Below, in pieces: positions 1 to 64,000 of a stretch of 64,000 nucleotides of DNA. The stretch covers positions 3,400,350-3,464,349 of the forward strand of contig NC_084773.1 of NCBI RefSeq assembly GCF_028858725.1. The letters run 5' to 3'. Source of the DNA: Colius striatus (Eukaryota; Chordata; Aves; Coliiformes; Coliidae). The notes beneath the pieces are model-generated. The model was not told where the DNA came from. It saw nothing but the letters and a program-made list of their open reading frames with translations, and did no database searches. Made by a program: the position numbers and the translations under genes. Position 1 is the stretch's first letter; each line of letters begins with the position of its first letter.

Positions 1-3000
1 AACAGGGAAATGCTTTTAGTTACTGTTATTGCCAAAGCTACTCCCCAAATGGCAAAGGGCACAAGAATCCTGTGGCGACTGTGAGCTCAGTGCCCGAGTG
101 GAAGAGCAGCGCCTAAGCAGCACCTTCTGCGGGTTCCCCTTCCCCTCGGCGCCGTGGCTTCGCTTCCCGCGGCTGCCTCGGCACTGGCTGCCGGCAGGCG
201 CTGAGCTGCTCACCGGGAAGCGCAAGAAGGGCCTTTGGAAGGGCCTTCCCCCGGCTGACAGCACAGGGAAGTGCAGGAAGGGCCTTGGGAAGGGCCTTCC
301 CCCAGCTGACAGCACGCTCCTGTCAGCGCCCATCGCTGAGCCTCTTCCGTGTCTGCGGAGGAGGTGCAGGGTGAGGCCTCAGGCTGTGCGGGCAGCCTGT
401 GCCTCTGAGGCACACGGATTGCCTGTGGGTTTGTCTTCCAAATTCGGGTTTCTTTTCCCCCAAAGGGGACCACTGCAGTGAGCTTTTTAGCCCAGGTGCA
501 GTGCAGAGCTCCAGTGAGCCCAGGTGGGTCCTTTGCTCCAGCTCTGCCTCAGGAAGAGCCTGCCGGGAGTCACACCACTGCCCTCCCCAGCACAAGAGGA
601 GGATGAGGGCAAAGCACAGACTAGGCTGTGGCAGCTCTGAAAAAACTGAAAGGCCACAAAATGTTGTCTCCTCCTGGAGATCAGCTCTGACTGACAAAGT
701 GGCCTCACATTTAAGTGAGGCAGCCACGGCTGAACACAAGGCTGGCTCATTAATACAAAATTTGAATACTGCTTCAATTGGGAGCCAGAATTAGGCCCTT
801 ACTTTGTTTTTGTGGTGAATGGTTAGCAGCAGATCATTACTACTCATGGTTTGCCTGGGTGGGTGCATGTCACCCCTGCTCCCTGCACTGTGGCTCTGCA
901 GCAGCCAGAGCTGCTGCCACCTCTTCCCTTCTCTGGTTGAAGGATGTGTCCTGTCCTATCTCCCTTCATGCCATCATGGCTCTGCCTGTCTTTGGGATGC
1001 TTGAAGGTCCTGTCAGCAGTTTAAGTGCTCCAGGAGCAGAGTTATCCCAACTTCTTCAGGAGGCACTAATGCCAAGAGCAGGATGGGTGTAGCAGCTGCG
1101 CTGGGGAAGGAGTGCAACGCTGCTCTGGGCATGTGCTGTGGAGGACACTGCTCTGGGGGCATGCTCTGGGAGAGGGACACTGCTCTGGGGACATACTGTG
1201 GCAGAAGCAGCTGCCTGCAGGGACAGGGAATAGGCAAAGACCACAGCTGCTGTTCCTGGGGGCTGCTGGCTGCCAACCCTCCGCCTGCACATTGCAGTCG
1301 GGCTTGCAACAGCCATGGCAAGGGCATACAGGAGATGCAGGCACAGACAGCAGCACCTTGAGGTTCCTGGCTTTGGTGTTTGCTCCAGGTGTGAAAAACT
1401 CACAAAGCCCTGGGCTGATGGAAGAAAGAAAATCGTCACTGGGAGTTCATCTTATCTGAGACCATCATGCACACTCAGGAACTGTGCAACTCAATTGCCC
1501 TGCTTAGCCAGAAGTTAAATCCTCTCTAAAGTTTATTTCCTGTCTTTATAGCAACTGTCTGTCCCTTTATTTTCACTGAAAGCTGCAGGCGTGCTAAAAA
1601 TAATTTGTGGAGCAATTCTTGTCACAGATTGTATAACAATGGCAGGCTGAAGTCAGGGCAGTCAGGGAGTGAAGGATGCCTCCTTGGCCAGTCTCTCCTC
1701 ATCAACTCCCATCACTTTTAACGTTACATTTTGTGCTGAAGCGTTTGCTGTTCCTCGCAGCCGAGAAGAGCTGACGGCTCGCATTGTTGTTACCTTGAAA
1801 GGGCAGTTATCATGGTTAATCCACCCTCCAAGGTTTTTCCTCAGGATGATTATTGTTTCGGTGATTCATCTTGCAGACCCTGCCCTTCCTTACTCGCACA
1901 AAATATCCTACTCCCTGCAATATTCCTGGGTCAGGCTCGTGCCACACATGTGACTTCCTCTCGGGCACGCAGACAAGACAAGATGGATGGAAAGGTCGGC
2001 CCCGGTGGGGCGGCTCCGTGGGTCGCCCCTGGGATGTTATCAGATGGGTGAAGGTTTGAGGGGCTGCACGGCAGCGGGGTGGCACGCTGGGCTCCACTTG
2101 TGCTCCTCGTGGGGTGGGGGCAACGGTGCCTCTGTTTGTTATGCTGGAAAATTTCACTGCTCCTGTCTTCAGTGGAAAACATTATCACCAGCACATCCTG
2201 GCATGTAATTCTGCTTCATTTGTTATTGTCTAGCACTGGCATAATGCTTATGGTGCATTTCTAAGGTACTTAGAGAGGGCTGGGCTTTTTCAAGGAAACA
2301 TAACTCACAGGGGACAGGGGAGGGAGAATCCTGAAAGGCTGTGTCAAAAATGGAGTCAAACTTTACAGAATGTGACAAACATAACCTGTGCAGGCTTTAA
2401 TATGAGCTCTGCATGGCCGGATGGCTACAGGGAAGAGAATGTGCCCAACAGGCAAGAGGCCTGGGCTCTGCTTTTCCTGCTGACTTGCCTGCCAAGGGCT
2501 GTTTGTAAATCCTGTGCTTCCCAGTTTGGGTGCAAACCACCACATTTTGTAGCAGCCAGATGTTACCCAACACTTGTAGCTGTCTGCTCTCAGGTTCCTT
2601 TTCAGGATGCAGCAGCTGGATGAAACCCAGTGATGTGAGCAGGAAGGCAGATAGGAAGCTTGGTTTGGGTTGCCTGTGTCTCGGGCAGCTGAGCTGTCCC
2701 TTTGCTCACAGCAGGGCTCCTTACAGACTCTGAGCACCTGCATCAGGCTGCCAGCTGCGACATGTCTCTGGTGGAGTGAAGCTATGCCCACACCAGTTGC
2801 CTTCACCACCTGCCTGTTCCACCTCCTTTAGCCAAATTCCTCTGGTGAATCGGATTGTACTTTGCCAGACTCCCCCAGTGAGCTGGCAGCATACTTCAGT
2901 GGCACCCTATCAGCGAGCTCACACAGCACAACGCCTTTCCCTCTCGCACACAGGCGGAGCGCGACACGCGTCTCCAAACACGGGTGGGGTAACTTTGGGT

Positions 3001-5380
3001 ATCAAGAAATGCCAACCAGCACACCTGGTGTTCACACACAAAGGGAAACCCTGCACCTGTACCAGCCAAAACAAACTGGGAACACATTCCTCAGGCTGAA
3101 GAGCTGTCCTGGAGCCAGCACCAGCCAGGGAAGCCCGGGAGGTGTGAAGAGCCCTGAACTGTTGAGCAAGGAGTGATGGACTCCTGCATGTAGTGAGCAG
3201 CTTGGGTGATCTTTATGGGACAGAAGCAGTTCCTCCTGAGTGATGCAACTATTTTCAACACCAAATTAATTTTGTGCATGATGGTAGCCTTACCACCCTT
3301 CACTGCACACTATACAGTCAGAGCTCTTTCATGTAAGAAAGTGGAATAGGGATTTTTATTCTCGTGTTTCCTTGAAAAAGTTACTATGAACAGTGATCAC
3401 AATGATTTGCTTTGAAACTTCTCCCACAAGCCCTCACTTAACACTTACAGTTTCTTTGAATGTGCAACACCAACAGTTCAGAGGGCTGGGGCTTTACTGA
3501 CAGGACAGAAATTCAATCTGTTATTGCTTCCTCGACAGCAAAAGATGTCGAATACTTGGAATTTTTTTGGGGGGTGGGGGCACAAGAGTTCTGAAGCAAC
3601 ACTTCAAAGAGCAGTTCCCTGGTCAAGTAAGGCTGCTTTCAGTGCCCAAAGTATCAAAATCAGTTTTGTTTGCTTCTACAGTGCTAAAATGAAAGCACTC
3701 CCACTGTACAGGTACATCTTTTATAGATTTGCTTAGGTCTTTCCTACTGTGCAATACCCAAGCAGTGTCCCTGACCACAGGATGGTAACTGCACAAACTC
3801 ATGAGCTACCCAAGCAGTAACATCCAGTAAGTGTTGCAACCAGTAAAGAATCTAAAAATCTAAAGGAAGGGAATTGGGGAGGTCCATTCACTGTGTTTTA
3901 TGCTTAGGCAGTAGAGAAAATAGTTTTGTTGGGTTAGTTGTCTCATGGCAGGTAACTATTTAGGAAGGCTTAGCTGGAACTGAGTTTTGATGAGTCTCTC
4001 AAAGGCACATATTACAAGAAGCTATCTATTAACTTTATGTTTGGTATCAGATACAACACTGCAAGATTTGTATGCAACTGTCACAGTAACCTATAGTGCA
4101 AATCCACATTGGGGTTCTTTTAAGAGCTTCAGTGACCACAAGCAGAAACGTGGAACCTCAATACCAAGTTACCACCTCAACAACAGTATCTGCATGTTCT
4201 GCTCTCAGGAGACTAAAAATAGAGCTCTGCCCATTTGTTTTGCTTTGTGAGTGGCAAACACTCCCTCACCAGCCCTAAAAAAGAATTTACATACAGAGGG
4301 TGACACACCACCTGATCTCACTGGTGTATCTCATGAGGTCATCTGTGGGGGACAAAGAAGCAGCATCATTTTTGAAGTCTTTTTGCCAACCTCCCTGGCC
4401 ACAAACCAATATCAGAAAATACTGAGGTGCACATCTGCAGACCAACCTAAATGTTCAGATCCCAAATCTACAGTAAACCTCAAGTTCATCATCCATAACA
4501 AAGTTCTAAGAGGGTTTCACCTGTGCAGTCATTTAATACCACTCAGCGGTATGCTGGCTAAAGGGCAGGATGTTTTTCTGGGTGCATTGAGCTCCGTGTC
4601 TTTAAACAGAGAGCTTGTGGAGAATCAAACCTTTCAGTTCTATTTAATTAAGCTTTGTTTTCTCTTATTGTAGGAAAAACAGTTGTCATGGCTTATCTTT
4701 GTGACAGTGAGCATTTAGTGCTGGAAAGTTAATGTTTGTTACTGGTGCTGCATCTCCTGATGGCACCGATACAGCCCGGAATGGGCAAGAGGTGAGAAAA
4801 CACAGGACTTTGCCTGTTTTTCTCTTCCCTTAAAAAAGAAATGTAAGGCCCAAACCCATCTTGCAGTACTTATGCCCTTAATGTGTACACCCTCTGTTTT
4901 TTACATAATCCCACTCCACTCAGGAAACAACAACTGTGGTCCCAGAACATCAGCTTTCAGCAGATAGTGTTTAACGCACTAAATTCTTTCCAGCTCAGAG
5001 TGAACTCTGCTAGAAACGCAGATGACTGCATAAAAACATGGAAAGGTACCAGTCACTCGTCTCTTCAAATGTCTTCATATGATGTAACAGCCTTACACAG
5101 AAATCTCTAGATATTGGGGTTGCTGATGACCATTTTTGTTCAGGGCCTAATTTAAAACACTGTAGAACAAAAAGCAGCACATTAATGACAGACAAGTATC
5201 CCAGTGCTGCCTGATCTGGAAAATAAAGACAAAAGGAACAGAGAAATGGGGCAGTTTGTGTGACAATTCACTTTGCTGTTCTGCTGTGGGTGGCTCTTTG
5301 CACAGGATGGGTCATCTAGTCACAGAATTTGTAAGGAATCCAAAAGCAGCATTTGATTCTTTTCTGTGGCTTATTTTGAT
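1..5380. other. Left-edge non-coding region
   Basis: I see no supported gene, RNA or recognisable mobile element here. The first 1.3 kb is moderately GC-rich and contains short internal repeats (see the direct repeat at 225-316, and loose repeats of CTGCTCTGGG at about 1110-1190). The longer open frames, for example plus-strand 4251-4673, have no recognisable domain, no convincing splice context and no family resemblance. Confidence 0.5.
225..316. repeat. Two-copy direct repeat, about 50 bp period
   Basis: Two adjacent imperfect copies share the core AAGGGCCTTCCCCC followed by GGCTGACAGCAC or AGCTGACAGCAC. Each copy also contains an internal AAGGGCCTT doublet. It is a short GC-rich tandem duplication with no visible coding role. 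Confidence 0.6.
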
Positions 5381-5386
5381 GGAGGG

Positions 5387-5922
5387 TTACTCTGCCCTGG
5401 TGAGGCCTCATCTGGAGTCCTGTGTCCAGTTCTGGGCTCCCCAGCTCCAGAGGGACAGGGAACTGCTGGAGAGAGGCCAGTGCAGGGCCACCAAGATGAT
5501 CAGGGGACTGGAACATCTTTCGTATGAGGAAAGGCTGCGGGAACTGGGGCTGTTTAGTCTGGAGGAGACTGAGGGGGGATCTTATTAACATTTATGAATA
5601 TCTAAAGGGTGGGTGTCAGGAGGTTGGGACATCTCTCTTTTCTATTGTATCCAGTGACAGGACAAGGGGTGTTGGGATGAAGCTGGAACACAAAAAGTTC
5701 CACTTAAACATAAGAAAAAACTCTTTCAGTGTTTCAGTGAGGGAGCCCTGGCACAGGCTGCCCAGGGAGGGTGTGGAGGCTCCTTCCTTGGAGGTCTTCA
5801 AGACCTGCCTGGACATGTTCCTATGCGACCTGATCTAGGTGACCCTGCTTCTGCAGGGGGGTTGGACTGGATGATCTCTCAAGGCCCCTTCCAACCCCTA
5901 CCATTCTATGATTCTATGAAAA
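5387..5922 (+). mobile_element. CR1-type LINE 3' end, plus orientation
   Basis: A truncated copy of the common avian CR1 3' region. It begins within the sequence translating to the familiar ALVRPHLESCVQFW peptide, runs through the 3' untranslated part and ends at the diagnostic ATTCTATGATTCTATG tail near 5905-5920. CR1 elements are non-LTR retrotransposons that are nearly always 5' truncated in birds. Frames open in this interval belong to the element, not to a host gene. Confidence 0.9.
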
Positions 5923-8900
5923 CAGACTGGAGAGGGGCTACAAAGTGCTCAGCCCAATTCTGCTGTCCCCCCAAGCTGAAGAACTGTGCTCAGAATCAAA
6001 CTTGCTGACCAGCACTTTGGTCTTTATTTTTATGTCTGGAAATGAGTTTCTGAGCACCGGTGACCCTAAAACTAATCCTGTCACAGCTGCATAGAAATGC
6101 AGTGGTAAAATACCTGAGACACCCATCTGTGAGGCAGCAGTGAAATGCACTGGCAGAGAAGGATGTTTTGTGTACAGCTGTGTTTCACGTGGAACCAGAA
6201 ATTGACTGAATTTCACAGGACTCAGGTGCTGCTCCAAAATACCAAAGGAAATGAGGTAGAGGGCTATTGGGGAGGGAGTTGTCCTTTCTGTACTTCAAGA
6301 GAAACTGACAGGAAAACTCCTGGGTTGCCCCTACTGAAATACACCAGTCTGCAGTCACCCAATAAGATGTGAAGGGCAAGCAATACAGTGCGTGCTTTTT
6401 CTTTAATAAGGTAATCTTTGGAGGGAATTTCTTGGCCAGGTTTCAGAAGTTCTGAATCACAGTGGAGAGCCCTGAGTCACAGCAATCCAGCAGGGACAAG
6501 GGGCCAACCACAGCTGAAACACGGAACAGAAAACAGGGGGTTGACTAAGAACAAAAACAGCATCACACACCCGAGAGGGGTTTTACCAACGTCCTTCCGA
6601 ATTTCCTATGGTCTCATTCAGCTCAGTGTGGATCAACTAACGACACTGGGAGAATTAACTCTGTGTGACATGGTTACTAATGGGGTATCCTGCTCCTCTT
6701 GGGTAGGGTAAGCAGACATGGTCAAGCTCCTCGAAAGAAATGCCACTTCTGAAAGCAGAGAGCAGCTCACTGCATCTTCCACTTCACCACCCTCCTGCAG
6801 CCTGGCTGCCCCCTCCCAAAAAAGCCTTCCCTAGCTGGGAGGAGATCAAATATAACAACATTACTAATGCTTATTAATCTCTCAGCTACTAATTATCTCT
6901 ATGTCTTGATTCCCATAACAATGAGTTGGCTGTTCACCCTATTTCAATCACTTCCATTAAAGAAGGTATATGGACTCAAAGTGAACTTCTCTCCTGGGAT
7001 GAAGGGAAGGATTTCCCTTGACTTTAGCTGAAACAGGGTTTAGACATGTCTGTGCCTGTCAAAGGACAGCTTTGCAGAGCTGCTTGCTGGCAATTCATCC
7101 ATTTAAAGTATCTCCACAACAGAGTTTTACATACTTCATTGCAAACTTTTGTGACAGTAGAAACTTTTTAGCAGCATCCTAACGAGAAGCACCTTTCCTG
7201 CATTGGTTTCTGCAGCTGTGCATCACCTCCTTCATTCCAGCATGTACTGGAAAGCAGTGGATGCCAGCTGATGAAGGAACAATCAGCATGGTATTACATC
7301 AGTCTCTAAACAGCTTTGGTCTTTCTTTTGTAAAGCACTAAGGAAAGTCTTTGACTGTTCTCATTTTGGCATAAGATACGCTGTAGTTTTACGAACCAAG
7401 TCCTAAGGGCATCGCTTGTGGCTTAATCAGGCAGGATGGTAGTGACAAGCATGAGCTTATTGACTCTGCACAAACCTTTGTGTGCGAGTTGGGAAGTTCA
7501 AATGACACCTCTCCCTTTTTCTCCCTCATCCCTCAATTTTACAGAGCTACTGCAGGAGGAGCCACTCACACACTAAAGATTTCAGATGTGACTGGCTTAA
7601 TGAGCATTGAGGGATACTGGGAGTGATTTACTACTCCTTACTACTTTCACCCAGCAATGTAGCTGTTGGGAGCACTGAGACCACAGGTATCTCCAAAGGT
7701 AATGTATTAAGAGTGTGTAATATATTAAGTAACACATACAGGGACTTAAAATCCCTCTCAGAACTGGGACTAGCAACTGCATCAGTTGATCCTTCTCTCT
7801 AGTTTTATGCTGTGCTGGGTTTAACTCATCACAGCTCAACATTGTTCATATAAGGAGTTTTAATGTCAAAGGAAGTATTTTTTCAGTAAAACTCTCCTGT
7901 TCCAGAAGGACCTTTTCAGCCACCAAAAATACAGTCCTTAATAGCATTACATGGCTTGTAATAGCTTTATGTTGAAGAAGGCTTTAGTACAACAGGCTGA
8001 AATCAAACAGTGTCTTGTTTTCCAAAGCCTGTGAGCCCTGTTCACTGCAGAGGTTTTAAATGTCTGAAACAAACTAACATGAAAATCAAATTCCAGTAAG
8101 ACCATCTATGCAGTAAGAACAAATCTGACTTCAACAGGACATACACTGACATCTGATGCTTCCAGCAGCTCCTGTCGTGACTCACTGTTAGAGAACTATG
8201 CCATTAAATATACAACTAAGCTTGTTAGGTGGAATGTGCTTTCTTGACTAAACCAAACCATCTCATATGTTGGGCTCCTTAAAAGCTTAGCAGAAGTCTG
8301 AAGGCCACACCATGCACTGATGCCTCTAGAATTGAGGGATTTCAATCATGTTTTTGGGAGTCAGCTGAAGCTGCTAATACTCAGCTGAACTTGTCCCACT
8401 TGCCTGTTTTGACCAGTGTAGGAAGGACTTTCCTTCTTTTCCCCCTCCCCACCCCCTTTTTCACTTACATCTATCAGGTCTATAGTTTGCCTGGTAAAGC
8501 CAAAGGGAGATGAACCACCTATATGCAGCTATGACCAAGTCCAGCCTGCTGGTTACCAAGGGAGAGCAAGGTTTTTTGGCATAAGGATGATGAGGATTTG
8601 AAATCACCACAGTATTGGATCTGGCACTCAAGGGATCTAAACAAAACATGAAAACTCTCAGTGCATGTTGCTAACATTTCCCTCCACACATTTGATAGCT
8701 AAAGGTTAATTCCTTGCATCTGTGCTCAGAGGTTGGATACAGAGACACAAAGGAAAACCAACAGTTCAGAATGCAAACTGCCCAACCAACCTGGAAAACC
8801 CCAGCAGAGAGCAACCTTCTGAGGGAGGGTAAAACTCTGCAGCACCTACCTATGGTGAAAGCTGTTCTCTGGGGGAGCTCTACTATCACCTGCATAGCAC

Positions 8901-10700
8901 AAACCAGAGAAAATAACCTTTTTCATTCAATTTCTTGCCTGTCACAATCCCAGCCCTCAACATGAAGCAGGAATTTTTAACACAGGCAGTTCGTATACTG
9001 AGAGCACAGCCCAAGGGCCCAGAGTCCCCTTTGGAAGCAGAAGGATGATTATTAGCAGCATTTTCCCTTACAGAAAAACCTCACCAGTCTCGGGTTTCCC
9101 ACTGCCAGGAAGATTTCAGAGTACACCTTCCTGCATGGAAGGATACAGAACAGAAATAAGGGGATGTGGATGTGTGTAGAAGCTGTATTCTGGTTTTGGA
9201 GCTCGACTGGAAAGTTTCCAAGACCACCATGACACAGTTACTTCAATATGGGTGGCAAACATGTCTCTGCTGTTACTGAAACCTTTCTGCACTGTTTGCT
9301 GTGCATTCTTTAACTCCTCTTTCTTTACTTGAAGGATTCCTGCTGTGTTACTGCCTCATCCTTGGACTCCTCTCTGAATATACATATGGAAAGAAGCAAA
9401 CAAACCCTGTGCTGTGTTGAGCAGATACCATTTACTAGGTGGAGCTCACTGAGAAGGCAAGGTAGTGAATAATCTGATGAGGCTGCTAAAACCACAGCGT
9501 AATTCCTTCCTAGTTTTGAGCCTTATCATTTAATCAAGCTGCTTCCAACTGCAAGAAGATAAATGCCTGTACCTGTTATAGGCAAGACAGAATCAGTAGA
9601 AAGATGGGGGCCAAGGGTCAGCACCCTTAGATAAAGGGAAGAACTAATTAACCATTTTAAAAATTACTTTAGCAATATTACCTTCCTCTCTGAAGATACA
9701 ATCAGAGCCACTCGGGGCACGGCATGAGGTGGGATGAAGCAGAACCAATACACAGCAGCTCTCTGCAGTGATCACAATACACTGAGAGCCTAAAGAGACA
9801 TTAATCCTCAAATTCATGTACTTTTGCCTAGGAATCCCTTAGGACTCTGTAAAGAGGGGCTGGTTTTAATGCTTATAGAAAAAAAGCTAGCTCTGCTAAC
9901 AATGGTGAGATTAGAATCTCCGTTTCTGTTGAGGTTATAATCTCTATTTCTGAGCCAGAGAGTAAGAAGTTACTTCCTGCAGTACACTGTTAAAAGAAAT
10001 CCAGCAGCACCCAGAGCAAACATCAAGTGTTACAGTAACAGAAGGGGTGAAATAGACACACCAAGCCTAAAACTTGCGTATCACTTCAAATTTAACAGAA
10101 ACCAGCTACTACTCCTTCTCATCTAGGACCCAAGCTCCACTTACTTCTCTCACAAAAGGGCCTTCACAAATGTGACAAGTATAATGGGACTATCACAGTT
10201 GGAGTGGCCAGCACAGATTAAGGCTTTTATAAGCACACTCCTTATAAAATGTAAAGTACATTAAACCTTTTAAGGCATTTTGTACTGCTAAAAATCAAAT
10301 TCATTGCTATGGCTTCTCTGCCTGAATCTTACTTGTTGATGCCTCACCAGTTGCACTTACACATAAACCCAAGGTGCAGTTAAGACTGGTAGAGCTCACC
10401 TTCTTAAAGGCTAGATTTTTATGCAGCAGTTTAAGCTTAGGCTCAGAAACCAGCTGTGGAGCAAGCTTAGTTCCTGAGTATTCATCAGCAATGTTGTAAA
10501 TGAAGACGTGCCTCTTCTCCCCAGTGAACTCTTGTGTCAAAGATCTTTAACAAAAGTCACAGCTAAAGCTAGAAGCATTTTTAGTTAACATCAGAATATT
10601 GGTTAACACCACCACAATGTCTGTAACATGGTCTTTACTTCAATAATGAAGCCACTGTGCTCCTGTAAAATCTACTTCTTTTGGAGAAAGTAACATCCAT
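5923..10700. other. Non-coding interval downstream of the let-7 cluster
   Basis: AT-rich single-copy sequence with no supported exon, hairpin or repeat. It lies 3' of the minus-strand let-7 hairpins and may include the tail of their primary transcript, but nothing in the sequence fixes its end. Confidence 0.4.
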
Positions 10701-10730
10701 TCGCTGCAGGAGTTGCACAAAATGCTGCAT

Positions 10731-10736
10731 TTTATT
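10731..10736 (-). promoter_or_regulatory. Candidate poly(A) signal (AATAAA) for the pri-let-7 transcript
   Basis: On the minus strand the reverse complement gives AATAAA about 0.8 kb past let-7d, in an AT-rich context. It is a positional candidate only; AATAAA is common in sequence this AT-rich. Confidence 0.2.
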
Positions 10737-11532
10737 AAATCAAACATGTACAATTAAATTAATACAAGATGTTCAATACAAGCACACTTAACATGTTTAC
10801 AATCTAGAACTCTCTCTTACTGTCAAAGTGGCTGGTGTAAGCAGAACATGTTAATGCTACAACATGCTCAGCAGTTAAGGTCTCAATGCCACAGTACAGG
10901 GTGCCCAGCTGAAGCCCTACCAGAACTACTGCTGGAGTGCAGTGTAATTACATAAAGAATAACCTTTTAACATACAATCCCCTGAGAGACAGACCATGCA
11001 AACATCCATTTCAACTGGCTGCAAACTTCCCTGCAAAATAATCCACTGAGAGCTTGTTTTATTAGGAATGCCTATACCTGTTGAGAAAGCATCAGCTTTC
11101 GGGTGAGCTGCAAGCTGATCCTTCTGGGGAACCAAAGCTTTAGTTTTCCCACTTGAAATGCACAAAGACAAAGGAAGATGGATTTCAGCTGCCTGTTTAA
11201 GCACTTAGTACCAAAACTGAATGTCAACAAGCACATACCACCTCTATCCTCATCACAGGGAACCAATCTTAGTTTTGAAGGAGCTGCCTTCCAAACACAG
11301 CCTCATACTTACCACAACCAGTGTCACCAAAACAGCAAGTGCAGCCCCGAATGCAGCATTTCACCCCCCTGAATTCCAGACAGCAGCACCACACTGGAGT
11401 TTGGCACCAAGTTTGCTGATACACTGGGTTACAGCCTCAATATACTTAGAAACAGCTCATCGTTTCTCTTCATGTACCAAAGCTGCAGAGGTGTTGGGCT
11501 GGAGCCAAATGGTCCTGGTGTTATAATAAAGC

Positions 11533-11619
11533 CCTAAGAAAGGCAGCAGGTTGTATAGTTACCTTCTTGTGAGCAAAATCCCTGCCCTAAAACTATGCAA
11601 CCTACTACCTCTTCCTAGG
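11533..11619 (-). ncRNA. MIRLET7D: let-7d microRNA precursor
   Basis: The minus strand forms the classic let-7d hairpin. The 5p arm AGAGGTAGTAGGTTGCATAGTT is at 11591-11612 and the complementary 3p arm is at about 11537-11558, separated by a GGGCAGGGATTTTGC loop as in vertebrate let-7d. The 3p arm reads CTATACAACCTGCTGCC, differing from the human arm I recall by one base (A for G). let-7 microRNAs repress targets such as LIN28, RAS-family and HMGA2 mRNAs and mark differentiated cells. This is the last hairpin of the three-member cluster, about 0.95 kb downstream of let-7f-1. Confidence 0.97.
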
Positions 11620-12565
11620 AGCCCAATGCTTCCTTTTTGCAGTTCTTCTGGCTTAGCAGCTGCTCTGTGGAATCAGTTTACCTTACCCAGCTGCTTTTGG
11701 TCTTCTGCCTTTAGGTGTGGGCACATCCTGCAAGCTTACACAGCTGCCACTGCTGGGGAAGTACTGAACCAGTCTGAACACTCCGGGATTAAATACTCCT
11801 GACTGGCTCCATTTTCACCTCTCACCCACTATGCTAAATCTTTCATCCCAAAAAGCCTTTTCATGCTTTTCTTTGCCACTACAGCAAGGTGCCAGCTGGT
11901 CATGCTAGTGCAGGGCCAGTGAGGCTGGGTACATCTGGGACGTCAGGAGGAAAAACAATGCAGTAAGCTGAAAATGTCTTTATATAAAAACAGTAACTAC
12001 ATCAGGGAAAAATTACAGTTCTGGATCTTGGATGCTCAAACTTGATAGCATTACATTCCACTGAAAAGGGGAGGACTCAGGTTTGGCCTCTCAACACTTT
12101 AATTTTGCATTATATTGCTTAAATCTCTTATGCTAAAGGGATTTGGAGGAAAATAAGTAGACATAAATAAGTGCAAGTTTTCCCTCTAACATCACTAAGC
12201 AGTTGGAGTTGTGGAATTTTAATGCATTACAGAAACTGGGGTCTCAATGAAGTGACAATATACAAATTAGAGCTACCTGTATTTTTACATTCAAAACCAA
12301 ATTGTTTCAGAGTAATTGCCACTCTATATCTACAAACATAGGCATTTTTGATATCCAGCCAGCACTGTGCCATTCACCTTGGAAGAAAAGTCAAATATTA
12401 GCCAAGAATATCTTTCGAGGGTTGCACCATTCACACTGACTGTTAATCCTGCAAATTCTGTCACTGATTACTCTGAAAGTTTACAACTCTAAATGTATCT
12501 GACAGACGTATTTTTACTCAGTGCAGACATGAATGACTGCAAAGGACCGTAGTTTGTTTTACTCC

Positions 12566-12652
12566 TCAGGGAAGGCAATAGATTGTATAGTTATCTCCTG
12601 AACAGGGTAAAATAACTACCCTACAACTATACAATCTACTACCTCACTCTGA
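12566..12652 (-). ncRNA. MIRLET7F1: let-7f-1 microRNA precursor
   Basis: The minus-strand hairpin has mature arm TGAGGTAGTAGATTGTATAGTT at 12625-12646 and star arm CTATACAATCTATTGCC at about 12573-12589. The loop contains the ACCCTGTTCAGGAG segment typical of let-7f-1. It lies about 350 bp downstream of let-7a-1 in transcription order, so the two are almost certainly processed from one primary transcript. The seed GAGGTAG is intact. Confidence 0.98.
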
Positions 12653-13003
12653 CAGAGAAGCATACTTCAGCCAAGAGCAGCTGACTCTTAAGTAGCTAGT
12701 TATAGTTTCAATGTTAAACAACACAACATCAGGATTGTTTGATTATCAGGTATTTGATTATCACACTCCACACATGTAGGGATCAATCTGTTCTTCATTT
12801 TGTACTCCTTAGAGATGAAAATCTGATGTAAAATGACAACACAGCTTTTCTGAGAACTGGAAAAATCTAAGCACAATTACCCCTTAGTGCTACAGAAGTA
12901 TCTTTTCCTATAAAGAAAGAAGCATTACTCAGCACATTAGTTCAGTAGAATCTGACATTGAGCTTAAAATCGAAAAGCTTCCATTGTTGACTTTCTGCTA
13001 CTT

Positions 13004-13083
13004 TAGGAAAGACAGTAGATTGTATAGTTATCTCCCAGTTGTGGGTATGATCCTAAAACTATACAACCTACTACCTCATCCCA
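13004..13083 (-). ncRNA. MIRLET7A1: let-7a-1 microRNA precursor
   Basis: The minus-strand hairpin has mature TGAGGTAGTAGGTTGTATAGTT at 13057-13078 and star arm CTATACAATCTACTGTC at about 13010-13026, the let-7a-1 form. It is the first hairpin of the cluster in the direction of transcription. Order and strand (let-7a-1, let-7f-1, let-7d) and the upstream neighbour PTPDC1 match the human 9q22.32 locus, which fixes the identity of the paralogue. Confidence 0.98.
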
Positions 13084-16000
13084 CAGCGCAGGCATCTTCA
13101 GAGCTGATGGAGAAAGAGTGGTGCTTTAGTGAAGACAAGTTCAGGCAGCTGCAGACAGCACCTACAGTGTGAAACGCTGATCACAGATAAAGCATTCCCC
13201 TCTTCCCCCCCTAGTTATGCAAGAAAGTGATTTTAGAGATAAGATTCCTTGACTTCAAAATTTTACCAATTGCTTAGGTCTTAAATATATGTCATCTTTA
13301 GACAGTTAGCAAGTTGTAGTAGCCATTGCAACTACAGGCATTAAACTTCTGGTAAAAGTACAACTCATGTTTCCCAGATGTAACCTCTCATCTGAAAGTA
13401 AAAGAAAAGTCTATTAGAAACATCATATGCAGATGTAAATTTCTTTCTTTAGAACTTAAAATGAACAAAATCTAGGAGCACAGCAGGTTACATGGGTCAG
13501 TACGAAGCCCTAGCATTTATAATTCTGGTGAAATAAATGCTATTACATACAGTGATGTATTTTTTTTAGGCTATCCTAACAGTTAATAGCTCAAATGAAA
13601 ATCACATGCCATCATAATTGTGCTGCTTCTGTTAGTCTTACATTACAACAAGTCCTGTGCACAGTGATTCTAAACAAAGCTCATTAAGTTTGGGGTCTGT
13701 ACCCTGACATTCAATTGTTACACTGCCTTATGAAAAGGCCACTTCAAAACCATACAGTGTTTCCAGATCAGAAACAAGTGGGTTTCTCTAACTGCTCCTG
13801 ATAAAAACTTAAAGTCAATTTCTACATTAGCACAGCTCAACACGATCTTGAAGTAAAAGAGTCTTTAGAATACTGAAATCAAAATACTTGCCCGACAGAT
13901 GGATGACTTAGAATCCCCTTCTTAGCAAGGGCATCTTCAGAACAGAGCTGGAGAGGAAAAGTGATGGTGTTGTCAACATAATTTATAAGAGCTGAAAATG
14001 TTTACAGAAATGTAGTTTTTAAAACACAAAACACATATTTTCCTAGTGCTTCATCCCAACTCTAAACTGAGGGTTTCAGAGCACTCTTCAAACAAAGCCT
14101 TGACAGAACAAGAGCTCCCAAATGCCTGTTACTGTCCTTGCCAAAACACACAATGCCTGATCCAGTGCATTCATGTACAATGGGATGATGTTATTCCTTG
14201 AACACAGAGAAAATAAAAGTACCTTCCAACCCCCTCAACCCTTTACCCCAGAACCATCTCTACAAATATTGATGGCAAGTGTTGTTGAATCCCTCTTATC
14301 TTGCTTGTAATGATTTGCTTTTGCTGACTTGCACAGCTACCAGAGCACACACATGAGCCAGCACAGATGGACACAAACAGTTGTTCCTGATGCCCAAATC
14401 AGAAATAAATCAGAACAGTAGCACTGGGACGAAGTCAAACCATTACAAAGCACTGGCACACATCACATCCTTTTGAATTAGCCCAGGCAGAGGTCCTGCT
14501 GTCCAGCAGACATCCAGTGGGGAAGTTGAAGAGTCCTGTCAGTTCCCTGTTCCTGCATCCAAACCTTATAGCTGACCACAATTTATGTGAAGCGCCCATT
14601 CCTCACGGAGAGTCTCTCTGCAGAGACACAAAACTCGGTCTCTTTAGTTTGCTACTGACTGATTCTTTGAAGTTAATGAAGTCCCAGATGTTTAGTTTCA
14701 GAAGGAACTCTAAGATGAAGCTGATGATTGGGTGACGTACTGAAAACATCTGAAAAACTGAACAGGTGCTACTGCACAAAAAGCTTATGGCAGAAGTATA
14801 AAATGGATGAAATATGGAAGACAACACTTCTGAGTTCCCCTTTTTAAAATTAAGCCTGAAAGACACAGGAATGGTAAAAAAAATCAGATACTGATCTGTT
14901 GCATTTCACCACCTTGAGGCAAAAGTTGGTTATAAACCTAAGTTTGAGATGTATCAAACAGCTTTTCTTTTCATTTCCACTCCCAATCAAGTTCTTTTAT
15001 TGGAAATTCTATGTTATTTTCTACTGCCATCACTAGATTTTCCCCATTCAGTACTCTCAGCTCATCTATCCATAAGAATCTGTCTCTTTTCACCTTCCTG
15101 AAGCAAGTACCTTTCTTCTAACATAGGTCTGGATGGGCAGCTGCTGCCTGAGGTGAAAAATAGCCTTGGAAACAATATTATTACTTACTCCCAGTTGTAA
15201 CCCTGCCATTATATACAGTTGTCTGGCACAAGGTCATGAAGTGCACACAGGACACTAAGGAAACCTCATTTTGAAACTGAAGCTCATTAGGTATCCCGAC
15301 TTCTAACTGCTGCATAGAAACAATGTTATTAATGTTGCACCATGCAGGTACCATCAGTTTAATATTGCAAGTTCAAAGAACTAAAATTCTAGTAAAAAAT
15401 ATTGTTTTGGGAGAAGTTTAGGTTCTCTTCTCCCTTCTGTTTTTTCTCCTGTTTTGTTTTACTTTGCATTTGTGCAAAGTCTAGCTGGTTAGTGTTCTAC
15501 TTTATACTAATCCTGCAGTCTGGGGAATTTCTAACTTGTGGGTTACTTCTAATAGATTTTTTTTAAACTATATTGCCTAAGTGATAATGTCCTGTTAGAG
15601 TGGGGTCTGCCAGGTCTCCTTGGACATCTGGTGTGTTGCTTCTCTGACATAGACTTTCTGGCACACACAGAAGCTGAGAATCTGGATGTACAATATGCTT
15701 GATAAATGACACTCCTGGTACAGCCTCTACTGATTTGATGTGTTCTCAAGTGAATCTGACATTGCATCCACCCCTGCTGCTGAAGTCACTGTACTGATAC
15801 CACACTTTAGTACAGCACATGAGTTATCTACCTGTATAGCCTGTACAATGAGCTTTTCAGAAATACAGTTAACCTGCTTGAATTCAGCTTTTAACGAGGA
15901 AAATTGCTATTTTCCCAGTCACCGGGTGTTTGTAGTTTAAAATCCCCAAAGTAGTAGAAGAGAAGAAAATGACGTTTCACACAGTACCAGCAAAGCCGAG

Positions 16001-19000
16001 AGCATTCAGTGCCAAGCCAAACAGGCTCCAGGCCAAGGAGTGAGGCTGCAGCCGGCAGCCAGCCTTCGCCACACGATGGAGCTCCAATACCGGCGCTCAC
16101 ACCAACTCCTCAAGTGTTTCAGGACTTCAGGAGTACGCCCTGCACTGGAGCCCTGCTTCCCAGCTCCCACGGACTGTTTCAGTGAGTAAATTCCTGCCAC
16201 CTCCTCCAGACACACCTGAGCACCGGTGCATCCAGCATCTGAACTGCGTCTGTTCGTTCCGTAGGTTTTTGTTGGAGTGGTCCGGATTGAGGGGGGGTGG
16301 GGAACCGAGCAGCATAGGATCATGGAATGGTAGGGCTTGGAAGGGACCTTCAGATATCATCTAGTTCAAACCTCTGCCAAAGCAGGTCCCACCTAGATCA
16401 GGTCACACAGGAACACGTCTAGGAGGGTTTTGAAAACCTCCCGAGGAGCCTCCACACCCTCCCTGGGCAGCTCAACAGTGAAAGAGTTGTTCCTTAGGTT
16501 TAAATGGAATCATTTTGCACGATTGATGCAAAACGAATTACCCTTCATATTGCTTCCCCTCACTTCAATCAACTAGCCCTGCATAACCTCTCATCACACA
16601 CTACATGCACACCTCATCACCTCTTTCCAAAAAAGGCTGTAAGTTTGTGAGTACCTGTAAGTTTAAAAATCTCCAAGATGATCCTAAACTGCACAGGGAA
16701 AAAAACCTCTCAAGAATTCACATGTTCTTGTTCAGTAGCTTATAGTGGCCCATGAGCACTGTTAAGCTATTCTCCAATTTGTTTAAGAGAAAATAGCTGA
16801 AATAAGTTGCAGTTTTTACTCACTACTCTGCTGAAGCAACAAAATGTGTATTTGCAGAAAGAACAAGAGTCTCATTTCCTCCCAGTGTAATCCTAAAGAC
16901 AAATGTTTTATTCTCCCAGTTATTTTGTCCACTTTGCACCACAGAATAAATCACATAAAGCTTGAGGAAGGAACAGTTCCTGCACAAATGGTGCTTCACT
17001 GACACTGGGGGATAACAGATACATTAACTTAAGGTTTAAAATGCTGTACTACATCCACCTATGAAAAGATCATTTAGCAACTGTGAATTTGTCAACAGCT
17101 CGTTATCTGAAAATACTATTTCACTCTGGTGCTTAAATTAGGCTTTAGAAATTGAGCAGCTAAAATTAAGTGTAACAAAATTCAGAGCTGCAAGTGAAAA
17201 ATCTGTGTGAAGATTAAGACTAAACAGATCAGAGGGGTTGGGGTTGTTTTCCAAATTCACCTGCACTGAAAATAGGCACTGACCAAGAACTTGTAAGCCT
17301 AAGGCCAGGCATCTTAATAAGTCTCCTGCTTATGCCTCAAAACTTTAATATCTCTATCTGGACGTGCCAGTCCATTTAGCAGACACATTGATGTGCAAAC
17401 CACACCAAAATACTTGTTGGAATTGCCCAGTTTTACAAAGAGGAGAAGAGAGACAGGAGCATTTTCAGTACAGGAAGCTATAGAGTTGTACAGATGCGCT
17501 TTAACTCTCATCAGGAGCAGTGCCAAAGGCCACACACTGACACAGGGATATGTGTCCACCGTGCAACTGCTTTGAATTTTTCCCACAGTAGTGCAAGATC
17601 AACACCACTCCTTGTCACCAATATTGTACTTATCTAGTGTCTCAATTGGAAATGCCATTTTTTCCCACATCTATATCCTGTTGACATTTAGCTGCTTTAA
17701 CACAAAACACTTTGGTTTTACATAATTCTACTGTGAAATATTACTGGTTTGAACCATTTTTCATCAGTTTGTTTCACTTTGACTTATTTTTCTGACAGTG
17801 GAGCTACAGATGGATTAAACATATCCAGAAACCACATTCTAAAAGAAAGTAGAAGTCACCACTGCACACTTGTGCACTGCATGAAGCACACCTCTGGAAA
17901 ATTAAAGTAAGGGGTCAGAAGTACTTACTCCTGAAGTGAACAAGAAACAAAGTCATACAAGTCTCTACACCTTCCTGTACACAGACCTGATTTTACTGGA
18001 CTGGCAGTTACCCATCTGTGTCTACACATTACAGTATTGTACAGTTCTGGCAAAAACCTCAGGAAAATTAGATCATGTGTTGTAGAGAGGAAAACAATCA
18101 CACAAAAATGTTATCTGCTTTTCCTAAATCTTCTTGAGATACGTGTCTGCAATTACACTGGCAGAAGAAGTATATACATGAGCACACTCCAGTTTAGGTA
18201 CAGCTTCAAGTGGCACAAAGGCCTCAGCACATTTCTCACAAGAAACTATTATTTTGTGTCTTGTCCCTTCAAACAGGAACAACACACCTAAATATACAGG
18301 TGTGCACTGCTTCAATGGACCTGTGTTTATTAGGGCATACTACACAGTAAGCAGGCTGACTTGCTCTGCAGACAGTTTGCCTGTTCACAGAAGGAGCATA
18401 CAGGTTCTACCAGTCGTGAGGTCAGTACACGAGAAGGCTTTCAAGAATCTAAGTTAATTGGCAACACCATGGAACCTTTCCTGCCCTTCCTAAGTCCTGG
18501 GAGCCTTTCATTATTGTGCAAATGACCTGATGCTTCCTGCTACTAAGAGTGCAGGGAAATACAGAAGTCATTTATCAAAAGGAAAGTGAAGTAAGGGCAC
18601 AGCTTGCCAGTGGTAGCAGAAAAACAAAGCAAGTAATTTGCTGTTTTACCTAAGCTTCCTTTGGCCAAGCCTGCAGTCTTATTACACAAAAGCCCTCCTC
18701 GCATGAAGTGATTTACGAATTGAGGTGACATTTAGGACATATAGAATACAACTCGGTGAAAAGCTCAGTGGAAAAAATGGCAATCAATAATTTTATATTA
18801 AAAATAGCCCACTACAGCTCTGTAGAAGTCCCTCCTAAGGAATCTTGCTATCGTAGGACAAGAAAATAGCACCAAATCTGTGCTTGCTGAACAGACTGCA
18901 GTAACTCTGAATAAGGCCTGCACAGACCTCCTGGGGTAAGCTCAGCCCAGTCATTCCACGACCCCGTATTGCCGTGAGCAGACCGTGTCCCAACTGAGAA

Positions 19001-19150
19001 GAGGAGCCACAGCAATTCATACCTGTTTTGGGGAAGCCCCAGGGCTCACCCGCTTGCAGAACTAGGAGGATGCCCTGCTCCTTCAACACGGCTTCGTTAC
19101 AAGTTAAAGTGAACTAGTTCTGCACAACCCCCCGCCTTCCCCGGCTGGTT
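13084..19150. other. Presumed pri-let-7 transcript body, no other gene seen
   Basis: Between the let-7a-1 hairpin and the CpG island upstream I see no coding exon and no further microRNA hairpin I can support. The only mobile element is the CR1 fragment at 16.3 kb. By analogy with other vertebrates this stretch is probably intron and exon of the spliced let-7 host non-coding RNA on the minus strand. Exon limits cannot be read from sequence alone. Confidence 0.45.
16309..16510 (-). mobile_element. CR1 3' end fragment, minus orientation
   Basis: The plus-strand text ATCATGGAATGGTAGGGCTTGG, followed by AAGGGACCTTCAGATATCATC and CACCTAGATCAGGT, is the reverse complement of the CR1 3' terminus. 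Similarity fades after the CTCCACACCCTCCCTGGGCAG block. The copy is short, 5' truncated and moderately diverged. Confidence 0.85.
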
Positions 19151-19229
19151 CGGGACAGCAGGTTCGGCTGCCAGAGGAGCTGCACGTCACATGGGATTCT
19201 CCCCAACTTCTGCCCCCCCGTTTCATTAC

Positions 19230-20280
19230 CGGACCCTCCTCGCGCCGCACCGCGTTCTGCCGCCTGGCCCGTCCCGCACGGCCCCGGCCCTGCCCGCCCC
19301 AGCCCGGCCCCGCCGCCGCCTCTACCTGCCCGCCCCGCCGCGCGGCCTTTCGGCCCTGCCGCACCTCACCGCTCCCCGGGCCCGAGGCGCGGGCAGCCCC
19401 GGGGCGGGGCGGCAGCCGGACCCCGCACGGCCCCCCCGCCGCAGCCCCGCCACCGGGCGAGGGAGGACCGGGCCTCCCCGCCGCGGCCTGGGTTCCCCGC
19501 CCCCGCGCTGCGGAGCGGAAGTGACGGCCCCGGCGCTGGCGGCAGCCGCGGCCCAGCCCCAGCGGGGCCGCCTCCACTCAGAGCGCCGGGCGGGCGCCGC
19601 CGCCGCAGGGCCACGGCAGGGGGCAGAGACCTGCCCCTCGCCGGAACCGGCGGCCGCGGCCACCCCCCGCGGCCCGCACGGCTCCCCGCGCCCCGGCAGC
19701 CGGCACCACCCCCCGCCGCGGGGCGGCAGGGCCGGGCCCAGGCCCTCGGGCGCGCCCGCGCGAGGAAGCGGCGGGGAGGCGGCGGGGCTCGGCCGCCCCG
19801 CCCCAGGCCAGGCCCCGGCGGCCGTTCCCCGCGGGCCCGCCGCCGCCCCGGTACCTGCTGCAGGGAGCCGCGCGGGACCCGGATGGAGTTCACGGCCGCC
19901 GCTGCCGCCGCTCGCCGCGCGGCACCACGGGAAGGCGCGCCGCGCCGCGCCGGCCGCCCCACTGGCCGCCTGGCGCCAGGCCCCGCCCAGCGGCGCCGCC
20001 GGGTCACGGGCGGCCCGTCCATCACCCGCCGCCGCTCTCGCCCATTGGCCCGCGTGACACCGCCCCCTCCCGGAACGCTCCCTTCTCATTGGGCCGCGGC
20101 GAAAAGGTCCCCGCCCCCCGCCACCATTTCTGCCGCGCGCTGCGGGGAGCCCTGACATGGCGCCCCCGGCGGCCGCGGCGAGCGCGGGAACGGCCGCGCA
20201 GGCCCCGCCCAGCCGCGCCGCGCCCCCTGGCGGCCGGAGGCTGCCTGTGTGCCAGCAGCGTGCCAGAAGCCATGGCAGTC
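19230..20280 (-). promoter_or_regulatory. CpG island, likely let-7 host-gene promoter
   Basis: About 1 kb of very GC- and CpG-dense sequence with many CCGCCC/GGGCGG boxes (Sp/KLF-type sites), CCATTGG CCAAT boxes near 20040-20048 and TCATTGGGC near 20086-20094. It lies about 6 kb upstream of let-7a-1 on the minus strand, the position expected for the host-transcript promoter. Long open frames on both strands here (up to 288 codons) are explained by the scarcity of stop codons at this GC content. It could be bidirectional. The orientation is inferred from the let-7 hairpins. Confidence 0.65.
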
Positions 20281-21500
20281 ATGGGCCGTGGCTGTGTGCC
20301 GCTGGTGTGACGGCAGCCATGGCCTGTGGCTGAGCAGCCAGCAGCACGGGCTGGGACGTGGAGGAGAGCAGGGCCTGAGGCACAGCCGGGCTAAGAGCAG
20401 CTCCGGAGAAGCCCTGGAGGAGCCGAGGGGCAGCGGCACAGAGGAGCTGCAGCACCGATCATTGTCAGTTTCAATCCCTCGAGCTCGGCTCTGCCTCTGT
20501 TTTCCCTTGTGGGTGTGTTCCGTATGGCAGCTAACGGAGTGAACCTTGACATCGAACTTGAAGTCACCGTTTTTACAGCACCCTGTGACCGCTGGTGACA
20601 GCCGTGCGTGGCCAGCCCGGCCTGTGTGTCCTCCAGCCCACGAGCACCTTGGGCTTCCCCAGACAGCTCCATTCCCTGCTTGCAGGGCTCTGGATCCCCT
20701 CTGGCCCAGCTTTTGTTGTTTCCTGCTTTTGAGAAACAATGTGAGTTCCTAACAATTTTGTGACAGCTGATGCGGTTTGAGGGGTGCAGTTCTTATGTGT
20801 GTTCTGTCCTGTCCTACTACAAATGTTAGGAGGGAACATGGAGCCTTGTTTCAGTGATGAGAGCAACAGGTTAAACAGTGACCCAACACCTGTCTGGATA
20901 AGGCATGTCGAACCAAAGTAAGTCAGGATGCCTCAGCAGCTGAAAGATTAACCCAAATGCACTTTCCATCCTTGTGCAGGTAAAACTTTGTCAAATAAAT
21001 TCATCTGGCTGCTAAGTTGCTTTTTCCTCTTAACTTTCAGGTGTAATTTGTCTCATTTTCTGATGAATACAGAAGCTACAGCCTGTGATAGGGGTAGAAA
21101 CTTGTGGCAGGTGTCTCTCAGGTATGACCTAGAAGTTCTTTGGTAGCTCCTGCGCTCCCACTGCAGGTCACAAGATGGAGTATGAATACACAGAAAGATG
21201 ACTGTCCAAGTAACACTCAGCAGTGCAATCCCAACGCATTTTTTGTAGGAACCATAATAATTCCTGCTGGAGAGAGGTTCAGACTGATCCTGTTGCTTTC
21301 TGAACTCCTCCCTGAGCTGTCTGAGTGCAGCTGGACCCAGTCTCATCCCCTAACCATGAAGAGTCTGGGCTCTGGGTTCTGTCACAGAGCGGAAACATAA
21401 CAGCTTGAGCTGCAGCCCCCCTTATGACAGCAGTCCTGACTGGAGAAATCCCGGGGTTCTTATACCCTGACAGTCCCAGTTCACCTCATCTCCTGCCACA
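20281..21500. other. Non-coding spacer
   Basis: No gene, hairpin or recognisable repeat seen between the CpG island and the interspersed repeat at 21.5 kb. Confidence 0.4.
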
Positions 21501-21525
21501 GCCCAATCCAATATTTAAATCTGGG

Positions 21526-22185
21526 GTCTTGTTCCTTTGCCCACCTCCAGCCAGTTTCCCTTGCCTTTAGGAGAAGTTTTAAGAACTTTTAAGAAGTTTT
21601 CCCTTGTGTTTAGGAGGAAATTTTTGTGTTCCAGCTTATGCCCATTACTCCTTGTCCTGTCCTCTCGCCACCTGCCCCTCAGGTACTTATTAGTGTTGAT
21701 GAAGGCCCTTCTCAGCCTTTTCTTCTCCAGGCTGAACAGCCCCAGGTTCAGCAATCTTCCCAGCTCAGAGAGATGTTCCAGTCTCTTCATCATCTTGGTG
21801 GCCCTGCACTGGCCTCCCTCCAGCAGTTCCCTGTCTCTCTTCAACTGGGGAGTCCAGAACTGGACACAGGACTCCAGATGAGGCCTCACCAGGGCAGAGT
21901 AGAGGGGAAGGATAATTGCCCTTGACCTGCTGCCCACACTCTTCTTGATGCCCCCTCAAGATGGCATTGGCCTTCTTGCCCCGAGGGCACAATGCTGCTC
22001 AAGTGTAGTTTATTATCAACCAGGACTCCCAGGCCTCTCTCCTGGAGCTGCTCTCCAGCAGGTCAATTCCCAGCCTGTCCTGGTGCGCAGGGGGTTGTTC
22101 CTTCCCAGCTGCAGGACTCTACACTCGCCCCAACCGAACCTTATGAGGTTCCTCTCTGCCCAATTCTCAAGCCAGTCAATAACTA
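21526..22185 (-). mobile_element. Avian interspersed repeat (CR1 or related), minus orientation
   Basis: Reverse-complement reading gives the CR1-like peptide block ALVRPHLESCVQFW, then RDRELLEGGQCRATKM, with a 3' part ending near 21526. The distal part (21930-22185) matches the family of avian repeats containing text like GAGCTGCTCTCCAGCAGGTC. It could be a longer CR1 copy or a composite with a second repeat. It abuts the truncated 5' side of the first family-gene remnant and may have been involved in that truncation. Confidence 0.75.
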
Positions 22186-22279
22186 AATAGTAGATAAAAA
22201 TAACTATTAATTGGTTTTAATTGTACCTATAGAAACGATGAACTTTTGTTTTAGGGTATGTGCACATTAGGAGCAGCCA

Positions 22280-22800
22280 CTGCAGCGACTGCTGTGGAGT
22301 GGTGAGGTACTTGTTGACCAAAGAGGTCTGCCGAGGTTTACTGCTGATGCTAGATGCTGTAATTGGCCTCTCCTCTCTCCACAGGCGCCTCAAGAAGGAA
22401 CCTGCCCAAACACAGCAGCACATTGACCGCCTGATCCAGACTGGGGCCAGTCAGTTCATGCGTCACTGAGTGGGACCCAAAGGCTGGAGGAGCCACTGCA
22501 GCCTGGAGCAGCAGCCCCTCCCTACAGCCCTGTGTTCCCCAGCCCAGCACCAGCCCACCTGCAGCACCAAACTTAGCCTGAACCTAAACCACCCTCACCC
22601 AGCCCAAACCCTCTGCCTCAGGGTTCCAGCAAGGCCTGAGGCTGGCCACACCAGGGAAGGGCTGGGCCGTGTGCTGACCCAAACCTACCCTTTAGCAGAT
22701 GAAGAAATAGAAGAGAAATAGATATAGAAACACAGGAGAATGTATGTTTGTGTATCTGACTGTGTGTTGCATCTTCTTATCTCATTAATAAAGGCATTGA
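22280..22800 (+). pseudogene. 3' remnant (copy 0) of the tandem membrane-protein family
   Basis: Only the last intron end, the terminal coding exon and the 3' untranslated region remain. The exon (22385-22469) starts after a CTCCACAG acceptor and encodes RLKKEPAQTQQHIDRLIQ and on to ...FMRH before TGA. This is the cytoplasmic tail of the family, nearly the same as the tail of the complete copy at 32179-32263. A poly(A) signal AATAAA is at 22787-22792. No upstream exons are seen: the matching sequence begins at about 22280, next to an interspersed repeat. I read it as the end of a broken older copy. It could be a real 3' end only if the upstream exons lie beyond the repeat, and I do not see them. 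Confidence 0.75.
22787..22792 (+). promoter_or_regulatory. Poly(A) signal of copy 0
   Basis: AATAAA in the context CTCATTAATAAAGGCATTG. The same context recurs at 28146-28151 and, with one base changed (AAGGCACTG), at 32579-32584. Confidence 0.6.
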
Positions 22801-23206
22801 AAGGAGACAAAGCTGGGGCATCTCTGTTCGGTCTCAGGGTGGGAGGCAGTGGCAGGAGCCCAAGCAGCCCCTCACACGGGCTGCAGAGGGCCCATGGCCT
22901 GAGGGAACGTTTCCTGCAGTGCCATGGCCTGCCTGCCTACCTTCATGGAAAGCAGCTCCTGCCCCCAGTGCTCAGCGTGGCGAGGGAGCTCGAGTCACAC
23001 AGTGCTGCACTGGTATTTCTACCTCCTGTGGCACAAAGACACAAAACTGGTGTCCTAAAATCAGTGAATTCTCACTGCTCTTGTAACAGTGCCCAAATCA
23101 CAGGGCTATGTCCCAGACTGTGGACTCAGCTCCCTAATGGCTGTGCTCAGATGCTGCTCCAGGGCTGCCCTGAGAGTTGCCCCCCAACAGGGCCTCGGCC
23201 TGGCCT

Positions 23207-23233
23207 TGATGTCACAGTGGGGCTGTGACGTCA
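23207..23233 (+). promoter_or_regulatory. CRE-like promoter elements upstream of copy A
   Basis: A half-matching TGATGTCA (23207-23214) is followed by a perfect palindromic cAMP-response element TGACGTCA (23226-23233), about 125 bp upstream of the copy A start codon, with a CCAAT-like GCCAAT just after it. The paralogous region of copy B (about 29080) carries TGAGGTCA, one base off the consensus. CREB/CREM-family factors bind this site, and CREM drives many spermatid genes. That link to function is inference. Confidence 0.45.
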
Positions 23234-23301
23234 CACATCTCTGTGCCAATGCACCAGCCACAAGCACCAACCTCTCAGCCCTGCTCCTCACTTTGGCAGC
23301 C

Positions 23302-23307
<6 letters not shown>

Positions 23308-23332
<25 letters not shown>

Positions 23333-23333
23333 C
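23308..23333 (+). repeat. (GCA)n trinucleotide repeat
   Basis: Nearly nine uninterrupted GCA units end 22 bp before the copy A start codon, so they lie in the likely 5' untranslated region. Copy B has a shorter run at about 29157-29172, and the dead first exon at 25968 has a run interrupted by GTA. Confidence 0.85.
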
Positions 23334-23355
23334 ACTGTGCAAAGACAGAGATCAA

Positions 23356-26300
23356 ATGGCATTCACCCACAGTATCTTTTTTGTCCTCCTCTTCCTCATA
23401 GCCCTGCATGCCAGGGGTGCCCAGGCTGCTACATGGCGAAGGAGAGGAGCAGGTAAGCAGCGGTGCTGATGCAGCCTCTCCCGGGCTGTGGGCTCTTCTA
23501 TCCAAGCAGCGCGCGTGATGGCTCTTCTCCTGATGGGCTTTAGGGACAGCTCTGTGTGTGAGAGCTCTCCAGGTAATAGGGCCCCAAGGGGCTGTATCTT
23601 GGTCCACCCACTTCCGAAGTATTGCTGTAGGTGGCCAGCTGGGAAGGAGGGGTTGGATAGCTGCCTGGTGCCAGCCAAGAAGTCACCAGGCCTCCATGCA
23701 GCTTTGCCAATTTCTACCACAATCTGGCGCCCACCACTTTCCCTGACCCCCTTCCAGTGCCGGCAGTGCACTAAGGCAAAAGTGGGTCCCAACAAACACT
23801 GGAAAGGTTTATTATCTCTTCCTTCTAGGTGAGGCTGACAGGAATGATTACTTACATTCTCCAGCAGATGTTGTGCTGAAGAAACTTGGAGATCCCAGAG
23901 GTGAGTTCTCAGTGTCCCATCCCCTGAAAGAACCGGCAATGGCAACTGGCAGCACAGCCACGTGTCACCTTCCTGACACCACTCATAGCTCACGGCATCC
24001 CAGAGGCTTCTCGGCCTTTGCTTTCCTGGAGCCCATGAACAGCTCCCACCACATTCCCTGACCCCTTTCCAATGCCTGCAGTGCACTAAGGCAGAAACGG
24101 GTCCCAACACACACTGGAAAGGTTTCTTGTCTCTGCTTCTTTCCAGATGAGGTCAACAGGAACGATTACCAACCTTCTCCAGCAGATGTTGTCCTGGAGA
24201 AACTTGGAGATCCCAGAGGTGAGTTCTCAGTGTCCCATCCCCTGAAAGAACTGTCAGTGGCAACTGGCAGCACAGCCATGTGTCACATTCCTGACACCTC
24301 TCATAGCTCATGGTATCCTGGAGGCTTCTTGGCCTTTTGCTGTCATGGAGACTGAGAACAGCTCCCACCTCGTTCCCTGACCCCATTCCAGTGCCGGCAG
24401 TGCACTAGGGCAGAAGCAGGTCTCAACACACACTGTAAAGGTTGCTCATCTCTCTTTCCTTCCAGGTGGGGCACACAAGAATAATTACCCAGCTTTTCCA
24501 GTGGATGTTGTGCTGAAGAAACTTGGAGATCCCAGAGGTGAGTTCTCAGTGTCCCATCCCCTGAAAGAACCGGCAATGGCAACTGGCAGCACAGCCACGT
24601 GTCACCTTCCTGACACCACTCATGGCTCACGGCATCCCAGAGGCTTCTCGGCCTTTTGTTTTCCTGGAGCCCATGAACAGCTCCCACCACATTCCTTGAC
24701 CCCCTTCCAGTGCCTGCAGTGCACTAAGGCAGAAACGGGTCCCAACACACACTGGAAAGGTTTCTCGTCTCTGCTTCTTTCCAGATGAGGTCAACAGGAA
24801 CGATTACCAACCTTCTCCAGCAGATGTTGTCCTGGAGAAATTGGAAGATCCCGGAGGTGAGTTCTCAGTGTCCCGTTCCCTTAAAGAACTGGCAATGTGG
24901 CAGCAGCACAGCCCCGTGTCACCTTCCTGACACCTCTCATGGCTCACAGCATCCCGGAGGCCTCTTGACCTGTTGCTGTCCTGGAGCCCGAGAGCAGCTC
25001 CATGGGTGGGAGGAAGGAACCTTCACCTTTTAATGGTCTTCCTGCGTGAAGCGCAAGTGGCTCCTTCTGCAGCCTCTGCGCAGCCCTGGAGCAGAGCACA
25101 GAGGGCCGGGTCGTGCTGAGTGCTGTGCGTGGGAACTCTTCCCCGCCAGGCTCTGGGCAGGCCACTGGCAGCCTGAGCTGCCGGAGAGCCCGGCGGGTGC
25201 CCTCTGTGTGTGTGGCCCCGGGGCACTGCCGCCAGCCAGTGCTGGGCTGGGGGTCGCAGCTGCTGATGAAGCTACTGGGGCATTTCTTGCAGACTTGCCC
25301 GCGGTGAAGACATTCCCAGCCTATCGTCTGGAGGAAGCGCTGAAGCCTGGCTGGCGGCGCAGGGGTGAGCTCTCCGTCTCTGCCAGCCTCGCGGGCTGTG
25401 CACTGCTTTCCTGTGTTTTATTGCTCTGACACTCAACCGAGTACCTTCCATTAAGGTTCTGCACCACGCAAGTCCCAGCGCAAACAAAGAAAGTTCCTGA
25501 ATGTGCCAAAACTCATCGGGGACATCCTGAAGGAGATGAAGGCAGACCACGGTGGGTTGATCTCCCTCTGCTTTGCCCTGAGACTCGGCAACTGGAGATT
25601 TGAGATCCTTGTCTCCTGAAGAAGCTGTCTGCCTGATGAGGAACAGTTCCAGCTGATCCAACTGTCCTGCTTCCTTTCTCAAGGGCCTGAGCTACGGGAT
25701 ATTCAGAACATGTTTCTGACGGGAAAAGGCTACCAGAGACACTTTGGTGAAGAAACAGTCACGAATAAAGCCATGGGCATGCCAGGTGAGTGCTGAAGAG
25801 CCCGCTGACAGGGCGGGATCCCTGCCCTAAGCTGAGGTCCCAAGCAATGCCCTGACTTACAGATTAGGGAGAACTTGCCAGTGGATGGGAGGGAGCCTCC
25901 AGGCTGTCCTGGTCCTCACTTTAGCAGCCACAGTAGCAGTAGCAGCACTGTGCAAGCACAGAGATCCACGGCGCTCACCCGCAGCCTCCTCTTTGTCCTC
26001 CTCTTCCTCATAGCCCGGCATGCCAGGGATGCCCAGGCTGCTCCATGGTAAAGGAGAGGAGCAGACAAGCAGTGGTGCTGGTGCAGCCTCTCCCGGGCCA
26101 GGGCGCTCTTCTATCCAGGCATCACGGGTGATGGCTCTTCTCCTGATGGGCGCTGGGAGAGCTCTGTGTGCGAGAGCTCTCCTGGTAATAGGGCCGCAAG
26201 GGGCTGTATCTTTGTCCACCCACTTCCCAAGGACTGCTGCATGTGGCCAGCTGGGAAAGAGGGTGCCAGCCAAGATGTCACCAGGCCTCCCTGCAGCTTT

Positions 26301-27844
26301 GGCAATCTCCACCTCCATCTGGCTCCCACATTGTTCCCTGTTCTCCTCCCAGTGCCTGCAGTGCACTAAGGCAGAAGTGGGTCCCAACAAACACTGGAAA
26401 GGTTTCTCATCTCTGCTTCCTTCCAGGTGAGGTTGATAGGAACAATTACCCACCTTCTCCAACGGATTTTGAGTTGCAGATACTGGGAGAACCCAGAGGT
26501 GAGTTCTCAGTGTCCCATCCCCTGAAAGAACTGGCAATATGGCGGCAGCACAGCCACATGTCACCTTCCTGACACGTCTCATGGCTCACGGCATCCTGGA
26601 GGTTTCTTGGCCTTTTGCTGTCCTGGAGCCGGAGAGGAGCTCCATGGATGAGAGGAAGGAGCCTTCATCTTTCAATGTTCTTCCAGTGTGAATCAGTGCA
26701 AAAGTGGCTCCTTCTGCGGCCACTGGGCAGCCCTGGAGCAGAACAGAGAGGGCCGGATCATGCTGAGGGCTGTGCATGGGAGCTCTGCCTTGCCAGGCTC
26801 TGGGCTGGTCCCTGGCTCAGAGAACCTGCCAGTGGGTTGGAGGGAGCCTCCAGGCACCAGCCCTGCAGGGAAACAGAACTTCCTGCCCATCTCAAATGAG
26901 CTGCAGCTGCCAGCAGTGCACAAGCAAGGACTAACTTTCCAAATTGCTCCTGCAGATGTGGACTACAAGAATGCCCAAAGGGGAGAAGCATATGAGCAGG
27001 GAACTCCAAGTTTGTTTTGCCCCCAGGACATGCGAAGGCGCTGTATGATAGGCACGGTAGTGGCTCTGGTCTGCATCCCACTGGCACTGGCGATCTGCTG
27101 TATCGGAATCCGCTGGTGGATCAATCGGTGAGTCCCTGCTTTTCCCCCATCTGCTTCCCTCCACGGCTGCTCGTAGCACGAGCCCTTTCTGTTCAGGCTG
27201 CTGTGGAGTGGTGAGGTACTTGTTGGCCAAAGAGCTCTGCCGAGGTTTACTGCTGCTGTCATATGCTTGAATAAGGAGAAGGAGGACACAGAGGTGCTGG
27301 ATTGAGTCCAGACATTGACAGCAAAGCTGGTGAAGGGTCTAGAGAACAAGTTTTCCAAGGAGTGGCTGAGGGAGCTGTGGATGTTTAGCCTAGAGATGAG
27401 GCGACTGACAAGAGATAGGATCACTCTCTGCAACTATCTGAATGGGGGTTGTATTGAGGTGGGAGTTGATCTCTTCTTCCTAGTAATAAATAATAGGACA
27501 CAAGGAAATGGCCTTGAGTTGTGCCAGCGGAGGTTTAGGTTGATCATTAGGAAGAACTTTTTCACCAAATGGGTTACTAAGCATTGGAACAGTGTGACCA
27601 GGGAGGTGCTGGAGTCCCCATCCCTGGAGATACTTAGAACATGCTTAAATGAGGTACTGAAGGATAGGATTTAGTTTAGCAATGGGCCTGGCACTGTTAG
27701 GTTAGTGGTTGATGATCTTAAAGGTTTTTTCCACCCCTAATGTTTATATGACACTGAACTGGCCTTTCCTCTCTCCACAGGCGCCTTGAGAAGGAAGCTT
27801 CCCGGTTACAGAGCAATGCCGACCGCCAGATCCTGCGCCACTGA
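23356..27844 (+). CDS. Family copy A (chimeric): repeat-exon type I membrane protein, function unknown
   Basis: I do not recognise this protein. Coding exons: 23356-23452, 23829-23900, 24147-24218, 24466-24537, 24785-24856, 25293-25364, 25456-25551, 25684-25785, 26427-26498, 26956-27127, 27781-27844. All junctions have AG/GT and the phases agree, giving about 320 residues. Exon 1 encodes a signal peptide (hydrophobic FFVLLFLIALHA, likely cleavage after GAQA). Four 24-residue repeats follow (pattern DY-x-PSPADVVLxKLGDP), then a basic helix-prone segment. A fifth repeat sits just before the membrane exon, which holds a Cys-rich transmembrane helix (GTVVALVCIPLALAICC) and a 20-residue basic tail. 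The last three exons come from a second partial copy: its own first exon (25968-26064) is dead and must be skipped. Whether exons 1-8 really splice to them is inferred. Confidence 0.6.
23829..24856 (+). repeat. Tandem array of 318-319-bp exon-intron units, copy A
   Basis: Four units spaced 318, 319 and 319 bp apart. Each contains one 72-bp phase-1/phase-1 exon and about 247 bp of intron that is itself highly similar between units (GTGAGTTCTCAGTGTCCC at the donor side, a TGCACTAAGGCAGAA-type block before the acceptor). Because every exon is phase symmetric, gain or loss of a whole unit keeps the frame and changes the protein by one 24-residue repeat. Confidence 0.9.
25968..26064 (+). pseudogene. 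Dead signal-peptide exon of a partial family copy (P)
   Basis: Aligns along its full 97 bp with the first exons at 23356 and 29194 but carries three lesions. The start ATG is ACG. The Trp-Arg codons have become TGG-TAA, a stop. The donor GTAAGC is ACAAGC. The upstream sequence resembles the promoter-proximal region of the other copies, and the junction with copy A intron 8 is near 25890. It shows that a second gene copy was fused into copy A by an internal recombination. Confidence 0.85.
27262..27745 (+). mobile_element. Avian interspersed repeat in the last intron of copy A/P
   Basis: Contains text such as GGATCACTCTCTGCAACTATC, then CTGAATGGGGGTTGTATTGAG and TGGAACAGTGTGACCAGGGAGG, typical of an abundant avian CR1-like or LTR-like repeat. 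It is absent from the corresponding intron of copies 0 and B, so it inserted after those copies separated. Its family assignment is uncertain. Confidence 0.65.
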
Positions 27845-28145
27845 GAGAGGGGCAGACGCCTCTCACAGCCCTGAGAGCAGGTCCCAAGAACAGCAGCCAC
27901 CACTGCAGCCTGGAGCATCAGACCCTCCCACAGCCCTGTGTTCCCCAGCCCAGCACCAGACTTAGAACTACCTAAACCACCCTCACCCAGCCCGAAACCT
28001 CAGCCCCAGGGCGCCAGCAAGGCCTGAGGCTGACCCAAACCCACCCTTTAGCCCTTAGCAGATGAAGAAATAGATGAGAAATAGATATAGAAACACAGGA
28101 GAATGTATGTTTGTGTATCTGTGTGTTGCATTTTGTTCTCTCTTT

Positions 28146-28151
28146 AATAAA
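28146..28151 (+). promoter_or_regulatory. Poly(A) signal of copy A/P
   Basis: AATAAA about 300 bp after the TGA at 27842-27844, inside 3' untranslated sequence shared with copies 0 and B. Confidence 0.65.
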
Positions 28152-28499
28152 GGCATTGAAAGGAGACAAAGCTGGGGCATCTCTGTTTGGTCTCAGGGTC
28201 GGAGGCAGTGGCAGGAGCCCAAGCGGCCCCTCACACGGGCTGCAGAGGGCCCATGGCCTGAGGGAACGTTTCCTTCATGGAAGGCAGCTCCTGCCCACAG
28301 TGCTCAGCGTGGCGAGGGAGCTCGAGTCACACAGTGCTGCACTGATGTTTCTACCTCCTGTGGCACAAAGACACACAACTGGTGTCCTAAAATCAAAGCA
28401 GGATTGTTCTCCACTGCCTCTAGTGCTGCTGTGGTTGCTGATACACCCAGGAGCACCGGTGAGCACAGGGTCGAAGTGAAGTGGGTCACACACAAAGTA

Positions 28500-28880
28500 G
28501 AAAGGCCCCTCGCTGAGGCCGGAGCGTCTGCGGCCCCGGGACCGTTGCGCTGAGCGCGGAGCGGCCGCGGCCCCGGGACGGTTGCGCTGAGCGCGGAGCG
28601 GCCGCGGCCCCGCGACCGTTGCGCTGAGCGCGGAGCGGCCCCGGCCCCGGCATCGTTGCGCTGAGCGCGGAGCGGCCGCCGCTCGTCACCACCACAGGCG
28701 GCAGCGCGCGCCCGTCAGAAATGGCGGGGCGAAGCCTTTTCCCCTCCGATCAGTCAGGGGCGAGAATCGCGGGAAGGCGGCGCTGCCGCGGGGCCAATGG
28801 GCGTGAGCGGCGGCGGAGGAGCGGCGGCTGCGGCTGCGGCGGCTGCGGGAGCGCGTCCTGTGCGCGCGCGGGGCCTGTGG
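28500..28880 (+). promoter_or_regulatory. Duplicated CpG promoter segment upstream of copy B
   Basis: A CpG-dense segment that duplicates 32970-33440. It is flanked on both sides by related short sequences (GTGGCACAAAGACACACAACTG on the left and GTGGCACGACGACACGCAACTG on the right), whereas copy A at 23030-23065 has these joined without the CpG insert. It contains ATG at 28721 and 28797, matching the first exon of the gene at 33290, but no matching second exon follows. It may act as a captured promoter for copy B. Confidence 0.55.
28505..28690. repeat. GC-rich minisatellite, about 37-bp period (first locus)
   Basis: Four to five tandem units built on GTTGCGCTGAGCGCGGAGCGG, each joined to a GGCCGCGGCCCC-type spacer. 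It lies just upstream of a CpG-dense segment containing ATGGCGGGGCGAAGCC. The same structure recurs at 32970-33170. Confidence 0.85.
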
Positions 28881-29193
28881 CACGACGACACGCAACTGGT
28901 GGCCTGAAATCAGTGAACTCCTCACTGATCCTGTAACAATGCCCAAATCACAGGGCTGTGACCCTGACTGTGGACTCGGCTGCCTGATGGCTGTGCTCAG
29001 ATGCTGCTCCAGGGCTGCCCTGAGAGCTGCCCCCCAACAGGGCCTCGGCCTGGCCTTGATGTCACAGTGGGGCTGTGAGGTCACACATCTCTGTGCTAAT
29101 GCACCAGCCACAAGCACCAACCTCTCAGCCCTGGTCCTCACTTTGGCAGCCACAGTAGCAGCAGCAGCAGCACTGTGCAAGCACAGAGATCCA

Positions 29194-32100
29194 ATGGAAT
29201 TCACCTGCAGCCTCCTCTTTGTCCTCCTCTTCCTCACAGCCCTGCATGCCGGGGGTGCCCAGGCTGCTACATGGCGAAGGAGAGGAGCAGGTAAGCAGCG
29301 GTGCTGATGCAGCCTCTCCCGGGCTGTGGGCTCTTCTATCCATGCAGCGCGGGTGATGGCTCTTCTCCTGATGGGCTTTAGGGACAGCTCTGTGTGTGAG
29401 AGCTCTCCAGGTAATAGGGCCCCAAGGGGCTGTATCTTGGTCCACACATTGACCAAGGACTACTGCAGGTGGCCAGCTGGGAAAGAGGGGTTGGATAGCT
29501 GCCTGGTGGCAGCCAAGAAGTCACCAGGCCTCCCTGCAGCTGTCCTGGAGCCCATGAACAGCTTCTACCACTTTCCCTGACCCCATTCCAGTGCCAGCAG
29601 TGCACTAAGGCAGAATGAGGTCCCAACACACACTGGAAAGGTTTCTTATCTCTACTTCTTTCCAGGTGAGGCTGACAAGAAAGATTACCCACCTTTTCCA
29701 GTGGATGTTGTGCTGGAGAAACTTGGAGATCCCAGAGGTGAGTTCTCAGTGTCCCATCCCCTGAAAGAACCGGCAATGGCAACTGGCAGCACAGCCACGT
29801 GTCACCTTCCTGACACCACTCATGGCTCACGGCATCCCAGAGGCTTCTTGGCCTTTTGTTTTCCTGGAGCCCATGAACAGCTCCCACCACGTTCCCTGAC
29901 CCCTTTCCAGTGCCTGCAGTGCACTAAGGCAAAAGTGGGTCCCAACAAACACTGAAAAGGTTTCTTGTCTCTGCTTCCTTCTAGGTGAGGCTGACAGGAA
30001 TGATTACTCACATTCTCCGGCAAATGTTGTGCTGGAGAAACTTGGAGATCCCAGAGGTGAGTTCTCAGTGTCCCATCCCCTGAAAGAACTGTCAGTGGCA
30101 ACTGGCAGCACAGCCACGTGTCACATTCCTGACACCTCTCATAGCTCATGGTATCCTGGAGGCTTCTTGGCCTTTTGCTGTCATGGAGACTGAGAACAGC
30201 TCCCACCTTGTTCCCTGACCCCATTCCAGTGCCGGCAGTGCACTAGGGCAGAAGCAGGTCTCAACACACACTGTAAAGGTTGCTCATCTCTCTTTCCTTC
30301 CAGGTGGGGCACACAAGAATGATTACCCACCTTTTCCAGTGGATGTTGTGTTGAAGAAACTTGGAGATCCCAGAGGTGAGTTCTCAGTGTCCCATCCCCT
30401 GAAAGAACCGGCAATGGCAACTGGCAGCACAGCCACGTGTCACCTTCCTGACACCACTCATGGCTCACGGCATCCCAGAGGCTTCTCGGCCTTTTGTTTT
30501 CCTGGAGCCCATGAACAGCTCCCACCACATTCCTTGACCCCCTTCCAGTGCCTGCAGTGCACTAAGGCAGAAACGGGTCCCAACACACACTGGAAAGGTT
30601 TCTTGTCTCTGCTTCTTTCCAGATGAGGTCAACAGGAACGATTACCAACCTTCTCCAGCAGATGTTGTCCTGGAGAAATTGGAAGATCCCGGAGGTGAGT
30701 TCTCAGTGTCCCGTTCCCTTAAAGAACTGGCAATGTGGCAGCAGCACAGCCCCGTGTCACCTTCCTGACACCTCTCATGGCTCACAGCATCCCGGAGGCC
30801 TCTTGACCTGTTGCTGTCCTGGAGCTCGAGAGCAGCTCCATGGGTGGGAGGAAGGAACCTTCACCTTTTAATGGTCTTCCTGCGTGAAGCGCAAGTGGCT
30901 CCTTCTGCAGGCTCTGCGCAGCCCTGGAGCAGAGCACAGAGGGCCGGGTCGTGCTGAGTGCTGTGCGTGGGAACTCTTCCCCGCCAGGCTCTGGGCAGGC
31001 CACTGGCAGCCTGAGCTGCCGGAGAGCCCGGCGGGTGCCCTCTGTGTGTGTGGCCCCGAGGCGCTGCCGCCAGCCAGTGCTGGGCTGGGGGTCGCAGCTG
31101 CTGATGAGGCTACTGGGGCATTTCTTGCAGACTTGCCCGCGGTGAAGACATTCCCAGCCTATCGTCTGGAGGAAGCGCTGAAGCCTGGCTGGCGGCGCAG
31201 GGGTGAGCTCTCCGTCTCTGCCAGCCTCGCGGGCTGTGCACTGCTTTCCTGTGTTTTATTGCTCTGACACTCAACCGAGTACCTTCCATTAAGGTTCTGC
31301 ACCACGCAAGTCCCAGCGCAAACAAAGAAAGTTCCTGAATGTGCCGAAACTCATCGGGGACATCCTGAAGGAGATGAAGGCAGACCACGGTGGGTTGATC
31401 TCCCTCTGCTTTGCCCTGAGACTCGGCAACTGGAGATTTGAGATCCTTGTCTCCTGAAGAAGCTGTCTGCCTGATGAGGAACAGTTCCAGCTGATCCAAC
31501 TGTCCTGCTTCCTTTCTCAAGGGCCTGAGCTACGGGATATTCAGAACATGTTTCTGACGGGAAAAGGCTACCAGAGACACTTTGGTGAAGAAACAGTCAC
31601 GAATAAAGCCATGGGCATGCCAGGTGAGTGCTGAAGAGCCCGCTGACAGGGCGGGATCCCTGCCCTAAGCTGAGGTCCCAAGCAATGCCCTGACTCACAG
31701 ATTAGGCAGAACCTGCCAGTGGGTCGGAGGGAGCCCCCAGGCACCAGCCTTGCTGGGAAACAGAACTTCCTGCCCATCTCAATCGAGCTGCAGGCTGCCA
31801 GCAGCGCACAGCATGGACTAACCTTCCATATTGCTCCTGCAGATGTGGACTACAAGAATACCCAAAGGGGAAAAGCACATGAGAAGGAAACCCCAAATGT
31901 GATGTGTCCCGAAGACTTGCGATGGCATTGTATGATAGGCACAGCAGTGGCTCTGGTCTGCATCCCTCTGGTACTGGTGATCTGCTGGATCAGTATCCGC
32001 TGGTGGATGAATCGGTGAGTCGCTGCTTCTCCCTCAACTGCTGCTCCACGGCTGCTGGTAGCACGAGCTCTTTCTGTTCAGGCTGCTGTGGAGTGGTGAG

Positions 32101-32263
32101 GTACTTGTTGACCAAAGAGGTCTGCCGAGGTTTACTGCTGCTGCTAGATGCTATAATTGGCCTTTCCTCTCTACACAGGCACTTCAAGAAGGAATCTACC
32201 CAAACGCAGCAGCACATTGACCGCCTGATCCAGACTGGGGTCAGTCAGTTCATGCGTCACTGA
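29194..32263 (+). CDS. Family copy B (complete): repeat-exon type I membrane protein, function unknown
   Basis: I do not recognise the family. Ten coding exons: 29194-29290, 29666-29737, 29985-30056, 30304-30375, 30623-30694, 31131-31202, 31294-31389, 31522-31623, 31843-32014, 32179-32263. Their total is 912 bp, which is 303 residues plus stop, with AG/GT at every junction and consistent phases. Order: signal peptide (LLFVLLFLTALHA, cleavage likely after GAQA); four 24-residue repeats with a shared VVLxKLGDP core; a possibly diverged repeat (LPAVKTFPAYRLEEAL); a lysine/arginine-rich exon (QRKQRKFLNVPKLIGDI); an exon with FLTGKGYQRHFGEE; a membrane exon with a single helix (VALVCIPLVLVICW); and a tail ending MRH. 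The likely topology is ectodomain outside, about 25 residues inside. No enzyme motif or known domain is visible. A poly(A) signal follows at 32579. Confidence 0.8.
29666..30694 (+). repeat. Tandem array of 319-bp exon-intron units, copy B
   Basis: Four units at exact 319-bp spacing, homologous to the array in copy A. Units 3 and 4 pair clearly with units 3 and 4 of copy A, while units 1 and 2 differ in order and detail, suggesting unequal exchange within the array. Confidence 0.9.
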
Positions 32264-32578
32264 GTGGGACCCAAAGGCTGGAGGAGCCACTGCAGCCTGG
32301 AGCAGCAGCCCCTCCCTACAGCCCTGTGTTCCCCAGCCCAGCACCAGCCCACCTGCAGCACCAAACTTAGCCTGAACCTAAACCACCCTCACCCAGCCCA
32401 AACCCTCTGCCTCAGGGTTCCAGCAAGGCCTGAGGCTGGCAACACCAGGGAAGGGCTGGGCCGTGTGCTGACCCAAACCTACCCTTTAGCCCTTAGCAGA
32501 TGAAGAAATAGAAGAGAAATAGATATAGAAACATAGGAGAATGTATGTTTGTGTGTCTGTGTTTTTTCTTATCTCATT

Positions 32579-32584
32579 AATAAA
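32579..32584 (+). promoter_or_regulatory. Poly(A) signal of copy B
   Basis: AATAAA in TCATTAATAAAGGCACTG, about 320 bp past the stop codon. Same position and near-identical context as in copies 0 and A/P. Confidence 0.7.
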
Positions 32585-32969
32585 GGCACTGAAAGGAGAC
32601 AAAGCTGGGGCATCTCTGTTCGTCTCAGGGTGGGAGGCAGTGGCAGGAGCCCAAGCAGCCCCTCACACGGGCTGCAGAGGGCCCGTGGCCTGAGGGAACG
32701 TTTCCTGCAGTGCCATGGCCTGCCTGCCTACCTTCATGGAAAGCAGCTCCTGCCCCCAGTGCTCAGCGTGGCGAGGGAGCTCGAGTCACACAGTGCTGCA
32801 CTGGTATTTCTACTCCCTGTGGCACAAAGACACAAAACTGGTGTCCTAAAATCAAAGCAGGATTTTTCTCCACCGCCTCTAGTGCTGCTGTGGTTGCTGA
32901 TACACCCATGAGCACCGGTGAGCACAGGGTCGAAGTGAAGTGGGTCACACGCGAAGCAGAAAGGCCTCT

Positions 32970-33170
32970 CGCTGAGGGCGGAGCGGGCGCGGCCCCGGGA
33001 TCGTTGCGCTGAGCGCGGAGCGGGCGCGGCCCCTGGATCGTTGCGCTGAGGGCGGAGAGGCCGCGGCCCCGGATCGTTGCGCTGAGCGCGGAGCGGCCGA
33101 GGCCCCGGGATCGTTGCGCTGAGGGCGGAGAGGCCGCGGCCCCGGATCGTTGCGCTGAGCGCGGAGTGGT
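32970..33170. repeat. GC-rich minisatellite, about 37-bp period (second locus)
   Basis: About five tandem units with the core GATCGTTGCGCTGAGCGCGGAG alternating with GAGGGCGGAGAGGCC forms. It is homologous to the array at 28505-28690 but differs in unit number and spacers. Confidence 0.85.
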
Positions 33171-33440
33171 CGCCGCTCGTCACCACCACAGGCGGCAGCG
33201 CGCGCCCGTCAGAAATGGCGGGGCGAAGCCTTTTCCCCTCCGATCACTCAGGGGCGAGAATCGCGGGAGCGGGCGGCGCCGCGAGGCCAATGGCCGTGAG
33301 CGGCGGCTGCGGGAGCGTGGCTCCTGGCGCTCGCGTGGCTCCTGGCCATCGCGGCCCCGCGTTCCCCCGCGGCCGTAGCGGGGCGGCGCATGCAGGGCTC
33401 GAGGCGGCGGGGAGCGGCTGCCGGGGCGAGAGGTGGGTCA
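33170..33440 (+). promoter_or_regulatory. CpG-rich promoter and first exon region of the gene at 33290
   Basis: CpG-dense sequence immediately after the minisatellite, ending in a good donor (GAGAG/GTGGGT at 33432/33433). It is the second copy of the segment at 28.5-28.9 kb. Relative to that copy it lacks 29 bp of a GGCGGCTGCGG-type repeat, a difference that is not a multiple of three. Confidence 0.5.
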
Positions 33441-36400
33441 GCGCCCGTAGTTACTACATAGAGCTTTATGGCCTTTTCACTGCATGGTGTACGTGGTGGG
33501 ACCTCAGAGCTCATACCGTACCCCGGGCTGCGACACTTCCCAGCCCAGGCTGCTCCAAGCCGCATCCAACGTGCCCCACAGCACTGCCAGGGATGGGGCA
33601 GCCCGTGCCAGGACTTCACCGCCCTCAGAGGCAAGAGCCTGTGACGCTCTTATTTATCTCATCTAAATCTCTCTGTTTCGAGCCATTTTGCCTTGGCTAA
33701 AAAGTCTCTCCCCACCTTGATTGTTGTCCCTTTAGGGACCTTAGGCTTTCTCTCCAGAACCTTCTCCAAGCTGAATTGGTTGGCTATAATTACAACTGCA
33801 TTTTCATTGAAACCATCTATGGAATCAAAAAGCACCCAATGTCTGCACTGCCCAGTTACATGGACTGTGTGGAGGTAACATTTCACATGCCTAACATGAA
33901 CCTCAGAAAGACTACGCCAGTGGCACCTGAGGATATGCAGAAGTCCTTGTTAATTAACTACACCCATTTAACCAATACTGACCTGGTCTCTATGCCCCAG
34001 CATGTGGTGCCAGGAATTGGAGCTGTTAACTCCACCTGCAAATGCATGTGAGTACTGCCAAGTCTGACTGCTAAGGTAATGTTCAACTGCTTGTTTTGGT
34101 GCCTTGTCTCTCCACAAAGCTACTTTTGTCTACATGATTCATAGGCAGTGTATTATTTTCAAGTGTGCTTACTTTGATTCTGCCAAAGTACTTGTTTGGA
34201 TCTCAATTTTATATATTACCATCTAACAGTTGAGGCATGTATAATTTATCTATATTTTTAACTGGTCTATTTTTAACTCTAAATATTAGCCATTTACAGT
34301 ACTGAGTACAAATATTTTGGAAAAGGGAGAGTTCTTGTTTAACTACTGAAATACATCAAGCTGGAGAAGCTGTTAGTGCTGCAAACTGCCATTCTAGTAC
34401 AAATCCTGAGGCTGTATCAATGACTGCAGTTGCAATGACATCCCAGCTGTTTCTATTGTACTGGATAAAAGTCATAGAATGATAGAATGGTAGGGCTTGG
34501 AAGGGACCTTTAGAGATCATCCAGTCCAACCCCCCTGCAGAAGCAGGTTCACCTAGATCAGGTTGCATAGGAATATGTCCAGGAGGGTCTTGAAGACCTC
34601 CAAAGAAGGAGCCTCCACACCCTCCCTGGGCAGCCTGGGCCAGTGAAATAGTTTTTTCTTATGTTTAAATGGAACTTTTTGTGTTCAGCTTCATCCCATC
34701 ACCCCTTGTCCTGTTGCTAGCCACTACAGAAAAAAGGGATGTCCCAACCTCCTGATACCCACCATTTAGATATTTGTAAATATTAATGAGATTCCCCCCT
34801 CAGTCTTCTCTTTTCTAGACTAGACAGCCCCAGTTAAAAATGCCTCTACTACAAAGTGTGTTGCAGATCATAAGGTTTTCATAGACTTGTTTTCTTAGTA
34901 TTATGTTACACTTATGTAAGCAAGTTTTTGCTGAACTTGCATACAGACAGAATGATATCCTTATTAAGGTCTGATAATTGTTTTCTTAGCCAAAAAAGTC
35001 TAATTTAAGGCCTTGATCACTTAATGCTCAACACACTGAACATGTTTCTCTACTACAACACCTTTTAGAAACACATTGGTGAAACAAGATCTGTTATCAC
35101 TACTCTTAGTCTTCCTTTGAAAAGGAGCTTAATAAATTCAGTCAATATTTATTTTCTGCAAAGTCAAATCAAGTACCATTAATGTAAACATCTGTAATAC
35201 ACAAATAGCAACTCCATCCATTACATCTTTGCAAACCATGGCACTGAACTTGTGGCAATCTTGTATTCTGAAAGTGATGTTGCTTGTCAATGGCAGAGGA
35301 TTCTAAATCAATAAATACATTTGAAGAGAACAGTTGGGATACAAAAGCACAGAACCTGAAACCAACTGCCGCAGTGCGGTCACATGGGAGCTGTTGTTTA
35401 GCACTGTGTAGATAGAACAACTCTCAGTAAAACTCCCTCTAAAAAGATAAAATGCTTTGTTAATAATGACTGTTACCTAGAGTTAGGTAAATCATGCCAG
35501 AGAGCACAAATTATAGTAGCTGGAAAATGCAAAGTGATTTGGTAGGCCCATCTAATTCTTCGGCGCAGGTGTGCAGAAATCAAGAGGGATTCTCTGTTCC
35601 TTCCTTAAGCTTTTTTCTTTTATCTTCCAGTGCTTGTTTAAATACTTTTTTCAAGGTATTGTAAACATATGGTCCATTTTCAGAATCGAAGTTTGTCTAG
35701 TAAAAGGGAGAAATTTAAGTTCAGTTGTTAAACAGATGTCACACAGCAAAAGGCAAAGCAGATGACCAACATTTATTGAGAAATTAGTTCGAAGAGTTAT
35801 CAAAGAAGGTCTGTATTTGATGATGGAGTACTTAATGCAAAGTATTTTCAATGTTATGCTCACTAGACATGAAACTAGTAGAAGGAGAAATGTCATGGCT
35901 GTTTTAACTGGTGGTATGTCTGTAAATCTGTAAGAGATTACAGGCAGCAGGATGATGAACATTCTTAATTCCTCCTGTTGAATCTGAGAAGCAAGCAGCT
36001 CTGAGCTGAGCAATAGCAAACTTCACCTGCCACTGTTTTTAAATGATTCCAAAAGCAGAAGTTATTTATACACATCCTATATTAAGGGCACAAAACATAA
36101 CTGAATTGCAATGTGGTTTCAGAAAATGATTTAATCTGATGGAAGGGTTCCAAGTGGCACAGAACCTACTCAAGCCTTTAGTAAGGTACTCACAATGACT
36201 AATTATTGTCACCACTTAAAAATTACCTTTTTCCCTAATGTGAAGAACTCCACAGCTTGGGAGTGATGCAGAGAAATGAGACTCAAGGATAGGGGCTGTA
36301 GGGACAGATTTTAATTGCCTGGGAAATATTCCCTATCCCTTGCTGATGAATATATAAAGTATAAAATCTGAAACAGATCAGCACAAGCACACCAAGTGTG

Positions 36401-37527
36401 AAGGAATTACCATGACTTTTCTAACAGAGGCCTGCCCCGTTGACTCACCTTTCATCATTTCAAACAGATAAATACAATGTCATAGACAAATGGTTACTTG
36501 CCTTAGTGAAAGCTTTAATAGCACGAGCAAGTAAGGCCTCCTCCACATCAGATGGTAGCATCTGCAAGTTCACCACACAGTGTAAGATACAAAGGATAGT
36601 CTGACACTGTTCCTGTAAAAGGAACAGCAGCCATTAGAAGACATATTTTCATGAAAGACATTCAACTTTGGGGTTTTGTTACTTGCTGTTTAAATCCCGG
36701 ACTGTGCCTTCCTATACTGAAACCTTCAGGTGTGGGAGATGGGGAGGATATTTTCACAGGCCTAAAGAGTCTCTACATAGTTATTTCAGTCATGACAGGA
36801 GAAAGTCTTCTCTTGTACTGTACCACAAAGCACTCTGGAAATTTCTAGGAGGTCAGGAGTGCACGTGGAGACTTTCTTTTTCAAAGTCCCCTGCATGAAT
36901 GGTAACATCAATGTAAATTGGCATGGAAAAAGTGAGATTTGATCTTTCCAGCCCAAAATGCTGGGTGTGCACGTTTAGGGCTCTTTCCCCAGTTCACATA
37001 GGATGAGCTGCATCTGTCTCCTACCAAGTTTCTGTCATCATTAAAGGAAGCCTGCAGAGAGACACCTGGGCAGCACTAGCAAGGAAGCATAAAGGGAGCA
37101 CCAGCACCTTTGTGGCTGCTGGTTCCCATCCCTTTTCCAAGGGAGACAGATCTTCATACAGGCAGTTCTTATTTATATAGAAGAATTTGGCCTGGCTTCT
37201 GATTTCTTGGATTAGCAAATTCTTCCTATCCCTTGCTCCAGCACTTCCAAAGCTGATAGATTAGGATGTGTGCATGTCAAATACGACAGCCATTATGCAC
37301 AGCTTCCAGATGTGACATTAATGAAAGCTGTACATCAAACCACAGAAAAAAGGTTTCTCCCCTTTGCCTCTGGATCTCAGACTGCAGAATTTTCGGAGAA
37401 ATATGTAAAGTTGAGCTTCTACTATGTAAAGATAGTGTCTGGTACTTTTCTTACAATATTCATCACCATAGTATTGATTCCAGCCCATACTATTCAATAC
37501 CAACACAATCTTCATTCTGATTTTTAA
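33290..37527 (+). CDS. Unrecognised membrane-protein gene, antisense-overlapping PTPDC1 (predicted)
   Basis: I do not recognise the product. Three candidate exons have matching phase 2 junctions: 33290-33432 (an in-frame ATG also lies at 33215), 33736-34047 and 37242-37527. Exon 2 has a strong acceptor (TTGTTGTCCCTTTAG) and donor (CAT/GTGAGT). It encodes 103 residues with cysteines and two glycosylation sequons (NYT, NSTC), as expected outside the cell or in the ER lumen. Exon 3 encodes a soluble part, then one hydrophobic helix (IVSGTFLTIFITIVLIPA), then a 13-residue tail and stop. Splicing all three gives 246 residues, but further exons between them are possible. Exon 1 in this frame is low complexity with no signal peptide; another frame of exon 1 looks like a signal sequence. 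Exon 3 lies inside a PTPDC1 intron on the opposite strand. Confidence 0.42.
34472..34836 (-). mobile_element. CR1 3' end, minus orientation
   Basis: Begins with the inverted CR1 terminus (CATAGAATGATAGAATGGTAGGG), then GGGACCTTTAGAGATCATCC, CACCTAGATCAGGTTGCATAGG and on to a block ending in CTAGACAGCCCCAGTT. It sits in the intron of the plus-strand gene and downstream of PTPDC1. Confidence 0.92.
35148..35153 (-). promoter_or_regulatory. Candidate PTPDC1 poly(A) signal
   Basis: First AATAAA on the minus strand after the PTPDC1 stop, about 430 nt into the 3' untranslated region. Confidence 0.35.
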
Positions 37528-40500
37528 AGAGCTTCAAGATGCCTGTTAAAAGTGCAGTTCCTGTGCCTAAAGGCCTCAAATAACTAGCTTAACACACGTT
37601 AACAAAACATACTTGGCAGTTAAAGAGTGAATTGACACATATAATATCTACCTTTTTCAGTAAGTAAAGTGCATCCTGTGATTCTGTGCAATTTTTTGCC
37701 AGCATGTCAATATCATCTTTGGATATAACAGGTTCTTTCAGCTGCTCTATCCAGGACCACATCAAGCTACAGAGGATAAAAGGATCTCTCTCGGTACAGA
37801 TTTTATCCCAAGCTCCATCTCGTGAATTCAGTTCTTTCTTAAAAACAAAACAAAACAGAAAATGCATCATGCATTTACTTGTGCCAGCCCTCTCCTTGAT
37901 CATACAATAATGACGAGTTCAGAGTTAAAAAAAACCCCATATTTATATTTTTTGTCCAAAACAGCAACATTAATCAGCAGTGATACATGTGATTCTTTAA
38001 AAGAGAAGGATGGCATAAACAGCACACCTCAAAACCTCCCAGTTATCTACTGAAATAAACCAGCTCTGGATTCCAGCTAAGCACATGTTGCTGGGCTGAG
38101 TTCATTTTGAGGAGAAGCAGTGGCATTCCTCCTAAATTCTTCTACTTTTGCACATAGAGTCCTCTGCTCAGTTCTGAGGAAGCACTGCTGAAAAACAACA
38201 CAGCTCTACCTTAAAATCTGTAGCACTCTTATGCTACCAGTAGCCAAGTTACAACCATGGATAACTGCACCAGCTTTCATTAGCTAGTAAAATGAACACA
38301 ACCAAAAACAATGCTCTAACCTTCTGCTAGAGACCAAAACTTGGGGGTGCATTCTGCTTGATTTTGCAAGGACTGGCCCATAACTATCAAAACCAATTAT
38401 TTACTGAATCACTGCATAAACTGGTGTCCCTGTGTGCCATTTTCAAAGCACGTGGTGAGATGTTTGCCACTCTAGGAATTAATATGCAGAGCCCATCACA
38501 CTGAATCACGTTAAAAATTACCTGCCACATTTCCACCTTCTGCTTCACTTCATCCTCTCCCAGAAATTCATTGATATCTGCAAGTGCTTTTGCTGCCAAA
38601 ACTCTTCGGGCTTCCAGACTTAACTCTGACTGCAGAACAATGTGTGGAATGGCTTCTGACACATCTTTGCTCCCTTGGCTTTCACATCCGATAGAAAAGT
38701 TCACTTTAGAAGAAGAATCGGAGTCCTCAGAGGCATAGACTCTTCTGCTATACATATTAGTCTTGTCGTCTTTTCTATGACCAATCTCATTGGTAAAATT
38801 ATGCCTTGGCATTCCAGGTTCCCTGGTATTGTGGAGAGTTGCTAGACCTGAGGAAAAGGTTCTGCTGCGTTGTACTTCTTTGGTAGAGTTCCTTCTGTGA
38901 TACAGTGAGGATCCATCTTTTTGTCCATCCAAACTGAATTTACCTTGACTCCAGAACACACACGTGTTACGCACTAAAGCTTCTTTGTTTAAATCCAACT
39001 GTTGCTTTTGCTCCCCTGTGGCAGAACACTCCTCACCACTGTTCTGCTTGTTGCACAGTAATATCTGAGCAGGTACTGTCCATGCAGTTTCTCCTTGTTC
39101 TAAAAGAAACTCGGTTCTCCTTAAATCTGAGTCACTATAGCTTAAACGCCTTTTCAGATGAGTAAGAGGCTGAAGGCATTCGACATTGCCTCTTTTCCAA
39201 AGGAGATCACGTTCATGTCCCAGGGAGAAAAGAGAATCCTGGGTCTCAGAAGTGGATGAGTGGGTGTGGGACGATTCTGACACATCACTGTCCTGCCTGG
39301 AGAGTTCTCTGTCTAGCTGTGTGGAGAACAACTGAGAAACAGTCTTTTCAATTTCAGCTGAGAGATCTGGTATATCTAACAGCTCTGCCTCTATCACTTG
39401 TCTGTTTTCTGCCAAGTCTAGCAACAATTTGCAAACCAGATGAATAAGTTTTGGCACGTGTTTGAGATGCCTACTCTCATAACCATGGAGCAGATGTCTC
39501 TGACGGGTCAGGTACTGGGACAGTGTCACTGTGTGTGCCTTGGGCTCACAGCACGCAAATACATTTCTCAGAGGAACCAAAAACTGAGTGAATTCTCTGA
39601 TGCATAATAACTGCCCTCTAGTTTGAATAGAATTAGGCCTTTTTGCTCTGACAAAAAGAATTGCTTGATCAGCACTCATTCTTGTTGCAAAAACTAAATA
39701 GCAAGCTATTAGGACACCTGGAAAATACAAAGACAAGTATTAGTTGAAGAACTGGCAGATTAAAAAATCAGTGGAATTACAGAATAGCAATTACTATAGG
39801 TAAAGGCTTTATGCCCTCTGTTATGTGGTGTTGGTAGCTAAATATAGTTGCATTTGTTGGACCACAAGATAGTAAACTCCTTGGCACTACGCTTTCAGTG
39901 AGAGGTAGCTCCTCACCCCAGCATCTGCTGGAGTTGCATGAGCAGTGAACACAGGAACAAGAGTGCCTACTACAGGAAGGACATGGGCTGAAAGATCTTG
40001 AACTGCAGGCATCCCTTCTCCCTAGTAACTAGTGATAGGACAAGGGGAAATGGCCTCAAGTTACACCACAGCAGGTTTAGATTGGAGCTGAGGAAGAACT
40101 TTTCCCCTGAGAAAGTTGCCAGCCCCTGTCCCAGGCTGCCCAGGGAGGTTGGGAAGTCCCCATCCCTGGAGCTATTGCAAAGCTGTGGAGCTGAGATGCT
40201 GAGTGCCGTGGGTTAGTGGTGGGCTTGGCAGGGTGAGGGGAGGGGTTGGACTCAATGAGCTTAAAGGGCTTTCCCAACAGAAATCATTCTCTAATTCTAT
40301 GAAAGAAATACGTGACATTTTAGTGGCTCCACCAAATCTACCTAACAATGAGTGGATGCTGTGTAAACATGTAGCAAATACTGGACAATCGAAGTGTGCT
40401 AGGTGATTTTCTTCCTATCAGATAGAAGTTGTGCTGTTTGAATGTAACAGGGAATTATTATACAGATTCAAACTTCTTAGGTTTCTGTTTTTAATATACT

Positions 40501-43500
40501 AAAGCTGATCTCCTCCAGGCATGTGGGTCATTTCCACAAGCTTGTTCAACTTAAATGAAACCATTGCCCAGACACACATCTCACAGTGACACAGAATCTT
40601 AACAGATTATTAGTATTTTCTAACCAGAGACTGGTTTGCATTATTACAAACCCCAGTTCTGTTGATCTTGGTAGTGGAGCACGTACCTGTCCGCCCAAGT
40701 CCTGCATGGCAGTGCACAGCTACCCTCCCTTCCTGCAAGGCGAAAGCCATGACCTTTACCATATCAAGTATAGTAGTGAAAGATGCCACTCCATAATCCT
40801 TCCATCCAAAATTATAAAAATAAACTAAAATAAAAAGAGAGAGAGTTACTTTCTGCCATCCCGAACGTGCCATTTTCAGTACTGTATGCAAAAGAGAGAT
40901 GACAGTACTAACATGGCATAATGGATTTTTAAATCTAACTGCATATTGTTTGCAGGAGATTATTTTCCTATTGAAATTTGATAGAGACATGAAGCTAGCA
41001 AGGATTTGTCAAACTAAAGTTCAGCTAAAACGCAAAAGGTGTAACAAAACTGAGTGATTCACACAGAAATTACCGAGCTATATATAGGTAGAGGGTAATT
41101 TGTTCTTTTTAGAAGCAAAAGCACATCTTCAGACAGAAGCTGTTTCTTACAGAGGCACTTTTTCTCATCTCACCATCATATAAAGATTCTGTCAGTACAA
41201 ATGGCCTCAGATGAAATAACCTTTTACAGTCTAGATAAGAGAACGAATTGTGCCAGAATTTGAAACATCATTAATGTTTCATGTATTGGTGAATTAATAA
41301 GAACACTTTACCTAGCTGTTGTCCTTTCTTTATCCTAAACACATGAACATAAGGCCTCCAAGTCACTCTACCTCTGCGCAATCTTCAGTAATGTTTTATT
41401 CACTCCTGATTATATTTGCTAAGTTTCACGTTGACATCCCATTTTGTGCAACGTTTCTTACATTGCTGCACTGAACACACGGGAATTCAAGTGAAAACAC
41501 CTCTAAGTGCCAAAAGCAATAATTAATGAAGAACAGCAGCAGGAGTGAACTTACTTCCAGCCTCCATAAAAGCTTCAGGAAGGTAGGTGAAGCCGCTTTC
41601 TTGTTCCAGTGGATTCCCACAGCTCGCATGCTCCCCAGGACGCTGAAGGTTAATTATGGTTTTTATGCCACATCTGAAGGAAAGAACAGATGAGTCAAAG
41701 TACTCTATGCAGCCAAAATCTCATTATCCCTTATTTTCTGAAACACCCATTTATTCTTACTGGAGAATAGATCTTTACCTGTTGTATATCGTTTAATTTA
41801 AAGAATCTTTATCAAGCATCAAAATCTATATTGAAAGAGAAAATGGATCGGGACTTAAACTAGTAACACCCACAACAAATGAGGACTGAAGTTGTTACCT
41901 TTCAAACTGTTCAATAATGTTGTACTTCTCAATTAATTCAGTTGAGGGTCGAGCCATAGCCAGTATGTTGTCTGTTATCCTGAGAAATTAGAAAAGTGGA
42001 CAATAATGTTGATACCAATAAATTCCTGGATATGAATCTACAAAAATAAGACCATCATGCTGTATTCAAGAAAGACATCAATACCTTCCTGGTTAACTAG
42101 AAATGATTTTTCAAATCATTATAGTGTGATACAGCATCAGTGACAAATCCTGTAAAGCTGACACAGATACAGTGTCCCAAAAGACCATTACTGGAACTGT
42201 TTAAATACCAGGCTAAGCAAGAGATTAACACATTCCTTTGAATAGAAATCTGGACTCGGATCTCTGTTTGGCCCTTTAGGTTTGTATGCTTCTAAATGGC
42301 ATTTGCTGATACCAACAAAAAAAGATCAGTAATAATGTCAAGATACATTTCATGTGAATACTACTGCATATGAATAATGCTTTTGAACACTGGTATGTTA
42401 TTTCACCTTCAGTAAATGCTACTACTTTCAAATTCCATTACGAACGCATTTTAAGTTAGTTTGCATTTAAACCCTTAGCAAGAACTGTCTGTAACCCAGA
42501 ACAGCATTTTTGTCATTCATGAAAGATAGATATTAATTCTTCTGGATCTGAACCAAACTTATTGTAAGGCAATAGAAATCTTTCATCATCTTTTCTGGGC
42601 AATGAACAATGGCTATTTTATGGTTTGTTAAGTTGCAATCCTGCATCAAGCCATCATTACATTTGATACTTGGCAGCAGCTGATTTTAAAAAAACCATAA
42701 CTATTTCCTTTCAATTCTCTAACAAATACAGGCAGTTGATGCAGTTATGTTTAGTGATAGTAAGTGCTGCTCATTACCAAGACGAGTAGAGCCCTTTAAT
42801 GGCTTGTTCCTGGTCACTCCACCGAGCTGGGTTTTCATATTTGCAGGCACGTCCCCCACACGCCATGGAGCACTGCATGTGGCCAGGAATGACATGGCGA
42901 AGGTGCTCCCCTACTTTTGTGTATTTTGCTGTGGGACGCCTTGAACTTCCTAGAACACAGGAAAACATAAGATTCAGCAAGAAAGCTTAGAAATTCATCT
43001 CCCTTCCATCGGTTCACCCTTAAACCGATCAAGTTACAACCAGCATAAATGAACAGAATATATATTTAAGGCTCATTTTTCAACACAGACTTAAAGTAAG
43101 GATTCAGAGGGGGGGGGAAATGATTGCATTGCTGCAGTTGTTTTTTCTCAGGGTATCTTTGGTTCTTCTGATGAAGTTAGAGGCCTGTGATATCCTTTGG
43201 AACAAAAAAGAGGTCACTTGTCCTCTTCCACCTGTGAAATCAAAACCACTTAGCCATGTATTTGGTGCATGTGTGAACGCTGGCTTCTGCTTCACCTGTT
43301 CTTTTGTCGGAGTGAAAATCATTGAATAAGGAATCGGTGAACACAATATAAAACACAGGAAAAAAGGATTAAAACCCTGGTATTTTATGCATGCCTATAA
43401 AATGTACTTAACAGATCAAAGGCATATGAATAGAACTGCCAACAGTCTTAATGAAAAGTACTTTACTTTTCTTTTCAGGGAAAGTTGCCTCCAGCTCCTC

Positions 43501-43680
43501 GGGGCTCAGAGACGACACAGCCACCATCACCCGGTGAGTCGAGGAAGAGAGAAGCTCCACCACAGAGCTCCGGCGCCGCTGGGTGATGCGGAGGAGGGGG
43601 TCAGAGGAAGAATGCCTCCGGCCCTGGAAAAAGTGGCTGAAGATGCTGACTGCCGAGCGCCGGCGGGGTGAGCCCTGCAT
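35580..43680 (-). CDS. PTPDC1: PTPDC1, protein tyrosine phosphatase domain-containing protein 1
   Basis: Nine coding exons on the minus strand: 43680-43467, 42949-42778, 41979-41899, 41673-41555, 40824-40687, 39717-38522, 37837-37652, 36612-36502, 35696-35580. They total 2334 bp (777 residues) and every phase matches. The fifth exon ends in the catalytic loop HCHAGLGRTG (Cys codon 40709-40711, about residue 234; Arg about 240), with GVLIACYLVFATRM continuing in exon six, the CDC14-like dual-specificity fold. Exon six is a long Ser-rich, probably disordered region. The C-terminal exons (KELNSRDGAW, DPFILCSLMWSW, NFDSENGP) match human PTPDC1, about 754 residues as I recall it. The start is the ATG in GCC-ATG-C at 43680; the frame is also open upstream to 43911, so the N-terminus could be longer. 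The family has been linked to cilium length and centrosome behaviour. All nine exons look intact. Confidence 0.95.
36497..36502 (-). promoter_or_regulatory. Non-canonical GC donor of PTPDC1 intron 8
   Basis: On the minus strand the exon ends ACTAAG and the intron begins GCAAGT. This is the consensus of a GC-AG U2 intron (AG/GCAAGT). The next exon begins ACA-AAC-TTC after a TTTTACTAG acceptor, keeping the frame and the conserved AFTK-xNFDSENGP junction. No GT donor nearby keeps the reading. Confidence 0.75.
39989..40305 (+). mobile_element. CR1 3' end, plus orientation, in PTPDC1 intron 5
   Basis: Runs from a GATAGGACAAGGGGAAATGGCC block through CCCAGGGAGGTTGGGAAGTCC to a degenerate AATTCTATGAAA end. 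Moderately diverged. Confidence 0.82.
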
Positions 43681-43840
43681 GGCTGAGCCCTCCCGGCGAC
43701 CGACCGCTCGGGGCCGCAGCCGAGGACGCGCCGACAGAACCGGCAAGTTGCTCAGCGCTGAAGTTGTGGAGAGCTGAGCATCCTCCTGTGTGCTCCGGCA
43801 GCTCGGCAGCGCGGGGCTGAGCCGTCCCCATGGCAACCAG
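43530..43840 (-). promoter_or_regulatory. Small CpG-rich segment around the PTPDC1 start codon
   Basis: About 300 bp of raised GC and CpG content spanning the first coding exon and its 5' side (GGCGCCGC, CCGAGCGCCGGCGGGG, CGACCGACCGCTCGG). It may be a promoter-proximal first exon for the isoform starting at 43680, or simply a GC-rich coding exon. Confidence 0.4.
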
Positions 43841-43911
43841 CAATGAAGGCACTGCTGCCAGCTATCGCTGGGGCTGCTCCATGCCATAGGAATCGAGTCT
43901 GTTTGGGACAA

Positions 43912-46900
43912 ACTGTTCCGCTGCTCGATGAAAATAGTTGCATTTCAAGCGGATAATTTTGCAAAGAGACCCAAACACGTTCCATAAACAATGTGAGCAT
44001 TTAGTTGGTTGTAAATAACATGCATTCAAGACTTGCTGAGACACAAAATACGAGAATCAATCCGCTTCCTGAGAAAACTGTAAGTATGTACATTATACTC
44101 CCCCACCTCTTGGTTTAACATTCCACAACCACCTCTCCTCCTCCACGTAGCTGCTCCAAAATGCATCATTAGCTCTGTAATGATTGGGATTAGTGTGTGC
44201 CTACTGAAATGGTTCAGTACGTGATGAATTGTAGACTGTTCACTCTGGACCATTCACATCTTCAAACAAAACATAATTTGTTATTCCAAACAAAAGGCTT
44301 ATTTTTTTTCAGTGCACAGCTTTTTTATTAAGCAGAGCTGTTAGCCCTACAGACTGAGATAAAGCAGATTATGGGGAGGGGAAGATGTATCAGTTGAGTG
44401 CTTTAGGCTTTTGAAGGCAGCTATTAGGTGGCAAATTGCCTCCCACTCTGCTTCCAGTGTGCTAAGAACAAGAGTGAGGTGGCCAGAAAGATTGCAACGC
44501 TCTCAAAAGCACAAAATATTTCATGCAATTAGGTGGAGAACAGACTGCAGTGATGCTAAAAAAACTTCATCATCCCATTGTCTGTGCATTAGACTGAATG
44601 TTAAAGAGAAAGAGTGGGGAAATCCAGAAACCTCACCCTGTGTTCAATAAGCAAATGAATCCCATTGCATTTTCCTAGGGGTATATCCTATCTTCAGTTT
44701 GTGTTTCTTTTGGTACCACAAAACCAGTAACACTTGCATAGGAATCTGCACAACAGGCAGCTCTCATAAAAAAATCATCAGGTAAAAATCAACTGTTTCT
44801 TCTAGGCACTGAACAGGAGTTGCACCCCAGCTCTGAAGGGGGGCTGTCAGGTTGGCTGTAGAGATCAGGCCTGACACCTCAAGAGTGGTATGAGAAAAGG
44901 GAAACGTTAACACTGACTACATTAGCTGCTGCCTCAAAACTCTGCTGATACCAAGAGCTAAGGAAATACTTAAATACGCTTTTCTTTTGGGGGTTGAGTG
45001 GAAGAGAAAGCAGATGAAAAAGGCTATTTCAAGTGCTGCCTATACCCAAGAAACATTAAAAATGTTTTATAATTAATTATATTACTTTCTTATATTTAAT
45101 TCTTTTTCTCTCCTGAGAAACTTTTCTTCAGTATATCTATCAAGTGATAACGGAGCTAGAAATGAGCAATGTAAAATGCTGCACATGGTTATTTTCAGTA
45201 GAAATCTAGCAGGATTTGCAACTACTTACCCAAAATAGTAAGAAATAATTACATCCTGTAAGAGCTTAAATACTTCACTAGAAAGAGGAGTTTTGTGGAA
45301 GGCATGTTTGTATTTGTTTTCAGTGTGCTAGGCAGCTCCTGAACACAAGAATCAGAGTTTCTTCAATTAAGAGACCTGACAATACGAAAGTTACAGAAAA
45401 GCTCCACACATTAACACACGGTGGTGATGATAAAGTAATGCAGTTTGGTTTGTTACAGACATTTTCTGTCACTAATCTGGGATAACAGTTCTCTTTTTTC
45501 AATTTTCTATGGAAAATATTTATTTTTTGCCATGTTTTATGATTTCTCTAAGCACTTCTTATGAATGGCATATCAGAGAAAAACAGATTACCTGAGCTCA
45601 TGTTTGCAAGGTACAGACTGCTCTCTAGCAAGGAAGAATATGGCAGTTCATTTTGCAGCAGAACTCCTGCAGCCATGGCAGTACCTGTTGAAACAGCAAA
45701 ATGTTCACTGATAATCTACAACAGAAGATCAAAAATGCAAAGTAAAACTGAGCACTTGGCACCTGGTTATAGACTTGTCCAATTTGGGCAGTCAGACAGG
45801 GACTGTGCTTTCTTTTTGGTATGTAGGCATGTTAAAATTCAACAGCTTTACTGTCTGTGCTGGCAATTACAAGTTTAGTTGAGTGTTTCAAGCCCTGAAG
45901 TTTGCCTGATGATGTACTTTCTGAGTTTTATATGGACGGGAATCACTCAACTAAAAGCATTTGATGTTAAATACCACTTTGATTTCCTCAAATTCTTCAA
46001 AGTATACATACAGCCAGAGATCTCAAAAGTGAAGCCTTGCAAGGGGCAGTTTCAGTAGAGTTAATAATCATGGCATTTATCATTTTAGTTGATATTTGCC
46101 AAACAGACTGTCCATAAGCTATGAGCCTTCCCTACTTTCTTCCCTCCATTCCTTGTGGTTAGCCCATTGGCAAGTTTGAAGACACATATATGATGATACT
46201 CCTCTAGCAAGAAAACAGAACACAAGAGTCTGTCTAAGAAGAAAACACATGGGTTTTTTCTCATGCTTTACTGTAATTTCTAATGCAAGTTAAATCCTGC
46301 TCTGAAGACCTTCTATCTGGCAAAAAGAAAGCTAAAGGAAAGCTGTAAATGTGAACATAGTAATGAGTCACTGTGTTTGACTGGAGATTCTTACCCAGTA
46401 TAAGATTACCATCCTACTTCTCTTATCTCTACAGGAAAAAAGCTGCAAGTATAACAAAAGAGCATTTTTAATACCAAACTAAGTACACCTCCTGTATGTA
46501 TAATTACAGAAACTTTACTAAACAGACAAAGCTTAAGTCAGAAATTCTGCAAAACCACTATTAGGATTCAGCAACATGAATGGTGTTTTAAAAAACAGAT
46601 TTGCTAAAAACAGAACAAAACCCAAACCAAAGAGCATCTTAGGGGTTAGGTGATGTAACAGTCCTGTGCTGTGTTGAAGTGTGGTGTTAACTGCTCAGTG
46701 TTCATTGTCCACTCTTTATCTATAATTCTGCATAATTACTTTTAAAGTAACTATTCAAATCAATTCAAATAGAATGTCATTCCTTCAGATATTACGTTGT
46801 CTACCACATACTTGAATCAATTATTCTTCCAACAATGCTAGTGCATTTATTCCCCACGGTCATCTAGGGCAGCTCTGTCCTCTTCCAGATGCTTGAAGAT

Positions 46901-49900
46901 GGGAATGGAACACATGCATCAACAGCCCTTCTGTACTGCTGTCAGTCACCTCAAAAAAGAATGACCTTTGTCTCTGAAAGCCAAAAGGCCTTTTGAAACT
47001 TCAGTGATGCTCAGAAATGCAATTACTAATGCAAATATATTAATGTGAATATAAATTAAGATTAATCTTAATAAAAATTGAAGGGTATCTGGAGCATTTT
47101 CTACTCAGCTACTTGACTATCTGACTTTGCACCTTTAAAAGTGAAGCCTTTCATAAATCAGCAGGAATACTTACATAGAATTGCTGTCTATTTGGAGAAG
47201 CTCCAAACCCTCTATTTTTTTCATAGTGGACTTTCAAATCGGTAAGGGGTGGCTTTCATGATCAGAGGAAACTTTGTAGCTAAAGAAAGAACATCATTTT
47301 ATCCCCAGAAATTCTTTATAGAGTTAACAGAGTTGAATTAACAAAAATTGGTGGTTTCTATTTCTCAGAAAGTTCGCCTAAATAGATCTTAATAGCTTGT
47401 CCAGATAACACAGAAGAGATGTCTCACCATACGGGCAGCAGAATCACCACCAGTATGACTATTTAGTTTTCCTACTTCCTTGAACTCAAGTGTTAGAAAA
47501 ACAAATGAGATGAAATACCAGAGATATTTGAAACATCTAAATTACCTTTTTTTAAAAGTAGAATTCAGACTGACAAGGACTCCTAACTGAAAAGGGAAAA
47601 GCTGGAGATAAATGCAGAAGATTATATACCTGCAAATTACTAAATACTAGCCATATTATTCTAAACAGACAAGGTAAGCAATGTGTTTATTTGCTGTGTA
47701 ATAGACTAAACCTCCCTCAATTCCATTTCAGAAGATATACCAATCCCCCTTTCCTGTTCTGTCTAACCAGGCAGTTCCAACTGACTTCAATCTTTTGTCT
47801 GCGTGCCTTCCGTTTGCTAAATGTACCCTGGCAGGTGTTCTAAATTGCACAGTGTGATAAATGGGTGCAATCCCTTTACATTTATATCTGAAGAAAAATG
47901 TTCAGTGAGATTGTGAGAAATCCCTTTACAGAGTTAGATTACACTCCCCCAAACAGATGTAAAATGTTATAATTTGGGACAGGAAGCACTATTTCAGTGC
48001 TACTCTAACTAGAGAGGGTCATCACATTCCTGCACAGATAAGGGTTAAAAGTAAAAATTTATGCCTGAGTAAAAAAAACTTCTCCTGATTCTATGCACCT
48101 GATATTCTTAGTTATTTAAAGGTCCTCTTCTGCATCCTGTGCATCACATGAACACTTGGTAGATGCTGGAAATAAAACTCAGCATGGAGCGTCACTCCAG
48201 GTCATGGTCCTCATTAGCTGTCTGAGGGAACCCTGGTCACGTGCTCTGTGGCAATCATGATGCCACCTTAATCAGATCCGCTCCATTATCTCTGACATGC
48301 ATTTCTATTGCCATGACAGCAAAGAAGCTGGTCTTGTAATCCCCACTTCCCAATCCAAGGAATGGAATAGTGTCTGAGGTGACATTCCATCTCTTCATTT
48401 GTTGTCACAGGAAGCCATGACATTAAGCGTTCATCAACACAACAGCTGATGAAACCAAACCAGAGTAAAAATGGTCTGTGGTGTTGGCTGACCCAAGTAA
48501 CTAGCAAGGAAACAAGGGTCTCGTGATCATCAGATGCCCAGTGCTAAGGGAGATATTTCAGGAAGTCCCCTCCAGATGTGGATTTCACATTTGTTTTGAG
48601 CTGGGCTGTGGGTTTTTTTTCCCACTTTGGAGAAGATCAATTCCTAACAGAAAAGGTGTAACAGTTTTTGTTTCTTGCAGGCTGCACTATTGATTCACTT
48701 GCATTTGGTAGCATGACAATTCCTACTCACTGCTCCATGCATGAGAAGGAATGGAGGAGATAGTACATATAGTATAAAGGCAGAGGAAATACTAAAGGTA
48801 TGCTGCACTGTCATAGGGGAGAGATCACTCTGTGCTTCTGCTTTCTTGTAAGGAGTGAAGCAGCCTCTTGTACACATCCCTTTCCTCTGGAATAAAAGCA
48901 CTTCTCCTTGTAGAGTTACAGGTGGAGCAGTAAAGTTCCCTGCAGCAAGGAGGTAAACTGGGAGATAGGGATCCATCATGAAGCAGGTTCTGCAGCTGCC
49001 TGGTGGGCAGACTCACCAAGGAAGAGCATGAAAGAAGCATACCTTACTGCTTCACATGAGCAGCCTGCAGATCAGGCTGGCAAACCAGCAACAGCGAAGC
49101 ATCAACTGGCTTAGGTGGCACTAACAAGGAAGAGCCCTTTTTGTTATTTTAGGATCTGGAAATGAGTGGCTTCCAGTCACTGGGCTGAATTTTCGCTCCA
49201 CAATGAAATGAGAGTAAGGAGCAATGAGACAGGGAGATGCTGGTCTCACTCTACCTTAGCAATTAAGATGGTTATTTAATAGATGCAGTTACAATCTTTT
49301 ACTTTGGAACATGTTTTCAAAACAGAGAGAAGAGCCTGTGTTCCAGCCTGGAAGGATTCCAGCTGGAGCAGTTGAGCTGCCAGCAGGAACAGTGTTCCCA
49401 TTGTAAAGCTCCCCATGGCATTTCTACCAGCAGCAAGGTCCCATCTCTCCAGATCTGTGTGGATTTGAAAAACAAGAACATGACAGCAGGCCACACATTC
49501 TGAAAGATTACCTTCATGTATTAACATGAAAAAATCTTGGATAAGCTTTCAATTTTGAAGTATATGTATAAGAAAAGCTATTTTAAACATTAACTATATT
49601 CATACAATACAGGCAAGGAAAATGCTGATGCTTAAGGCTGTCACATATAATGTTGAAGTTATTTTTACTATTTTCTTGTCTTCTAAAGTGAATTTGTTCT
49701 CTCCCTCTTGCAGTCATATCTAAGTAACTACCCAGCAGCCAGATTTTTAAAGGAACATAGTCAACTACAGATGCAGGTAGAGGCCACATTATTTTAGTAC
49801 TTAAGCACTCAGGTAACAACTCGAAAATTCACTCCATGGCCTGATTCCACAGGTACTTATCTTCCTGAGAAGCTTTGCTTTTCTAGGCAGTCCCACAGAA

Positions 49901-52900
49901 GTCTACAGGGTATCTGTCTAAAAACAAGATCATATGGGGAAAGTTTTCATGGCCAAAATGCAAAGTTCTGAAAACTGCACTAATTAAGATGTTTAGATGG
50001 GTAACTAAGGATAATAAAGCAAAAATATGATAGTTTTTTAGATAGAATACAAGAATTGCTTGTATTCTAATGAAGTGGTTCCGAGCTACTGAAGTAGAAC
50101 TTGGTCTCTAAATTCAGGCTTTAAATCTGATGTTTTAATACTGACAAATCAAAGAGTTTTTAACAGGAAAGTACTCTCAGTATGCTGAGACATGGTAACT
50201 TCTACAGGAGGCACTGGTAAACAAAATCCTGCTTTAAATGACAACAGACTATCTCATCTTAACATTTATGGCTACAGTTATGTAAAAACTGCAGATAGCT
50301 GTTTTTTGTTAAAATGCAAGAGTTCTTCTAAGGTATGTATCAGTAAAAAAGCTCACTGGTGGTAGAGAGGACAAGGTATTACCATACAGAGATTTTCATA
50401 TGGTTTAGTTTGATGTATTTCACACAGCAGAACAACACTACAGCTGTTGTAAACCTTTCAGTGCTTTCACTGGGACAACAACCAGAACTGACTTGTTATT
50501 TCTGTTTTTCCGCCTTTGGGAAAAAAAAACTATTCCTCACGTGTTTCAGTAAAAGGTGAATGGCATTTAATCATTAAGGTCGATATTTACAAAGGACTAC
50601 AACTGCTTTCACGTACAAGAGAGACAAAAGAAAAGAATTCATTCAAAGATGATGTAGGTGTTGGCCTGGTGATTCAGTATTTGCTATTCATAGAATGTTT
50701 TTGACATAAATAGCAAGAAACTGCAAGCTAAACTGATGGGCAGGTCTACCAATTGACTTGATTCACGTTCAGTTACATCAGCTTTCTGTGACAGTGTTAA
50801 CCCAATAGTTAACAGAAGTTACTTTCAACTACCTTGACAGGCTGGCAGCCAGTAATTACTCACAAGAATTATAAAGCAGATGATGTAAAATGAATGTATT
50901 AACTGTTCTACAAACCAAACTAGTGACTCAGATACTCTTGATCATGAACATCTTGTTTACTAAGAGACAATCATACTTGTGAGACATACATACAGAAGCA
51001 TGAAACATTGTCAGTAACAGCATTCAGAGTGTGAAAGTTGAAAAATGAACTCTGCAAGTTACAGGAATTATTTTCAAATCTCATTGAGTCAAAACTATAG
51101 TAAATTTACACGAGTTTTAACAGAGTTTCAATAATTTCAATCTAACCTTACCTGTTACCCTGCAAAAAGAATGAGTGATTGTGGATCCCTTCATTGTTGC
51201 AGTACCAGCTGCAAGGAATACTTCTAGGGAGTTCACATTTTACAGAGAAGCTGAATGATGTTGCCAGGGTATTTCCCGTGGCTAATTGGATTTGAGATGG
51301 TAATCTGGGAGGAGCCAGGAACTATTTTTTCTTAAGACTGCATGAGGAGTGCCTAAGGGACTATGCAGATAATCATCCCATAAACTGCTTTCTGTGTCAG
51401 CCTAGATTGTGAAGGTATTGAGGCAAAGAGGCCACACCAACCTGATTTTTAATAACTGAATCTTCCATCTCTTTTTTCCTGTTCACCTCATTTTCCTATT
51501 AGCAACCACAAGTAAATATATATCTACATACATATGTGTGTCTACATGCATCAGACAACTAAGCATATAGCTTAGAGATATTTCTGTGAAGTCACATTAA
51601 TCATGAATCCCCAGTTCAACTGATACATTAATTTTGAAGCACCATGAAAACTAGAGATAAGTATCTCATTGTTATCTGTGGTTATACCCTTAACAAAACA
51701 GGGTTTTTTTCTCACCCTATAAAGCACAGAATGTCACTGAGGTGTTTACATAGAGTATAAGTTAACTGCATTAAAAGAAATATCTCAAAACCATAACAAA
51801 AATAAGTTCACCTGAATGTAAAGGATGGAATCTGCTGAAAAACAAAGACTTTGCTGCGTAAAATAAATAGCAGATACATAAAGTAATAAAAGCAAGCTAA
51901 ACAGAATAGGATACAATATCTTATTCTATTTACTAAATCAATTTCAACCACCAAATATTAGCTGACAAAAAAAAGGCTCTCGTCTATTTCCATCACTTCT
52001 CTGCATGCTATTAAAAAAACCACCCTAGAACTAATTAAGCCCTACTCACTCCTAATCATTAAAAATGCCTCCTAATTGTTTAGAAACAAAATATTTGTGC
52101 AAGCTTCTGTGGATCATAATCTAAACCAGCAAGGAGAACAAGCTACAGGAGACAACTCAAGGCTGATGCCAGCAACCTTATTAATTCCAAAAACATCACC
52201 TGCCTCACCTCATCACCTCACCTCTAGATTTGGCCACTAGAGAGATGGAGCATATAACAAGAGTAAACTGTTCTGTTAATTTTTCAGAAACGATTTCCTA
52301 GTCAGGTTTTTACTGTTTACCACTACTAGAAGTCGAAAGGAGGAAGAATCCAACTACTTTTCTGTAGGAAAAAATAGTTTACTGAAAACAGACACAAATT
52401 AACAAAGCAGTCCTTCAAATCACACATCTGGTTTCTTACTAATCTTGTGGGGATAGGAAAAGAAAGTCACATTCGTGAACTAAAGTGCACCCAGTCATTT
52501 TAGTAAATGGCAAATATCATTTTTATATACAAGTGTGGACATTTATGGAAAAAAACCTCAAACTTTAAATAAAAATGGAGCTTCAGAAGGTTTATAAACA
52601 CACTAAGGTAAAACCTGAACAGATTATGGAGCCTAAAATCCTATGTTGCACATCATGCTTTAGTATGTTAGTAGAAGTTTTGGATCCAAAGGTGGAACTG
52701 AAAGACACCAGACCTCGAAAACACCTGCCCTCACAGGTCCTGGTGGGGAGCCCCAGAGCCTCCAGCAGCCCCATGCAACGCCAGGCAGTAAGCACACACA
52801 CCCCTACATCTTCACTTCAGTACTGAGTACAGTGGGCCTCAAGCAGAACCCACTGTGAACCTCCTGGGAATTACCAACTGCCAGCAGGAACCTGTATTAG

Positions 52901-53400
52901 CATCATGGAAAATGCAGAGCAGAAAGAAGTGGAGGTCAGCCAGTCCAGTGTCCTGTTTGGGCCAGGGCTGACTCCCAAATCAGATCAAGCTCTGACAGAT
53001 TCCCTGGCAAGATCTCTGTGTAAGTGCCACTCCTCGTAGCAGCACCACTTCTTGGTTTCATCACATGTGCAGTCGTTAGAGAAGTGGTTCTGGAGATCAA
53101 AATCTAAGAATTATGAGTAAAGGGACATGGATATTTTTCAAGTGTCAGCACACAAAAAATGTGTTGAATAAATGGAGCATCTGGTAAAATGCTTTGTAGG
53201 AGGCAATGAAGGAAGTTAGCATGTTTTTTAGTTGCCTAAAGAACAAAGAGCAGCTTTAGATAATTAAGGAATATTAATTAAATGAAACTCTTAATACAAG
53301 CATACTCTTTTGGGGAAAGTTCTGAATGCTCACATTTGCAAAGCTGTCACTGACATACTTAGTGTATTTACCTATTTGATTCCAGAGAGGAGTTAATTCT
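43912..53400. other. Non-coding interval upstream of PTPDC1 coding exons
   Basis: AT-rich single-copy DNA with no supported gene, repeat or RNA. If the CpG island at 58 kb also serves PTPDC1 this would be its first intron. Homopolymer and simple runs are short. Confidence 0.4.
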
Positions 53401-53404
53401 TGGA

Positions 53405-54230
53405 TGCAATCCCAGAATGGTGGGGGTTGGAAGGGACCAACTCCCCTTGATCACACCTCCTGAGCTTTGCTATGAGGATGTTAATGAGAGACAGTGTCAA
53501 AGGTCTTGCAGACATCCATTTCTCTCCCCTCATCTACCTAGCCATCACAGAAGGCTATCAGGTTGGTTGAGCAGGGTTTCCCCCTTGTGAATTCATGTTG
53601 ACTAGTCCTGATAACTATTTTTCCTTCATGTGCTTAGAGATGACACTGAGGACGAGTTGTTCCATCACCTTTCCAGGGAGGGAGGTGATGCTGACTGGCC
53701 TGTAGTTTCCCAGTTCCTCCTTCCTGCCCTTTTTGCAGACTGGAGTGACATTGTTCTGTGTCCAGTCCTCAGGCACCTCACCTGTGCTCCATGATTGCCC
53801 AAAAATGCCAGAGTGGCTTAGCAACCACATCAGCCGCTCGTTCAGCACTCATGATGCAACCCACCAGGACCCATGGATTTGTGGGTATCCAGCTTGCCTA
53901 GGAGATCCCTAACCCCATCCTCCTCAACCAAGGGAAGGTCCTTCTGTGTCCAGACTTTTTTATCATCCAGGGACTGGCATTCCCAAGGGCCAACCTTAGC
54001 AGTAAAGACTGAAGCAAAGAAGGCATTCAGTAGCTCCGCCTCTCTGTATCCTCAGTCATCAGGACACCCTCCTTGTTCAGCGGCGGGCTCACATTCTCCC
54101 TAGTCTTCCCTTTGCTGTATTCTTGGTACAACAGCCTGCTGCCTGGCTGTATCATTCTGTAGGTGTGAGAGGTTTGCTTGGCTGCCCCCCTGTTCCTACA
54201 TTTGTACTCTTTGGTGTTAATGGCAGTCTA
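53405..54230 (-). mobile_element. CR1 fragment with reverse-transcriptase homology, minus orientation
   Basis: The inverted 3' terminus is at 53410-53440 (CCAGAATGGTGGGGGTTGGAAG). An internal region reads on the minus strand as a CR1 reverse-transcriptase fragment: WSTGEVPEDW, then GNYRPVSITS and LPGKVMEQLVL (within 53615-53848). The frame is broken, the part between terminus and RT is shortened, and the element is clearly inactive. This is a retrotransposon relic, not a host gene. Confidence 0.9.
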
Positions 54231-55540
54231 TTCAGCAAAAGAACTATTTTTTTTTCCTAGTGATCTGCAAAGTTTAACTAGTTCCAGAAACAACTGACAA
54301 ACATGTTTGTTCAAACAGGCTATGCCATTGTATTTTTGTGAAGACAAGGCTTTGTGTTGAGGATGACTTTTTGGGGGAGTTAACCATTAGGCTGAAATAA
54401 TTTGCCATTTCCAAGAAAAGAACACACAGAGTAGGTGGGATGCTAGTGACTAAACTAATCATCTTTATCTCTCTAGGCTTGGCATTTTCCTATTGAAATG
54501 AAGTATCTCAAATCCTCTGGAAAATTCTACTGAACTACGATTGTCATTTAACAGGCTTTTTAGGTAAGAAGCACAGGATCCCTAGGCTCACAGAAGCTTC
54601 TTTCTCCTGCACTGCACTGGCTGCCTCACGGCTGCTTTACAACCAACTTATCAAGTACACCTGTCCCATGACCTTGGGAACTAAATTGTGAGACCAGGCA
54701 GGTAGAAAACTAAGTTGTCTTATAAGGAGCTGGATGCCATTAAAATGTTTGAGCACTGTTTAGACTGAATTGTTTTCATCGGTAAATAGACAGAATCAAA
54801 ACATCAAATGATTCTAAACAAAAAAAAACCCCAAAAGACAAAGCCAAAGTTTACTAAAAGCAACTTTGAAGTTACTATTAAATTAGGACAAACTATGTGT
54901 TTCAATTGCTAGCTGGCTTTGGACATTTCCAGCTTCATCTTTTGCTTTCTGCTCTTCTCGTAATTTGGATAATAAAAAACAATTACTGTGGCTTTATTTT
55001 CAGCCTGTATTGAAACACTCCAGGGCATGATTTAGTTTTGTGTAACTTTAAAACTGTATGAAAAGGTGTTAAAGACTTTTTCTAAGTTTTGCTTTTAGAT
55101 TTGTTGTTAATATCCATTTCTGTCTCTTAACCATTATGCAGTACCACTGCAAATCAGTCACAAAAGCAGGGTCAAAGCCTCAACTGCAATCGTCAGTGTC
55201 ACCAGTTGTGAGACAGCTATACATGTTTAGCTGCTTAATGATACATCACAGAGCAGCACCTCACCTGTGATCCCTGTCCTCATGCATCATCTGTACTCCC
55301 AATAGTCTTTTTCCTGTTCCACTATGAAATAAAATTGCTAATAAAGGAAAGTGCAGTGAAATGTTAAGTAAAGGCAACATACTAACGTGAAGATTTCCAT
55401 GCAAAAGACAGTTGCCAAACTAAAGGATTGTATCAAATATTACTCAAGTCACCCAATGAATTTGCAATGCAAAAGGAAGCCTAGGAAAAGAGTCCAAAAC
55501 CTCTTTTCAGCCACAGGCTTTAAAATTAAAAGATTCACAA
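54231..55540. other. Non-coding interval
   Basis: No gene, repeat or RNA recognised. Confidence 0.4.
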
Positions 55541-55548
55541 TTTACCTG

Positions 55549-55812
55549 TAGTTACAAAAAGGAAAGGAGAGCTCTAGCACTGTCATCTAGCTCTGCTTTG
55601 TGAGATAGCTTGTTTTCTACATATATAACACAGCAGGATCCCTGTTCCTCATCCAGGAACAGTCTCCTTTGGGTTGGCAGCTCTGTCTTTGAAATAGCTG
55701 GCAAACAGATATCAGGAAGAAACCCTTCTTTCATCAATTTTAGGACTTCTGAAGAGCTACCAGTTTGTGAGGACCTTACAAAAGCACTGTTTAATGGAGG
55801 CATGTAAATTCT
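55549..55812 (-). CDS. Orphan open frame, possible terminal exon of a minus-strand gene
   Basis: On the minus strand a frame follows a GTTTCTTAG acceptor-like site and encodes about 85 residues with balanced, protein-like composition (for example SSEVLKLMKEGFLPDI and TQRRLFLDEEQGSCCVIYV). It ends at TAA, 55549-55551. I do not recognise it, no partner exons are evident, and the plus strand is also open over much of the interval. It may be a diverged exon of an unannotated gene starting at the 58-kb CpG island, a pseudogene fragment or chance. Confidence 0.22.
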
Positions 55813-55849
55813 AAGAAACACTGGCCCAGCCATGGGCATGCAGAACAGT

Positions 55850-57370
55850 TACACACTAAAACTTAACTGCTCAAAAACTGGCAGACTAGGTAAAGGAAAT
55901 GAGGAAGTGTTGAGTAAATTAAGCAGCTCTTAAGGTAGCCAATCCTTTTAGGTGTTTTATAGTGTCCTTTTTTTGCTAAGGAACGAAATGGTCAAGCTCT
56001 GTAACACAAAGAACTGATTGAGTGAAGACCTAAATCAAATTAATTTAATGTAAGTGGCCGGACTGCAAGAGTTGCAGGTCACTTTATCTGCCTTGTGTCC
56101 CTGTCATGGCAAAAAACTCCAGAGTGGAGAGAAAAACATTGAGGAAATGGGTATATGGTTTTTGTATTTTCAACAATAACAAGTTACCCAAATTCAGGGG
56201 TAAAAATGTTAACAAAATTCAGTATTTTCTTGAAAAGGTAAGAGGGAAAAGACCTTCAATCAGCAGCTTCAAACTAGGCAGGTGGTCTTTAAGCAGCAGT
56301 AACAGGAAAGAGCTGAGTTGGTTTTGAAACGTACTTGTTTTATGGAGTTATAGTACTAACCACCCTGTACAGGTGAATTGGGTGAGCACTTTGAGGTCAG
56401 CAGCAGTCATCCAGTGGTGAAGGAAATGAGAAACTCACCTCACCTATTTGAACTGAGCCTCTTTAAACAAGGGTGTCTTTACTTCTGAATTACATACCAG
56501 CAGGAAGAAGAATGAAAGTAAGCCAGGAAATGGTACTCTCTGTTCAGGAAAGTGGGAATATAGTGCCAGAAATCAGTACTACATTTGCTGGCTAATACTA
56601 AAAGATACAAGCAATCTTGTACCTCATCTGAGCACCTGCAATCTTTTTCAATAGCTATTATTTGTAGCACATTCTTTCCCAGCAACTAGCTTCATCCATG
56701 TCAGATTTCACAATTTCTGCTCACAACTCCTCTCACTTGTCATTTTAACTGTTAGGACAAAGAGAAACAATGAAGTAAAATTTTTACTTAACACATGGAT
56801 TATGCTGCCACCCAAACAATCACATAATGAGAGGATTACATTGCTAATTATAACTCTGAGGAGATATTCTTACAGCATCTGGCCCTCAATACTGGCTCCC
56901 TAACTTATTTCTTCTTCCTTGTCTTACATGAGTGGCTCCAGGTATGTTTGACATAAACAACCGATGAAAGCAAGAGAGGGATAACTGCTTTCAAGCAACA
57001 TGTAATTGTAAGTACTTATTTGGTACATATTCTTTTGGGATTAATTACACCACAGCCGTGGTGCTCAGTTTAACTAATTAAGGTACAGGGCTCCTGAAAA
57101 CATGGCTCTTTCTAAGAAAAGGAAGGGAGCTGTGCAAAGGAAACCAGTTTAGATTACCACTACATCAGGTAATCCTTTCTTGTTTTCTGTGGAAGAGCAT
57201 CGTTGTAGCCTGTTGGAAACAGCACTCAATAGCTGCACCTTCAATTACTATAATGTATTTGGAGCATATGCTACATGCACATCTCCCTTCTCAACTCCAA
57301 AAGGGACCAAACTGATCTGTTTCTGAGGCTGAGTAAATGATGACTAGAGGTAGGGTACAGCCGCTACAAA
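55850..57370. other. Non-coding interval
   Basis: No supported gene or repeat seen. Confidence 0.4.
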
Positions 57371-57379
57371 ACACGGAAA

Positions 57380-58430
57380 CGCAGCTGCGAAGGGGGAAAT
57401 CTCTTCCCATCGCGGGCATCACCCACACACTCCCCCGCTCTCGTTCCCCGGCAGCCGCACGCCTTGGCGGAGGCCGGATCCTGCGGTATCACGGAGAAAC
57501 GCGGGCTGGACGGGCCGGATTCCAACCGTGCGGTCCTGCTCTCCGCCTCTGAAAAGACCTGGTGCCGGGCAAGTGGCCACGGAGGAAGCTGGTGGGCTGC
57601 GAGAGGCTCTCCCCTGGGGCCGCCGGAGAGCTGGAGGGCGGCTGTGGGCGTTACACTCGTAATGGCGGGACTCGACTCCGGCTGCCATCGAGGCAGCAGA
57701 CACGGAGCTGCCGGGAAACTGCAGACCGCTAAGGCAGCGTGTTTTAAGTCTCTCTTTTTTTGTCTGAGCACATTGGAGCCGCTTACCTCAGCCAGGGGCG
57801 GGCATGGCGGGAAGAGGCAGTCCCCCGGGGCCGCCGCTCGCACCCAAGAGACCTGAGGCCCAGGACGCGCCCGAGCCACCGGGTCTCCCCCGGGCGCGGG
57901 AGCTCTCCGGTCACGGGGGGCGGGATGTGTGTGGAATGGCCGCTTCTCCGCAGAGGGGCCGCGCTGCCGTGGCAACGGGGGCGGGGCCCCGGAGTTACAG
58001 CGGGAGTGGGACGACGGCGACGGGCTGGAGGCGAAGGAAAGAGGGCGAGCGGCTGCAGATGCGGGGAGGCGCCGGACCCATCTGGCTCCCGCCGCACCCG
58101 GCCGCCGCTCCGCTGCCCGGCGCGGGGGAAGGCGGCGGCGGGGCCGCGGCCGCGCGCATGCGCCGCCGTGAGGGAGGGCGGGGGGGTGGGCGGCTGTCCC
58201 CGCCCCGTGCGCGCCCCCGCCGAGCCGCGGCCTCAGCGCTCCTCAGAGCGAGGTGTGGCGGGGGCTGAGGGCAGGCGGTGCGGGAAAACTAGCGGCCCCG
58301 TGGCACCCACGTTATCAAAGATCACTCGTTTCCTTCCACATCGGAGACGCGTCGGGGACCGATGTCCCCGGCAGCCGCCTCTGCCCGCTGCACGGCCCGG
58401 GGTGGGCGGGAGCCAGGCCTTGGGCCTCCC
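57380..58430. promoter_or_regulatory. CpG island, possible upstream or bidirectional promoter
   Basis: About 1 kb of CpG-dense sequence with GGGGCGGGGCC and GGGGCGGG Sp-type boxes and a GCGCATGCGCC NRF1-like site near 58155-58165. Open frames on both strands here lack recognisable protein features. The position, about 14 kb upstream of the first PTPDC1 coding exon, fits an upstream 5'-untranslated exon of PTPDC1 on the minus strand, or the start of a plus-strand transcript continuing beyond 58.4 kb. The sequence does not decide between these. Confidence 0.55.
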
Positions 58431-58439
58431 GTAGCTGCC

Positions 58440-61400
58440 ACACTCCGAGAAGCACACAAAACAACAGCGAATAACTTACTCTTTTCAGAATGACTGATTC
58501 TTTCTAGCGGTTAGAGTTTAGGAAAGTTTCAAAGGTTTCTTTCCAGTGGGGTAAATTGTGCCTGCAGCTGAAGGGGAGTTGTCGTGTCCATTTCAAAAGG
58601 CCAGATACCTGCTCTCTTGGTGCCTACATGCAAGTGTTACACACAAAATATATGTTAAATATATGTGTTATATCCTATTCATTGTGGAGTTTGGTGTCAG
58701 CAGTGAAGAGATGCCAAACACATCCTTCAGGATTTTGAGAGGCTTAGCTGAAGGGGGCCTTTAAGCATTTCCAACGAGCATAAAAGGTACTCGGGTCTTG
58801 GACACAGACTAGAACAGTTTTGTAATAGTTTATTTTAATACGAGAGTTGAATACACAGTTCCTGATTAAAGGAGCAGTAAGAGCTGTGTGTCAACGTTAG
58901 TGTGCTGGGCTGAAACATCTGTCTGCCGGCTAATAGGGATATTTTTGGAGTGAGTGTCCTTGTAACATACTTGTGAAGTTAAGTTGTGGTTTTCCAAATA
59001 CTTGCAGATTTTTGACAGTACTATGTGTCTGTCTCATTAGCCACATCAGTATGTTAACTTGTAGAATTACAGTCTCTAGCACATCATATAAACACCAGCA
59101 GTGTTTTAAACTTAAGGGTTTTAGGAAACTTAGTGGGAATGCTGAAGTTGCTTAGTTTCTTTCTACTAAGCCAAAGGAGCTATCAGCATAGGAGAGACAG
59201 GGCTCGCTTCTTAAAACAGGTCGTTCCTATTAGTACTGCATCTTAACCACATCTTGTTTTTTGACAGCATTAGTGTACCACATTCCCTACAATAACTGTG
59301 ATTTCTAGCCAGGCTAAAAAGCAGCTGTGTCACTCTTACCTCTCCCTCCCTCTAAAAAGACTTGAATGCCTTTCCCTTCCCATGTCTACCTGTCAGAAAC
59401 TATTGTTGAAGTTGACAACCTTCATTTTTTATAATTAAATACAGGACACACATTTAGAGTTCAGCCCTGCTGTGTGTGATCTGTACCTTTGCCATCAATT
59501 ATAATTCTCATGTGCTTTGGGTTTTGCAGGATCGGGGCTGGAATGCTAAGCACGCCGTGAGCACGCCACGGGATAGCCATTCCCCAAATTTCTGTTTATT
59601 GTTACATAATTACATGAATAAACACTTCCCACGTGCTGCAGAAAGAGTTTATAAAGTTCATAAAATTCATGGAAGAAAGCAGTTTTTGAAAGTAAACTCT
59701 GGCTTTGCTCTTTTCTGTCTGAAATAAGGAAAAAGAGGAGATCTTCACCACACCATGTTCTTGGTCTGACTCTTGGTGCAGCTGCACAAACACTCGTGCC
59801 AGCACAGTGCTGTGGAGGGGAAAGGAGGGAATCCCTGCTGAACTATGAAGGACAGTGAGGAGAGCAGCACAGAGATGTCTGTGCTGCAGGAACACTCTGA
59901 AATGGCGTGTTTTGAAAGAGAGCCAATGTGAGCTGCAGGATCCCCATGTGCAACCTGGAGATTTTTTTTGTTCATATATAGAAGCAAAATCATGGAGAAG
60001 CAGTTCTGTAGCATATAAGGGGTGAACTGGGGAGAGGAAAACTTTCTTTTCCAGGAAGGGATGTGAATTTAAGTTTGGCGATAGTCCTAGGGACACAACG
60101 AGATTCCGTAGGCTGCACTCGAACCTGATGCTAAGAGAATCACTCCAGTGAAGCTGAACGTGTCTACCCCAGATTTGAGTTCTGCCCTGAAGTCCTACAG
60201 CTCTTACCTGACTGGAACTTATTTTAGATCAGCACCTGCCACCTTGTGGCAAATTTACATGGTGCAGCTTTTCTTTTTCCAGCTTTCTAAAACACTTTTT
60301 TCTTCATTAAGGTTCTTTTTGCATTCCTTGCTGTGGGGACAAAATAGGCTTCATCTGGGAAGTTCCTGCCCTTCAGCTCGGTGGTTCCTGCCTAGCTGGA
60401 AATCCCACGAGGTGGTATTTGCACCACAGTGTTAGGCCAACATGGTGTTAATCCATAAAGTCAGACACTCTAAAGAAGATGAAACATATACCTAACCTTT
60501 TACCTTCACTTCTGCAGCCAAATTGTGTCTGGTCTTTACCTCTCTAACACAAGCACTGGATTTGAATGCTTTATTCCTCACTTTGTTTTCTGATACCCCT
60601 CTGCTTGCTGGGGACAGCAGTGTTCTCTTCCAGTGTAAACGCAGCCTTTACAAAGAGGACTGAGGTTTTCACTGCAGGGTTTTTGTTTGCACTCTTCACA
60701 CAGGCACATCAGCGTTGGACAATACCTGTTGTATTTGGCATAGGCATCAGCACAATGGGAAGGCAGTAAAAGACTATGGGGTATAATCAGCAGATGTAAC
60801 CAAACGGTGCCGATGGCAAGAGAAAATCACTGGAGAGGCTGCTTCTGAGGTTAGAAAAGTCCTCAGTGGAACATGGTAATGCTGCTGTTGTGAGTTTGGA
60901 GAGTGGATCCCAAGCAACATTGTACATTCTATGGCTGGAGTCAGTGGGTCTTCCAGACACAAAGTATTTTGCCAGAACTCCTTCACCTTTTTATCTTTCC
61001 ACCTTTATCTTGGCAAAGACAAGGGATGCTCACTGCCCCACACTTCCCAAGACTTTTATCCCAGGCAGTGTGTTGGTGATGCTTCTTGCTCATCCCTCCT
61101 GTTCTCTGGTGTACAACAGCATGAGGATGGAAACCCCTCACTGCCAGATGAGTTTAGTTTCAGAGCTGGACAGGAGCAGCAGAGACAGTTCTAGTTCCTG
61201 ACATGCCCATTGCATGTCCTTTAATTTGGTTTCGTGTGGGTTTGATTCCTGTTTCTTTTAAAGGGATGCATTTTTCCTATGTGTTTCCAGCCTTCTCTCT
61301 GTTCTGTAGAGGTCTCTTATTCTCACTGGGGTGGTTTTTTTTAGGGGGTTACATGTCTTAGGTGTTGTAAATATGAATGAGATCAGCATGAGCATAACCT

Positions 61401-64000
61401 CATGAGCAGTGCATCTGATCAGGTATGGATGCAGGACATGCAGAAAGTGTCGTTTGAAATACAGCTTCACTATTCAAAGCGAAAATAAGTTGATTGAATG
61501 CATTCATAAGAAATCAATCTATACCATAAAAGTCAACCATTCAGATTTTAAGACAAGTTTGTTTTGGCTGTGGTCTTGTCTGCCACCCATGAGCATTTGT
61601 GACAGTAAAAACAGATCGGGAAACTGTCTGTCCAGAGTTTAAACTACCAAGCATGTGCATTCATGCCAGAACGACATTGACACTTGTTTCTTCAGGGACA
61701 TAAGCAACATCATGGACCTTCATGGTCACCACTAACTGTTTTACAAGCAGCTTTTCCAATTTCATGGAGTTATTTTGTTTTCAATAAAAAATAGAGTGCT
61801 TTAAAATGGTAGTTGAGCTCAAGGAAGCTGCATTTGATTCAGAGATATTATGGAAGCAATAAAAGGAGGTTTAAAAAAAAAATCAGCAGTTTTCTGGAGA
61901 TTATTTGCTCAATTCTCCTATTAATATTGTTTTGTTTGCCAGACTATGATTAAAAACATTTGTCAGGCAAGACTTGGTCAGGAAAGTGAGCCAGTAAAGT
62001 TGAGCTGTCATCTAAGTACATACAGAAAAAAGTGTTCTCTTGGCATGGAAAACAGACCGTTTGCAGAAATAATAAACATGCCCTCTAAAATTATGTTCCT
62101 TCTCTCTAAAATCATGGAAGGTCACAAAACTCTGACCCTACAGAAGGAGCATAACACTTTATGAGACTTCTGTCAAAGCACATGATCAAAAATAAATAGG
62201 CTGCAATAAAGAAGTGTCAGGCTGATGGCTCAAATGTGCCTTCCTGACAGATCCCCTCTCCTTTCCTTGCACTCTGCCACGCAAAGGCAGCCCGTCTGGA
62301 GGGGAGAGTGGATCAATCCATTTTCTTGACATATCAGTTGATGTCATTAACTTGTGTTTCATCTCCCAAGTAAACCTTGTAAACAATAAAACGTGTCAAA
62401 GCAAAATGAAAATTTATGGAGAAGTGTAATTTGCAAAAGTCCTTCTGGTGATTCAGCTGCTGGATAGAGCCACAGATGCTGAGTATCCGTGAGGAACAAG
62501 AGACTGGTCTGGCCAAGATGGGCTTTCTTTCTGAGCCCTGAGGATAGCTGAGTGAGCTGTAAGCAAAGGAGAAGGTAGTGGCTGGCTCCCATAGCTGGGA
62601 GAGGGAGAGTATGCCCACCAACATACTCAGAGGGCAGGGGTTGCACCTTCTGCTCACTCTTCAGGATTTCCAGGTTTACTCTTTATTTGGGTTCCTCCTT
62701 CCTCTCTATCAGGCTATTTGCTTCAGTGCTGCTGGCTAAACCCCAGGCATGGGAATGAGAATGAACACTTACTCTTGAGAGCCCAAAATAACCCAGCTTC
62801 CCAGTATCATTTGACCTGTCTTCAGTGGAGACCCTCAGCCAGCTGGTAATGGTGCTCTCGGTGTGTGGGTATGCTATGTGTGGTTGTACTGTTCTTGGTG
62901 TCCTCTGGTTGTACTGGCCATAAACTAAAATAATTGCAGGTGTTTGCCTGCAAAACTTTGTCTGAGGCTGTCTAGCATCAGGTAGAATTTACATATGAGA
63001 ACTGAGATGACAAGACCTTTGCAGTTTTTGATACTACTCTTCAGCTGCCTGCAAGCAGAAATCTGTTTCTAAGCCCGATTGTAGTATCTTTGACTGGGAC
63101 CTACTTATCACCAAAGACTATTGCCACTAAAGGAGAGACCAGTATTCACAAGAGATAGTATTTGAATTCTAGGAGGGCAGCTTAATTGAGTTACAGGCTG
63201 CACAACATGAGAATCTGCATAGACGACGCAGGGGAGAAAGGAAAATGAGCATTGGTAGGTTCATCTTTTTTAATAGATCTTTTCTTTCTTCCCCTGATGA
63301 CTCAACTTGCACAGCTATTTCCTTCCATTCTTCCCAGCTGCCTCTGCCAGTGCTCACTCACACACTGCCCACTGCTTACCCAGACACAGCAAAGGGGCTT
63401 TGAACTGGCAGCTGAGGTATCATAGCCATCACTGCACTTCCCTGCCACGGCATGGGCTGCAGCATAGGCTGCCAGTCTGAGAGAGGAGCCTGTCCTGAGT
63501 CCCATGCTCTCACAGGTGTGTTTGTGTCTAAGTGAGCTAGATTATTCAAAACAAAAAAGAAACTGCAGCTCCATTTTTGAGAACAGTTCAGACTTGTACT
63601 CAGTCATACAACCATTAGCCATTCCTCTGGCATCTCTGTGGCTCAGAGGAAGCAGTAGTATTTCCCCACTGTCTTCCTCAGTTGCCATGGTCTTCCACTC
63701 ACGTACACCACTAAGACAGGCAGATGTTCCCTGTTTTAATCCACCAGTAGAGCTTATGGATGTGCAGAACATAAAAGATATTTAAATTTATCAAACTTGA
63801 GCTCTCAGTTTGTGAGAGTGAGTGTGCAAGTATTTGGCTTTGGGTCTGTCTGCCCCCACACACCCCTCAAAATGGTTTAATTCAGCACAAAAAGAGAACA
63901 AAGTCTTCATTTGCTGGTAGTTTAGATTCTGTTTAGTTACAGCTCACAAACCCAAAACATCAGAATTGAGTTTAATAGTTCATAAATTATACAACACACA
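58440..64000. other. Right-edge region without supported genes
   Basis: No coding exon, hairpin or mobile element that I can support. The longest open frames (for example minus strand 59602-60096, 164 codons) have no recognisable domain and an irregular composition. Confidence 0.4.

Follow-up and report, generated by a model that had tools for sequence, protein, structure and literature searches.

Avian BG genes form a tandem local family of type I membrane proteins with many small symmetric exons, among them strings of small repeat exons of 21 nt. The abalone protein VERL carries repeated ectodomain units that are under concerted evolution. Zonadhesin, Izumo1 and PMIS2/SMA20 are described as membrane-linked reproductive surface proteins with fast amino-acid change. 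We analyzed a window of 64,000 nucleotides from Colius striatus in which a small array of duplicated putative genes lies in the interval from the let-7 microRNA cluster to a PTPDC1-like gene. The predicted array protein resembles the BG proteins in the features named above. However, its repeat exons measure 72 nt instead of 21 nt, Pfam finds no immunoglobulin domain in it and its repeats are placed between the signal peptide and the membrane helix. With VERL it would share repeated ectodomain units, but it differs in that each array repeat is 24 residues long and encoded by one exon. The likeness to the reproductive surface proteins is one of description (membrane linkage and fast amino-acid change), and the array protein differs in having no above-cut-off Pfam match.

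Layout of the array and its copies

Of the three copies in the array, B is complete, A/P is fused and copy 0 is a remnant. All coordinates given here are window positions on the + strand. Copy B comprises ten exons between 29194 and 32263 whose lengths (97, four times 72, 72, 96, 102, 172 and 85 nt) add up to 912 nt, encoding 303 amino acids and a stop. Exon 1 (29194..29290) contributes the start codon and signal peptide, and exons 2-5 (span 29666..30694; 29666-29737, 29985-30056, 30304-30375 and 30623-30694) are the repeat exons. They are followed by exon 6 (31131..31202), exon 7 (31294..31389) with a basic, amphipathic helix and an RXXR motif, exon 8 (31522..31623), exon 9 (31843..32014) with a juxtamembrane cysteine pair and the membrane helix, and exon 10 (32179..32263) with the tail and stop. 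All nine introns are GT-AG, eight in phase 1 and the last in phase 2. The model frame has no internal stop. The two remaining forward frames contain 13 and 12 stops, and the three frames of the opposite strand contain 2, 10 and 11. The first-pass annotation had laid out these exons with exact splice sites and phases, an anatomy that held on recomputation.

Copy A supplies exon 1 with start codon and signal peptide (23356..23452), four repeat exons of 24 residues apiece (span 23829..24856; 23829-23900, 24147-24218, 24466-24537 and 24785-24856) and exons 6-8 with the basic segment and its neighbours (25293-25364, 25456-25551 and 25684-25785). Copy P supplies exon 9 with the juxtamembrane cysteine pair and membrane helix (26956..27127) and exon 10 (27781..27844), which encodes a tail 7 residues shorter than the one in B. 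A single P repeat exon (26427..26498) is optional in the predicted A/P transcript, and both readings are open (320 amino acids with it, 296 without). The remnant of P exon 1 (25974..26063), in which ATG has become ACG, is read as A/P intron, and no match to exons 6-8 was found in P. The fusion and the losses of P are thereby resolved beyond the earlier description of a chimeric copy. The last A/P intron contains part of an interspersed repeat (27469..27632; 71% to 40011-40174), which we take to be CR1.

Copy 0 retains only a last exon (22385..22469), open over 27 codons and a stop (22386-22469). It carries 3' flank and matches B at 94% over 181 of 421 query bases. The 3' ends of all three copies have in common a 32-base stretch containing AATAAA in which one base differs (3 matches, 0 expected). 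The polyadenylation signal candidate of B lies at 32579..32584, those of the rest of the array at 22787 and 28146.

When the 1.21-Gb assembly was searched for relatives, neither nucleotide nor protein searches, in which only the best candidates were scored and match counts are lower bounds, gave a significant match outside the locus. At the protein level, all 22 of the 22 matches listed fall here. At the level of sequence, the family thus has a single-locus distribution within the C. striatus assembly, and we rejected a dispersed repeat or mobile-element derived gene, as significant matches are confined to the array locus.

Features of the predicted protein

The array would encode a single-pass type I membrane protein of the secretory pathway. 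Its predicted architecture, a signal peptide, four 24-residue repeats, a basic segment, a single membrane helix and a short tail, agrees with that first proposed for the locus. In copy B the signal peptide has a hydropathy of 1.86 (residues 3-21) and an AXA-type end, read by eye, which suggests cleavage after GAQA. The one further membrane helix is predicted at residues 248-266 (KD 2.74), with the short tail behind it. The repeats and the basic segment would lie on the outer side and the protein at the cell surface. A structure prediction had been proposed as a check, and AlphaFold2, run on single exons, returned a helix each for exon 9 (residues 24-57 of 58, mean pLDDT 74.7, covering the membrane segment) and exon 7 (residues 17-30 of 32, mean pLDDT 83).

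The claim that the protein matches no known family stood up in Pfam, NCBIfam and PDB. The best Pfam score was 16.5 bits (E 0.0063) against a cut-off of 31.5, and the best score among the NCBIfam prokaryote models was 12.5 against 60. Names from these weak matches were dropped, as all fall below cut-off. A PDB sequence search gave no match, and the best values from a two-row profile (E 0.44 and 1.1) were set aside as non-credible.

Exon 7 has a net charge of +6 and a hydrophobic moment of 0.62, although the tail equals that moment. Together with its predicted helix and the only RXXR motif of the B protein (RKQR, residue 161), which would be the cut site, this fits a secreted-peptide precursor. 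Such a precursor would free a cationic amphipathic helix, and perhaps the repeats, for host defence or signalling and use the membrane part as an anchor. KK pairs in 2 of the 4 B repeats could be counted in its favour, but they are internal to repeats 1 and 3 and differently placed; the repeats lack RXXR, their borders carry no regular cleavage site and Pfam gives no peptide-precursor match. We regard a peptide precursor as quite unlikely.

Coding potential and homogenization of the copies

We asked how far the open frames reflect coding. The 232 non-redundant codons of B were open in 0 of 5,000 mononucleotide shuffles and in 0 of 5,000 sequences joined at random from pieces of four other stretches of the window, the latter a control that is easily beaten because these stretches, judged on parts of them, appear poorer in G+C. 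Codon-position bias in B was reached in 5,000 shuffles by 91 for G1-G2, by 520 for R1-R3 and by 21 for both; these tests, like those of openness, take the exons as picked, and open ones may have been selected by the reader. The nine repeat exons contain gaps in 0 of 72 columns, their flanks in 10 of 250. Over whole blocks, indels did not distinguish exons from other sequence (4 versus 22 events, Fisher p 0.48), a count that takes in the misaligned P block and a last-exon deletion; between A and B without P the numbers were 0 and 5 (p 0.35). As exon 8 is absent from P, its block was spoiled for the exon/intron comparison, which used the other blocks and P exon 9.

Across 26 substitutions the membrane exon kept its frame, its hydrophobicity and four cysteines, against 119 and 29 of 20,000 random placements, with the cysteine and hydropathy criteria picked after the sequence had been seen. 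For exon 1 the same comparison was weak (713 and 3,881 of 20,000). Openness by itself is weak evidence because 14% of random placements in the concatenated set carry no stop. Silent changes were not in excess: the concatenated set has 12.5 of 56, compared with a random mean of 15.0, and 83% of simulations gave as many silent changes as observed or more. When the membrane exon was read in two wrong frames as a control, the outcome was similar (66% and 67%). This lack of silent-change excess would reflect fast evolution or weak constraint, and the near-neutral replacement counts fit the former. By the Nei-Gojobori method, dN was below dS in 29 of 36 repeat pairs, which are not independent of each other.

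From intron 5 to exon 8, copies A and B diverge by 0.6% over 936 sites and differ once in the 270 nt of exons 6-8, so this stretch was recently homogenized, as judged from the alignment. Since 1 of 342 nt differs in exons 5-8, A and B are not independent tests.

This near-identity is also what a decaying family would show, in which an ancestral coding gene has left pseudogenes or untranslated transcripts whose open frames reflect recent duplication and conversion. The missing ATG and exons 6-8 of P, the reduction of copy 0 to one exon and the lack of silent-change excess point the same way. However, copy B is fully intact, the P-derived membrane exon is open and retains helix and cysteines at 15% divergence from B, and an open frame with GT-AG sites persists in the P repeat, which ranks with the most divergent of the nine. 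We regard decay as unlikely; if not expressed, the array would be of minor interest, as a decaying family that is well preserved. A non-coding tandem array or mobile-element derived sequence mimicking exons, to which the 319-bp tandem units, the minisatellites and again the silent changes might point, seems highly improbable given ten phase-consistent exons, a signal peptide, a membrane helix, poly(A) signals and the confinement of significant matches to one locus.

The array genes are thus likely protein-coding. We consider it probable that the three copies are a local tandem-duplicated gene array encoding a type I protein of the secretory pathway that crosses the membrane once. This reading is supported by the open, phase-consistent model, the shuffle results, the gap columns, the constancy of the membrane exon and the predicted helices, as well as by the common AATAAA end, the single locus, the near-neutral replacement counts and a CRE-like dyad at A and B.

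Possible function and origin of the candidate promoter regions

Repeat exons have equal phases on both sides, so repeat number can shift in whole 24-residue steps with the frame intact. Unequal exchange or exon skipping would alter repeat number in such units and, together with duplication and gene conversion, could bring about rapid ectodomain change, as would suit a surface protein engaged in a contest over recognition. The gene product may accordingly be pictured as a rapidly evolving surface protein. Its likeliest setting is, speculatively and with considerable doubt, sperm; an epithelial or immune surface comes next and is improbable. As to gamete expression, the CRE-like dyad would be a weak pointer. 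If expressed, the array would add to a much-studied locus an orphan gene for a membrane protein, whose repeat number can change exon by exon and which bears traces of recent gene conversion, and it would be a useful case for watching the birth of new surface proteins.

Two CpG-rich blocks accompany the array, one upstream of copy B (28470..28900; CpG o/e 1.19, GC 0.75) and one at its right end (32940..33440; CpG o/e 1.14). Within them, 28708-28816 and 33202-33307 match the let-7 CpG island of the window in inverted orientation (72% and 71%), a resemblance that the first-pass annotation did not contain. What the blocks have in common with this island, the presumed let-7a-1/f-1/d CpG-island promoter, is about 110 bp with a CCAAT element. 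They differ in being inverted and shorter and in containing a 37-bp minisatellite, as in the block upstream of B, and the left block faces the coding array, not the miRNAs. When the genome was searched with the block beside B, no match at E <= 0.001 turned up beyond both blocks and the let-7 island.

It is conceivable, though rather unlikely, that a lineage-born family of recognition receptors arose in the let-7/PTPDC1 interval and took over the let-7 promoter, copied in inverted orientation, as its CpG-island promoter. A conserved developmental miRNA promoter would then have been the seed of a new surface-protein gene that evolves fast and whose exon-encoded repeat ectodomain can expand. The likeness of the blocks to the let-7 island makes the origin of the array's expression testable.

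That the island of the window is the let-7 promoter would follow by analogy with mouse, as presented in passages of PMC6660310. According to the same passages, the mouse let-7 CpG island is flanked by Zfp169 and Ptpdc1, and RNA-seq of the samples used there gave no further opposite-strand transcript at the island. The view that no such gene cluster is known at the mammalian let-7/PTPDC1 position is borne out in part, namely for mouse and to the extent of these passages. Passages of PMC7931589 deal with miRNA targets and not with the locus. Literature queries by neighbour gene and topic found no name for the family, which, being nameless, is not thereby established as absent from print; it may already be predicted in bird annotations under an uncharacterised locus name.

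The array gene would be transcribed from candidate promoters upstream of A and B. A sigma-70 promoter scan was set aside, as it models bacterial promoters. TGACGTCA alone has a chance expectation of 0.35 per window, and 29 of 100 shuffles contained a CRE octamer by chance. Upstream of copy A, TGATGTCA and TGACGTCA form an inverted pair of CRE-like octamers at 23207..23235, and the corresponding dyad of copy B, with TGAGGTCA as its second site, lies at 29057..29085.

Exon anatomy and predicted product of the array copies

Copy B, the complete member of the tandem array, comprises ten exons at 29194-29290, 29666-29737, 29985-30056, 30304-30375, 30623-30694, 31131-31202, 31294-31389, 31522-31623, 31843-32014 and 32179-32263. 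All nine introns are GT-AG, eight in phase 1 and the last in phase 2. The 303-residue product is read without an internal stop; the remaining forward frames contain 13 and 12 stops, and the reverse ones 2, 10 and 11. The fused copy A/P takes exons 1-8 from copy A and exons 9-10 plus an optional repeat exon (26427-26498) from copy P, and is open in both readings (296 or 320 residues). Exons 6-8 of the family were not matched in P, whose exon 1 starts with ACG. Because intron 8 of A continues, as judged by eye, into the 5' part of the first exon of P near 25.9 kb, we infer that A/P arose by fusion with loss of A exons 9-10 and of the P promoter. Copy 0, a 3' remnant, consists of one last exon (22385-22469) and 3' flank. 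A 32-base stretch containing AATAAA, with one variable base, is common to the three 3' ends (three matches, none expected). The recomputed coordinates, GT-AG borders and open frames confirm the exon layout, splice sites and phases that the first-pass annotation had proposed.

The predicted protein starts with a signal-peptide-like segment with an AXA-type end (residues 1-24), followed by four 24-residue repeats in which Y8, P12, L17, L20 and P23 are invariant in 9/9 array repeats (one further comparison covered 8/9). Exon 7 carries a net charge of +6 and an amphipathic helix; AlphaFold2, run on this exon alone, placed a helix at residues 17-30 of 32 (mean pLDDT 83). Exon 9 encodes a cysteine pair, eight residues apart, ahead of a long helix modeled at residues 24-57 of 58 (mean pLDDT 74.7; blocks preceding the helix average 54-64). 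The protein contains one RXXR motif, and a search of it for N-glycosylation sequons found none. Sequence and single-exon models agree with the architecture claimed at first pass: signal peptide, four repeats, basic helix and membrane helix.

The claim that no known family is matched also held in the libraries compared. Pfam gave no credible family, its best score of 16.5 bits (E 0.0063) falling short of the cut-off of 31.5, nor did PDB or NCBIfam give a credible match to the array protein, NCBIfam being a weak test because its models are prokaryotic. Searches of the bird's own genome score the best candidates alone, so their counts are lower bounds. With the 303-residue query, at least 22 matches had an E value of 10 or lower, and all 22 of those listed lie in the array. 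At least three matches to the DNA of exons 9-10 and at least four to a promoter-proximal segment were found, all listed ones again in the array. The A/P end gave at least seven: three in the array, and four in other parts of the genome (E 0.23 to 1.95) that we regard as chance. No intronless copy was among the matches listed. An unrecognised repeat-exon family of type I membrane proteins is supported by the predicted anatomy and moderately by constraint.

Coding signal and strength of constraint

In favour of coding, none of 5,000 shuffles over the 232 non-redundant codons remained open, nor did any of 5,000 sequences assembled from fragments of four other stretches of the window. The codon-position bias of this frame was matched by shuffles in 91/5,000 (G1-G2), 520/5,000 (R1-R3) and 21/5,000 (both) cases. 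The nine repeat exons have gaps in 0/72 columns compared with 10/250 in their flanks, and comparison of the P and B membrane exons shows 26 differences over 172 sites and no indel. When these 26 changes were re-placed at random, an open frame with at least equal hydropathy and four cysteines was kept in 119/20,000 trials in one direction and 29/20,000 in the reverse direction; dropping the cysteine criterion raised this to 480 and 123, and requiring just an open frame to 9,580 and 4,475. The corresponding test of exon 1 (start codon, hydropathy) was weak, with 713 and 3,881 of 20,000.

Among 36 non-independent repeat pairs (Nei-Gojobori), dN was below dS in 29, above it in 6 and equal in 1; dN and dS were 0.16 and 0.20 in the membrane exon, and 0.10 and 0.09 in exon 1. 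Among the repeats, 11/23, 11/24 and 8/24 of the sites at codon positions 1, 2 and 3 are variable. Speaking against coding, the concatenated set had no silent excess under the observed change spectrum (12.5 silent changes, 15.0 at random), two wrong-frame controls of this test resembled the true frame, and whole-block indel counts did not separate exons from the rest. Taken together, these results place the array protein under weak or shifting constraint. A family in decay is a less likely alternative.

The protein would be expected to pass through the secretory pathway, its repeats and basic segment lying on the outer side of the membrane and a tail of about 30 residues on the inner side, and its symmetric phase-1 exons would let repeat number vary without frameshift. 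It would most likely be a fast-evolving recognition protein of the cell surface, with sperm as first candidate setting. An inverted pair of CRE-like octamers lies upstream of A (TGATGTCA and TGACGTCA) and of B (TGATGTCA and TGAGGTCA), but since chance alone would give 0.35 perfect octamers per window, this candidate pair is weak evidence. CREM-tau is described as active in spermatids in PMC3091680.

Duplication history

Between intron 5 and a point shortly beyond exon 8, A and B are 0.6% apart over 936 sites, whereas the difference between A/P and B amounts to 9-15% in exon 1, in repeat exons 2-3 and in the membrane exon. This contrast is the pattern of a recent gene conversion or exchange over an older duplication. 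Copy 0 differs from B by 2% in the 3' untranslated part and at 6/85 sites in the last exon, where replacements account for 5/6 differences (81 bases counted); intron 9 differs more than this exon (29/135). The last exons of A/P and B are 34-44% different by alignment, compared with about 9-12% in the 3' flank. In the repeat units, variability is 0.27 in the first third of the exon and 0.03 directly after; exon acceleration is not established, as parts of the upstream intron reach 0.35-0.40.

CpG-rich blocks and neighbours

The window lies at C17:3400350-3464349 of the assembly (1.21 Gb, 191 contigs) and has no N. Three let-7 hairpins occupy 11.5-13.1 kb on the minus strand, beside a CpG island at about 19.1-20.4 kb (CpG o/e 0.90). 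On the other side of the array, also on the minus strand, lies a phosphatase gene that we take to be PTPDC1: frame 40610-41008 scores 29.5 bits with Y_phosphatase, where the cut-off is 20.9, and 33.7 with Tc-R-P, a related model with a cut-off of 27, and the longer frame 38387-39739 matches DSPc only, below threshold. In mouse, the let-7a-1/f-1/d precursor is driven by a CpG island and flanked by Zfp169 and Ptpdc1, according to PMC6660310.

Two CpG-rich blocks, upstream of B (28470-28900, o/e 1.19) and at the array end (32940-33440, o/e 1.14), stand out from four other stretches of the array (0.07, 0.14 and 0.16 in three of them; 0.51 in 25000-25400). Compared with the whole genome, 28646-28880 gave three matches and no fourth with E no higher than 0.001: the query itself, the block at the right (92%) and, on the opposite strand, the let-7 island (72%, E 6e-6); as the search omits very common words, further weak relatives may exist. 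Locally, 28708-28816 matches 20140-20026 with 55.4 bits and 33202-33307 matches 20140-20028 with 49.1 bits, so that about 110 bp, inverted, are common to blocks and island. As controls, the best of 300 dinucleotide-shuffled versions of the B block reached 40.1 bits and the CpG island at 57.3-58.5 kb gave 35.6. The block upstream of B has the same orientation relative to B as the island has to let-7. Descent of the blocks from the let-7 island by local inverted duplication is plausible.

A 37-bp G+C-rich minisatellite is present in 4.6 copies at 28511-28679 and 5.6 copies at 32970-33173. Interspersed repeats, presumably CR1 and, like the genome size, suggestive of a bird, include a pair at 27469-27632 and 40011-40174 (71% alike), one of them within the final A/P intron. 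G+C falls from 0.73 to 0.50 to 0.37 in three 500-base steps (33000-34499) where the array ends on the right. Right of the last CpG block, 33735-34050 gave nothing in Pfam at E up to 0.1 and has itself as sole genome match; frames are open on both strands, and by eye the plus-strand frame has splice-like ends.
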